From assembly GCA_015680905.1 (NCBI GenBank), contig CM027377.1, forward strand, positions 37,968,501 through 38,032,500: a DNA stretch of 64,000 bases. Direction: 5' to 3'. Within the stretch, counting starts at the first letter, position 1; each line of letters begins with the position of its first letter. Below the pieces are notes generated by a model. That model had not been told where the DNA came from. It was given only the letters and a program-made list of their open reading frames with translations, and ran no database searches. The DNA is from Coptis chinensis. Its lineage: Eukaryota > Streptophyta > Magnoliopsida > Ranunculales > Ranunculaceae. Both the position numbers and the translations under genes were made by a program. Below are positions 1 through 64,000 of the stretch, in pieces.

Positions 1-229
1 TCTGCCAAAAGTAGAGAAACAAAGCTTCTTTCTGTCTTTCTACAATTCGTAATACTTAATCTTGGGTGATTAATTGAACTGTTCAAGGTCCAAACTCCAA
101 ACAGTGGGCCTTTAACATAAAAACCACATAGCAAACATCCCCCAACTAAAACCTCCCAGTATATGAGTCTAGACTCTAGAGTAGATATATGTTGTCTGTT
201 TCAAGTAACAAGAATATTACAGTTAAATA

Positions 230-906
230 CTAATCATTTCCTGCGTCAGAATCATCTCCTAGATCGAAATCCTTGACCTTCACATCCGCATCTTCTCCGT
301 ACTGAATGCAATAGTCGATTTGGGACAAAACATATTGTATGATGTAAAGGAAAACAACAATGTCATCGTTTAGTTTGCTTCCCAAAATAAAGGCATAGGT
401 CAAAGAGATTCAAATGCACTAATGCACAGAGATATTTAGATGCAAGTTATCCAGACAAGAAAGCATGTAGAGAGGACGGAGACAGTTACTGTTTTCCTTC
501 CTCAAGTCGAGTGGCACAAAGCTCACCATGTTATAATCATCAACCTACGAAAGATCATTCCAACCAGAAGTTACGCGAGATGGAGGTAGCTAAAACAGTT
601 GGGCATCGCCCTTTTACTAACACATTTTCTGTCCTTGAGTTGAATCGCTCTTTTGCTTGACCCCATTCTGTTGGCTTGTGTGTGTGTGTCCTAAGTAATG
701 CGTGAACTGACGCATATGAAAATCAAAAGGTTAAAATGATGGAAATGTAAAGGCATATTTGGAAATAGAGGTAATTAAACTTTTCTCAAGAATGAGATGT
801 ACCTGTGAGTCGAGCAAGTAAACAACACAGACATTGAAGTTCTTGCGCTTCAAATGATCCACAAAGTTACGAAGAACAGGAACATGCGAAAAGAGTTCTA
901 TCTGGC
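230..906 (-). pseudogene. GPN3: 3' exons of GPN-loop GTPase 3 (fragment)
   Basis: Three minus-strand exons match the C-terminal half of plant GPN-loop GTPase 3, a cytosolic GTPase that helps RNA polymerase II assembly and nuclear import. Exon 803-906 reads GQIELFSHVPVLRNF, then DHLKRKNFNVCVVYLLDSQ, which is the segment after the DxPGQ G3 motif; it has a good TAG acceptor and a GTACAT donor. Exon 490-544 reads VDDYNMVSFVPLDLRKE. Exon 230 to about 341 reads QYVLSQIDYCIQYGEDADVK and ends in an acidic tail and TAG at 230-232. The N-terminal P-loop exons should lie at higher coordinates, but I found none up to about 1750, so this looks like a truncated copy unless a very large intron intervenes. 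The acceptor of the last exon has no clear AG where alignment puts the junction (near 341). Family call is firm; intactness is doubtful. Confidence 0.78.
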
Positions 907-3460
907 CTACAGATTATGCAAAGAAAATCATCAACTTGTTGCACAGGACTACAAGAAAAACACAATCAGATACCTTAGTTAGTAAATGACTGTTCACGAG
1001 CAACCACTTGGGGGGGGGGGATAAACTCCACTATAATGAGCTACCCTGCCCAGGACATAATTCTTGACAAAATAACATTCAATTTTCTAATTCAAACACC
1101 TTCCGTTAGAAATAATAAAAGATGACAAGAGATAACATACTTGAAGGCATAGACCTGACCAATGATTAACTGAAGATTGAAAGAACTAACAATTTATTTT
1201 ATCATTATTATTTTGCCAAAAACAATGGTATGGCTTATAACGTTTTATAAGCATACAGATTTTAAAACTATTATACACCCATGAACCCAAGTACCTTACA
1301 CTCACTCGCATGAAAAAGCATGCTAGCATACCCACAAAGTCACAAACACATGCACAGGTGCAGATAGGCACATCTACAACCACATACATGCGTACTCATA
1401 TCCAAGAACCTCTGCAGATACAACCCAAGTGCCCCCAAAAACAACACAAACACACACACCTCTATAACGAAGCAGACACATAAATGGCCAACCACTGACT
1501 AATTCTAAAGCATCTACACACAACATGCACATATTCACCATACTTGTGCAAGGACATGCACATGTAGGATGCATCCTTCAATTATATCTAGAATATGCAT
1601 TCTACTAGGAAACAGAGGAAGGTATGAACTCACACTTACCACAATCAATTTGTTTAGTTGTTGCTAATATCTCAGCCGAATTCGACATGGTTTTACCAAG
1701 ATAACGTTTACATAATCTAATCTGAGATACTTTCCTATTGGAATGAAATCGAGGATGGTTAGTGCTAAAATGTTTTAAATGTATTGTGTGACATATAAAA
1801 TGGTATAATTATGATCAAGACTATGGTCTGAACCCCATATACACAGTGATACAGGTAAGAACTCTGAAGGAATCAGCGCCCAAATAAATCTAAAATGTTT
1901 GAGCTCAAAGGAATCTAGTTGAAACTTACCGATAAAAAAAAAAAGGAATCTAGTTGATCGAGATGGCGGGTTTGATCGAGATCGAGATCGAGCTTGATCG
2001 AGATCGTGGGTTTGATTTTGGTGAGAGAAATTTGATTTTGGTGAGAGAAATCGCGAAGAGGGTTTGAAGGATAAAGGTGGTAGCCGGTTTTCCGGTTTCT
2101 TGGATATTTGGTTGGGGGGTGTACGAGTCCAAGTTGTGCCCAACACAATGGGCAGACCCCGGCCCAACTCGGCCCAACTCGGGGTCTGCCCAACACAAAT
2201 TGGAGTCTGGCAGTAATAGGACCCTTGATTTATCTATTGGAATTTGCATATTAAAAGTTCTAATGGTGTAGTTTTAGAAACATATTCAGACAAGGAAACA
2301 CCTTAGCATTTCATACTTAGATCTGGTTGGGAATCTCTCTTACGGTTCCCCGCCCTTTTCTATTTTCATTCTTTTTGTGGTGGGTTTTTGGGGTGTATTG
2401 GTCTAAGTGCAGCCTTAATTCTAGTTATTGCTTGGCTGGGGATGTGGTGGAAGTGTAACGGTTGTTGGTGTAAGTCTGTTAGAAAAAATTCTAGTTGTTG
2501 CTGGGAGGGGGATGTGGCGCAAGTGTAAGTTATTTCCATATCCATATGCATCTCATTCTTGAGGTGTGAATAAATCATTACTTCTACATTACATATTCAC
2601 ATTATTGAGTGTAATAATTGATCAAACTGCAGTTGATTGTCTGAAAACTGTTTGGATGAATTACTTGTCGGACCAAATCATGTATCATCTATCACTTGAT
2701 AAGTCAGTTGTGCATGTAACTATATGGTCATGAAGCCATTTGCATAGTACAAAATATATATCCTATCTTATGAGAATTATTACTAAGGAAGAAAACTTCA
2801 TGCACAAACTCTAGCTTTCTGATATAATCCTTCTTCATCTGACATGTCACTGAAGTTACTTTAATCTGATTTTCAGAGAACGGTTTGTCGGATGCTGATC
2901 TGTGGAATGCGGATTTATTTGCTTTAGCCAATATAACAAAGGTAATTTTGCCTAATTTAGCACGAACACTGTAACATCCTCCAGACTATCCCATGTCTGT
3001 TTTCTGCTACATTGTTCTTTTTCAATTTTTATAGCTGTTCAGTGATGATGCGGAATCTGAAATTCATTCTTTAATGGTGCAGTTCATTATATCTGGTGGT
3101 TGTTACCTTACAAGTTTGGTTTGTTGGTGTGGTTGAGGAAATGAGCTGAAGCTGAAGCAGCTTCGCAGAGGTGGAAACTGTGATGTTGAAGGGACGTGAA
3201 CAGGTGGAGAGCGCAAGGCACTGGCTTACAGCATAACCTGTTCACATTGAATCTACTGGATATGTACCTTCTAGAGCCAATACTGCTACTAGTATTAATT
3301 TCCAAAGGTTCAAATTAATTTTCACCTTACTCTTGGAACAAAAACAACTTAGAACCGAAATTCTCAGCTTTTCATCATCAGAGTGGAAGTTACAAAGTTG
3401 ATGGCAACAATCCTCCTCCTCCTCCTTCCTTAATTTCTCCACTATCTATCAACACACCCC
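907..3460. other. Non-coding stretch, no gene recognised
   Basis: This 2.5 kb has no coding region I can name. It holds a run of ten G at 1011-1020, GATCGA-type short repeats near 1975-2005, a 20 bp direct repeat (TTTGATTTTGGTGAGAGAAA) around 2011-2050, a hairpin near 2150-2191, and two similar stretches near 2418-2460 and 2489-2530. It lies between GPN3 and SCAI pieces that point outwards from it, so it could have held promoters, but no clear TATA box or start supports that. Confidence 0.4.
2138..2198. repeat. GC-rich hairpin with direct repeats
   Basis: Two perfect 11 bp inverted arms, GGGCAGACCCC at 2150-2160 and GGGGTCTGCCC at 2181-2191, enclose a tandem duplication of GGCCCAACTC (2161-2180). 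GCCCAACACAA also appears on each side as a direct repeat. The block is GC-rich in an AT-rich setting. It may be the end of an old transposon or a local repeat expansion; I cannot tell which. Confidence 0.55.
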
Positions 3461-3463
3461 AAA

Positions 3464-4838
3464 ATGTCTCAAACCACCAGTAACAACACTAGCAATATCC
3501 CCCTCCGAAATATACTGGTCCTTAGTCTATAAAGCCAACCGAAAGTTCTCTAGGGTTCATGATTTACCTCACTACGGCCGTGCCAGGTAACTACACACTT
3601 GATCCCATTCCATTTTACATTTCCATTTCCATTTTATTTAATTTACATTTACACTTCAGGTACGACTCAAATTTCCAGAAAGTATTTAAAGTGTACACAC
3701 AGCTCTGGAAATTCCAACAAGATAATCGTCAAAAACTCATGGAATCAGGACTAAAGAGATGGGAAATAGGAGAAATCGCGTCACAAATAGCTCAGTTATA
3801 TTATAATCAGTATTTATGTACTAGTGAAGTGAGTTATTTATCAGAATCTTATATATTCTACGAGGCGATATTGAGTCGAGAGTATTTTAAAGATCGGTTG
3901 TCTAAGGAGGGGCAAGATATTAATCTTGCTAATAAACAATTGAGATGTATTGCTAGGTTTTTGATTGTTTGTTTGGTTTTGAATAAGAGAGATATGGTTT
4001 TTAAACTTGTTGATCATTTCAAAGTCTTGGTTGATGAGTGCAAGCGTAATTTTCAGGTGACCCCACTCACTGTTATGTTTTTGGTTATTTGTTTTATTGT
4101 GTTTTAGGATGAATGATGATGGTTAGTTGTTTTGTCTTTGTAGGAAACGGATTTTAAGGATTGGAAGCTTGTGGTTCAAGAAATAGTTAGGTTTCTTAAC
4201 AATGATACTGCATTTATGAATTTTCGGCCTTTGAGATTTAGTTTGGTGTTGGATTCTTCTACAGATAATATACAGCTTTTGCCTTCGTTTGATGGAAAGA
4301 GGAGTTTGAAATTAAGGGATGCGGTATTGTGCAGCTACCATCACAACGGGGTATTCTACAGATAATCATGTTGTTGGGTTGATATGGTGATTTGTACTTG
4401 CGTGCTGGGATACCGGATCCTGCAAGGGACTCAGACTGGAGATGCTTCTTGTGTATGATGCACTTTTAATATCATGGAATCTCTGTAGTAACGTTATATC
4501 TTTAATTGATACCTCTTTTCATATATTGGTGACTGCATTCATCATTACTGTTACTTTTTTGGACTATCATATTCTGAATGTTTCTTCTGTCTTTTCAGGT
4601 CAAGTTTACTGAGTTAACTCTCGACACCTTCATGATGCTCCAATCCCTGGAATGGGAACCTAGTGGTTCTTTTTACCAGATCACTAAGAATTCTAGTGGG
4701 AATGGTAGCAACGCTGGTCAGAATGGAGCCTATGGGGCTAACCGCGTCAACTACTCACAAGAAATCACAGACCCAACTCTGCCAACCAACCCACGGAAAG
4801 CCATTCTATATCGCCCAGCAGTCCCGCATTTGATAGCA
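3464..4838 (+). pseudogene. SCAI: 5' part of a plant SCAI family gene (DUF3550/UPF0682)
   Basis: Four plus-strand exons encode the N-terminal two thirds of a plant SCAI homologue, a conserved protein whose animal relative is a nuclear transcription cofactor. Exons are about 3464-3586, 3660-4056, 4144-4350 and 4599-4838, all joined by GT-AG introns (the first only 73 bp). Landmarks are HDLPHYGRAR, NFQKVFKVYTQLWKFQQ, YLSESYIFYEAILSREYF, LANKQLRCIARFLIVCLVL, TAFMNFRPLRFSLVLD, LTLDTFMMLQSLEWEPSGSF and RPAVPHLIA. Exons 2-4 stay open in the expected phase. Two things are odd. The only ATG near the start (3464) is one base out of frame with the conserved EIYWSLVYKANRKFSRVHD segment, and the slip lies at a run of five C (3499-3503). 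I also found no later exon, although about a third of the protein is missing. It could be a truncated copy, or an assembly slip plus a distant 3' part. Confidence 0.82.
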
Positions 4839-4882
4839 GTGAGTATGCAGAGTTAACCCAGTGAGTATGCAGAGTTAACCCA
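4839..4882 (+). repeat. 22 bp tandem duplication of a splice donor
   Basis: GTGAGTATGCAGAGTTAACCCA is present twice without a spacer (4839-4860 and 4861-4882), starting exactly at the donor that follows SCAI exon 4. The duplication gives two identical donors. It marks the last recognisable point of that gene. Confidence 0.85.
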
Positions 4883-5643
4883 TTGATGTGGTTTATGTGG
4901 TTTAGGTCTCAGAAGCATTGGATATCAGTAAACTGAACGTGTTAAAAATTCACAAGACTTAGAGTTGAAATTGTTAAATAAATGGGATTATTCTCAGCTC
5001 AGGCTGGCTTCTTAGTTTCAAGATAGGTTGTTATATATTAATTTTTGTTCTTTAAGGAAGCCTACTATTTCCTATTGTTTTTCTATTTTCCTTTCGACAA
5101 TTCCTCTGGATTGTGTAGCTTTCTATTTTCTTTATACCTAAGAAGAGTCACCATTTCATGAAGCGACAATATCTGTGTGAGCTCAGTCCAAGCTTGCATA
5201 TAATGACAGATTATTGGTTTTTTTAATCGATCCAAAAAAAATTTAGAAAAGAAGAGATAATTCTGTTTGTTGAGATTGTTAAAATTTTGAATTAGAAAAG
5301 AAGAGATAATCGGTTTGTAAACGGTACTTCAGTGGTATCCATTATATAGGTTTTGGTTTAGGTCCATAGAGGAAAATTTGTAGCGTCATTGGAGTTTAGT
5401 GAAGATTTTATACTTTGAAGTTTGAGCGGTATCAAAGCAAGGTTAAGATATTATTTCTGGTGGAAGTACCCAATCGTGGTGCTGCTGTTGGGCTGTCTGG
5501 GTTCGCACAATTTTTGATTAATGTGAAGCATGTGTTCTTTTGCTTGGATATTGTGTTTGCAACGAATAGGGCAATTTAACAAATGGTTAACAACACATAA
5601 CGGATGTTCGCTTGCACTAGAGAATTTACAAAAGGGTTAACTA

Positions 5644-5827
5644 GTATTACCCCTACTAGATGAGCCAATTAGGATTTCCTCCAACTAGATGGGGAAATTA
5701 GGATCTCTCTCCTGAATACACTAAAAAAAAACACGGTAAATCCAAGTTTTCTAATTGGGGAGAGATCCTAATTTCACTATCTAGTTGGGAGAAATCCTAA
5801 TTGGCTCATCTAGTAGGGGGATAATAC
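5644..5827. mobile_element. Foldback MITE, about 184 bp
   Basis: The two halves are inverted repeats of about 70 bp: CCTACTAGATGAGCCAATTA on the left matches the complement of the right end TAATTGGCTCATCTAGTAGG, and similarity continues through ACTAGATGGGGAAATTAGGA. The ends are flanked by TA on both sides (5642-5643 and 5828-5829), suggesting a TA target duplication as in Tc1/mariner or Harbinger-like MITEs. The termini do not match the Stowaway consensus, so the superfamily is open. Confidence 0.7.
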
Positions 5828-6390
5828 TAAAAAATCCTTCACAAAATGCAGAAATGTTCACATACAAAAATTCTCGTTTGTTTGTGTTAGGGACTTAGGG
5901 GAGGGGAGTTCATCGTGCCATAGAAGCCCTTGGTTACAGCTTTAACACTCTTTATCGTCCTTCTTGGGTCTTATTATGGAGCCGCGACCCAGTAGCAGCA
6001 ATTTTCATCTTTATCAGCCTTGATCAAATTGATTCAGAAGTTTGAAGCTATTCTTTCCCTATACTGTTTTTTGATGGATTGAGGTTGTGGAGTAACCAAC
6101 TTATGGAATTCATTGACTAAAAAATAGCATATCCGGAAGGGATTTTAATCAGTGACTAAAAACTATTTACGCTGTTTTTTCTTGAGGGAGTGACTCTTCC
6201 GGACAGATGGGAGAAAAAGTAACTCTAGAGACACATTTTTTTTAAATCACTGACCAGGATCGGGCAGATGAAAGGTCAAGTATATCTTTAATGCGAAAAT
6301 AAAAATGGCTCGGGTAGATGAAATGTCAAATATATCTTTGGTACGAAATAATAAACGGCTCGGCCCAACCGAAACGACCTAGTGTATATA

Positions 6391-7005
6391 GTATGAACAA
6401 TGACTGTTCATTGTTCATACCTATTTGGGGTATGAACAATCACTGTTCATACTTTAACATGAGCTATGAATACTTACCTATTTGGGGTATGAACAATCAC
6501 TGTTCATACCTTAACATAATGTATGATCAGTAAAAACACTTATCTATTTGGGGTATGAACAATCAATGTTCATACCTCAACATAATATATGATCAGTAAA
6601 AACACTTATTGGAGTATGAACAATCACTGTTTATACCTCAACTTGAGATATGAACATTTTAGGTATGAACAATAATTGTTCATATCTCAACATAATGTAT
6701 GATCAGTAAGAACACCTATTGGAGTATGAACACTCATTGTTTATACACCAACATAAGCTATGAACAATTATTGTTCATATCTATTTGGGGTATGAACAAT
6801 ATTCATATCTCAACATAATGTATGATCAGTAAGAACACCTATTGGAGTACGTATGAACAATCATTAATTGTTTATATCTCAACATTAGCTATGAACAATC
6901 ATTGTTCATACATCAATATATTGTATGATGTACGTTTACCTATTTGTATAAACAATCATTATTCATACATCATAAGGTACATGAACACTCACTCATTATT
7001 TATAG
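6391..7005. repeat. Array of about 13 short palindromes
   Basis: The motif TATGAACAATCA-TGTTCATA, an imperfect palindrome of 20-24 bp, occurs about 13 times. In the first half its spacers share CTATTTGGGG, CCTCAACATAATGTATGATC and AGTAAAAACAC, giving a loose unit of about 60-66 bp. Later copies drift in length and sequence. Each palindrome could form a hairpin of 8-10 bp. Open frames across it are by-products of the repeat. Confidence 0.8.
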
Positions 7006-7419
7006 CAAAACGACAGAAAGGGTAAAATCGAAAAACATTTATTTTAAATCCGGGCCATTTGTCTTTTAAGGGTTATTTTCACTCGAAAATTGGGTTTCCA
7101 GGTTATTTTTACCCGAAAATTTGTCCTTGAGAGTGATTAAAAAATATCGCTGGTTTTGAAAGTGATTTTCACTCCAAAATGGGCATTGGGACCAATTTCT
7201 TGTTTTTTTTAGTACTATTTGCTCACATCTATGTGACCAAAGATTGCCTCAAACGGCAGGGTACTTTATTACACACAGACTTTTCCTTCACCTTTTACCC
7301 TTTTAGTTCTGATAGCGCGACTTGTACAGGGATATACTCAGTCATGGTTTATTCACTCAAAAGAAAGATAACTATAAATAAATAAAGCACACACCTTAGA
7401 GTATTGATTTTATTTAGCA

Positions 7420-7689
7420 CTAGTGTATGCCCGTGCCATACGACACTGTTTCTAAAAGCCCATTTGATTTGATTCTAAACCCAACAAACCCGACCGAATC
7501 TAAATTCTAGCCCAGCAAATTAGGGCCCATACTTGTTGACTTCAGTAATGATCTACTACTATACTCTTGTTGCCTCTCAATAACTTGTCCACACCTCACC
7601 ATTCTTTGGATCTGCCAAGTCATAATTTATATCCAATGGTGTTTTAGGTGGGTGTGGGGGGCCCACACTATTTTGTTTTATTAGATAGA
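7420..7689 (-). mobile_element. Small non-autonomous Helitron
   Basis: Read on the minus strand, the element begins TCTATCTAATAAAACAAAAT after an A and ends GGCACGGGCATACACTAG before a T. This is the Helitron pattern: 5' TC, 3' CTRR, insertion between A and T, and a short GC-rich hairpin just before the end. It is 270 bp, carries no Rep/helicase, and shares its 3' tail style (ACGGGCA...ACTAG) with the element at 47003-47695. There are no target-site duplications, as expected for Helitrons. Confidence 0.55.
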
Positions 7690-7775
7690 TATATAAAAAA
7701 ACATGATTACATCATGTAAGAACACTGGGAGTAATACTGAACAAACCCAATAAACTCTAGTATAATAGCTATGAT

Positions 7776-8220
7776 TCACAGCTTCTTGCTCAGCAATAGA
7801 TTGTATTTTTTGCACTCCTGATTAGGGGTGGGGATCGTGGGGTTATTTTGGAAAGTTCGAAACCTGGGATCGACTCTAAATCGAAGCTCTTTCAGTAGAG
7901 ACCTTTTCAAATTCTCATTACAACTGATGTCACATACCTCAATGGGCATTCCAAGTTGACTAAACTCTTTTTTCAAGGCGGTGATGTCTATCCAAGTTCC
8001 AAGTTTATATTTTCCCTTTAGGCCTTCTAGGTCATAGAATTTGTTCACATCCTTATGTAGATCCAGAGCCAAGGTAAAGTAGTATAATAGACCAAGGCCT
8101 AAAAATCTTTCGTGTTCATTCCATTGCTTTCTCCAAAACGCTACATGCATACCTTTCCATGCTGCAGAACCGCTATATTCAACAGTAATCCAATTTTCCA
8201 CCAATCTATCTTTTATGTTG
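7776..8220 (-). CDS. Unrecognised ORF, possible single exon
   Basis: A minus-strand open stretch of about 145 codons follows a pyrimidine-rich tract and a CAG acceptor at 8220/8221, so it looks like a 3' terminal exon and not a gene with its own ATG. It has normal protein composition, including WITVEYSGSAAWKGM, AFWRKQWNEHERFLGLGLLY, KLGTWIDITALKKEFSQLG and CDISCNENLKRSL. The Trp/Tyr/Leu-rich part suggests a folded domain. I do not recognise the family. It sits next to a small Helitron, and no upstream exon was identified. It may be a fragment of a host gene or of an integrated foreign sequence. Confidence 0.4.
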
Positions 8221-8639
8221 CTGAGTTGCGAAGAAGAAAATCATATCAAAACAGATGATGAGTAGGCATTAATGATGAGAAAAATTAAGGACGGGAAAAC
8301 TCGTTTTTTGTTGTGGTCCCCACACTTTTAGTTCCCATGTATCTTTCAATAATCTAGCATTTGATCTACTTTTTGACGTTTTTAAATTGTTAGGACATTA
8401 TGCGGAAAACCATGTGCAAAATCTTGAATTACCTTATCTTTAACGAATTCTTCTCCTCGTGGCTCTGCTTTATTCGTAGAAGGCCAGAGGCCATGTAGGG
8501 TAAACTTTATAGGGAGCTTAGTGACATCAGTCAGAAATTTATTTTATGTTTTTTGAATAGACACTGGCCATTCTAAGGCCAGTGTCTAGAACGAAAATTT
8601 TGGTCTAGCTAGGGCACGTGGTAGATGTGGTGATCTAAG

Positions 8640-8769
8640 TTGAGGGGGTGGTGGTAAGGCAACTTGAGGCGGGGGTAGGGATGACACTTGAGGGGGGGGG
8701 CGATGGTACTAACTGAGGAGGTGGGGTGATGGCAATGGTACTTGAGGGGGAGAGGGTGATGGCGGTGTG
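8640..8769. repeat. G-rich imperfect repeats
   Basis: Repeats of the type GGTACTTGAGGGGG / GATGGCAATGGTACTTGAGG cover this 130 bp stretch, with a strong G bias on the plus strand. It ends where the hAT-like sequence starts. Open frames here follow from the bias and are not genes. Confidence 0.55.
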
Positions 8770-9800
8770 CAAGGACGGAGCCAGGATTCTAAGCCAGGGT
8801 GCGAGATTATGTGCACATCCCACCCCTCCAAATTTTTTTTTTTTTTTTTTTTCAGAAAGTCTAAACAATAAAGATTAACAAAATTATGCATTTATTTCAA
8901 TTCACAAAACTAGAGTGCGTTGACTATTAAGAATTTAATATAGACTGATGAAGTTAACTACTTAAGCATTTAAACTATTAATTGATACTACTATGTCTAT
9001 ATATATCTACATAATCTAGTCCACAAGTCTACAACAATTCAACAAATTGTTAACTTTTCTATAATGTTATAAGTCTATATAACATTATATATAATGTTAT
9101 GTGTTATGTATAACATTATAATGTTATATATAATAATGTTATAATGTTATAATGTTATATGGACTTATAAAAGATTAACATTGAAAATAAAAAATTACCT
9201 TATTTTGTTTTTTTAAGTGGAAATTTTATTGATAATGATAATGAGTTTTACAAATAATTAGGACAAACGTGCAACAAGCTGCGCCGCAAGTCCTTTACAA
9301 ATTTGTGTTTTTTGTTTTTTTTGGGTTGAGGTCTAACCGTTTGTTTAAGAATTGAGATCGAGTGAAAGAAAGGAGGGAGAGGATACGAGTTTGTTATGGG
9401 TGATTAGAATTATACAAACTGATCGGTTGGGCTTTGGGCCTTTGGTTATTTGTTTTAGTCTCATCAACCCATCAAACATTCAAAGACACATTTATCCCTC
9501 TTTAATGGTTTTGGACTCAAAATAAATGATAAATGATAATTTTGTAAGGGCAAAAAGAGAAGTAAAAAAAAAGTTGGTTTATTAGAATGTTTTTTATTAG
9601 TTTTTTTTTTCATACTATTTTTTTTGTTGATTATATTCTTACTATAGTTGTGAAAATTTTGGGGGTGCGGTAGTGGAAGTTTGCTAAAAAAAATTGGGGG
9701 CGAGTCCTTATATAGTTAATTTGAAGATTTTTCTAGGCAATTAGTTATGTGGTAGTGAAGCTTTTCTAATCTCAGGGGGTGCGACCGCCCCCACACATAC
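8770..9800. mobile_element. Decayed hAT-like non-autonomous element
   Basis: The left edge reads CAAGGACGGAGCCAGGATT, close to the CAGGGGCGGA-type end seen on many plant hAT elements. The right part has the matching GGGGGTGCGACCGCCCCCAC stretch near 9775-9795. Between them are poly-T tracts, no coding region, and an AT palindrome block (9059-9170) built from ATAATGTTATA / TATAACATTAT repeats that could form a cruciform. I cannot define the right terminus or a target duplication. Confidence 0.35.
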
Positions 9801-9829
9801 CCCTATATATCCATCTACAACAGTGTGGG

Positions 9830-11081
9830 TTGTTGTCGTGGTGGGTTTTTATTTTGCTTAGCATTGATAATAAGAAACAGTGAAGACAGAACTAGTAACC
9901 CAAGAAAAATATGAGCTATGGTTACCATTTCAGAATGCAGATAGCTGATTAACAAATGCAGAAGAGTTTCAAAATCCTAATAGAATGACGATTGTGATGT
10001 CTAAGAACAATCTTTGGATGATTGATCTAAGATCACACGAATTACTGTTCGTGATCGAAGATGAGTGATGGAAATGTAGTTTGAATGAGGTTGAATTGAA
10101 GTGAAACAAAGCTTTTTATTTATCAATAACATAACTTTTACAATTGCTCTATTTCTCTCTTTCTCTCTCCTATTTTCTAACACTTTTTGTGGGAATGATT
10201 GAATGAATCTTTTTTCTACTCCTTCCGTTTTTATATAGTCCCTTTAGTTAGCTTTAAGCCAATCAACTTATGACACATGTCCATTTATCTTCCTCCTTTT
10301 TTTCCAGCTCAATACCTGCAAATGTTTGAAATAACAACGAAATATATCGAGATATTGACCCTTATGTCAATATCTCAAGCTTTGAAATATCCGATAAAAT
10401 ATCTAAAGGCACGATATTTTCTCACTACATCGCCCCCTCTCGAAATTTTGAAATTTAACTTCAAATTTCAACTTTTCAAGAAGCGGTTATATCATAAACA
10501 CTTATTATCACATTTGGGCCCAGGTAACAACCCGATCCAAACTTTAAATATAAAAGTATGAATAAAATGTTTCTCTTTTCCTCATCTTTTCAACTTCTTC
10601 TATACGCTACTTAGTGAAAAATCAGAAAAACACTATACTTCCTTCGTTTTCGTCTTCACAATTCTCTGTTCTTTTCCAGAATAAACCAACTTTTGCAAGT
10701 TATAAGGTATGTTCTTTACTTCCTGTGTTTTACTTATTAATCTAAAATCACACATTATTATGTAATCTTTGAAAGAAATAAAATCGACAATTTAGGGATT
10801 TGAAGATTTTTGAAATTCAACGATTATAAATCTGTGTGTGTTTATGTTACATAATAGTAGAAAACACTATATCATTCTTTAAAATACTTAAAAGTTTGCA
10901 TCTTTACATATCTAGCCTGATTTGTATGTATAACCTTATGTATGTTGTTTTGCATATCGGATTTATCGATTGAAAACCCTCATATCGATATTTTCGATAT
11001 CTCAAACAATATTATTGACTATGTGCTATATAGATTAACTTGACGATACTAAAAATATCTTTATCGTCACCTCTTTGTTTA
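9830..11081. other. Non-coding stretch before the next ORF group
   Basis: No gene is recognised. A short hairpin lies near 10031-10056 (GATCACACGAA ... TTCGTGATC). The sequence from about 10550 to 11081 is AT-rich and precedes the first ATG of the next ORF group, so it probably includes that element's leader, perhaps with an intron. Confidence 0.35.
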
Positions 11082-13470
11082 TAGTCATCTTGATGGCGAG
11101 TGAAGACATCCTTTCTGATGTTAATACCAGTAGTGAAGATACTCATGCTGAAGATAGAAACGATAACCATAACTTTGCTTCTAATTCTACTAGGACATAT
11201 TGACCTCATACCTCTTGGGAATTGGATTATGTTGTAGAAGGAATTCCTTGTCATCCTTTTGAAACTTCTACTTTTGAATCTGATCGTGAGACTGTCGAAA
11301 ATACTAGTCGATGGAAACATGGTCTCAGCCCCTTCTTTATTAAACGGCCAAATCTAGCTTTAGTCCAGGCCGCCTATCGAATTCCCCAATCCCTTTATCT
11401 TCAACATTATGCTGGCACTCGAAAATATACCGAATGCCAGAGTGGTACTAAACTAGCCCTTATTGTCACTGTTGGGCAAATTGTCGCAGGGTTAAGATTT
11501 CCTTTGACAAACCTCGATCGCGAAGTTTTAAACCATATGAACATTTCTCCTGATCAGGGCATGGGTAATTTATGGAGGTTGATGTTTGTCTATAACTATT
11601 ACAATAGCCACCTCTCCCTAGAAAAATATGAATCTTATAGAATCCGATTGTCCGACATCTTTCTTCACTATAAATTTTGTGAGAAGCACCTTGGATATTT
11701 TTATCCCAAAAAACATTCAAAGAAAGACCTTGTGGGTATCATTCGAAAAAATCATAAAAGCGACAAGGAATGGACCTTGTATCCTATCATAGTTTTCGGT
11801 GATTGGGAGAGTGCCGATACTGAAGCCATTCCTCCTCTAAAACATCAAGTTTTCAATTCTTCAGGTATAATATCCCTTTTGTTTACTTTCGATATCTATA
11901 TATCGGAATTCCAATCTGACCCAAACCTGTTTGCATCTTTTCAGTTCTCCTTCCTCATTTTGATAAGGTTTGTGGGAATTCGAAGAGAGTACTTAAACTT
12001 TTGGAAGGAACTGATAAAGAAGTCAATGCCAAGACTGAAGAAGGCAATCCCAAAGATGATGTTCATCTTCTAGACATCAATAATTATCGTACCCCTCTTT
12101 ATGTTCTCAAAAGTAGGGCTCTTCATAAAATGGGTCAGTCACCACTTCCAACTCAATCTCTTTCAGAAAATCCTCTAGATGATCCTTCTTTTCTTCTTTC
12201 CTCTTTCGCTTTGCATGAACTGCCTCCTATTCTTCCCCAAGGCTATATTGATTACTTAAATAACAACCTAAAAATGACTCCAGATCTTTGTCCATAGATT
12301 AAAAAAGGAGTTCCTGACTTTTATCAATATCTCTTTTTGCAAAATATATTTGACCAACACATTTTGTTGTATACAGATATGGCACCTCGAGTGGCGCTAA
12401 ACCCAAATGTTGGTTGCCAATTAGCTAATAAGGGAAAAAAGAAGGCTACGAAACCGTGTCAGCTAATGCCCCAAAGGATAAGCCCACTACCCCTCCCCCA
12501 GATACTCATACTGTTTCTTCCAAGGATAAGCATATCACTCCTTCCAAAGAGAATCCTCTTACTCCTTCACAGGATACCCATACTCATTCTAGTTCTAAGA
12601 AAAGAAAAAATACTTGGGGTGAAAGTGGTCTTGATGCTAGTCAAACTCTTGAATCTATTCCCTTTGTCGATACTAGTCACCTCTTCAAACCTGCCTTCTG
12701 TTTGATTGATAGAAGTGATATCCCCTTGACCGCCTCGCTTTTTGCTGATAATGCTAGTGAGGATTTGGGTGTTTCTTTGTCTACCAATTGTGTTCTTCCC
12801 AATGATAAAATTGCCATGTGCAATATAACCGCTGCCGAACGCCTGACATTAATTTGTGATCATATGGAAAAGGTATTCTTACTTTCTCTTCTATCATTTC
12901 ATAATGGTTTCATCTTTTTCTATTTGCTTATCTCTTCCCTTTGTTTCTATAAGCTAAAGTGGCCACCCTAGCCCAGTTTGATATTCATTACAAACAAAAC
13001 TGTGATCTTGGCCGTCTTAAAAAAATAGTTGATTCTCAACAACATGAAGTTGATAGATTGAACCGAGAATCGAATTGGTTGAACAAAGAAATTGATTAGC
13101 TGAATAACGAAGTAGATCGGCAGAAAATTAGAGCTGAAAATGCTGAAAAGACTTTACACCAGAAAATCACTGATCATACTGAAATCCTGAAGCAAATTAC
13201 TGATGACTTTGCTAAAGAAAAGGCTAAGTATCAGGAAACCTCTGATAATGAATATCACCAGGTCGCCTCAGCTTTAAACCTCCTAGGTGATCGGCTGGAA
13301 GCTTTCAAACAATATGTTCCTCATGCTGTCCTTGTAGAACACGGTCTTATTTATGATGATGCTGATGAAGAAGAAATTCCAACTCTGACTCCTTCTAATC
13401 CTAACCTAGCAGCTATATCAGATTCTCGTGCATTTCTTTATCTTTGCCCGGACCCTTTTCATTGATTTAG
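11082..13470 (+). mobile_element. Fossil ORF group of the 'putative gypsy type transposon' class
   Basis: An ATG at 11094 opens an acidic leader (MASEDILSDVNTSSEDTHAE). It is followed at 11222-11880 by a domain with FPLTNLDREVLNHMNISPDQ, GNLWRLMFVYNYYNSH and LYPIIVFGDWE. This layout resembles Pfam PF04195, found in plant element ORFs. A Ser/Thr/Pro-rich linker follows (about 12450-12620). A coiled-coil stretch lies at about 12990-13300 (LNRESNWLNKEID, EKTLHQKITDHTEILKQI), with an acidic tail. It looks broken, with several breaks, though some gaps may be introns. No polymerase or LTR could be tied to it. The family call is by recalled pattern only. Confidence 0.45.
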
Positions 13471-13696
13471 CTAATGTGGATAATCTCCTTAATATTCCTT
13501 CCTTTAACAATTAAACTTTTGTTCATTGTTTTGTAATACTGATACAATTGGATTCTTCCTCAATCTTTATTACTTCTGTCTATTATATTTCTGAATATCA
13601 TTGGGATTTGAGCATATAACCCCTTGAAACTCTATACCGCAAATATCTTTACATAAAATCATATATTTATAATTTTTTTTGAAAACTAAAATTTTC

Positions 13697-14560
13697 GATA
13701 CCCTCAAATAGAGAGAGTATCATTGATACTTATAATATATATCTTTTGAAAAATTGAAATTTTTGATACCCTCAAATAGAGAGAGTATCAATGATACTTA
13801 TAATATATAATTTTAAAAAATGAAATTTTTGATACTCCCAAACAAAGAAAGAATATTAATGATACTTATAATATATAACTTTGAAAAATGAAATTTTCGA
13901 TACCCTCAAATAGAGAGAGTATCATTGATATTTAGACTTGTATCATCAGAAAATGAAATTTTCGATACCCTCAAACAAAGAAAGAGTATCAATGATACTT
14001 ATAATATATAAATTTGAAAAATGAAATTTTTGATACCCTCAAATAGAGAGAGTATCATTGATACTTAGACTTGTATCATCAGAAAATGAAATTTTCGATA
14101 CCCTCAAACAAAGAGAGAGTATCAATGATATTTAGACTTGTACCATCAGAAAATGAAATTTTTGATACCCTCAACAAAGAAAGAGTATCAATGATACTTA
14201 TATTATATAACTTTGAAAAATGAAATTTTTGATACCCTCAAATAGAGAGAGTATCATTGATACTTAGACTTGTATCATCAGAAAATGAAATTTTGATACC
14301 CTCAAACAAAGAGAGAGTATCAATGATACTTAGACTTGTACCATCAGAAAATAAAATTTTTGATACCCTCAAACAAAGAAAGAGTATCAATGATACTTAG
14401 ACTTGTATCATCAGAAAATAAAATTTTTGATACCCTCAAACAAAGAGAGAGTATCAATGATACTTAGACTTGTACCATCAGAAAATAAAATTTTCGATAC
14501 CCTCAAACAAAGAGAGAGCATCAATGATACTTAAAACATTTGATAATGAAACTTGTAATA
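13697..14560. repeat. Tandem array, 13 monomers of 64-68 bp
   Basis: GATACCCTCAAA recurs at 13697, 13765, 13831 (variant), 13899, 13964, 14032, 14097, 14164, 14231, 14295, 14362, 14429 and 14496. Each monomer carries GTATCA-A/T-TGATAC, a perfect 13 bp palindrome, then one of two spacers: type A (TTATAATATATAACTTTG) or type B (TTAGACTTGTATCATCAG). The order is roughly AAABABBABBBB, so the array shows mixed, higher-order amplification. It starts about 200 bp after the preceding ORF group ends. Confidence 0.92.
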
Positions 14561-15224
14561 CTTACCCACTATTTTGAAACTTAAAGGCTCATATTATCCT
14601 TAATAAATGAAATCAGCAAATGAACTCAAAATCCAACATGCATTGAAATAAAAGCCCATTAAATTTTATTGACTTACCATTGAATGAATTAACACTTTTA
14701 AACCGTTCCTGACACAGATAACCAAAAAATTATTTTTTCAACTGATCCCATTAAATCTCCTCGTTTTCTTACTAACCACCCTTAAATTTTCTCGTTTTCA
14801 TGCTAAACACCATTGATTTTTCTCGTTTTTATAATTTATTACTTGTATAAAAAGATCCTCAAAAAGCATGAATCTAACTTGCGTTTTACAAACTTTTTAC
14901 TAAAAACGACAAAACTAATAGAAAAATGTCTCCACTTTCCTATCTTCTTACTGTTCTTGCTGTTCTCATGGTCCTTCCGGAATAGCCTCATTGGTCAAAT
15001 TGCCCAACAACTAAGCATTCCAATGATGAAGAGGAAGAAGAAGAAAAAGAAGAAGAAAAGAATAAGATAAAGAAGAAAAAGAATATGAAGACGAGTGGCT
15101 TCGAGACCCATATTGCTATGAAAAAGGCAATGATGGATCCTCCACTAATGGTGATTATGGTGATGATGAGCATGAGCATGAATATGAAAATGAAGATAAA
15201 GATGAAGATGACGATGAAGATTAA
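14561..15224. other. AT-rich spacer with short repeats and an acidic-codon stretch
   Basis: Near 14740-14830 the phrase TTTTCTCGTTTT recurs three times at about 45 bp spacing. From 15028 to 15224 a GAA/GAT-rich stretch encodes an acidic tail in one plus frame (DEWLRDPYCYEKGNDGSS, then Glu/Asp/His-rich) ending at TAA 15222-15224. Upstream the same frame is closed, so this is a low-complexity remnant with no supportable gene. Confidence 0.35.
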
Positions 15225-16761
15225 GCTTTTACTCCTACTTAGCTAATTATAGTAGGAAGAAGTAAACTATAATTGTATTCTTTTGATCAAAGTTCTACTC
15301 TCAATTATCATGTAATAAACTAGAGTAAGAATGCGTTCCACTCCTAATTGCTTAGATAATACTAATTCCACTAATGATTAACAATTAAACAGCATGAGAG
15401 TTATGGAAGATTGGGTGTGTAAAAGCATTAACAATTATCAGAACCTGGTGGCTCAGATTGGGTGTGTAAAAGCAAGATTTGTAGAGGTTAAATTCCAACA
15501 TGTGTTCAGAGAAGGAAATCAAGTTGCGGATTACCTGTCAAGAGTTAGTAGTAATTGTAGTACTCATAGTATAGAATGTAGTAATCAATGCATGTACTTC
15601 CTCCCCCCCATGGATCAAAAACTTAGTGCTTTGACCAAGGGGGATAAAGAAGGAAAGTTGTACTTGAGAGTTTGCCAGTAATAAAAGGTTGGGGTCTCCT
15701 TAACCCCTAGTTATGGAAAAAAAAAAAAAAAAAAAAAAAATAGCATGAGAGTAATGATTCTAATATAACTAATATGGTGAAAACTAATATTGAATATATT
15801 CTAAATTAACTAGGCAAATAAATATTAAGATATGAATATGAATAAATAATTAGGGAGATTTGAAATCCACCTTGATTAATCCCTAACGTGCTAGTATAGA
15901 GTTTGTTGTAACCCTGATCTTTATGTTTTCACACAAGGTTTAACATAAAGATTAGGTATTTTTATCTCTAATTATTAATGGTATCTCTTGCCAACTAATA
16001 ATTAGCATGAGAGGAAGTTGAAATCCATTCTCATGGTGAATGAACTACCCTCTAGTCTAGGCATATTTTACTTATTGCTAAATAGACAACCTTAAACTTG
16101 AAGCTCTTAAATACAACTATTCTATACTAACACATTAAGTCTTCATCAAAGCTTCAATCAAACCCCTCTAATAGAGGTTTAGCTATGGTTCATTAGACTA
16201 TCATGGAATAAATAATAATAAGAAGAAGACATAATTAAAGGAATATAAATAACTTGAATTGTATTAATGGTTGCTAGTCTAATAAAATATAAACTAGGTT
16301 AAACTAAAGAGAAGAGGTAGGAGATCATTAGAGTTTTACCTTAATCCTCTTTATATAGGAGAGGGTTAGGTTTATAATTTTGTGCATGGGCTTTGGAGCT
16401 ATGTTTTGGGCCACTAAATCAAGCCGAAAACCTAATTACTTAAGTTCAGAAAGGGTTTCTCAGATGGAAATTACTGCAACAATTATTTCATCCACTTTTA
16501 CTCCTCTTATTAGATAAAAACCTGAACCATTAGAAATCTCTTTTCGAGCTGGTCATTTTGACATATAATAGGCCCAATTCTAAGGTTGGAGTCCAAAGAT
16601 ACGGCCTGCAGAAGTTCTATTGACTTTTATGCTCTATTTCTGCCCGCGTTGACTTTGACTTTTTAGCTTTGACTGGGTTTTAAAAAGGTTTTTTCTCTTT
16701 GAAACTTAGGCTTTAACCATAGAATTTATTAGCAACCAATTTATGCTCCTTTCTCTTGCAA
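15225..16761 (-). mobile_element. Old LTR piece (minus), split by a LINE and cut by CACTA
   Basis: The segment aligns by eye with the solo LTR at 40627-42079: CTACTCTCAATT, CGTTCCACTCCTA, CCCCTCTAATAGAGGTTTAG, CATGGGCTTTGGAG and GACATATAATAGGCCCA all occur in the same order. It is therefore a related LTR on the minus strand. Its LTR-start side stops at 16761, where the CACTA terminus begins. Strongly diverged and clearly older than the elements inserted into it. Confidence 0.65.
15402..15741 (+). mobile_element. 5'-truncated LINE with poly-A and target duplication
   Basis: The insert encodes the end of a plant L1-type RNase H-like domain (NYQNLVAQIGCVKARF, VKFQHVFREGNQVADYLSR), then a short 3' region and 22 A residues ending at 15740. 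AGCATGAGAGT[T/A]ATG lies on both sides (15391-15405 and 15742-15756), a 15 bp target-site duplication with one mismatch. Its first bases hold a 20 bp repeat (AGATTGGGTGTGTAAAAGCA) spaced by about 45 bp, probably from the 5' joining event. Only about 340 bp of the LINE was copied. Confidence 0.85.
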
Positions 16762-17606
16762 CACTATGTGAAAACAACATTTTTTTTACCCCCAGGCCGA
16801 GCAAGAATGGACGGTTAGTACCTGTCAATAAATTATTTGACGGGTTTTGTGGGAATTCACAGTAGGCAACCATCAAGAAATTGGGAAAAACAATTGGATG
16901 GTCCAAATAAGTCAAATTATTTTCCCCGAATTTCCAACCATCGAGCGCGAACCCTTCCCCCCAATTTTTTCCCTACATCCAACTGCTCTCCTCTTTTTTC
17001 ATTGAAACCCTACCTTTTTCTCCCACCAACAAACTTGAATAACTTCTTCTCTCAAGAACAGCAAGCTCCTTTCTCTACAATATATTCAACCAAGAATAGC
17101 TAGAAACGTTGGTAAAAACCTTTCTTTGTCTAAAATACCTTCCTTTCTCATGGTTTTTTTTTGTTAAAGCCCCTTTATAAGTTTGTGAATTTTTGCAGAT
17201 GTGTTGGAGCGAGCTTTGCAATATTTTCAGTTGATTTCGATCTCTTAAAGGTTCAATATTTTTTTATTGTTTTAAATAAATTCTTTGCATTGAGAAACAA
17301 TATGCGTCTTGTTTATAAATTAGTATTGTTTAAAGTTGTGATTTTTCATTGTTCTATTATCATCTTTGTCTTAACTAGTATCTTGTATAAAGCTGTAATT
17401 ATTTTCATTGTAATACATCGTATAAAGCTCCATCTTAACTATTATCATCTTTGTGTAAATTATTGTTATAGAAAGTTGTGATATTTTGTTCTTCACTTCT
17501 AATGTTGTCTTTTAGTTGACTGCACTTCTTCTTGGTTGTTGTGTTGGTTTTCGTGTAAGGGTGTTGTCCATTAATTGTGTAAGTCTGTATTGTTTCTCTA
17601 CGGAGG

Positions 17607-17783
17607 ATGGCTCCATTGATAGTCACTTTTTCAATCTTGACTGGTAGTAACACTCTCACCAGAGAGTCAAACTTTGTGGTTTTGATGTATAACCCAATTA
17701 GTGAAGGCAAACAGAATAGAGAGATTGAACTAAGAGAAGCCTCTCTTGTAGACATTATTGAACTAAGAGACATTATAACGTGA
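17607..17783 (+). CDS. Short ORF in the CACTA 5' region
   Basis: An ATG opens 58 codons (MAPLIVTFSILTGSNTLTRE, then NFVVLMYNPISEGKQNREIE). It lies about 0.9 kb before the TNP2 gene. It could be a small product or a first exon of a CACTA transcript. Length and composition alone do not prove expression, and I recognise no domain. Confidence 0.25.
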   Translation: MAPLIVTFSILTGSNTLTRESNFVVLMYNPISEGKQNREIELREASLVDIIELRDIIT

Positions 17784-18675
17784 TGATCAGTAAGGGGGGT
17801 AAGCAAGGTCGGTCACTGGTCGATTAACGTAACCTCATGGTTTTATATGTTTGATACGATTAGATACTTATTAGCTTGCAATTGATAATTCGTGAATAGT
17901 GGACCTGTGATTGCTGAAGTACAAAAATAGAATTATTTATGATTGATAAGGGACAAAATCACCTCTCTGCAACTCTTAAATATGTTATTTTTTAAATCTT
18001 AATTGATAATTTTTAGTTTTATTGTTTAATACAAAACTATATATAAGAAGCTTTTGTCCTCATTTTGTGTTTTTTATTTGCACATTGTATATGTTGTTGG
18101 TCTATGCTTTATATACATTCGGTTCGGTGGCATAGAGAACTGGTAGTCTAGTACATTTACCTAAGTTGATCTATCAATTTTTTCAGCACAAACGAATGAT
18201 GTAGGATGTGCTAATATAAGAATTGTAATCTTAGTCTCTTAGTGAGGCAGTCTCTCAATTGGATGAACATACAACAACTTGTATGTGTAGTCTCTCAAAC
18301 TCTCAATATGTGAGAACTGAATTACTCCATTTTTGGGCTTCAAGTTCTTTAACACACCTCGTCTTAAAACTGGGGTACTAGGCGCGCGACAATGTGGTTG
18401 TTGTTGCATATCTTCTAGCTTGGCAGGGTCATATATTCTCTTACTACTATGCACACAACATGTTTTGCTGTATAATGATGCATAATTCTTTCTTTTGTGC
18501 AAATGTTTTTGAAAGCATATTAAATGGATGGTACAAGTTTAATTAACTTGTCTTCATGATATAATATTACTTGCTTGAGTATATAATACATATATATGCA
18601 CGCATAATACTAAAAGTCACACTTTTTCATTAATATGCTACCTTATTTGGTTAATAGTTTATTTGTTTGATAAAG

Positions 18676-21600
18676 ATGTCTACGACGCTGCCAATTAGTA
18701 AGACATGGATGAAGTTGCCAACATTGTCTACTGGATTTATCGAAGGTGCTCGATCATTCATTAAATTTACACAAGATAGTTTGGGGAAAGAAGTTGATTG
18801 AATACTACCTGTCCTTGTTTGCAATGCCGTAACCTAGAGAAGAGATCAGCTGAAGATATTTTTTTCCATCTGATTACAAAGGGTATGGTAACCTCTTATA
18901 CATTGTGGGTGCAACATGGAGAGCCTTTTTCTAGAAATGATGTAAATGTTGGTGTTGGTGTTAGTACCTCGACTATTGTCAACGATGAAATTATATTCCC
19001 AAGGATGGTAGACATGGTGAATGATACATTTGGATGTAGTCATCCAAATGATTTAGAGGCATGCCTGGATGAAGTTGATGATAATGATGATGCTCGTGAT
19101 ATTAATAGTTTAGAAGATGATATTCAAAGTAATTTACCTGAGGATAATCGATACAAAAAATTAATGGAGGATGCATTACTGCCATTGTATCCTTTGTGTC
19201 ATGGCGAGGATACGAAGTTGTCAGCTACAATTGAGTTGTTGGGCATGAAGGCTAAACATAGGTGGTCCGACAATAGTTTCACAAATTTGTTGGAATTTTT
19301 GAAGAGGATTCTACCAGATAACAATACGGTGCCCGTGAAAACATCAGGTGCTAAAAAAATGATAAAGTCATTGCGTATGAAGTGCGAGGTTATCCATGCT
19401 TGCCCAAATGATTGTATTTTGTATTGGAAGGGAAATGTGGATAGAAATACATGTCCCACTTGCGGTGTAAGCAAATGGAAACCAGTCGAAAAATCCAAAC
19501 CAAGGGGCAAACCTATTCCACAGAAGAAGCTTAGGTACTTTCCTATAACTGAAAGGTTGCAGAAAATGTATAGCGTGCCATGGCTTGCAGAAAATATGAC
19601 TTGGCATGCAAACTCAGTTGAAAACTCAAGTGATATGCGTCATCTAGTAGATTCTTCTTGCTGGAAATTAGTTAACTATCGGTGGCCTGATTTTTTTGGT
19701 GAGAAACGAAATGTTCGATTAGGACTAGCTACTGATGGATTTAATCCTTTTGGTAACAAGAATAGTATTCATAGTACTTGGCCTGTGATGATAGTACCTT
19801 ATAACCTTCCTCCATCTTTGTGCATGCGCAAAGAGTTTGTCATGCTGACACTACTCATTCCGGGTCCAAGTAGTCCAGGAGATGATATTGATGTTTACTT
19901 GCAGCCACTTATTGAAGAACTCAGGAACTTGTGGTTAAAGGGGGCTGATACATATTATTCGTACAGTAAAAAGATGTTTAACATGAAAGCAATTTTTTTG
20001 TGGACTATTAACGATTTTCCTGCCTTGGGCCATCTTTCGGGGTGCAAGACTGCTGGAAGGTATGCTTGCTCTGTTTGTAGTGAAGGGATAGATTCGAGAT
20101 GGTTAAAACATGGGAATTTTTTTGCGTACATGGGGTGTAGAAAGTTTCTAAAAGACAAAAATCATCCTTTTAGAACTCAAAAATCCCAATTTAATAGAAA
20201 GGAAGAACATGACGAGCATCCTCCTCGTTTGAGTGGTTCAGTAGTGAAGCTAAAAATGAGTCAAATTCCGACTATATATGGTAAGGTGAATGGTAAGAAG
20301 AGGAAGAGGTCTGCAAGAGAGGTGAAATTGACTGCTTGGTCAAAGGATTCTATCTTCTTTAAATTACTATATTGGGAGGTACTTACTTATTTTGTCCTTT
20401 TCTTCTATATAGTATTACTATAATTCTGTATTCCATCTTGCTTATGATAACGTAACATCATAACATAAATGTTGCTTGCCACAGTTCCTTCCTATTCGTC
20501 ATAATGTTGATGTGATGCACGTGGAGAAAAATGTAGCAGAAAACCTCCTTGCCTTGATCATGGATGCCCCCAAATCTAAGGATGGGATGGAAGCCCGTAA
20601 AGACCTAAAGGCTATGAAGATAAAAAAAAAAAAAAACTGTGGCCAATGGAAAAGGATGGGAAGTTATCATATCCTAAGGCACCTTTTTGTCTTTCCCGTT
20701 CAGAGAGAGAAATTATATGCAGAACTTTGCACCAATTGAAAGTTCCAATTGGATATAGTGGAAATTGGAAACACAATGTGAGCTTGAGTGATTTTTAGTT
20801 GAAGAGCCTAAAGTCACATGATTATCACATTCTTTTACAATACCTATTGCCAGTGTTGCTGATGCACGCATTCAAGAAACATAAGCCATTGCGTGAAGCT
20901 ATTCGACAGTTTTCATTGTTCTTCAATGTCTTGTGTTCAAAGGTTATTTGTCGCGTGGAGCTTGAAAATATGGAAAAACGTGTCGTGGAATCATTATGTG
21001 TATTTGAGAAGTACTTTCTGCCTTCCTTTTTTGTGTCCATGACACACCTTGTTTTACATTTGGCGGAGGAGGCTAAAACTTGTGGACCAATTAGATATTG
21101 TTGGATGTACTTGTTTGAGAGGTTACTGAAATTTCTTATACAATGATTTCTTTATTTTTTTATGCTCGATATTGATTAAAGGTGACACAGGATGATGAAA
21201 ACATACAAATGGTACATTGGGAATCAGAAATTTTCAGAAGGGTGCATTACAGAGCAATACCTCAATGAAGAAGCAATGAGGTATTGTATGGAATATATAC
21301 CATCGAGTAAAAGAGAAATTCACAACAAAAAACAAAGGGATGCTTTAAATGATAAAAGTGAGTGTGGTTACTATATTGATAAAAATGGAAAACACTACAC
21401 ACTTCCAAGTTTGCAATACCAGCAAGCACGCAAATGGGTTTTGCGAAAGTCGATTGAAAATGCTGATTGGGAAAGGTATTATTTGATATTCTTTGTTTTC
21501 AATTTTCAGTTAATATATGCATGTGTATGCTTTTAATAATAATAGTTGATTTGGTTAATATCACAACAAATATGAGACCTACATCCAAAGCCTCAAATCT

Positions 21601-21736
21601 AAGGGTGAAAATCGTAGGGATGCATCAACAAAAAAGGAGATGGACTACATTCCTTGGCTGAGAAAGCAACTTGAGAAAGAAGAGATGTCCAGGTTCAAGA
21701 GGCTTGCTGATGGTCCATCCTTTTCTGCCAAGTCAT
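18676..21736 (+). CDS. tnp2: TNP2-like CACTA transposase (Transposase_21), interrupted
   Basis: The product catalyses cut-and-paste movement of CACTA elements. ATG 18676 starts a transposase-associated N-terminus (SKTWMKLPTLSTGFIEGAR) that reaches TGA at 18799. One base away, the next frame continues with NTTCPCLQCRN, so there is one frameshift here. The long exon to 20378 holds CPNDCILYWKGNVDRNTCPT, the Transposase_21 core (NVRLGLATDGFNPFGN, IVPYNLPPSLCMRKEFVML, LIPGPSSPGDDIDVYLQPL, TINDFPALGHLSG) and CSVCSEG. A GT-AG intron (20379-20484) precedes FLPIRHNVDVMHVEKNVAEN. A frame change at the A-run near 20625-20636 follows, then a DUF4218-like part (LKSHDYHILLQYLLPVLL, KYFLPSFFVSMTHLVLHLAE). 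The C-terminal QLEKEEMSRFKRLADGPSF stops where the LTR element begins, and NRYSKYDI resumes at 31601. Confidence 0.85.
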
Positions 21737-23260
21737 TGATAAGAGCCCAAAACTGTAGTTTTAACCCCTTAACAATATAGCTGTTAGGCCAATTATGTGA
21801 TTAATAATATAGGTTTATCACTAATTACGTGCTTTTGAGTATTTCAGGCTTCAAAGTTGAATAAATGTAAATTTGTTACTAATTAGGCACTAAAAGGAGC
21901 TAAAGTGATTGCTATGAAAGTTCTATGAAGAAAGCCCAAGTTTTATGGAGAAAAAGCCCTTAAAAAGCCCAGGTCAAGTTGTTAAGTGAAAGTCAAACCA
22001 GATTAGAAAGCTGAAGAAAAGTCAACAGAACTTCAAAAAGCCATATCTTTGGGCTCAGACCTCGGATTTGGGTCTATTTTAAATCAAAATGACCGTCTCA
22101 GAAAGCTCTTTCCAATGGTCTAGACCTTGACTCGATCAGAGTAGTATAAGTTGGTGAAACCTTGAGCTATAGTAACACGATCAGAATTGGAAGTCTTGGA
22201 TTCAACAAATTGGGTTTTGGGCTCGATTTTTGGGCCCAAAACATGGCTCCTCAGCCCATGCACGAATTTGGGGATCTAGCTCTTCTAAATCAAGAGACAA
22301 AAGCTTAGCTCTTAAGCTATCTAGATCTAAACCTAGTTCTAGTTCATAAAATTTAGTTTTGTAATATAGAATTAGTTTTAATTTATTAAATTAGTTTATA
22401 TAGATTAATCTAGTTAGTTGTTAATTTTATTAGTTGTGAGAACAAGTTTTGAATTTTAGAATAAATTACTTAGTTATATTTCAATATTTAAATTTGAATT
22501 CAATCTTTCATTCATAGATTTAGTTGTTTTAAATTGATAATTAGTATTCATAATCTTAGTTCTAAATTAGTTTAAATTTCAATTGTAATCCATGTTTGAA
22601 TCTTAGACTATTATTAATTTAGATTAAGAAGTTTAATTAGTTATTCAATAATGACTTATTTTTACTGTTCTTGTGTTAGAAATGATAGTCTAATGAATTC
22701 TAGCTAAACCTCTATTAGAGGGGTTTGATGAAGCTTGGATGAAGACTTGATGTGTTAGTTAGAATTATTGCATTTAAGAGTTCACTCTAGTAGGTTAGTT
22801 GATTCGCCATGAGAATGGGTTAAACTTCCTCACATGCTAATTATTAGTTGACAGAGATTGTCATGAATAATTAGGGATCACAATTAATCTTAATTGGTTA
22901 TGATTGCAATAATCTACACTAGCATATTAAAAATTTATTTAAGTGAAATCAAATCCCCCTAATCTCTTCTCCATATTCTTCTCTATATTTTATTCAATTC
23001 ATATTCAATTGCTTAGTTAAATTATTATAAGTTAAATTCATATATTTAGTTTCATAGTATAAATTCACCTTTATAAATATTACTCTCACCATTGTTCCCT
23101 TGTGTTGATTAATTGATTTCTTTATGTCTTGGTAGTTTATGAGTGGAATGATTCCGTACTCTATATATTGCATAAATCTATATGTGAGAGTAGAAAATAA
23201 ATAATTGATACCGTAAGAATAAAGTAGGAGTAATCTAGTTTAGTTTTTTACGAGTTATCA
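21737..23260 (+). repeat. 5' LTR (1524 bp)
   Basis: Begins TGATAAGAGCCCAAAACTGT and ends TACGAGTTATCA. It matches the copy at 30090-31600 along its full length. Differences are denser in the first 600 bp than in the rest. LTR2 lacks about 14 bp present here near 23103-23118. Confidence 0.92.
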
Positions 23261-24618
23261 AATGGCGATGCTGCCATCTTAAACTCTTTCAGGACAAGAA
23301 TTCAATTGCTTGAATCCAAGGGGAAATTCCCCATTCTCTACCCACCCACCATTTTTAATTTTTCGTTTCTTGTTTCTCATATTTTTTTACTGTTCATGCT
23401 TGAAATTCACTATTTTAATCCGCCCTCCCTTTTGCCTTGCACAAAGCGCGCCCGCGCTCCTTTAAGATTACGGAATCACAGTGACGAATACTGCGGTAAA
23501 GGTATTTCTAAATTTTCGAAAATTCTAAAAGTTTTCAGGCATAATATCTAAGGTGTTATTGATTTACTGGATTTTTTTTCAGAATTTTCCTAATTGTTTT
23601 ACCTTGTGAACAAATACGATCTTTACAGTGCTGCATTTCAGTTTTCAAACCGTAAGTTCTTAAAAAACAGACGAGTAAGATTACTTAGGCAGTTCCAAAA
23701 ATTCTAAACTTTTTACAAGAGTATCTATCCTAAGTCAAGAGTTTGCAGTAAACATTTGACGAGTTTTTTATTTGTTTTGACCTCCTAACTAGTAGAGTGT
23801 TTCGAGTTTAATTCTGCAGTTTTGCAACACTTAATTTCTGGAACAATAGCCGATAAGGAGAATTTGTAGAACTCCAATTTCTCTAAAGTTTTTAGACAAA
23901 CATGCATGATCTGTAAGAAGTCTCCAGTAAAATTTTGGCAATTTTTGGCTATGTTTTGATTGGTTAACCATTCGGTTGTTTGTATTGTGTTCGAAAACTG
24001 TTCGCAAACTTTGCAGGGCAGTAGAAGGACTTTCATAGCTCCGATTGTTCTGAAATTTTACAAGCTACTTACTGGACGTCTTAGTAACCTACTGTAAAAC
24101 TTTCAAATTTTTTGGAGAGCGTGACCCATGCCCATATAAGGCAAAGTTTGAGCGCGACCTGCGCTCAAAACACTGTAACTCGAGTTCCACCTGGGCGCGA
24201 CCCACGCCCTTCACAGGCAAATTCTGAGCGCCCCCCGTGCTCAACTCACTAAAAATTGCCTCAGGAACGAGCACGACCTGCGCCCTTCACATGCAAATTC
24301 TGAGCGCACCCTGCACCCTCTTCTGGAGCAGCCCGATTTTCACAGGTCAGTCCAAACTTCTATTTCTTCAAGTTATTTGGTGTTTCTAACTTTTTCAATA
24401 CACTGAGATTGCGTATACATGAAGCTATTCATACGCGTAGCAAGGAGGCATTCAGGTACTCCTTCTTCCACTCCTCGCCTCTTCTGTCAGAGGAGTTTCA
24501 ATTCTAGTATAATCAGGCTTGTTTATCGTAAACATCAACATACATGCCTATCTAGAAATTTATAGTTAGAGTTTTGGTTGCATATTAATTGTCCTATAAT
24601 ATATTTGTAAAACCAATA

Positions 24619-25230
24619 TGGCATATCAATATGTAGACCAACAATCATATGATTATTATGCAAACCTTTCACCATGTTCATACTGTGGTAGTCCTTTCCA
24701 TTGGGCTTCTCATTGCCCCATCATACCAAGAGTTTGGACCTACTATAGAATATAATAATAATTATGAGCCTTAATTTTCAAATTTTCATAGTAACCAATA
24801 CAATCAAGAGTTTTCTAGTCCTCTAAACTATACATGGAGTCAACCTAACCTATCACAGTACGATATCAACCAAAGTCACTCAAACACCAATAACTATGAC
24901 TATCATACACCATACCAGCGAGACCCTTCCACCATGCCAGAAATCACCCACCCATCTAGTTCGCCACCCTTCCCAGACCAAATTTCCCAAACTATGCTTC
25001 AGAACATAGCCCAGATGATTTCCATGATCTCCTCACCTAACAAAGAACTTTCAACCTTGTCAGAGATCGACACACAACTAGAACAACCTATTCCCATAAC
25101 CACACCATTCGACCTAGTTAAGACCTACCCTAAATTTCATGAATCATTACCTTCCCATGACCCTCCCATTAACCATTATGTTGACTCCACACCCCACCTG
25201 GATGAGGAAATTCTTAAAGATGACTCTTAG
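24619..25230 (+). mobile_element. Fossil gag-like zinc-knuckle region
   Basis: An ATG at 24619 starts MAYQYVDQQSYDYYANLSP and runs into CSYCGSPFHWASHC, which fits the CX2CX4HX4C nucleic-acid-binding knuckle of gag proteins. A Pro/Ser/Thr-rich spacer follows (MPEITHPSSSPPFPDQISQ). No capsid domain was recognised upstream. It is a broken remnant. Confidence 0.6.
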
Positions 25231-27361
25231 GACATGTGTTGGATGACCACTCCAAATTGAGAGATGCCGCCGAGGAACCTCCTATTGATCCATCTGAAGA
25301 TGAATATAAGGATGACACATTAGAAGATATTTATAAAGATGTGACAAAGGAAGAATTTGATAACTATTGGTATTCTCTTAATATGGACCTTCATGTTGAG
25401 CATGTCTAGGCCTTTGAGTTTTCTAACCGCACTCGGCTGGATGATTCCTCGACATATTCGAATAATGCCATTGAGGATACTTATAGTGTTTTAGAGGAAG
25501 AGGGTGAGAAAATAGAGATTAACAATTCTAATCTAAGGTATGAACAAGTTAATGTGCAAGAAAAAGAGGAAGTTACATCTTTAGAGCAATGTGAATCTCA
25601 ATTTAGTTTGGCAGCTGAGGAAATAACAATGGAAGGAATAGATGACTTTCTTAAAGATAAAGCCATGAACCACAACCTTGTGGATTTAGCCAAGACAGAT
25701 GTAGAGTTCTTAAGAGCGTGTGAGGATCCACCAACTGATGAACCACCAACCACCTAAGTGACCACCTCTTACAATCCAACCATCTACCACAACTAAGCCA
25801 TCCATTCACCCACCATTTTAGAGGAACCTCAAATTTGCACTTGAGCCTATTGCCTCAGAGACCCTCTATAATTTTTTCAACCCTCACAATGAAGAGTGTT
25901 TGCCTAGCACACAATTCTATGAGTACACCATTTCCTGTAGTTGACAGCCAAGCTCTGATTGAGTGTAGTGAGACACCTAGTTTCCCTTATTTTTCCTCAT
26001 CTAAGCCTCATGAAAGACATCAGGATCCATACTTCATTCCTTTCTCACCTAAAGTATCGCTAATTCATCTTTTGGGTCATTCCAACTTTTTAACGCAGCT
26101 ACAACATGATGGTTTGCATATGTTCTTTGATGGGTTGCATAAATTTTCTTTCATTCTTCTACATGATTGCTTCCAATTATACAACTTCATTTTGTTTGGA
26201 GGTGCATTTAGTATCATGTTTTATGGCTGACCCCAACTCTTTCAACTATTAGTTTATAGTTGACCACGCATCATCTATTTTGTGCCACCCGAGTTTCTTG
26301 CTTGTTTAGGGGTGTGCACAGTCTAGGGTAATCTGACTTAAAACGACCCCATATTAAGTCTAGGGGAATCTGACTTTAAAAGACCCACGTTTAAAATAAA
26401 TTTTCTAAACTCTGTTCTATAAAATTTGTTTGGGGGTGGGGTATTTGGTTTTTCCATTCTTGATCACTTAACTTCCTATTTTTATCCCTTCCTCATCTCG
26501 TAGCTAGATTTCTTATTGTTTGTTGTTTTGATGTTGTTTTTATTGTTTTTAGTAGATTGGATGTTAAGTTGTTAAATTTAGTAATTAAATTTGAATTCGG
26601 TAGTTAATTGTATTTGAATTTCGATTTGAATTTAATTTGGTTCTTTTCAAATTATGCGTTGATTTTAGTGTTAATCCCACCTTCCCGAATTGTTTGGGGG
26701 TGGTATTATTTCTTTTAGCATGGTTTTTATATGATCCATAATTTATTATGTAATTTTGCGATAATTGTTGGGAATGTTGCTGATATTGGCATGGCTATGA
26801 GTAAATATTGTGATAGGATGAAATCTCAATGAGTTAGATAGTTACTACCCTAAATTCAACCTAAAAGATATTAGGTTTTTTTAAGAATCAAGAATATGGG
26901 TTGTTTCTGTTTTCGGTTTTGGAAATTTTTGTTTTTGGCAATTGCCTTAAATTTTTTTGGCAACTTCCCGATTCGTTTTGGAAACTAAAAACCTATATAA
27001 ACTTCATTCATTCTCCACACACAACTCACATCTCTCACCTTTCACTCCCAAGTTTTCCTTCTTTTTCCTTCTCACTTCATTTTTTCAAGACTCCTCGACT
27101 CCTCTGCGCCTCGATGGAGCACCACCTGCGCCATAACACTACCGATCCGGTTTACCCTCGAAGCGACCAGCCCTACCGAGCCTAGGTTGGCGTGACCAGC
27201 GCCAAAAAACACTGTAAAGTCCAAATTCTCCGGGAGCGACCCCCGTGCCCATACAAGGCTTCAGTTGAAGCACCCGTGCCCCGACCCCGTGGGCCCGCGA
27301 AAATTCGATTTTTGTGGGTTGTTCGGGGATCGTTGCAAACTGTTCGGAGGGTAGTTTTGAG

Positions 27362-28210
27362 ATGACATCTCCTACAGTCATATCGGAACAGTCTTTCGAA
27401 GATTTGTTCCAAAGCACCACCTATGGTGCTTGGTTTCGCGAGGTGATCATACACATAGGCAGGGAACCGCTAATGGTAAGACCTGATGAACATTATTCTC
27501 CAGCACTTACATCTTATTTTTATGATAATTGCATGTTCTTTGATAGACCGGATGGAGAACAAGTGTTCTCCATCAACATTGAGGATGAACCAATGGAAAT
27601 TTCCAGGTTTTTGCTAGCATTTGTTCTTGGATTTGCTATGCCCACTGAAATACAAGACCCATGGGGCTATTGGGTAGATAATATGTATGTCTACACCTAT
27701 GAGTTTTTGCATGACGCTTATGGGGTAGGAATTTTCTGTATCGAGGACCAAGGGGAATACAACATCGCCCTTGGTAACCTGTCCATGAATGTGGGCACTG
27801 TTATGTTTTGGATCATGCTAAACATATTAGGGAAATGACGTTTTTCGTCTGTGAATGACGCCACTTGCAGCGTCTTCCTTGCTTTAGCCACGGGACGTAT
27901 GTTTTATGACCTTCCCCGAACCTTAGTTTCTAGTTTAGCGCGAGCCCATAGCATGAGGCATAAGTACCTTCTTATGCCTATTTTATTTTGCCGTATTATG
28001 CTATGTTTCTTCCCTATTTTTTGTACCCATTTCATGGATTGGGTTGGGGTTGACATTATGAGACCCACCAATTGTATTATTCGATCTCTCCATGCAATGA
28101 GTTTGCAAGGGTGGACGATACAACCTCATCAGGTTGCACCTTACACCCCATCCGACCAAGTGGCGCTTAACAGGTTAGCATCCGTAGATGATAAATGGCG
28201 TCAAGCCTAG
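27362..28210 (+). mobile_element. Fossil late-position ORF of the LTR element (ATHILA ORF-like)
   Basis: The stretch encodes TSPTVISEQSFEDLFQSTTY, YFYDNCMFFDRPDGEQVFSI, RFLLAFVLGFAMPTEIQDPW and, further on, LPRTLVSSLARAHSMRHKYL and RPTNCIIRSLHAMSLQGW. Its position before the 3' LTR and its pattern recall the ATHILA ORF family (PF03078-like) of plant gypsy elements. It is broken. The assignment is by recollection and is moderate to weak. Confidence 0.45.
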
Positions 28211-30056
28211 CAAATTATCATGGCATGGCAGGACGCGAAGGAACCTCAATTCTTTATAAAAGGAGAGGATGAGGAGGATGATTAAGCGGGAGATAAGATA
28301 AGTTTTTAGTTTCATTTAGTGTCTGCTTATGTCCCAAACAATTTATTTCTTATTAATCCCATAACGGGTAGAACTCTTATAGAGTTGCATCAGTTTTATT
28401 TGCTATATTAGTATGTTATAACCTTGTTTTGCAGATGTTCCAGAATTTCACGCGTTTCTATGGTATTTTTCTACCCTTTTTATTTAAATACTTTGAGGAC
28501 AAAGCATGCTTCTTGTTTGGGGGTGGGCATAGAAACACGTATAATTAAGGCATCTGTTAGGATATATATATGTATAATATGCACTTGTTTTCTAGTAAAA
28601 ATTTGAAAAATTTGAAAATATAAATAAAAAGTTATGCTATACACTTAGGAATATTGGTATTGTTTTCTTTCTCTATCCTCTTAATAATCTAGAAGTCTCA
28701 CGTAGCTTTTGCATTATAATAGTTTTAGAAACTTAGATTAATATATAGGTAATAATCTTTGCATCTATCTATAAATATATTACATGAGTATCTATGATTG
28801 TTTGGTAGTAAGTTTAAGAAATCTAGGCTAGAGTACTTATTCTACAAATCCTGTGGGAATATAGCCTAAAGCCTTATATGAGTGAAACATTTGAGAAATG
28901 ACACAAGGGAGAAGTAAAATTCGGATAGAGAAATCACACGTCCATTTGCTTGATCACTATACCATATCCTAAGCGAGAATTTAGACCCTCTTTGGATTGA
29001 TATAGCCAGAAATTCAAACCTTATGAAATTATTTTTCGCTAGTCGCCCCTCTAAGCCTTTCTTTAGCCTTTCATAAACCACAATTCCTTTACCTTTTTAC
29101 AAAACAAAATAAAAATAAAAATCAGCCTACCCATTCTTTGAATGAGTCTGAGAATAGAGATGAAGAATAGAAAAGAGAAAGACCTTTGAAATCAAGAATT
29201 TGTTAGTCGCTCTAAATAAGAAAAGAAAGTTTCCATCCAAATAAAAATAATAATAAAAGAAAATAAAGAGTTAGAACTCCAAAAATAGAATCAAAGGAGT
29301 CAAAAGCCAAAGAAAAAGAAAAATATGGCTAAGGATGGAAACAAAGTGTAGAAGCAAAAGTAAAGAACAAGGTTTTCTCTAGTTACATAATATGAAGACT
29401 CTATTATTTCAGACTTGTCATTTTTGAATATCCATTTTCTTCCTTCTTAAACCATCTCCTAATCCCTGCAACACCTAATAAAGACCTCTAGCTCAATTAG
29501 GAATAGGTTAGTATGATAGTAAGTGGCAGATGTGTTTGATCGACTCCGGCTTCCTTGTGTGTCATTGAGATTGTAAGGTAAAGTGTGCCCACTGCACACT
29601 GGAGTAGCGAAACTTGAGTGGAAAAATCAGAGTGGTTTTTGTCTTGACATTTATGTGAGGACCTACTTAAGGACCTATTCCAAAGTTTCAGAAAAGGACC
29701 TGCTAGTGCATTTCATAGTATTACTCATTGTATATATGTTTATTCGTAGATGATTGATTATTATGCATATATTAGCTTAGCTTTCGACTTGATTATTCTG
29801 TATTCATTGCTAGTGAGATGTATAGATAATTGAGACATAAATAAGGAAACAATAGTTTTATTTCTTAGTTGTTATAGTATAGATGAAGTTTGTGAGTACC
29901 TTCACTGGAAAACTCTCATGAGGCTATAAGTCGTCCACTAGGGAATTTCTAGTGGTTTAAGACCTTGTTGTATACGGTCAATGCAATCGCACTTGGCGAA
30001 ACGAGACTAGTTAGAACTCCATTTTTGGTCACTTATTCTAATTTCTCATATTTGGT

Positions 30057-30089
30057 TGAGGACAAGCAAAATGCTGTTTGGGGGTAGTT
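30057..30089 (+). promoter_or_regulatory. Polypurine tract before the 3' LTR
   Basis: GAGGACAAGCAAAATGCTGT followed by TTGGGGGTAGTT directly precedes the 3' LTR. This is the usual plant gypsy arrangement for plus-strand priming. Similar GAGGACAAAGCATGC/TTTGGGGGTG motifs recur inside the element (see findings). Confidence 0.75.
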
Positions 30090-31600
30090 TGATAAGAGCC
30101 CAAAACTGTAGTTTTAACCCCTTAACAATATAGCTGTTAGACCAATTATGTGATTAATAATATAGGTTTATCACTAATTACGTGTTTTTGAGTATTTCAG
30201 GCTTTGGAGTTGAATAAATGTAAATTTGTTACTAATTAGGCGCTAAAAGGAGCTAAAGTGATTGCTATGAAAGTTCTATGAAGAAAGACCAAGTTTCATG
30301 GAGAAAAAGTCATTAAAAACCACAAGTCAAGCTGTTAAGTGAAAGTCAAACCGGATTAGAAAGCTGAAGAAAAATCAACAAAACTTTAAAAGTCCATATC
30401 TTTGGGCTCAGACCTCGAATTTGGGCCTATTTTATATCAAAATGACCGTCTCAGAAATCTCTTTCTAATGGTCTAAATCTTGACTTGATCAGAGTAGTAT
30501 AAGTTGGTGAAACCTCGAGCTACAGTAACACGACCAGAATTGGAAGTCTTGGATTCAACAAATTGGGTTTTGGGCTCGATTTTTCGGCCCAAAACATGGC
30601 TTCTCAGCCCATGCACGAATTTAGGGATCTAGCTCTTCTATATCAAGAGACAAAAGCTTAGCTCTTAAGTTATCTAGATCTAAACCTAGTTCTAGTTCAT
30701 AAAATTTAGTTTTGTAATATATAATTAGTTTTAATTGATTAAATTAGTTTATATAGATTAATCTAGTTAGTTATCAATTTTATTAATTGTGAGAACAAGT
30801 TTTGAATTTTAGAATAAATTACTTAGCTATATTTCAATATTTAAATTCGAATTCAATCTTTCATTCATAGATTTAGTTGTTTTAAATTGATAATTAATAT
30901 TCATAATCTTAGTTCTAAATTAGTTTAAATTTCAATTGTAATCCATGTTTGAATCTTAGACTATTGTTAATTTAGATTAAGAAAGTTTAATTAGTTATTC
31001 AATAATGACTTGTTTTTACTGTTCTTGTATTAGAAATGATAGTCTAATGAATTCTAGCTAAACCTCTATTAGAGGGGTTTGATGAAGCTTGGATGAAGAC
31101 TTGATGTGTTAGTTAGAATTATTGCATTTAAGAGTTCACTCTAGTAGGTTAGTTGATTCGCCATGAGAATGGGTTGAACTTCCTCACATGCTAATTATTA
31201 GTTGGTAGAGATTGCCATGAATAATTTGGGATCACAATTAATCTTAATTGGTTATGATTGCAATAATTTGCCCTAGCATATTAGGAATTTATTTAAGTGA
31301 AATCAAATCCCCCTAATCACTTCTCCATATTCTTCTCTATATTTTATTCAATTCATATTCAATTGCTTAGTTAAATTAGTATAAGTTAAATTCATATATT
31401 TAGTTTCATAGTATAAATTCACCTCTATAAATTTTACTCTCACCATTGTTCCCTTGTCTCTTTATGTCTTGGTAGTTTAGGAGTGGAACGATTCCGTACT
31501 CTATATATTGTATAAATCTATATGTGAGAGTAGGAAATAAATAATTGATACCTTAAGAATAAAGTTAGAGTAATCTAGTTTAGTTTTTTACGGGTTATCA
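30090..31600 (+). repeat. 3' LTR (1511 bp)
   Basis: Begins TGATAAGAGCCCAAAACTGT and ends TACGGGTTATCA. It is the partner of 21737-23260. The next base, 31601, returns to the CACTA transposase reading. Confidence 0.92.
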
Positions 31601-31959
31601 AACCGTTACAGTAAGTACGACATACTCTGTTGTTCGAATTTCTCTGGAATGTTTTTAGATGTTTGCTGTCTTTGGATGGAGTGGTGTACCTTATTCAGCA
31701 AGTACACTGATGCTATTAAGGCTATCAAGGCAATGGTATGATGCCCCCAGGCTAATGCTATGTGAGGTATGTGTTCCATGAGACCAGCAAGGCCGCTGAT
31801 CTCAAAAAGCCCTTGGTTTTAGGATAACAAGGGCTGCTCAGGGTGACATGTTTGCATTGTCATTGTCCTTGAGCGGCCCATCAACATTCATTACAATCCT
31901 GACTCATTCAGTTCTCACTTTTTCATATAAAGTTTAATTTTATTCTCACTTTTCATTAT

Positions 31960-34900
31960 GGTATCATATTTAAGGATAAATATGATCTGCCACCTGATCG
32001 TGAAGCTGGTATTTTTCTAAAAGCCAGCATATCTTGGAAGGGTTGGAAATATAGACTTCGCAAGGTATATGATAAATTTGAAACTAATGTTGTGCGTATG
32101 GAAACCTTAAACATACCAAAGCGTACAAAGAAATAAGATTGGGAAAAATTTATTGAAATTTGCTCGACGGATGAGGAGAACATAAAGCGAGAAAAAGGCA
32201 AGTTGTCTAGGGAACATATGAAGTTGCCACACACATCTGGTAGACACGGATGCGCTAGGATTGAAGAGGAACTAGTATTTTCTATTTTTCGCTAATATTT
32301 TCTAGATTCACTGCAATACTATTTTAAGCTTTATTGGGTTTGTGTATTCGTTTTAGATTAAGGAAAGGTCCCGATGGTATCGTCACAAGAACGCAAACTA
32401 TTTGTGGTTACACATACAAGTAAGGATGGGTCGGTGTCCTTTTCCTGCTATGAAGCCTTCTCTAGTAAGATTTACATTTTAGTGTTCTTTAAACTTTTAC
32501 TTTACGATGAAGCAATCATTTGATTTCTAGATTGGTGTGTATGACATTCATTTTTTGCTTTTAGGATGAAATCAAGTCGCTTGTGAGCTGGACCCCTACT
32601 TGGGAAACAAAGATTTAGATAATGATGCTGTGGCAAAGGTGTGCTTGATCTATTGTTATTTATTTTTTGATTTGCATTGCCTAATGAATAACCACTTGAT
32701 AATGTATTGTTGAAAAGTGCCTTAAATGTCATAGTCCTGGTCTTAGAACATGAGAAGAGTGTGGTCAACTGCATTCTGTTCTCGAAGCATGCTCTTTCTA
32801 GCCAGACTAGTTGCATTTTCTCTGTAAGCCCCCTTTGCGAGCTCAGTATGATAGATGAGGTCCTCCACCTATTTTAGTAAAACATCAGGTCATAAGAGAC
32901 ATGAGAATTAATAACTACTATCTTGATTAGTGTAGAATCAGACGAGATCTTGACGCCCTTGACATCCTCTACTTTATCAGTAGATGCTCGTCGAAGAAAA
33001 ATGAGGTACAAACCAACAATAATATCACTTAAGCTCCAATCTTGAATCCCAACTTTACTTCGTTGAATGCTTGCAATAATCTTAGAAACAGATCGAGTAC
33101 TTGTTGGTATTTTGCTTCCATTGCCATTCCCTTGGAAATGTACATAAAATCAGTCTTTATGCCACTGTGCAATATGTACAAACTATTTAAAATAGTGATC
33201 AAGCCTATAAAATTCTACATAGCGAATTAGAGTAACTAACCTGCTGGTAAAACCCACTTATACAATTGCAAAGCAGGTTCAAGGGCTTTAGTTAGCCAAG
33301 CAAGTTCTAAATTCCATTTGTTATCAGTCAAATCGTCTTCATCAGAAGTGTATTTACTGATGATACCTTTTTCATTATTTTTATAAACATGAGAAGAGTG
33401 TGGTCAACTGCCCGGTGCAAAGACCCTAATTTAAAGTAAGAGTCTAAGACAAAGAAGGAATTATATTTTACGTACAGGTCTCTTGTGTAGACTTGGCATT
33501 ATATTTTAAATCAAGGGACCTACCATTTAGAGGAAGAGCTTAAGTCACTGTACTACATGGCAAAAAACAAGAGGAGTTACTATTTTTCTCCGTTGCCTTC
33601 CTTTCCTAGTACTAGTATTATTGAATGATTGTGTTAATTTTCTCTTTGATTAGGTTTATGGTTGTGATGGAAAGGGTCGAGTTAGAGGACTAGGAATTGG
33701 TGTCACAAAGACTGTTATACATGCCGCTGCTCCTTATAAGTAAATTGCAGAAGAAGAAAAGAGAAAACATGAAATTACAGATGAAAATGTCAGACTAGTG
33801 ATGCAACGTCTTGATGAAGAGTCGACCGCACGTAAGATCCTTCAGGAAAAAATGGAGGTTTATGTGCATGATCATTCAGAGCTCGGAAGTACTTCTCAGG
33901 TACTTAAATAAAGTTGGAAGACTAGACAAAATCTTGATCTATATGTTGGTTCTTAAGTTATTCAGTTTAAGTGTGCATATCTTCCCTTTGAAATATGATT
34001 GTTTGTTGGTAAGAATCTTGATCTATTGTTAGGAACTCATCGCACCGCACTAAGTCATAGAACCAACAAAAAAGTAATAGCCCAAACTCACATATTTTCT
34101 CCTGGTTTGAAACACCTTTTTTCAGCAAAGCACGTCCTCTAGAACTTTACAAACTTCTAGTAACAAAGAAGTTACGTACTGTATAAGAAGTAAATGGTGG
34201 TAAGAGCATTATTAGGAATACCATATTGACTGCTAGTGCTAGTGCTGATACAATCAGATATTTATCACTGTCACTCAGGTATTGTTGCCAACTTGCGTGA
34301 AAGAGATTATTCCATGACATCAAAATCACACTTTCTCATCTTCTTATACTACTTAAGCTTACACCGAGTGGACTAATTTCTCCGACCCAACTTTCTATGG
34401 GCTAAAACTTCTGCATTTCAAATCCACTTTATTGGGTGAATGTAAAAGAACATTAAGTTGAGTGAATTACTGATAGATGGGCCTAGGCCCTAGGCGGAAT
34501 AGTTTAATGGGGTTTGGCACTTTGGGCAGTCCCCTAACTGTTTATATTTCAAAATGATATGTCCTACTTTATTGTTCCTCAACGTATGATAGCATAGATT
34601 GTATGTTAGCTGTTTGCCATTTGCCTAGAGGAAGTTACTAAGAAGTGAGTCTTTCTGCCTCTGGATATGAGCACCGGTTGTCTATTTTACTACATCAGCA
34701 TAAGTTTGTATCCACGAGTAACCTAGTGCTAGTCTTGACTTCTTATCGTACTAGTGTATTGCTAAAACAAAGCGCTTTGTAAGAGTTAGTCTTTATCGTT
34801 TGACTACTATACCGACAGAAGTCATGGGTACTTACTTAACTGGGAAAACAAAGCGTCTGATCAAGTCAATCAAGAGATAGGGGTTCGGCCAAACAACTTT

Positions 34901-35720
34901 TTTGTAAGCAAGGACTACGCTGGCGAGTGATGATTGGCCGAGGTTTGGAACCCTCGTGGTGGAGTACTCTCTGACAGAATTGATAGATTACTAGCTTGGA
35001 TTAATTTATTACTTTTCCCCTTTTCTTGAAATTAAGTGATAGTATCTTTTAGTATTTGAGATAGAAGTGTATAACAAGTTTGGGGAAATCAACTCCTTTC
35101 GGTTGCAATCACGGAAACATAACGTTCACCGCCCATTTGCTATATGGGATTTGGTGGGATGTGTCATGTTACTCCATCTTTACTCCCTCATTAGTGACAG
35201 TGATAAGTTGGAAGGGAGCGAAGAGTTCCATTTGAATTACTTTCAGCTGACTTGTGAAGTTGAAAAGAGTCAGGACGAGGGTTTCCATATACCTCCACCT
35301 GCTATGTGAATTCTGTTATGTCACGTCATACTCTATGTCGTAGGCTTGGTGTTTGCTTCATAGGCTGCAATGATTGTCTTGGCATGATGTCTAGCATTAC
35401 TGGCCACATGTTAGATGACCTTCAATATAATCACAAATGTTGATAGTTTGTTGTGTGCATTTGTACTTAGATTATACTTTTCATGTTGCAGGCAAGACGA
35501 TCGCCACATGTTTCACCATTCACGCGCTATTTTTTGAAGAACTTCAAAAAGAACTTGTACTTGGAAGTGTGTCTAGTGATGTTATATCTACTGATTCATA
35601 TAGCATAACAATAGATGACATCTTTGATTGTACAAATTGAGTTGTATGTTGGGAAGGAACACTTGCGATATTTCAATTGGAGATACAATCACATGGCCCA
35701 AGACTTTTGTCGAGTCAATT
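31960..35720 (+). CDS. Second CACTA gene (Transposase_24/Ptta-like), discontinuous
   Basis: Pieces of a CACTA-associated protein lie in order on the plus strand. They are DKYDLPPDREAGIFLKA with ISWKGWKYRLRKVYDKFET (31975-32095), DWEKFIEICSTDEEN to LPHTSGRHGCARIEEE (32140-32270), RSRWYRHKNANYLWLHIQVR (32365-32425), DEIKSL (32568-32585) and VYGCDGKGRVRGLGIGVTKT (33655-33720). The order and the 'W..FI ... SGR.G.A' spacing fit plant Transposase_24 proteins of En/Spm elements. A possible last exon starts at about 35492 (KTIATCFTIHALFFEELQKE). A stop (TAA 32134-32136), another at 33742-33744, and the host fragment at 32766-33385 break it up. Exon borders are only partly clear. Confidence 0.6.
32747..33411. 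repeat. 26 bp direct repeats flanking the lipase fragment
   Basis: AACATGAGAAGAGTGTGGTC followed by AACTGC is present at 32747-32772 and 33386-33411. The left copy overlaps the end of the captured lipase exon; the right copy lies just beyond its outer exon. Such a repeat could be a by-product of template switching or filler-DNA repair during capture. Confidence 0.85.
32766..33385 (-). pseudogene. Captured fragment of a class-3 (diacylglycerol-type) lipase gene
   Basis: On the minus strand, opposite to the CACTA genes, three exon-like stretches with intron remnants spell the middle of a plant class-3 lipase. They are KYTSDEDDLTDNKWNLEL with AWLTKALEPALQLYKWVLPA (33241-33360, donor GTTAGT), SVSKIIASIQRSKVGIQDWS with LSDIIVGLYLIFLRRA and VEDVKGVKISSDS (about 32930-33137), and DLIYHTELAKGAYRENATSL with ARKSMLRE (about 32770-32868, acceptor AAAATAG). 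In the full enzyme this lies between the N-terminal membrane part and the catalytic GHSLGG region, which is absent here. The fragment sits between pieces of the second CACTA gene and is flanked by 26 bp direct repeats. I infer capture of genomic host DNA, since introns are kept. The lipase type is recalled, not searched. Confidence 0.7.
34147..34330 (-). pseudogene. Possible captured exon with a membrane segment
   Basis: About 60 minus-strand codons read SWNNLFHASWQQYLSDSDKY followed by a hydrophobic stretch (VSALALAVNMVFLIMLLPPF) typical of one transmembrane helix. It shares the strand of the lipase fragment 760 bp away and could be an N-terminal membrane exon from the same gene, but that is a guess. 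No ATG starts it and splice sites are not decisive. Confidence 0.25.
34340..35060. other. Non-coding stretch inside CACTA
   Basis: I see no coding signal, terminal repeat or known motif here. It lies between the second gene's middle and last parts and may be intron or inserted filler. Confidence 0.3.
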
Positions 35721-36394
35721 TGATGTATGTTGGTTAAACTTTCTTTATCCACCTTAGTTCATTTTGTATATGCTATTAACATGAAGATGGGTATATATGG
35801 AGTAATGGAAAATACTCATGTATGTAATGAAACGTGAAATATTTTGGGGTTTTGAAGAATGAAGTGTCGAAGATGTTTGTATAAAAACTACGAAAAAAAC
35901 TCTTGTACTGATACTTGAATTGCATTCTAGTAATATTTTGAGAAATGGAAGTGTATGTTTTGTAGAAATATTGAGTAAGGTAGTGTATGTTTTGATTGCA
36001 GTGTTATTTGATTACGTGCTTATTGTATCTAGATGAATGTATTTGGGTTGGCAATATTTGTTTTTTGTAGGTGCAACGAATATATGTAGGCAGCTTTAAT
36101 TTTTGCAGCATATTCTTTCCGAAAAAAAAAACAGGTGTGCCCAGAAAATTGATGGCTTAAAATGATCAAGAACAAATTGACAATTCTAAAATCAACGAAC
36201 TTCCACGTCAAGAAAAACAAAAAAAAAACCCAATTTCAAAATAAATTTGGGCGTAATTGACAGGTGAAAAGAACAACTTTGACGAACCTCACCCGTCAAT
36301 AATATTAAAAATAAATGATGGTTTGGAAACGTCAATATTAATTTGGCTATTTGACTGGCATTAACTGTAAAAAAAAAATACCACGGGGAAAAAC

Positions 36395-36925
36395 TTGGCG
36401 GGTGTAAATAAGCTTGGAATTGGAATTGGAATTGGACTCAGGCCTTGGAATTGGACCTACTTTATGTCAAAACGACCGGATCTAAATAAGCTTTCCAATG
36501 GACCTAGCCTTGCCCCAATCAGAGCTGTAAAAATAGACGAAAACAACATTGAAGTAATTTCTAGCAGCTGTGGCCTCTTCAAACTTAACCTACTGGACTT
36601 TGGGCTCACATTAGAGGCCAAAGTCCCCCTTTTTGGCCCATGCACGAAAATGTAACCATAACCCTCTCCTATATAAAGAGAGTGAAGGCTAAACTTTTTT
36701 TTCCCCTTAGTCTCTAATTAGTTTAGGGCTAGAATTAGGTTTATAATTGTAGCCTCCATTAAAACCTTCATTAAAAAGCTTTAGTTCATCATATTCAATT
36801 CTTGTTTTATTATTTATGTCTTTAATTCACTGTTTTAGATTAATGAATCCAATGAAACAAATCTAAACCTCTATTAGAGGGGGTTTATGAAGTCAAGTGA
36901 GGATGATTGGTAACTAGTTTAGTTT
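36395..36925 (+). mobile_element. Truncated LTR fragment (plus)
   Basis: The fragment matches the LTR family in the plus direction: CCTACTTTATGTCAAAACGA, CTTTCCAATGGACCTAGCCT, TGGCCCATGCACGA and ACCTCTATTAGAGG. A TATA-like CTATATAAAGAG lies at 36669-36680. Both the TGATAAG start and the end are missing. GGAATT repeats at 36413-36434 mark its left edge, next to the lost CACTA end. Confidence 0.65.
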
Positions 36926-36929
36926 TGTT

Positions 36930-37560
36930 TTTGTAATAGAGTTTCAAGCCATTTGTTGTGAGTTTCTAGAGATAGAACTCATAACAAAGGGTCCCCCCCG
37001 CACCCCCATAAATCTCTTTGATGGGATTTATAATTACAATCATAGATGCTCATGCAAGATGTTCAAGAAAAGATGCAATGACTATTACCTACATATTAAT
37101 CTAAGTTTCAAAAATTAAATCCTAATTCAAGTACTACGTGAGATTTCTAGACAAATATCATAATGGAGAAGGGAACAATACCATTATCACTAAGTGCATA
37201 ATATAAACTTTATGATTTTATACCTTTTATACGACAAATAATACGTAATATACAACCTAATATGTGCTTCAACATTTACAACATGTTTCTATATCACCCC
37301 CAAATAGAATCATGCTTTGTCCCCAAAGTATGGAATGAAAATAAAGGATAGAGAGTACCATAGAAACGTGCTTGTAAATGGGAGCACCTGAAGAAGGCTA
37401 ATCTATACTAATATAAAAAAATAAAAACATACGCAACTCCTATATGAGTTCCACCCGTTATGGGGATAGCATGAAATAATAAATAGCGCTTGGGACATAA
37501 GCGGGGACTCTAACAGAAATAAAATAATATCATACGCTCACAATTCAAGCATGCACATAT
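36930..37560 (-). mobile_element. 3' tail of an old LTR element (minus)
   Basis: Read in reverse, this matches the plus element between about 28310 and 28800. It has CTTATGTCCCAA, CCCATAACGGGTGGAACTC, the sequence around ACGTTTCTATGGTA, GGGGACAAAGCATGATTC with TTTGGGGGTGATATAGAAAC, and TTAGATTAATATGTAGGTAA. It is the far end of a minus-strand relative whose gag-protease part lies at 39540-44280. Strongly diverged. Confidence 0.6.
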
Positions 37561-38860
37561 CGTGGGTCTAATAAGCACCCAAAACTGTAATATTAAACCC
37601 CGAGAGACATAGCATTTTGGTCGATTATGTGTTTAATAATCATGTAATAATCATATTTTCGTACTTTTGCAGGTTTTTGCATTTAAAATGAATATAATGA
37701 TAAAACATGCATCGAAGTACGGGAATACTGGAATATGTGAAGTTCCCACTCAACCCCCAAGCCCAAAAAAGAACAAAACCCGGTCTGAAACGGGCCTACA
37801 TATAAAGAAGCAACAAACTTTCGAAGCTCAAATCTGATAAATCTGGGTGCCGACGTTGGCTAGTGAACTGCCAGAGCGACAAAGCTCTACGCAAAGACAG
37901 AAAGTTGTAAAAATGCCAAAATCGGCGCTGCCACTGGACATACTAAGTGGACCCACTCGACGGGGCCAAAAGGCATGACAAGTTAGCATAGGCAGGTGGC
38001 AAGAGATGGTCACAAAATTGTGCCACCTTGCAATGAGAGAAGACACGTACCTGTTCAAAGATTGAAATGAAATTGAGCAAAGGGACAAATACAAAGCACA
38101 AAAGGACGAAACATTAAATGAATATCAAAACTTTGGTTTAAAGGAAGTCACATGCAAACAAAACTTTGAATATCAAAGTTTTGAATCTCTCAATTCAACA
38201 AAAGGCCAAAACTCAATTAAACCGTCTCCAAATCTCGGCCCTATATATACGAGGGGTAGCCTTCATATTTCCTTCAACATTTTCATGCTTTAGCTTCCGT
38301 TTAGCAGATAGTTAGTTTTATTTCAACATTCCGTCATTTTTTTCATTCCAAAGAGCTTAAATAATCGTAAGTCATTTTACCCTTAATAACATCATTTCTT
38401 TTCTAGTTTAATTCATGTCCTGCATTTATTTACTTAATGTATACAAAATGACCATGAGCAAATCCCCTCGGGGGAGGGTTATCTTTGCTCGTGTGAGAAT
38501 CCGGATTGACTCTTTAATATTCTAGAATCACTACTTAGGAATTAGGCATAGATTAGACATCCGGTCCCAAAATGATGAGGACTGTACAAATTTGAGATCT
38601 TGATGCTCGAAACGAGTCGTCGTCGCTGACCCAAAAAAATGTCTCTCGGGACTCTATGGTGTCGAGCACCAAATTAATGTGGAATCGAGCCAGGAGCTGA
38701 AATGATATTCCAGATGAAATATTAGTTCAACTCCTTATGCTAGTCTTGCGATCTCGTTTCGGAGATGTGGGTGGGCATCGCCTAGGGATCAATACTCGAC
38801 GTTTGGGAGAAGGGGGTTCATGAAATAATTCAATAACATAATTAAATTTCATAACTACCT
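37561..38860 (+). mobile_element. LTR-like insertion of a second subfamily (plus)
   Basis: The left edge TAATAAGCACCCAAAACTGT resembles the TGATAAGAGCCCAAAACTGT start of the local LTR family, but the rest (CGGCCCTATATATACGAGGG near 38238, CCCTCGGGGGAGGG near 38466) is different. It splits the old minus-strand element, since homology resumes on both sides. The right end and a target duplication were not found, so it may be a solo LTR or a fragment. Confidence 0.4.
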
Positions 38861-38869
38861 AACCTATAC

Positions 38870-41800
38870 TCTACTGGAGTAAATATGATAGGCAAAAGGT
38901 GGCAAAAAGTTTTGAAATGAAAGACCAAATACGCCACCCCCAAACAAAATTTGAAAACTCTTTTTAAGTTTGAAAATTTTTGTTTGGCCTATACTCCAGA
39001 AATGTGGTATTTTACAAAAACTTGGGTCATTTAAAGTTAGATTCCCTAGACTTTCTAATATATGTTAATGTTTTTAATTTTTTTTAATTTTTATACGTTT
39101 TATTTTTTTGAAAAACAAAATTACGAGAATAAAATATAAACTCACCCCATATAGAAACACTACTCAAACAACCAGAAAAAGTGCAAGAGATGAATGTGTA
39201 AGTTACATGAAAGGTGCATTCCTATGACATAAGATTGGGGATGGAGTACACCGAAGAATAAAATGAGTCTTATATAGTCAGATACTCGAGACTTTATCTA
39301 AAACATGTATTAACATGCATTTGACCATATATTAACAATCTAAATAGTTATAGATCTTTCCATAAATAATTAACATGGAATACACCCCAAATAGAATCAA
39401 GCACCAAGATTTTCTACCATCGGCGTGGCTTAAATGGAATGAGAATGAAGTCTAATGGACCTATAACCTAATCTAACATGTAATTTCTTCTTCTTCTTTG
39501 AGCGAAAGGGTGTCCAAGTGAATGATCGTGAGAAAATGAATGGTTATGGAAGATACATGGGACATGGATAAGTTTTAGAAGGAAGGAATGGAAAAAATGA
39601 GAAAGTGTCAGGTGGCTTGTCCTTAGGTATTATTTCTTCACCAGATGGGTTTAGAAAGTCATGAAGCACAGGAGGAACAAGAAGGTCAAGTGCAAACTCA
39701 AGGTTCATTTGGAAATGTGGAGGGCGGGGAACACTCGTGATGGAAGGTGAATGACTGACAGGATGATGTGAGGTGGGTGAATGGTCCTCAGCTAGTGTTC
39801 TTAGCTCTATATCATCAGAGGTCTTGAGATATGCAAGACATTCATCAATAGGTGGGTCAGAGGAATCACTGGGATAGAGGGTGAATTTTTTTTCTTCTGT
39901 CATGGCATTAAAGGATGAATGGATGTTAATAGGAGGGGACTCGCGAGGTGCCAAAAAAGGGTTGCAAAATAGTCAAAGGAAATCTTCCTCGATTTCATCT
40001 ATGTTCAGGGAGTCAAAATTATGATCTTTGTCTTCTTCCCTAAGAGGGGTATCTACTAGTATGGGAAGGAAAGTGTCGAAAGCACTAATGTGATATACAA
40101 AACTTTCAATAGATTTCACTTCTCCTTCTACAGGCAAACCTAGTTGTCCCTACTTGAGTCTAAACATGTTAACCTCCACACACAGATTTCCAAAGGAAAG
40201 AGTCATTGATCCATCCCGACAATTTATTTGGGCATTGGCAGTTGCCAAGAAAGGATGCCCTAAGATGATGGGAATAAAATCATGAGCAATTTCCGTATCA
40301 AGAATAACAAAATCAACCGGGTAGTAAAAATGCTAAACTTTAACTTGAATGTTTTTAACTACGCCTTTGGGATACTTAATAAAATGATTGGCTAACTGCA
40401 AAGTCATTTTGGTTGGTTTAAGTTGATGGAGACCTAATTGTTTATATAAATATAAAAGGAGTAAATTAACACTCGCCCCTAGGTCTAATAATGCAGTTGT
40501 TATGAAGTTATCGCTTAAGGTGCATTGTACAGTTGGACGACCAGGGTCCTTGTACTTAATAATTCCGTTATGTTCAGATAAATAGGGATATTGTTTAGTT
40601 AAAAAGGATTCATGGGGTATGTTGGTTGATAAACATAAAAATGAATAATCTACCTACGAAATGAACGATGAACTCAAAACGTAAGTAAACTACAACTGTG
40701 TTATGTGCCTATATTTATCAAAGTTTCTACTCTCAATTCTATCGAGATAGAGTGGAGTAACAAATTCGTTCCACTCCTAGTGCTCTAGCATGGAATGTTT
40801 TCTAATCTAATTAGTCGGTCTTAAGTCTAATGAGAGCTTTCTGAAGGGTGTTATACTCGATACCTATATGAAATTGATTATGTTGAAGTTAACTACTTAA
40901 TGCTATGGAAATATGATTGTTTTGAATCTAGATAAAGGATTAGAGGGAATTGAATCCACCTCGAATCCAACTTAATAACCTAGCATAGATTCTTGTATCT
41001 CGATTCTTAAAAGAAATTCGAGTTCTAATCCCTAGTGTTCATGGCATTTCTACCTAATACTAACTAGCATGTGAGGTCGTCCACCCATTCTCATGGCTTA
41101 ATCACCTACCTTCTAGATTGGAATAGATTCTACAATGCTTCTACACTATACCACTAAGTTTTCATCAAGGCTTCATCAACCCCTCTAATGGAGGTTTTAA
41201 CCTTGAGTCATCAAACCATCATTTCCCATTGAATTATAACTACACATCATATTAAAATTCTAACTTAACTAAATTGACTAACAATGTTTCAATCTACTTA
41301 AACTACTGAAATGATAATCAACAAGAATTAAAACTAGATCTATAAATTGAGATGACAAAATCAAAATTAACAAAATAACTATTTTATTTATCTAATCAAT
41401 CAAGAACAATGATTCAAAGACTTAATCTAAAACAAGAATTGAAAATGGAACTAAAACTTAATTAAAATCTTAGATCTAGAATTATCTATATTGTTTTAGG
41501 TCTAACTAGCTACCATTAACAAAGAGCTAAGCTTTGGTTTTTATACTTTCAGATCCAAAAATCGTGCATGGGCTTGGAGTCATGTTTTGGGCCAGAGAAT
41601 CAGGCCCAAAACCCAATTCTTTCAGTCCAAAAAGTCCTCTTCAGCTGCAGTTAGCTTCAACAGAATTTTCGTCCACTTCTGCTCCTCTGATTGGGTCAAG
41701 GCTTGGACCATTGGAAAGCTCTTTCCGAGCCGGTCGTTTTGACATAAAGTAGGCCCCATTCCGAGGTTTGAGTCCAAAGATACGCCCTCTAAGTTCTGCG

Positions 41801-44800
41801 GACTTGTGTCTTGTTTTACGCCCGTGTCGACTTTTCAGCTTTTGACCGGCTTTAGGAAGGCTTTGTCTTCTTGAATCTTGGCCTTTAATCATGGAACTCC
41901 TTAGTAACCGACCTTTGCTCCTTTATCTCGCTAAAGTGGCACATTTCTGCACATAATGGACTTTGAAACCTGAAATGCATAAAAACAACGGTGTTAACTC
42001 TTAATTATTACTCACATAATTGGTCTAAAAAGTATGATCATATTCTGAGGGTTAAAACTACAGTTTTGGGATCTTATCATTGGTTCTCCTTTTTGTGGTG
42101 CACAACTCTTTTAGAAACTTAGCATATCCAGATAGACTTTTTATAGCATCTAGAAAAGGTAGGTTTATAGTCATATTTTTAAACACTTCCTTAATCTCAT
42201 CAAAATTCTCATCCTTTTTAGACACAACTAGTCTCTGGGGAAATGGCGATTTTTCTCTATATTTAGCATATGGGTCAACATAAATATGGAGAAACGGTGA
42301 TTTTTCTCTATGCTTAGCATATGGGTCAACATAAATATTAACCTTGTTTTTATCTTTTGCCGTTTTCTAACTAGGTTTCCATATTGGAACCTCTACAGGT
42401 GTAGGATCATCAATTTCTATTATGGGATCTTATAAGGTTTTCCCTTTTGGTTGTGGTTTAACTGGTACTTCTATAGTTGTTGGGTCTTCAGTTTCTATGA
42501 CAGTATTTGGTATGGTTTCATTCTTAGTTTGCGGGTGATCTATAGGCATAGTCGTCACTTGGTTATCAACTACTTTACTCGAACGAAGGGTAGTGACTGC
42601 CTATAGTTCCCCTTGGTTTATATTACCATGACATTGAATACTATTTACTTCGAAGGCAGTGTTTGTTGACTTAGGATTAAACACTGCTTGACCTGGAAAC
42701 ACGCCTTGTTGGTTATTATTTTGGTTAGGAGACAACTCAAGTACCTTTTGGCACAAAGATTGCATCATTTGTATCGTTTGTTGTAGCATGATAAAGTTTT
42801 GATCATGTTGATCTTTCATATATCTGGAGTTTTGTTCATTTTGTTGCTTCATCAAGTTAGAGTTTTGTTCATTTTGTTGCTTCATCAAGTTTAGATTTTG
42901 TTCCTTTGTTGCATTGTTGCAAATTTGATTTTGATGTTGCAGCAAAGTTACTACTACGTCCTCTGTAGATGGTTTAACTGGTGGAGTGACTGGAACTAAG
43001 GCTTGGTGCGTGGTCATGTCTTGATGTTGATCGATCTGGGTCATGAGCACAAAACTTATATTCTGGTCATGTAAATCACCTTGTCCTAGATATTGGTTAA
43101 ATTATTAAAAGTTTGTAGTGGGCCTAACGTTTTGATAATTAATACCTGGGGGTATAGGTTGTTATTGTTGATTATAATTAGTGTTTTGCATCCATTGTTT
43201 GTTAGGGTTGGTGAAAGCGTAATTATCTATAAGTTGTGGTGGCGGTGAACCGTAGAGTAAGGGACTAAAGGAATTGGTATGGTTGGGATTAAAATATACA
43301 TTACATGGAGGGGAGTTGATGTTCATGACTGGAGTGGGTATCGCTTCTTAATTATGAACAGAGAGGGCATCTACCTTTTTAGTGAGGGATTCAATTAAAG
43401 TTCTAAGTTCAGGATCTTGTTTTACCTCAAACATCTTTATGCACTTAACCGCTGTTGAAGAAGAAGTATTGGAGTGGGAGTAATCGTTACCTCCCTAGTT
43501 GTTACTTTTCTTGGATTGTATCTAAAAAGTTATAAGCATCTGTGGCTCCTTTACTTAAGAAATTCCCTCCATTCATGATGTCTAAAGTCTCCTTATAGTG
43601 TTGGGATAGGCCTTTGAAGAAGGCACGAACTAGTGTGTCTTTACCAAGATTATGATGGGGACATTCTACTAGAAGATCAGTGAAATGATTCCAAGCCTCA
43701 GAAAATGATTCTCGAGGCTTTTGGCAAAAGAAATGAATATGTGATAGCATCTTATCAGTCTTCTGTGGTGGGTAAAATTGTTCCATAAATAATTCAACTA
43801 GTTTTTCCCATGTGTCGATAAAATTTGGCTTTTGTGCTGTTAGCCAAGTTGCTGCTTTGTTAGCTAGGGTGAAAGGAAACACCCTTAGCTTTATTTGTTC
43901 AGGTCTTACGTTAGGATGATGATCGAATTGTAGTAATTATTTGTTGTATCCTATGTAAGTGTTGATAAGGCTTCTCATGGAAAACAGGTAGCAGATTAAA
44001 TATATTAGGGGGATTCTAAAATCTCCCGTAGTATCTGCAAGAATTATGCAGGACTTAGGTCCATCGTTTAAAGCCTTATAAAAATTAGAGAGGGGTCTCT
44101 CTGCTATTTCTTCACCCATTGCTACAGATATAGTTAGGGTGGGTGTAGGTGGTGTATGTGTAGTGATGTGTGAATTTCTAGATAGGCGTTGATTTTTGCG
44201 TCTACGATAAACTAATAAGGCAGGTTTATGCATACCAGATCTTAATCTCATGCAAGTTTTAAGTTTAATAGGCAATTTCTAATGAGTATGCAAAAATTAG
44301 CCTGATTATTACTAGAAATAGAATTCTCTTACAGTAGATTTGAGGATGTAAAGAGGTGTTACCTGGAGCATTCTTGCTACGCGTATAAATAGCGCCTTCA
44401 ACAGCCTTGAAGCACGAATACTAAAACTTTTCAAACCAACGGCCAGACCACTTAAGAATTGAGGGAGGTTGTCCATGCGTGCACGTTCCTTAATTAGAGA
44501 ACCCCAATTCTTTCAATTTCTAGACACCGTATAATATGAAAAAAAAATTATGCAATTACTAGAGTGGTTGGGCATACGGGTACTGTACTGTACTCGTGAG
44601 GTAATATTGCAGTTAATATAAAAAATAAATCTATTCTACATCAAATGGGGCACGCTAAAAAAATAGGCTAAATTGGGTGCGGGTCGCGTTTTGGTACTTT
44701 TTTTTATAATAATTTTTTGTAAATTTAAAGGAGCGTGAAGCACGCTTTAGAATAGGTCAAATCGGGCGCGGGTCGTGCCTAGGGTGTAATGTGCGGGGCG

Positions 44801-45048
44801 CACTTTGTGAAGACAAATTTAGGGTGCGCGCATGCTCGTAAGTTAAAACTAGGGTTTGATTTTTTTAGGGTCAGGTCACGGGAGTGCAAGGAGTTGGTGT
44901 ATCAACTCGTATGCACTCAGGCAGTAGCAGAAAAATTTCCAAAAATTACAAATATTGTTTTCAGTGTTGTTTTTGTGAATAGTAAAAACAGTTTTGCTTA
45001 TTCTAAACACGCTATACATAACAAAGCAAGATGGCAAGCGGCGCCATT
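38870..45048 (-). mobile_element. Old Athila-like gag-protease element (minus), broken
   Basis: Reading right to left: a primer site AAATGGCGCCGCTTGCCATC (about 45023-45047); a gag capsid region at 43502-43882 (FPFTLANKAATWLTAQKPNF, PRESFSEAWNHFTDLLVECP, a Retrotrans_gag pattern); a Gln/Asn-rich linker with NLMKQQNEQNS repeats (42601-43050); an aspartic protease region (about 40060-40560, LLDLGASVNLL and PIILGHPFLATANAQ); then an ORF piece at 39544-39954. A TTTGGGGGTGGCG tract at 38933-38950 matches the plus element at about 26430. No reverse transcriptase or integrase is seen. It is broken in many places and holds a solo LTR (40627-42079). Confidence 0.7.
40627..42079 (-). mobile_element. 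Solo LTR (1453 bp) with TTGGT duplication
   Basis: Read on the minus strand it begins TGATAAGATCCCAAAACTGT and ends at TTATCA (TGATAA at 40627 on the plus strand). The 5 bp TTGGT lies on both sides (40622-40626 and 42080-42084), a perfect target-site duplication. It separates gag from protease of the older element. No internal region or second LTR lies next to it, so it is a solo LTR left by LTR-LTR recombination. Confidence 0.88.
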
Positions 45049-45640
45049 TGTGGAGGTGCGAATCTCTTTAACTAGTCAAACAATGACTATAGAGATGTAG
45101 GTTGTTTGCTAGGGATCAAGAAAGGCGAATCGATGACTAAACTAATAGCCAATCAAGTCGCATGGTGGATTACCCATCTCTAATCTCTTCTCATCATTAA
45201 ATCTACTATTTTAGTATAATTATTTACTATTTTCATATCATTATTACTCTATCATTAGTTAATAGTTTGATTAGTCTAAATTCGTGTCAAGTATGTGCAA
45301 GTAAGAGTGGAGAACACGATTACTCTTATATAACAACATGTTTATAGAGTATTAATATAGATTGATTAGAATGATTTTAGCATGTTAGAACTACTATTTT
45401 CACTTCTAATTTATTTATCTTGTCATAATCCTACACAATTTCATATTTTCAATGTTTTCTTCTCTCAAACACTAGTCTTTCAATACTCATTACAAATAAA
45501 AGAAAAGATGAATAAGAAAAGTTAAAAAGTCTTGTTTTCATTCATCACCATTCCTCCCATCTTAAGATTTAGGATGAACTTCAATCACAACTAAACAACC
45601 ATCAATACTCAACCACTATACAACATCTCCAGCTATACTC
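45049..45640 (-). repeat. LTR remnant next to the primer site (minus)
   Basis: On the minus strand the sequence ends CACCTCCACA directly before AATGGCGCCGC, as an LTR end should before a primer site. AT-rich sequence with AGTAAGAGTGGAGAAC (reverse sense) resembles the 3' part of the local LTR family. The other end is lost where LINE-like sequence starts near 45650. Confidence 0.45.
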
Positions 45641-45654
45641 AAGAAAAGTGATGA

Positions 45655-45985
45655 CTGGTCTACTTTTTTGCAAGGGGGAATACATAAAAAGATGAGGAGC
45701 ATGGAATAAGAATAAGCACTCGACTATTTGGAATGGTATATGGTGGGCACTAGAAGAAATGTATAGCTACACATCATCTGGATGATTGGTAATGGAAAGC
45801 AAATCAATGTTTGGAAGGATAACTCGCTTGGCACACAAGCAATTTGGAGCATGCTACCCATTGATCATAGTTTTTAGGCTATAGGCTATAACGCCAAATT
45901 GAGTGATTACATACTCAATAGTCAAGTCAATAACTAGTGGAACTTTCCCTCCCCCCCCCACTCAATGCTATTTTCATAATGCTAG
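45655..45985 (+). mobile_element. LINE fragment (plus)
   Basis: Frames on the plus strand give HSTIWNGIWWALEEMYSYTS, IGNGKQINVWKDNSLGTQAI and LSDYILNSQVNNQWN. This is the segment between reverse transcriptase and the zinc-binding zf-RVT domain of plant L1-type LINEs. At least one stop (TGA at 45782-45784) and a frame change break it. No poly-A or duplication is visible. Confidence 0.55.
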
Positions 45986-46555
45986 GGGTGGATGTACGTG
46001 ACTTTATTGCAGCAGCCAAATGAAAGTATATAGAATGAATTGCTTTGAGAGCACACCTTTAATTGGTTTGATTCTATGAAAGTAATGAAATGTGTGATTG
46101 AGTTTAACTACTTCATATAGTTATTTACTCCAACATGATTTCATGTGTTGGGTTTTAACTTTATTCATGTGGTTTAGATTGGGGTATTCACGGGATCAAA
46201 GTTGGGTAATGGGTATGCATAGAGTGTAAATTATGGATCAAAGTTGTAGGTATTTTTCGATATATCCACGATATTTGCACAAGCCCTAATGTAAAATATC
46301 CCTAGGGGATATATCCATGATACATATCCATAAATCAGGGGTCGATATATCGCCCTATCCCGATATTTTGTACTATGGATGGAAGTGATTTTGTAGCCAT
46401 CATATGTGATGAAGCTTCAAATGTGTGCTTCATTTGGTGGGTAATGGAAAATGCTACAATATGCATGACCCTAACAATGTGATCAATCATTACTGTAGAA
46501 TGAAAAACATTATCAAAGACCAATAGACTCGAATTTCACGAGCACCTCGATCAGC
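45986..46555. other. Non-coding stretch, no gene recognised
   Basis: Contains a cluster of GATATATCC / GGATATATCC words (46255-46350), which gives short inverted repeats. Nothing else stands out. Confidence 0.35.
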
Positions 46556-47002
46556 TCTCAAATGTGCGTTTTATTACCCTTATATTGCTGCACTACAACC
46601 CTTCTTACGCTTAATGAAAAGACAACTCATAGCTTTTATTGTCTTTTTCAGGTTATAGAGAATTTCAGACCACTTATCATAAAATATGCGTTAATTAGCA
46701 CCTAAAAGAGCCTTAATCACGCTTATTATGAAGACCATAAGCTGTTATAAAAAAATGCTGAAAAAGTCGAAGTCAACGGTCAAAGTCAAAGGTCAAAGTC
46801 AAAGGTCAAAGTTAAAGGTCAAAACCCTCAACTCAGAAGACCAGAGATGGAGGCCCTTATCTCAAAATATGGCATTCTCAAAAACCTACCTTAGTCAAGA
46901 AGAAATCAAAAGGCAAAAGAAAAAACAAAAACAAAAGTGAAGTGTGAGGTGTCTCAAAAGTAATGGAGGAGGCAAATCAGTAGAAGGAAAAGTAGGGGTA
47001 TA

Positions 47003-47695
47003 TCTATATAACAAAGAAGGGAAGAGTGGGATGACAAATTCCACCTCATAGTGACTAGATTGTTTTCCTGGGATGAGGCCGGGCGCGCCAGATATCTGTG
47101 TCGTCTGAGGGGCGGATCGCGATCGGGTCTTCGAAACCTTATATATATATATATGGGGATGTGCATTGGGGGTGCCGAAGGCACGCATATTTGTGTCGTA
47201 CTCTAGAAACATGAGTAGAGCGGATAATGTCGTCGTTTAACGCACACCGAGCGTGTCGTATATATGTGTCGATGCACATCGGGGAGCCAAAGCGCGGTAT
47301 CTGTGCCATACCGGGGGTGGATGCGCGTTGGGGGCACTGAAGGCGTTCGTATCTGTGCCCATACCGGGGGTGGATGTGCGTTGGGGGCGCCAAAGGCATG
47401 CGTATCTGTGCTGCACCGGAGGGCAGATGTGCGTCGGGGATGCTGAAGGTGCGTATCTGTGCTATACCGGAGGGCGGATGTGAGTCGGGGGGTGCGGCGA
47501 CGCAGCGATATCCGTGCCGCATCGAGGCGGATGTGCGTCGGAGGCGCCGAAGGCGCGCGTATTTGTGCCGTACTGGGGGCAGATGTGCATCGGGGGCGCT
47601 GAAGGCACGCATATCTGTGATGTACGGGAGGCGGATGCGCGTCGGAGGCGCCAAAGGCGCATGTATCTTTGCCGTACGACACGGGCAAATACTAG
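47003..47695 (+). mobile_element. Non-autonomous Helitron with internal GC-rich minisatellite
   Basis: It starts TCTATATAACAAAGAAGG after an A and ends GACACGGGCAAATACTAG before a T. A hairpin (TTTGCCGT...ACGGGCAAA) lies 6 bp before the CTAG end, so 5' TC, 3' hairpin plus CTAG and A/T insertion all fit a Helitron. No Rep/helicase is present. Most of its 693 bp is a tandem array (47150-47680). The 3' tail resembles that of 7420-7689. Confidence 0.6.
47150..47680. repeat. GC-rich minisatellite, about 9 units of 52-56 bp
   Basis: The unit is roughly GTATCTGTGCCGTACCGGGG then GCGGATGTGCGTCGGGGGCG then CCGAAGGCGCGC. It repeats about nine times, with GATGTGCG-type words near 47158, 47317, 47372, 47426, 47477, 47529, 47582 and 47634. 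It is far richer in G+C than its surroundings, with CpG and GGCGCC palindromes. Overlapping open frames on both strands come from the repeat. Confidence 0.9.
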
Positions 47696-48466
47696 TAATC
47701 TAAAAGTTAGGAAAAGAGAATGCACCTAGACTTAATCTAGTGTCATGTAGGATTTATTTTCTTATCTAGTTTTTCAATTAAGTTATTTACTTTCTTGTTT
47801 TTCAATTCAATCTTGTTCTTGTTTTTTAACATTTCCATCAATCAATCAATTCATTCTATTTGCTTTTAAGTTTATGTCTTTTCAATCTTCAAAATAACTT
47901 TAGTTTTCAATATTCTTCATTACTTAGAACCAAAAACTTGTCCTAACAAAGATCCTACTTTCTTTTCTTCGACTCCCAACCATTCAAACTCTAAACAATC
48001 TAGGATGAACCTCACTTCTTACAATCTTTTGAAGATACAAACCTCTATAACAACTTCACACCTCTGCGGACACCAAGTTCAATGCAACTCAAAATTTACA
48101 GCCTCCCTACGATATAAATGCACATGCTATACTGGAGAATAGCCCAAATGCCTACTCTAGTGAAGCAACCAAAAATCCCAAGGAATTTTTTTGCTGTAAG
48201 GGGCAACCATATTGTTCGTGGGTGTGAACCTTAATCCACATTAATTTGCACATTGAGTGGGAATTTTCTCAATATACATATTACCCGTTCAATGGCTATT
48301 TGTTTTATGAAGGTAAAAATGAACGTTTCATCATTCTGCACTATCATAAAGATATATGTACAATACATATTAAGAGTACAATAAGTATAGACTACAAATG
48401 ATTGGACTTACCCCTCCCTAGGCCATGTAGATCGAGAGAGGTCCTCAATAAACACTATAAACTTAA

Positions 48467-48624
48467 GGGAAAAAAAAAATGCATAGATGGGTAACGAACT
48501 ATACACAAAATCAAATATTGTTGTGTAAACTTTTTTTTAGCAAATTTGGGTAACGAAGTGTACCAAGTTTTGCAACGCTGGGTTCTGTTTCACATACTTT
48601 CGTCCATTTTTTTCACCTGTGTCA

Positions 48625-48659
<35 letters not shown>

Positions 48660-48863
48660 CGTTTTCTCTAATTATGTGTCACTTATTTTCCTATGTGGCG
48701 ATCTAGTGGCAATCTGACACGTATGAAAAAATAGGTTGGAAGTGAAACAGAACCCAACATTGCAAAACGTGGTACACATCATTACCCAAATTTGCTAAAA
48801 AAAGATTTATACACCAATGTTTGATTTCTTGTATAGTTCGTTACCCATCTATGCATTTAACCC
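48467..48863. mobile_element. Mutator-type foldback MITE with 9 bp target duplication
   Basis: Long inverted arms start GGG...AAATGCATAGATGGGTAACG on the left and run to CGTTACCCATCTATGCATTT...CCC on the right. They extend inward through TTAGCAAATTTGGGTAACGA, and the centre holds a run of about 32 T (48627-48659). The 9 bp flanks TAAACTTAA (48458-48466) and TAAACTCAA (48864-48872) differ at one base, as expected for an old Mutator-like insertion. No ORF is present. Confidence 0.8.
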
Positions 48864-50469
48864 TAAACTCAAAGATGTAAAGATCCTGCATATAGCTACA
48901 TAAGTCCATCTAAAACCAACTACACATATATTCTCTCCCGATCAAAATGTATAGCCAACAGTCCACACACTACTACAAAAAAGACTTGTGATGACGGCTT
49001 TTAGCCGTCATGAAACAGGTTTAATGACATTTTTTTCATTTAAAAAACAACCGTCATTATAGAGCCCGTCATAAAAGTTAACAAAAAGCTTTATAAATTT
49101 GATGACGGTTCTGGAGAAGCTGACATAAAAACTCGAACTTAATATGACAAACATTCATTTATAAACGTCATAACTAGATCTTTCTGCATGACATGTTTTA
49201 CTTAGCCGTCATAGTTTACTAGAAAAAACATCAAGAATTAAACCTTCATTTATGATTGTTTTTATTTAAGCGTCACCCTAAGAAACAAAAGCGTCAAGAA
49301 ATTAACACTAAACACTGTCAAAAATTGGTATGTAACACGACAGTTCTTTAGAAGCCGTCATAACTTCTTTTTCCTTTTTCCATTTTTCTTTTTTTCCCCA
49401 GTAAATCTAAAATTCTTGTAAATTTGAAATTCCTGTGTAAACCAATGCATTCATACACCCTCACAACTCAATTCCATTGCGGAAAAAAATCATTCCAAAA
49501 ACTTGTTCATATTCACGGAGAAAAAAATTAAATAACTCAAACACTTGATTCAAAATCAAGTCTCATAATCCAACAACAATGCAATTTACATAACTCATTC
49601 AACAAATTGCTAATCAACCGATCCATCTCAAACAAACTTAATTGAGCTACCATGCTATCTCACTTATAACCTAAAAAAACAATATGAAAAAGAATTTGTT
49701 AGTTTGTTTAATAAGTAAATTAAAAATATAATCATATATCGTCTTCTACATAGTATTAATTAAAAAAAATACACACAATGTGTTAGCACAATAAATCAAT
49801 ATCTACTAAATGAAAGAGATACGATCAACTATGACAAAGAATCATGTTGGTTAAGCCCCAAATAATGTACACCACTGTAGGATATATCTATTCCGTATAT
49901 CTACCACAAGTACACAAATAACCCTTTAGCTAATAGGCAGATTACTCAATTCCTCGATCTATGGATTAGACAGATTCAAATAGATACAAGTGTTGGTTGG
50001 AAACTTCCACAAAGTGACAGCCTCAGCCCATTAGATTTCGAATTGTTTACAACAAAGACAATATGTTTAAGAATATTATTTGAGCTACGACTACAAGGAT
50101 CATCTCATGGAAGGCTAGTTGCTTCTAGGTTACTTAGAGTGTACAAACTTACTGGGTAGATGCCAAGAACCTTTATACTCAGAAAACTAGCTTGTACAAT
50201 TTTTTTCCTTTAGCTAAAGAGATATGAAGATAATTTCAATAACTTTTACCTTCTGGTCATACACTAAGTTCAAAAAGGTTACCTCGCATAATTTCAGAAG
50301 GTGGTGCAGAATTGGGGAACAATCTTTAACACTCATCTTTCCACTACTGCATCAGCATATGAAACAAAAAATAAGGTCATTTGAATAAGACAAATCAACA
50401 CACACTTTCCAACAAGATATGGATTGGAAAGAATATAAAAATCAGTCACAAAATATACTTACTTATCAT

Positions 50470-51335
50470 ATACACCCGATCAAGCAAAGGAAGTTTGTGA
50501 ACCACAAATCAGTGCAATGAACTTGAACACAGGAAAGCACCAATTATGCAAAGTAAAGCCACAATTATAACTTCTGCTTTCTGTAATTAACTTCCCTTCT
50601 GGGCCATATGAACTAGAACACTTGCCGAGTGCTTTGATTAGGATTCCAACAGCACCACCTCTTAACAATTATGTCTGGTGAGGAAAAGAAGCATCTGCAA
50701 GAGAACACACGAATAAGTGATGTTGACTTATAAATCAAACTAAACAGTACATTGATATACACCTAGGCACATGGATGTTCCAATAAGCTGGCAAGAAAAT
50801 CAAGCAGCCTATAAACCTGGAAGAAAGTTAAAGAATGTTAAGAACAAGAAATATAACATACATTCTGTAAATACAAATATTCTTGTCCTACAACAATAGT
50901 AGCATATATCACCTTGAAAACATCTGTATCAGACAAAAAATGTACTTTAGAATTGTGATCATGTATCCACGAGATGATAGGTCGCAGAAGAATGATAGCA
51001 CTATCTGGTTTTTGGGACGCAATACGAACTATAAGAACTCAAAGCATATCTTGTATGACCACCAAAGCCTGGTTAACATGGAAGTCGATAGCAATTGAGT
51101 AAGAATATTAGGGAAAACAACATTCTTAAATAAACGTCAGAGAAGAAAATAATAATGAAAACCCTAGTCCTAAACAACATACAGAGAATGCGAAATGCAG
51201 AACAATTTGGGCAAATTTTTCGAGCAGTTGCATTAATCGGCTCAGTAGTGTTGCGACATGTCTAGGCTGTAAGTACCAATCAACGTGTCTTTCTTTCAAA
51301 GGACCCAAAACTGTTGCGATGGCCAATGATTTAAA
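50470..51335 (-). pseudogene. VIR: Captured fragment of VIRILIZER homologue
   Basis: Four minus-strand exon pieces match plant VIRILIZER, the large scaffold subunit of the nuclear mRNA m6A methyltransferase complex. Exon 51183 to about 51335 gives LAIATVLGPLKERHVDWYL with LSRLMQLLEKFAQIVLHFAF and a GTATGT donor. Exon 50913-51068 gives VLIVRIASQKPDSAIILLRP with ISWIHDH and FLSDTDVFK, a GTGATA donor and one in-frame TGA. Exon about 50770-50818 gives YRLLDFLASLLEHPCA. The last, about 50475-50690, gives LRGGAVGILIKALGKCSSSY with GPEGKLITES and WCFPVFKFIALICGSQTS. The order is that of the host protein. It is a small part of a protein of about 2100 residues and not functional alone. It lies directly downstream of the MOR1 fragment on the same strand. 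Recalled family match; moderate to good. Confidence 0.72.
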
Positions 51336-51486
51336 TTGAAACTCAAAACTCGAATGTTGATTTGTCTTTCTTCAAAAACATATGCTTTTCATTAATAAAA
51401 GGAAATTATAAAAAGATTTTAATGATAATAAATAATATACACCATGAAAGTAGAGAATGTTATAGTGATCAACTGATAATGTATAC

Positions 51487-52883
51487 CGTGAGAGCAGAAG
51501 TGGATGGCTTCAACAAGTGCAACGCCTTGGATGAGTCACTTATTCCTGAAATTTGCTTTGTTAACCAATCAAAAAGATCTTTCTGACCTTCAAAGACTAA
51601 TCTTGGTATCGCCTAAAGCGGTATAGCATTATGGAACCTGAAAATCACATACATTTTTGTCATACTAAATAAAAGATAGGAGATACATTTCAAATCAATA
51701 AATATTGACAGTAGTTACCATCTTATCAAGATGAACGGCAGCTACCCAGGAATCTAAGGTATTTATAGTGCATTCTCTCATGTGCTTTTTATTGTCACTA
51801 AGGCATTTCAAGACATGATAATATTCCCTGCAAGAAACCAATCCTCAAATTACTCGCTCCTCCAAGTCACAAATAGAGAAATGAGTAGACACATTTAAAT
51901 TGAAAGCAAACTTGTAAACCTTGCTAGACTTTTCAACCATCGGTCCCATTGCAGATGCAACTCCACCAACAACAACCAAAGTTGCCATAACCAAATTTTT
52001 GTTACTGTCATAAAGACGACCTCTAAGAGCACCAAATAACTCAGCTGGGAGGCAAGTGAAAAGATAAGATATTAATAAGCAATCAAAATTAGATAATAGC
52101 AGTCAAATGCATGAATGAAAATATGTGCATAATTGATATACTAAGGAAATAAATGAAAACCATACTAGTTCCAGTTGGTTGAATGCGCTTGTTAGCTTCT
52201 TCTAAAATTTTATTCACTAAATCGATAGACTCCAAACGGATCTTGAACATCAGAAAAACAAGCAAGCTTAGCACTACAAAGTAGTGAAACAGTGATTGAA
52301 CACCACCACCAGCACCCGGTCATTGGGTGCTTAACAATATCCAAATAATTAAGTTAATGCAGAATGAACAAAAACCCCAACACACCTTCCAGTCAGGGCT
52401 AGACAAGTTATTTAGAAAAGTAGGTGTTATCTTCCCACTAATATCTTCACGTGGAAGGCCATCCAATCCACCAGCGGACATAGACAAGGTGGATTCTGAT
52501 GCTTTCACAGTTTTCCTTGGTGCTGCAGATGTACCATATTGCAAATGATATTAAATACTAGAAGCAATCGCTCTTCAAAAAATGTGTGGATAGAATGGCA
52601 TACCTCAAAAGGATTTTTCTCATACTTTCGGCATCAAGTGCACCGAGAAGTGCAGGCTTAACATCAGTAAGAAATCCTTTAATATCTGCAGAAAATATAT
52701 TGGAAGCCCTACCACTACTTTAGATCATCAAACTCCACACAAAACAAATTAAAACAATTAATAAAATGAAAACTCACCCGGACCAATAAATTTGTGTACT
52801 TCCCCAATAAGCTTGATAGTCGCATTCCTGATGGTAGCATTACTGGATTGCAATCCAGTGTCTTTGCAGAACTCAATAAAATT
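51487..52883 (-). pseudogene. MOR1: Captured fragment of MOR1 (XMAP215-type TOG protein)
   Basis: Seven minus-strand exons in host order match plant MOR1, a cytoplasmic microtubule polymerase with five TOG domains. 52778-52883: FIEFCKDTGLQSSNATIRN with ATIKLIGEVHKFIGP. 52604-52685: IKGFLTDVKPALLGALDAE. 52386 to about 52535: LDGLPREDISGKITPTFLNN with LSSPDWK. About 52168-52238: IRLESIDLVNKILEEANKRI with QPTGT. 51920-52044: ELFGALRGRLYDSNKNLVMA with VASAMGPMVEKSSK. About 51718-51835: NKKHMRECTINTLDSWVAAV. 51487-51637: FEGQKDLFDWLTKQISG with ALHLLKPSTSAL. Most GT-AG sites are kept. Two extra bases before YEKNPF and two missing bases near LKCLSDN shift the frame, so it is a pseudogene. It covers the end of one TOG domain and most of the next (I believe TOG3-TOG4), about 300 of nearly 2000 residues. 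Confidence 0.85.
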
Positions 52884-53989
52884 CTGCAGAGAAAATCTAG
52901 AAAAGCTTGATTAACATGACAACATAAAGATAAACAACCAAGCTTATTGGTGCAGATCTAGAACTCATAAATTTCGATTTTGAACTTGACAAATGAGCTT
53001 AGAAGTGCTTCAGAATGAAAGGATTAGAAAAGTATGTTCATTGTAACTCTTTTTATAGGGCTTACAAAAAGGAACAAACTTTGTTCATTGAAAACTTACC
53101 TTTTAAAACCATTTTTATAGGGCTTGTCACAAACCATGTTAAAAACTTTGTTCGAAAGGAGATAAAATTAGAAAATTACCTTCTAAAACCATTTTTCAAA
53201 TAGTTCACCAAGACAAAATTGTCATTGAAAGAGCGATTGAAGAAGATTATATTAAGTTTATGAAATTACCAAGACATTTTTTTTAAATAAAAAATGATTA
53301 TATATAATAACTATTAATTTTTAAATCGAAGAGTATTATCGATGCCTAGGTTTTGAAGGAGATAAAATTAAGTGTATTTGAGATGTTATGAGTTTTTTTT
53401 TTCGTTCACTCTCTTTTTTTGCTAAAGTTTCTCTCTCTGAATTATAAAAGTTTCCACGATTTTACTTATTGACGGCTCAAGTGAACACATGAAACGTAAA
53501 CCGGTTGTGACGCTTTTAGCTTGGCCAAGCCCAAGCGCATCACATCTGCGTGCTCTTGACGGTTATTTGGTTGACTGTTGAAAGTTCATTAAAAGAAGTG
53601 ATAAGTCAGGGACTATGTCAACGTTCGCAACATAAAAAAAAAATGGTCCAGAGAGGTGTCGACGACTTATTATACTGCTAAAGTTAGCTGTTTAAGAAAA
53701 ATCCTTCAATAAATCATCATATTTTCTTGACGCCGGAGTCATATGTGACATAATGTTGTAACAGCCGTCATAAAATCATAATATTTTCTTGACGCTTGTG
53801 TCATACATGCCATAATGTTGGAACAACTGTTATAAAAATATTACCAAGACACTTATCTTGACGGTTTTCAACAAAGCCGTCAAGATAGATAAAAAGCAAG
53901 CGTCATAATGTCTTTTTTTTAGTAGTGATAGGTCCCTATAACAACCATATCCATGTTCTAAGGAGTAGTCGTCATTCACCATTAAGCTT

Positions 53990-55845
53990 GAATTAACTCA
54001 TCCCGGCCACCTGCATATCAATTCCTTGAAAGTGTGCTCCTTTCTCAGTTCCTTATATTTGAGCAATCACCTAGTTCACCACTAGATTCTTGTCCTTGAA
54101 GATCATTTCACTCCTTACGCTCCATAATGTCCAACAAACTGCATATGGAAGAGTTTGCCAAATACCCACTCCCAATCCTCTCACATTTATATTTGACGAA
54201 GTGGCTAACATCCCCTTAGCATTAGGAGAAGTAATAACCAAATTCATTGCCTCTGTATAGCCTCCCAAAAGAGACTTTCATATTCCTATCGACATCGGGA
54301 AAGAGAAAAGATGAGGAAGTGATTCTATTGTTATATTAAAAAAGGCACAAAAATCATTAAGAGGGTGGGTTTGTTACACCTCTCTCAATGAGCTAGTTTG
54401 TGTTTTGCAAGTATGCTATCCCAAAGGAAACTCCATCTAAAGAACTTTACATTCATGGTAATGTTGGCTTCCCACGCTAGCTTGTAAGGAAATACTATGT
54501 TGATGTTCCCATTGTTTCTCATGTCATGGATCATAATTGTGTAGAAAGACTTAATTGAGAAAAGATTGTTGGAAGTAGCATTCCACTCCCAGCTATCGTC
54601 ACAATCATCAAGTGATAAAGTTGAGAAAAGTTCGTTGAGGTAGTTCAATTGTTGGACTTCACTCTCTCTAAGATTCCTTCACCGGAGATTTAATTTCCAC
54701 TCACCGTTTCTATGATCTTTGATAGTTCTACCTTTCAAAGAAGCATACTTATAGTCTATGGAATCGTGCCAAAAAGAGTCTTAGTTCCATTTCCAACCTT
54801 GTGTGTTACATTTTCGAAGAACTTGTCTTGAGAGGCTAGAATGCCTCTCCATAGACTACACATAAGGTTGAGTTACTTTCTTTGAGATTCCTCCATTGTC
54901 AAACCCGCCATATTTAGCATCTAGTACTCTTCTCCATAATCCATCTTTCTCATGACCTTCATATATCCATTTATTGCTAAGGAGTGCTTGATCATAACTT
55001 GCATGTATCCCCAATCCTTTTTGATCATGTGAAATGTATACGCTATTCCACGCTATGAGATGCATCTTCTTCTTACGTTTTTGTGTGCCCCAAAGGAAGT
55101 CACAAGTCACTTTATATTTTCTTCGCTACATTTGTCGGGACATTGAGGAGAGACAAATAATAAACTGGTAAGCTTGCAAGAGTACTCTTAATGAGAATAA
55201 GCCAACCTCCTTTAGAAAGCAATTTTCGTTTCCAACCACTAAGCTTCGAGTGAACTGCCTCAATAACTTTATTCTACACTTGGGCATTCTTGTACTTCGC
55301 GCCGAGGGGGAGCCCAAGATATTTAAAAGGAAATTTTCTAGTACCACATCCCATGACTTCCGCTAAGTTTTCCAAGTTATTCCATTCCCAATTCCATATA
55401 GGCAAGATTTTGATAAGTTCATACTAAGCTCAAAGAGTGTTCCTGATGGTGGCTAGCTACTGATTTCATATTGGCCTTTGTCATAAAGAGAGTGTCGTCC
55501 ACAAATTGGAGGATTCCCAAGTGAACATCTCCATTACCGTACCAATTTGAAAACAGTCTAGCAATTTAAGTTCCATGGCTTTTTTCCTAAGGTGGGAGAG
55601 AGCTTCCATAACAAGAATGAACAAAAATGGAGATATGGGATCACCTTGCTTAATACCCCTTTGAGACTTGAAGTTCCCTTGAGGTGTCCCATAATAGAGA
55701 ACCTCGTTGTAGAAATACTTGTCGAGATCAATTTCCTCCATTTCTGTCCAAATCCCATATAGCTAAGAATATAATCAATAAGTGACCAATTAACTTAACG
55801 TGGTCCTACGCCTTGGTGATATCAACTTTGCATAAAATCCGCGAT
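53990..55845 (-). mobile_element. 5'-truncated LINE (L1-type), minus strand
   Basis: From right to left: the reverse-transcriptase palm (CKVDITKA near 55805-55835; GTPQGNFKSQRGIKQGDPIS then PFLFILVMEALSHL near 55590-55690), the thumb/connection (about 55126-55347), FLWGTQKRKKKMHLIAWNSV and GLGIHASYDQALLSNKWIYE (54856-55110), a zf-RVT-like part (WEWNATSNNLFSIKSFY, KLAWEANITMNVKFFRWSFL, 54385-54648) and an end piece at 54071-54268. The endonuclease and the first part of the RT are missing: sequence homology stops near 55845. Several frame changes and stops are present. No poly-T tract marks the 3' end, so that end is approximate. Confidence 0.78.
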
Positions 55846-56700
55846 TCTTTTTGGCAGGTTCCTGTAAAGGTGTTATTTAGTTTGGGGCTTTGGGCTAAAC
55901 AATATGTGATTAAGGTAGAGGAGATGGGGATAATAGATTGGAAAGACCGAGTTCGTTCTGAGCGAACTGCCTACTTATCTATCTCTCACTTCTGGAGGGA
56001 GAATAGAATCAGGTCTGTCATAGTTCATACAGATGGTATTTATAGCTGCTGAACGTGAGGATCCAACCAACATGTGTACTGACAAGGAGTGTATGGATGG
56101 TGTTGGTAGGAATTCTGTAATGATAGGGAGTGGTTACAGTGGTTTGTATTTTACGGTAATGGATTGTGTAAGTATGGCTTTGGTAATGATTGCATCTAGA
56201 AGAAGGATGATGTCATTAGATGGAACATTCTGCGTGAGGATGTGCGAGTTGAGCTACTTTGGAGTGATCTCGTAAATCGGGTGCTTGAGCTGATGATGTG
56301 CGTTGCTCTGAAGCCAGTTCGGAGGACGAGGGCATGAAGGTCGATATGGTATTTCTGTTATGCTGGACACGTGCCTGATATTCCTGAATGAGAATATCAC
56401 TCCCTCACATAACTCCCTCTCAGTAGGTCGTGTTGTACATTGAAGAGATCTGCTAAGAGAAAACGGTGGCGCGTGTTAAGCATGAGTGAGGAAGCAAACC
56501 GACATGAATGGAAATACCAACCGTGCTACTGAGGTCAGCTCGTGTTGTATGACGAACTGATGTGAGATGGTAGTTGGCATGTGGGAGAATCTGAGCAGTT
56601 GTGAATAGAAAAATCACCGCCTCGTTTTCTGGGATTTTGAAAAGAAAGCTCTGTAGGGGGTGTGTCGTATAGAGTATAGGGTGTAATCATGATATGCATC
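55846..56700. other. Unassigned stretch with short open frames
   Basis: A plus-strand open stretch (55813-56052) reads WAKQYVIKVEEMGIIDWKDR and SERTAYLSISHFWREN, but I recognise no family and no clear start or splice site. It may be part of the element whose ORF begins at 56921, or intergenic sequence. Confidence 0.3.
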
Positions 56701-56720
56701 GGGAACTGAAGGGTCGGCTG

Positions 56721-57686
56721 TATAAAACCAAATCTGGAAATATGAAAAGTCATTTTTTGTTTCTCCTCCAGCAAAAACACAAGCTAGGGTTTCTCAGGTT
56801 AGTGCTTCAATTCTGCCATTGTTGCTCTTCATTTTTCTTCTGTTCTAGCGTTGTGTGTCCAGTAGCTAGGTCGGCTTTAGTTGTTCTTGTTTAGGTTTGT
56901 TATTTGCTAAGAAAAAAGAGATGTCTGACTCTGATGATACTCGATCTGAGGAGATTCGAGAAGTGTCTTTAAGTTATGGTGAGTATGAGGAAGAGAGAGA
57001 AAAGTCAGTGAGGTGTGACAGTGAGAATGAGGATGATGCACGATCTGATTCTGTGGTTGCTGTAGCTAGCACTTCAGGTCGCGACAAGGGGTCGTCTTCT
57101 AGTGGGTTGCCCCCTAGGGTTGTAGATGAATGTGCGGTGAAGGCTTTCACCAATCTGAGAAAAGCTTATGGGATAAATGTAAGCGACACGGAGATATCTG
57201 GCCGGGGAGAGCAATGAACATGTTCGATGAGAGGTACATGCCAAATAACTTCTGACGGTAGTAGTAGTCCGAGGGCAGCTGAGAGCTGGTATGAGGATAC
57301 CGCTCGAAGGCGGCTTGTGAATTTTGAACTTTTGTGGGGAAAGCATACGCCGGTTAAATTGTGGGTAATACCTGGCGGCTGCTTAGGGTGTTCGACCTGT
57401 TGAATGCGAGTGGTGAATATCATTCTGTGAAGCGATCTCGGGCTCATAACTTTAGCTTGCAAACACGAACGAGAAAGTCTAGTGTGTTGGATGGTGCGAG
57501 TAACGAGGCTTGGGAGAGAAGGTTGCTGTTGGTAGCTGAGAATTATTGTGCCAAAGGATTTGGTGTGAACACTAGGGTGTGTAACTTTTTGGGTGGGTAT
57601 TAATGTATTGTCTTGCTTATTGGTTTGATGTTCTAACTTGTGAGTTTGTATTTGAATTGCTTCTTTGCTATTTTTGCAGAGGTTGT
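56721..57686 (+). mobile_element. Fossil ORF start of a transposon-like gene, split by an LTR element
   Basis: A TATA box (TATAAAA, 56721) stands 200 bp before ATG 56921. The product begins with an acidic Ser-rich leader (MSDSDDTRSEEIREVSLSYG) and reaches PPRVVDECAVKAFTNLRKAY. Later pieces read NTWRLLRVFDLLNASGEYHS and NEAWERRLLLVAENY. Leader and 'N.WRL..V...LN' style resemble the ORF group at 11082-13470, so I place it, weakly, in the same class. It appears broken. A pyrimidine tract with TTTTTGCAG at 57673-57681 suggests an exon start just before the next LTR element inserts. Confidence 0.35.
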
Positions 57687-58369
57687 TGTAGGGGGGATTT
57701 CCCGTCATTGAACATATGGCACGTGTATGGGAAATAACCTAAGACTATAGATGTCCAGAATAAGACGAGGACCATCAGATCAGTTCTGCGAATAAGTGAT
57801 CTCATGCTTAGCATGAGTGTTTAGTGGAGATGTGCCAGGCACATGACTGACCGCCTTCAAACATAATAGTTACTTGGTCGTTAGGAACTGATATAGACAG
57901 TTCCTGAATATAAGGAAACTGAAGATGGCGATCTTTGATGATAAGGAAGGAATCGTGATGACATATCTTAGGAGTTACCTTTTAGATATAATCTTCCCAT
58001 ACACGATGGGACATTATGATCAACAAGGAAACTTACCTTTCATAAGATATGGTCTAGATTCAGACTTCCATAAGAAGAGGAATCCTAATAGGAAGGCAGA
58101 GTCCAAAGATGGAAGGGAACTCACAAGCGGTGAAGACAGCCTTAACCCTAGGACTCTCATAGCTCTTCCTATATAAACCATAGGGATTCGCTCTTAGGAA
58201 CTACGCAAAATAGGGTTTGATTCTCCAATAGAACAAAGGAGATACGTAGGCAGTCATCAGACGGTTTAACCCTGAACTCACCATCATCTCATCCCTTCTC
58301 TATTCAGCAAAGGATTCCATAACACAAGGCACTGAGGAAGATCAGGGGATACTTGGAATTTCCCCTACA
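57687..58369 (+). repeat. 5' LTR of a Tat-type gypsy element
   Basis: It starts TGTAGGGGGGATTTCCC and ends GGAATTTCCCCTACA, so the termini are inverted repeats with TG...CA. A TATA box (TATATAAA, 58170-58177) lies about 200 bp before the end. The primer site TTTGGCACCGTCTGTGGGGA follows at once (58372-58391), a form usual in Tat-lineage plant gypsy elements. The partner LTR lies beyond the window. Confidence 0.85.
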
Positions 58370-61300
58370 TATTTTGGCACCGTCTGTGGGGACGAAAGCA
58401 GGTAAATATTCGTTTCAAATGATTGATTTATTCTAAAAACTCTTACTGTTGTGATGGCAGGAGCAAAGAAAATAAAGGGTGGCACTACCCTCGTACAACG
58501 TCGCCATCAGAGAAGAAGTGCATGAGATGCTTGAAGGGGGTGAGAATGTCGGTTGCCAAGATGCGAATGATCCCCCTCAAGGACCTATGACCAGCACCGA
58601 TGGACTAGTTGTTCTCAGAGCAGGTCCCAGGCATAACGTTCAGGAGGAACGTCAAAATGGCAAGAATGTTGTCCTCACCAACCCAGAGTATGTTCAGGCG
58701 AGTTAGGCGGTGCATGCTCTGGAATAGCAAAGGAGCAACCTTGAGCGAGAATTACAGTTGCTAAGGCACTTATATCAGTCTGACACAGGGAAAGAACCAC
58801 TCATCGATCTCGATAATGACGACCCTCCGGAAGGTGATCGTGCTAGGAGTCGAAGGCATGGGGACCCAATTCGGCGCGAGCTATCTGAGTCAGAATATAG
58901 CAACTCAGATGAGGACTCAGGAATAGCCTCAGAACCAGAGTCGACTGACCAAGATCGTGATGTCGACCCTCGACACCGAAAAAGAACTCAGAACAGGAAA
59001 CTTCCTACCAAAGAAAGTGCATGGGAAACTAAGAAGAATGACTTGATCCGTCAGACGCATCGGATGACAGGCAAGGGGAGAAAAATGCAAGACTCCCTTG
59101 TTCAATCCACCATAATGGGGGCAGGCATATCTCCTTTTGCGTCATGAGTGATGAGGAAGCCATATCCCCATGGGTATAGACAACCGAAGTTTAGTGTCTT
59201 TATTGGCAAGTCAAATCCGGTGGATCACGTATTCAGGTATCATGCCACTATGGGACAATATGAGAGATATGACCATGTCATGTGTTAGGAGTTCAAAGCC
59301 TCCCTGTCTGGATCTACGCTCCAGTGGTATCACAGATTACCTGAGCATCAGATCAGGTAATCATGCCACTATGAGAGATCCGGTGGATCACGTATTCAGG
59401 TATCATGCCACTATGGGACAATATGAGAGATATGACCATGTCATGTGTTAGGAGTTCAAAGCCTCCCTGTCTGGATCTACGCTCCAGTGGTATCACAGAT
59501 TACCTGAGCGTAAGATCAGGTCCTCAGAAAAACTATTTAGGACCTTCATAGACAGGTACTCATGCAACAAGCATCCACCAAAACATATGTATCGATGCAC
59601 TGTTCAGCATCAAGAAAAAGGATGGAGAGGCGTTGAGATCCTACATGCAACGGTTCATGGAAATTTCAATCCAAATAGAGTCTTGTGACGACCAGACTGC
59701 TATAATAGCTTTCAAACAAGGGTTGGATGAAAACAACCCACAATTTAGAGGAACTCCTTGACAGGGTTGAAACTCATGTGGGGTGGGAAAAAGATGTCCT
59801 GAACAGACATTAGGAAGCGAAGAAGACTAGCCGGACATTTCCTGGGCTTCCTCGAGAAGGGAATGGAAATTCTTCCCCTCAAAAATCAAAGAGAGACCGT
59901 AATTGTAATTACCAAATTACCGAATCTCCATCAAAGGGACGAATGCCCAGAGGGAAATACCAAAATGTAGCCATTAGTGCAGATGGAAAACCACATAAGA
60001 AGCCACGTGTGGAAGGAACTGAAGAAGCTCTTCCTTCAATGGACATAAACTTTACCCCTTTGAACAAAATGGCAGATGAGGTTTTGGACTCGATAAAAAA
60101 TCAGAGCTACCTCAAATGGCCAGCTCCGCTAAAGCCAGGCTCCCTGGGTACTAGAGACCAAAGGACCTACTGTAAGTTCCATAAGAGTAAGGGTCACAGC
60201 ACCAAAGACTGCAGGACCCTGAAAAATGAACTACATGATCTGATTGAAAGGGGTATTTGAAGCAATTTGTGGCACACGAATAGGTGAACGCAGTACAGCC
60301 TGAGGAGATTAGCACGTTAGTTCAGGATCCCCCAGGTACTGGACCACTCAATGGTCGACTGCAGATAAATATGATTTCTGAAAAAGCAAGTAAGCGAAAT
60401 AGATAGATCATTGAAAAGGGTGCGCGATATCAAATGCGCATCGCCAAGCAGATGAGGATCATGAACAGCGAGCTGACTACAGGAGCTCAGGTTAATGCGG
60501 TACCCCACAAAGATCCGCTCATCTTCTTTATTGAGGCTGACTGTTGTAGCATCCAGAGCCCCCATGAGGATGCGCTTCTTCTGACACTTTCTTTTGGAGA
60601 TTATGATTTGCATCGCATATTAGTTGATCCAGGCAATTCAGCAGATGTGCTATACTAAGCCGCATTAAAAAAGCTGCAAATTCCTAATTCTGAAATGGTT
60701 GCCACCAACTCCAACCTATATGGATTCAGTGGGGACAAAGCTCTGACAGTTGGGGAGATCCAACTACCCGTAGCTACTAGTCCGGTAACTCTCATCATAA
60801 ACTTTGTTGTAGTAAAAGCTAACATACCCTATCATATGATCTTGGACAGGACCTGGCTACACAGACTCTGAGCTGTTCCTAGCACCTATCACCAATGTCT
60901 GAAATTCCCACATAACGGGCCAATTGAGATGATCAGAGGGGATCAGGTGGCTGCCAAGGCATGCTACGCACTGGCGACGAAGTAGTCTCCACTCCCTTCT
61001 AAACCAATAGAGGTGGGGCAACCCACGAAATAACAATTATAGTTGGATCCACCTCTCCCAGACTTGGTCCCACGAGAGAAGGAGGATCCCCCCCTCACTG
61101 GAGTCGTTAGAGGAAGTGGAAATTGCAGGTGGTAGCTCGCCAAAAACCACTTTTATCGACACCTTGTTGAGTTCTGAAGAGCACCAAGCTCTGATACAGT
61201 TCCTCCGAGAGCACAGAGATGTGTTTGCTTGGTCATTCGAAGAAATGCCAGGAATTGACCTTCACGTGGCATGCCACCAGCTCAATGTCTGCAGTGATGC

Positions 61301-64000
61301 AGTAGTAATCAAGTAGAAACCGAGAAGGATAGGTGCTAACAGATCCAAAGCGGTAAAAGCTGAAATTGAAAAACTAAGGGCAACTAATTTTGTCAGGGAA
61401 ATCAATTTCCCCACCTGGATTTCTAATATTGTCATAGTTAGAAAGAAAAATAGGTCATGGAGAATCTACATTGACTTCACGGATCTGAACTGTGCATGTC
61501 CGAAAAACAGCTACCCTCTGCCACGAATTGACAAGTTGGTGGATGCAACGGCTGGATATGAACTGTTATCTTTCATAGATGGGTCGTCAGGCTACAACCA
61601 GATCTCCTTACATGAGGAGGACCACAAGCATGCCAGTTTCACAACTGAGGATGGCCGGTACTGCTATCAGGTCATGCCATTCGGATTAAAAAAATGCAAG
61701 AGGCACATACCAGCGTTTGGTAACAAGATGTTCAAAAGATTAATAGGCAACATTGTGGAGGTTTTGTGGATGATCTCCTGATTAAGAGCCTGAAATGGGG
61801 AGATCATCTCTCCCACTTGAAACGTTCATTTGACGTTCTTCGAGAATATCGCATGAAGCTCAACCCTGCGAAATGTGCTTTTGCTGTATCATCAGAAAAG
61901 TTTTTAGGGTACCTAGTTACTAAGAGAGGGATTGAGGCGAACCCAGATCAGATCCGAGCACTCATAGAAATGCCCTCACCTAAAAACATGAAAGATGTTC
62001 AGAAAGTTATAGGCAGGTTAGCAACTCTAAACAGATTCATCTCCAAGAGTTCAGATGGATGGATGGAATGCCAAAAGGCATGGATGGAAGATTGCCAAAA
62101 GGCGTTCGATCAACTCAAAACATACCTGGGGCACCGCCAATCCTTTCAAAGCCTGTTGAGGGGGAAGTCCTTGGTCTTTATCTCTGTTTATCGGACTACG
62201 ACATCAGTTATGTACTAATATGCGTGGATGAAAAGAAGGTTGAAAAACCTGTCTATTTCTTGAGCCGACGCTCCTACCAGCAGAAACAAGGTACCCTAAA
62301 CTCGAAAGAGTTGCTTTAGCACTTGTTTTTGTCGTAGAGAAATTACGACCGTACTTCCAGTCCCACACCATTAGAGTGATCACAGAGTACCAATTGCGAT
62401 CAGTTCTAGAACGACCGAACAGGTTAGGAAGGCTAACTAAATGGTCTGTGCAACTGCCAAAATATGATATTATTTACGTCCCCAGAATCTCAGAGAAGGG
62501 TCAGGCACTAGCAGAATTCTTGGGAGATTTCCCAATGACCTACACTAGGTACGACTCAACAACCCCCAGTTCAGATGATGTCATCCTGCCTGAATCTCTA
62601 AACACCCGTCCAAACCCATAGGAGTTAAACTCCAGATGGCGGCTGTTTGTGGATGGATCCTCAAATGACAGAGGTGCAGGAGTTGGAGCTATGTTAGTTA
62701 CTCCTGACAATATACGGCTGGAGAAATCCATCTAATTAGGTTGGAACGCCTCTAACAATGAGGCAGAGTATAAGGCAACATTTGCTGGCCTCACAATGGC
62801 CCTCAACCTGGGCCCAACACACCTCACAGTTTTTAGTGACTCACAGCTGGTTGTGTACCAAGTTGATGGAGGGTATGAGGCCATGGACGAACGAATGGTC
62901 AAATACCTAGAACTGGTGAGGGGTCTTCAAGGAAAGTTTGAGAACATTTAATTCTATCAGCTACCTCAATCTAAAAATTGACACGCAGATGCTTTGGCAT
63001 ATGTTGCCTCGATGTTGGGCAACAGCGAGTCATATTCCATCCTTATAGAGTTCCAAGAGAAATCTAGCATTTAGGTCCCAGTTATAATAGTTTATGTTGT
63101 TACAGCCATTACTCCAAGTTAGATGGATCCATTTAAGTCCTACCTCAAAGATGGGACACTCCCTAAGAATAAGAATGTAGCAAGGCGTCTGCTTGCAAAG
63201 ATACAGAGATTCACCCTCGTTGGAGACGATCTGTACAAGAAGTCTTTTTTGGGGCCTCATCTCAGATGTCTCACCCCAGACCTCGCTGAACAAGTTATGC
63301 AAGAAGTTTATGAAGGAATTTGTAGCAACCATGCTGGGGGCAAAACACTAGCTCTCAAGATCCTAAGGCAAGGGTACTTTTGGCCTTATATGCAAAAGGA
63401 TGCACATGTTTTTGCCCACACATGTGAAAAATGTCAATGATATGCTCCGCTAATCCATGCTCCAGCAACAGAAGTGCACCCATTAGCCAGCCCATGGCCA
63501 TTTGCACAGTGGGGAACTAACATTGTCAAACCTCTACCACCTACTCCTGGCAATGTTAGATTCTTATTGGTTGTGACAGATTACTTCACCAAGTGGATAG
63601 AAGTAGTTCCCCTTGTCTTCATTCGAGAACATGACGTCAGAAAGTTTATTTGGAACAACATTGTCTGCAGGTTTGGCATACCCAAAGTTATCATCTCAGA
63701 TAATGGGCAATAGTTTGTTGGAGGATTGGTCGTTGAACTCTGTGAGGAGTTTCACATTACCTATATGTTCTCAACTCCAAGGTACCCACAAGGCAATAGC
63801 CAGGTTGAAGCCTCTAATAGGGTCATCTTGGATAACATGAAGCGTAAATTAGACGATGCGAAAGGTTTATGGGTTGAGGAACTACCTAAGGTCCTATGGA
63901 CATACCGAACTACACCTAAACGGTCAACTGATGAATCCCCATTTTCACTAACCTACGGAATTGAAGCTGTCATACCTCCCAAACTGGTAGCTCCCACTCA
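57687..64000 (+). mobile_element. Tat-type Ty3/gypsy retroelement, partial (runs off the window)
   Basis: After the LTR and primer site comes an acidic/Arg-rich gag leader (58455-59150). Next are gag pieces with a knuckle YCKFHKSKGHSTKDC (about 60170-60215), protease (about 60500-60860, LVDPGNSADVL), and reverse transcriptase (about 61320-61990: ELLSFIDGSSGYNQISLHEE, YQVMPFGLKKC and, further on, KLNPAKCAFAVSSEKFLGYL). Then come RNase H (about 62640-62960: [33 protein letters not shown]) and integrase (63123 onward: YEGICSNHAGGKTLALKILR, HTCEKCQ, LLVVTDYFTKWIEVVPL). Gene order is gypsy. It is broken, with more than ten breaks; the 3' end and age cannot be judged because the second LTR is outside. 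Confidence 0.88.

Follow-up and report, generated by a model that had tools for sequence, protein, structure and literature searches.

A probable non-autonomous CACTA element with passenger pieces of MOR1-like and VIRILIZER-like genes

Positions 48968-53927 of the window (the whole stretch of DNA analysed, 64,000 nucleotides) very probably constitute a non-autonomous CACTA element of the En/Spm type, resembling the Pack-CACTAs, with pieces of MOR1 and VIRILIZER (VIR) as passengers. The contents of the DNA mark it as plant nuclear genome. Its outline is defined by the following features:

48968..53927, no strand: probable non-autonomous CACTA element, whole, 4,960 bp, with inverted ends that pair and repeats clustered beside them
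48968..48985, plus strand: left terminal inverted repeat, 17/18 complementary to the right arm
53910..53927, minus strand: right terminal inverted repeat, pairing with the left arm
48965..48967, no strand: left flanking trinucleotide ACA, candidate target duplication
53928..53930, no strand: right flanking trinucleotide ATA, candidate target duplication
48968..49420, no strand: left subterminal repeat zone, 10 TGACG/CGTCA motifs
53440..53927, no strand: right subterminal repeat zone, 9 TGACG/CGTCA motifs

Inverted terminal repeats beginning with CACTA, one hallmark of the superfamily, were found in the 18-bp comparison: the left end, CACTACTACAAAAAAGAC (48968-48985), is complementary to 53910-53927 at 17 of the 18 positions. 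When every CACTA/TAGTG pair spaced 0.3-25 kb apart was counted in dinucleotide-preserving shuffles of the window, none of 100 shuffles reached this match, and the best, 16/18, occurred once. The matching ends of the original prediction are thus borne out over 18 bp; with only 14 bp compared, the match by itself does not reach significance, at least 13/14 being seen in 6 of 20 mononucleotide shuffles. The flanking trinucleotides, ACA on the left and ATA on the right, agree in two of their three bases and are a candidate imperfect target duplication.

The second hallmark, short repeats in both orientations near each end, is also present, as predicted for TGACGG. In the left 453 bp there are 10 starts of TGACG/CGTCA (mean 0.5, maximum 3 in 500 shuffles), and in the right 488 bp there are 9 (mean 0.8, maximum 5 in 500 shuffles), the limits of both zones having been fixed after the motif positions were known. 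The 4,019-bp interior of the element contains a single start, at 51135 within the VIR piece, and the remaining 59,040 bp of the window contain 45. The right zone also includes a 62-bp unit in two copies (53711-53837).

An internal transposase gene appears to be absent, again as predicted. Ten of the 51 open frames of at least 40 aa in the element were run against Pfam, and none matched a transposase, the sole match being CRT-like (E 0.19). The window does contain a TNP2-type transposase frame outside the element (18798-20420, 541 aa, Transposase_21, E 1e-77); used as a query, it gave a best match inside the element of only E 3.0. As a direct autonomous partner this frame is not supported: no 500-bp bin near it holds three or more of the TGACG motifs, and none of the CACTA/TAGTG pairs surrounding it matches at more than 11/14. 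Comparison of the element with the rest of the window gave one 26-bp match (E 0.022), and the 15-base end pattern, with zero mismatches allowed, had no further match there. Relatives of both fragments were also sought in viral contigs, where 6 and 27 pattern matches were obtained and none was confirmed.

In the CACTA superfamily, an autonomous relative is known to supply the transposase and the subterminal-repeat-binding protein that recognise ends and subterminal repeats in trans. The ends and TGACG repeats described here would be recognised in the same way, while the interior would have been filled by genomic DNA from two host genes, one of the MOR1/XMAP215 type and the other VIRILIZER. MOR1/XMAP215 is a microtubule-associated protein, and VIRILIZER is a subunit of the m6A writer. 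The captured pieces would be passengers that have lost their coding capacity.

The first piece was predicted to comprise seven minus-strand MOR1 exons at 51487-52883, and these coordinates hold:

52778..52883, minus strand: MOR1 exon a, open frame
52604..52685, minus strand: MOR1 exon b, frameshifted
52386..52535, minus strand: MOR1 exon c, open frame, acceptor without AG
52166..52241, minus strand: MOR1 exon d, open frame
51920..52044, minus strand: MOR1 exon e, open frame
51719..51827, minus strand: MOR1 exon f, frameshifted
51487..51637, minus strand: MOR1 exon g, frameshifted

Against solved structures, the piece matched CKAP5 best (4qmi, E 1.5e-19), followed by 4qmh (listed as LP04448p, E 4.4e-14), which we take to be Drosophila Mini spindles. 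The third-best structure is a designed armadillo protein (E 1e-6), indicating that the signal is partly a general helical-repeat similarity. Pfam returned a HEAT repeat (E 5e-8), while the frame holding exon e (51848-52102) had no Pfam match by itself. With a provisional Arabidopsis MOR1 sequence, tblastn gave a summed E of 6.7e-69 and single alignments of E 3.9e-28 to 5.8e-5, compared with 4.2 and 1.3 for reversed controls. The piece presumably covers the last part of TOG3 and roughly the first half of TOG4.

The second piece, attributed to VIRILIZER, is arranged as follows:

51183..51332, minus strand: VIRILIZER exon 1, open frame, homology beginning without an AG acceptor
50913..51068, minus strand: VIRILIZER exon 2, one in-frame stop
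50763..50816, minus strand: VIRILIZER exon 3, final codon a stop
50463..50694, minus strand: VIRILIZER exon 4, frameshift and stop
50283..50346, minus strand: possible VIRILIZER exon 5, E 0.75-0.83, order and strand fitting
51333..51486, minus strand: junction, MOR1 intron remainder or filler DNA

The donor of exon 1 (GTATGT) and the 3' end of exon 4 were placed by eye, and the exon-lesion analysis took 51204 and 50474 instead. The original prediction had four minus-strand exons at about 50470-51335; the exons were recovered, and the range now starts at 51332 and stops at about 50463, or at 50283 if exon 5 is counted. This fifth exon is at chance level alone (best shuffled control, E 0.12) and has the correct order and strand. 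A sixth exon read by eye near 50140-50200 was rejected, with no tblastn match at E up to 10. Three of the seven MOR1 exons are frameshifted and three of the five VIR exons, counting the weak fifth, carry stops, and therefore no intact chimeric protein is expected. Decay of the two fragments had gone unmentioned in the original prediction.

Host coding DNA thus lies between the ends, as in a Pack-CACTA, recognised for MOR1 through databases and for VIR through a provisional reference sequence. On the minus strand the exons follow protein order with introns kept, the MOR1 piece and then the VIR piece in head-to-tail arrangement, and most splice dinucleotides are still present at borders picked by eye. 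The exon alignments agree with this predicted arrangement, the independent backing being weaker for VIR. The Arabidopsis locus codes are At2g35630 for MOR1 and At3g05680 for VIR, which under the naming rule presumably place MOR1 on chromosome 2 and VIR on chromosome 3, so that in Arabidopsis the two genes would lie on different chromosomes. We infer that the two pieces were probably acquired in separate steps by an element that would have been mobile in the past. It is rather unlikely, but deserves consideration, that they entered together, either because two neighbouring one-piece CACTA elements fused or because a locus in which they already adjoined was captured. Their shared orientation would suit such an entry, and fusion with re-mobilisation of tandem Pack-TYPE insertions is described in the excerpted text of PMC8903248. 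A fusion should, however, leave a remnant of ends or subterminal repeats in the 154-bp gap. At 51333-51482 there is no transposon-end remnant (score 13 against the ends, compared with a mean of 12.1 and s.d. of 1.8 for 131 segments outside the element) and no TGACG/CGTCA. Across 52 interior segments the mean score was 12.3, the top value of 16 falling near 53171-53246. A later deletion could have hidden a remnant at this junction.

Most likely the element does nothing for the host and is simply DNA that moves or once moved. There is only a very small chance that it acts on the host, either through exonisation into a nearby transcript or through a chimeric RNA or siRNAs that reduce the expression of MOR1 or VIR. 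Captured exons of soybean Tgm-Express1 are spliced into transcripts, according to the portion of PMC1947982 consulted, and most splice dinucleotides are retained here; against this, both fragments are decayed and the right flank has no recognised host gene (seven frames tested: two weak reverse-transcriptase matches, five without any), the left flank having been examined for repeats only. Still less probable is the specific case of transcription across both fragments yielding siRNAs or chimeric RNA that dampen both the MOR1 and the VIR gene. If true, RNA methylation and cell division would both be tied to the activity of a transposon, and small RNAs acting on the parent genes would raise the importance of the element.

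The name of the second piece has weaker backing than that of MOR1: the putative VIRILIZER assignment comes from a provisional Arabidopsis sequence and has no database support. With that sequence, tblastn gave a summed E of 9.7e-24, and the single alignments had E 3.2e-19, 3.3e-5 and 0.75, the third not significant. In Pfam the best matches, PSY3 (E 0.02) and V-ATPase_H_N (E 0.12), were below the cut-off; among solved structures the window pieces found only an unrelated match (E 0.44), and the segment of the provisional Arabidopsis sequence found none up to E 10. This leaves a slight chance that the piece derives from another helical-repeat gene, which is opposed by the first two alignments, collinear and far below the best of 10 shuffled controls even without sum statistics (the reversed control gave E 3.2).

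The original prediction had named native, continuous MOR1 and VIR loci as the reading that would count against it. That the pieces are such loci, with CACTA-like ends by chance, is hardly credible: introns and exon order are kept, but the end structure greatly exceeds chance expectation, the pieces are 154 bp apart with several lesions in each, and the adjoining protein stretches of the provisional references match nothing significantly in the 64 kb (for MOR1, 767 residues preceding the fragment and about 390 following it; for VIR, 49 and about 190). For the MOR1 stretch that precedes the fragment, the best match (E 2.0) covered 12 residues where exon a starts. For the stretches searched, native loci are rejected.

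The element is a clean case, with both ends defined, of a cut-and-paste transposon shuffling pieces of host genes in DNA. Searches of literature text with peptide strings from the MOR1 and VIR fragments gave no match, those with 13-14-base strings from the element ends gave nothing related, and neither did searches joining any two of virilizer, MOR1 and CACTA. CACTA elements holding exons and introns from a number of unrelated genes are already described in the available parts of PMC1947982, PMC8195511 and PMC8903248. The middles of nonautonomous CACTA elements typically contain host gene fragments (PMC8195511, in part), and according to passages of PMC8903248, maize Pack-TYPE elements often contain more than one locus, Pack-CACTAs most of all. 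According to the same passages, some of these elements have been annotated as genes by mistake, and MOR1-like or VIR-like gene models at this position should therefore be masked.

As far as the consulted section of PMC8195511 goes, the LsC1 family of lettuce is likewise non-autonomous, and CACTACTACAAA of our element resembles the 12-nt query used in its search, CACTACTNGAAA, one fixed base of which differs; LsC1 is active with a 3-nt duplication, ACC, whereas the flanks here are the imperfect ACA/ATA. Tgm-Express1, in the wp allele of soybean F3H, is comparable at about 5.7 kb, with the inverted-repeat ends of the Tgm CACTA family and with exonic and intronic parts of several unrelated host genes (PMC1947982, in excerpt). 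It holds five gene fragments rather than two, occupies an intron of a gene that is expressed, and is itself transcribed, whereas our element is known from its sequence and its pieces are decayed. The Pack-CACTAs of Arabidopsis, maize and rice, as portrayed in extracts of PMC8903248, differ from it in the target duplication, for which the candidate here is imperfect; they share its CACTA ends, captured coding DNA and lack of a detected transposase, and in maize they often draw on multiple source loci, as this element probably does.

The 4,960-bp segment at 48968-53927 has the end structure of a CACTA transposon and carries decayed pieces of two genes, both retaining introns and lying in the same orientation, with transposase absent from the frames tested. 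Its left end (CACTACTACAAAAAAGAC, 48968-48985) is complementary to its right end (53910-53927) at 17 of 18 positions, and when the window was shuffled 100 times with its dinucleotides preserved, no CACTA/TAGTG pair 0.3-25 kb apart matched this well. The original prediction had placed the ends correctly. When 14 bp of the ends were compared, at least 13 was reached in 6 of 20 shuffles, which is not significant, and the case for an element therefore leans also on the subterminal repeats. With zone limits drawn post hoc, once the motif positions were known, the leftmost 453 bp contained 10 TGACG/CGTCA starts, where 500 shuffles averaged 0.5 and never exceeded 3, and the rightmost 488 bp contained 9, where the shuffles averaged 0.8 and peaked at 5; the middle 4,019 bp of the element held one and the other 59,040 bp of the window 45. 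This is the layout expected for a CACTA element. Beyond the inverted ends the two zones did not align: the best score was 20, against a shuffled maximum of 19, and that alignment has the inverted ends as its core. The flanking trinucleotides, ACA and ATA, represent either a 3-bp duplication differing at one base or no duplication.

Just left of the element lies a fold-back element (48477-48858; 117-nt arms, 90% complementary). In the right flank, two of the seven minus-strand frames tested gave weak reverse-transcriptase matches (RVT_1 5.7e-5 and zf-RVT 1.2e-4, both below Pfam cut-offs, in separate frames within 54388-55762) and five gave none, so this side resembles a decayed LINE more than a gene. 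The predicted lack of a transposase was borne out in the frames tested: 10 of the 51 open frames of at least 40 aa were scanned, a set that omitted two long frames overlapping MOR1 exons and so was not made up of the longest ten, with a CRT-like match at E 0.19 as the sole domain hit, and the window's own 541-aa TNP2 frame used as query reached E 3.0 at best within the element. That TNP2-type frame (18798-20420, plus strand; Transposase_21 E 1e-77, Transpos_assoc 7.9e-12) seems by eye to run on to about 21750; no cluster of the element's TGACG/CGTCA motifs was found near it, and it possibly belongs to a different, decayed CACTA family. Judged by its gag, reverse-transcriptase and CACTA transposase domains, the window is TE-rich plant nuclear DNA. 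The analysis drew on the window itself, on protein and structure databases, on Arabidopsis reference proteins and on published work. It also holds a reverse transcriptase frame (61317-61778, plus; RVT_1 E 5.8e-13), larger tandem arrays at 13678-14533 (unit about 67 bp) and 47281-47677 (about 52 bp, GC-rich), and a near-perfect 163-bp tandem duplication at 59215-59521. A frame matching SCAI (3526-4104, plus; Pfam E 5e-63) may belong to a genuine host gene. An RNase T2-like frame (7779-8240, minus; Pfam E 1.6e-4, below cut-off; PDB RNase NGR3 E 0.002) is probably inactive, because its residues differ where they align to KHGTC of the solved enzyme, which we take to be catalytic.

The features within the element that the following concerns are:

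52883-51487, minus strand: MOR1 piece (microtubule-associated protein gene), seven exons, from structure, Pfam and reference-protein matches
50346-50283, minus strand: possible fifth exon of the VIRILIZER piece (m6A-writer subunit gene), place and strand only (E 0.75-0.83)

The seven predicted minus-strand MOR1 exons held up. Joined into a single stitched query, they matched CKAP5 (4qmi, presumably its TOG4) at E 1.5e-19 and 4qmh (database title LP04448p, which we take to be Drosophila Mini spindles) at 4.4e-14, and a shorter stretch near the query start matched "MINI SPINDLES TOG3" at 1.3e-4; designed armadillo proteins were numerous among the 40 matches listed, the best at 1e-6. Pfam gave a HEAT repeat (5e-8) and the XMAP215/CLASP TOG family (6e-5, below cut-off). 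Against an Arabidopsis MOR1 reference that, like the VIRILIZER one, was not a database record, the summed E was 6.7e-69; individual alignments ranged from 3.9e-28 to 5.8e-5, and the reversed controls gave 4.2 and 1.3. Measured against that reference, the piece would reach from the last part of TOG3 to roughly the middle of TOG4. In the window, the 767 reference residues preceding this piece matched just 12 residues where exon a begins (E 2.0), and those following it, about 390 residues, reached E 1.5 at best. Exons b, f and g (3 of 7) are frameshifted and exon c lacks its AG acceptor; since borders were placed by eye at GT/AG where present, splice-site counts are not independent evidence.

With the Arabidopsis VIRILIZER reference the four predicted exons were recovered at a summed E of 9.7e-24, with individual alignments at 3.2e-19 and 3.3e-5, the best controls being 0.12 among ten shuffled sequences and 3.2 for one reversed; the possible fifth exon did no better than controls. 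The ends of exons 1 and 4 were adjusted by eye, to 51183 and 50463. Searches with the window's pieces did not support the name in PDB (one unrelated match, E 0.44) or Pfam (PSY3, 0.02, below cut-off); the Arabidopsis reference segment itself had no PDB match and gave V-ATPase_H_N at 0.12 in Pfam. The putative VIRILIZER identity thus rests on this non-database Arabidopsis reference. Exons 2, 3 and 4 contain in-frame stops, and exon 4 is frameshifted as well.

We propose that an autonomous relative mobilised the element in trans and that the two pieces were taken up in separate steps. Alternatively, two neighbouring elements could have fused, each bringing one gene piece, a route described in PMC8903248. 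Such a fusion would be expected to leave part of a transposon end where the two pieces meet, but none was found at the junction (51333-51482), where the score was 13 against a background of 12.1 (sd 1.8, 131 outside segments). In Arabidopsis the two genes carry the codes At2g35630 and At3g05680, which by the naming rule place them on chromosomes 2 and 3. This speaks against capture of one contiguous native locus, although the host's own map may differ. An intact chimeric protein seems unlikely, because both pieces carry lesions. Small-RNA effects on the parent genes are conceivable, as with any captured fragment, and in our estimate very improbable. The original prediction of a CACTA element with two captured host gene pieces stands as an observation, with small corrections; the interpretation placed on it, in which a chimeric RNA might be made, is partly supported.

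The pairing of MOR1 with VIRILIZER in a CACTA element was not found in the literature searched, where the sole match was unrelated. CACTA elements with captured gene pieces are themselves a well-known kind, reviewed in PMC13317346. Captured gene fragments are reported for Chenopodium CACTA elements (PMC8978399), and soybean Tgm-Express1 holds exon and intron sequence from five genes, its captured exons being spliced into transcripts (PMC1947982).
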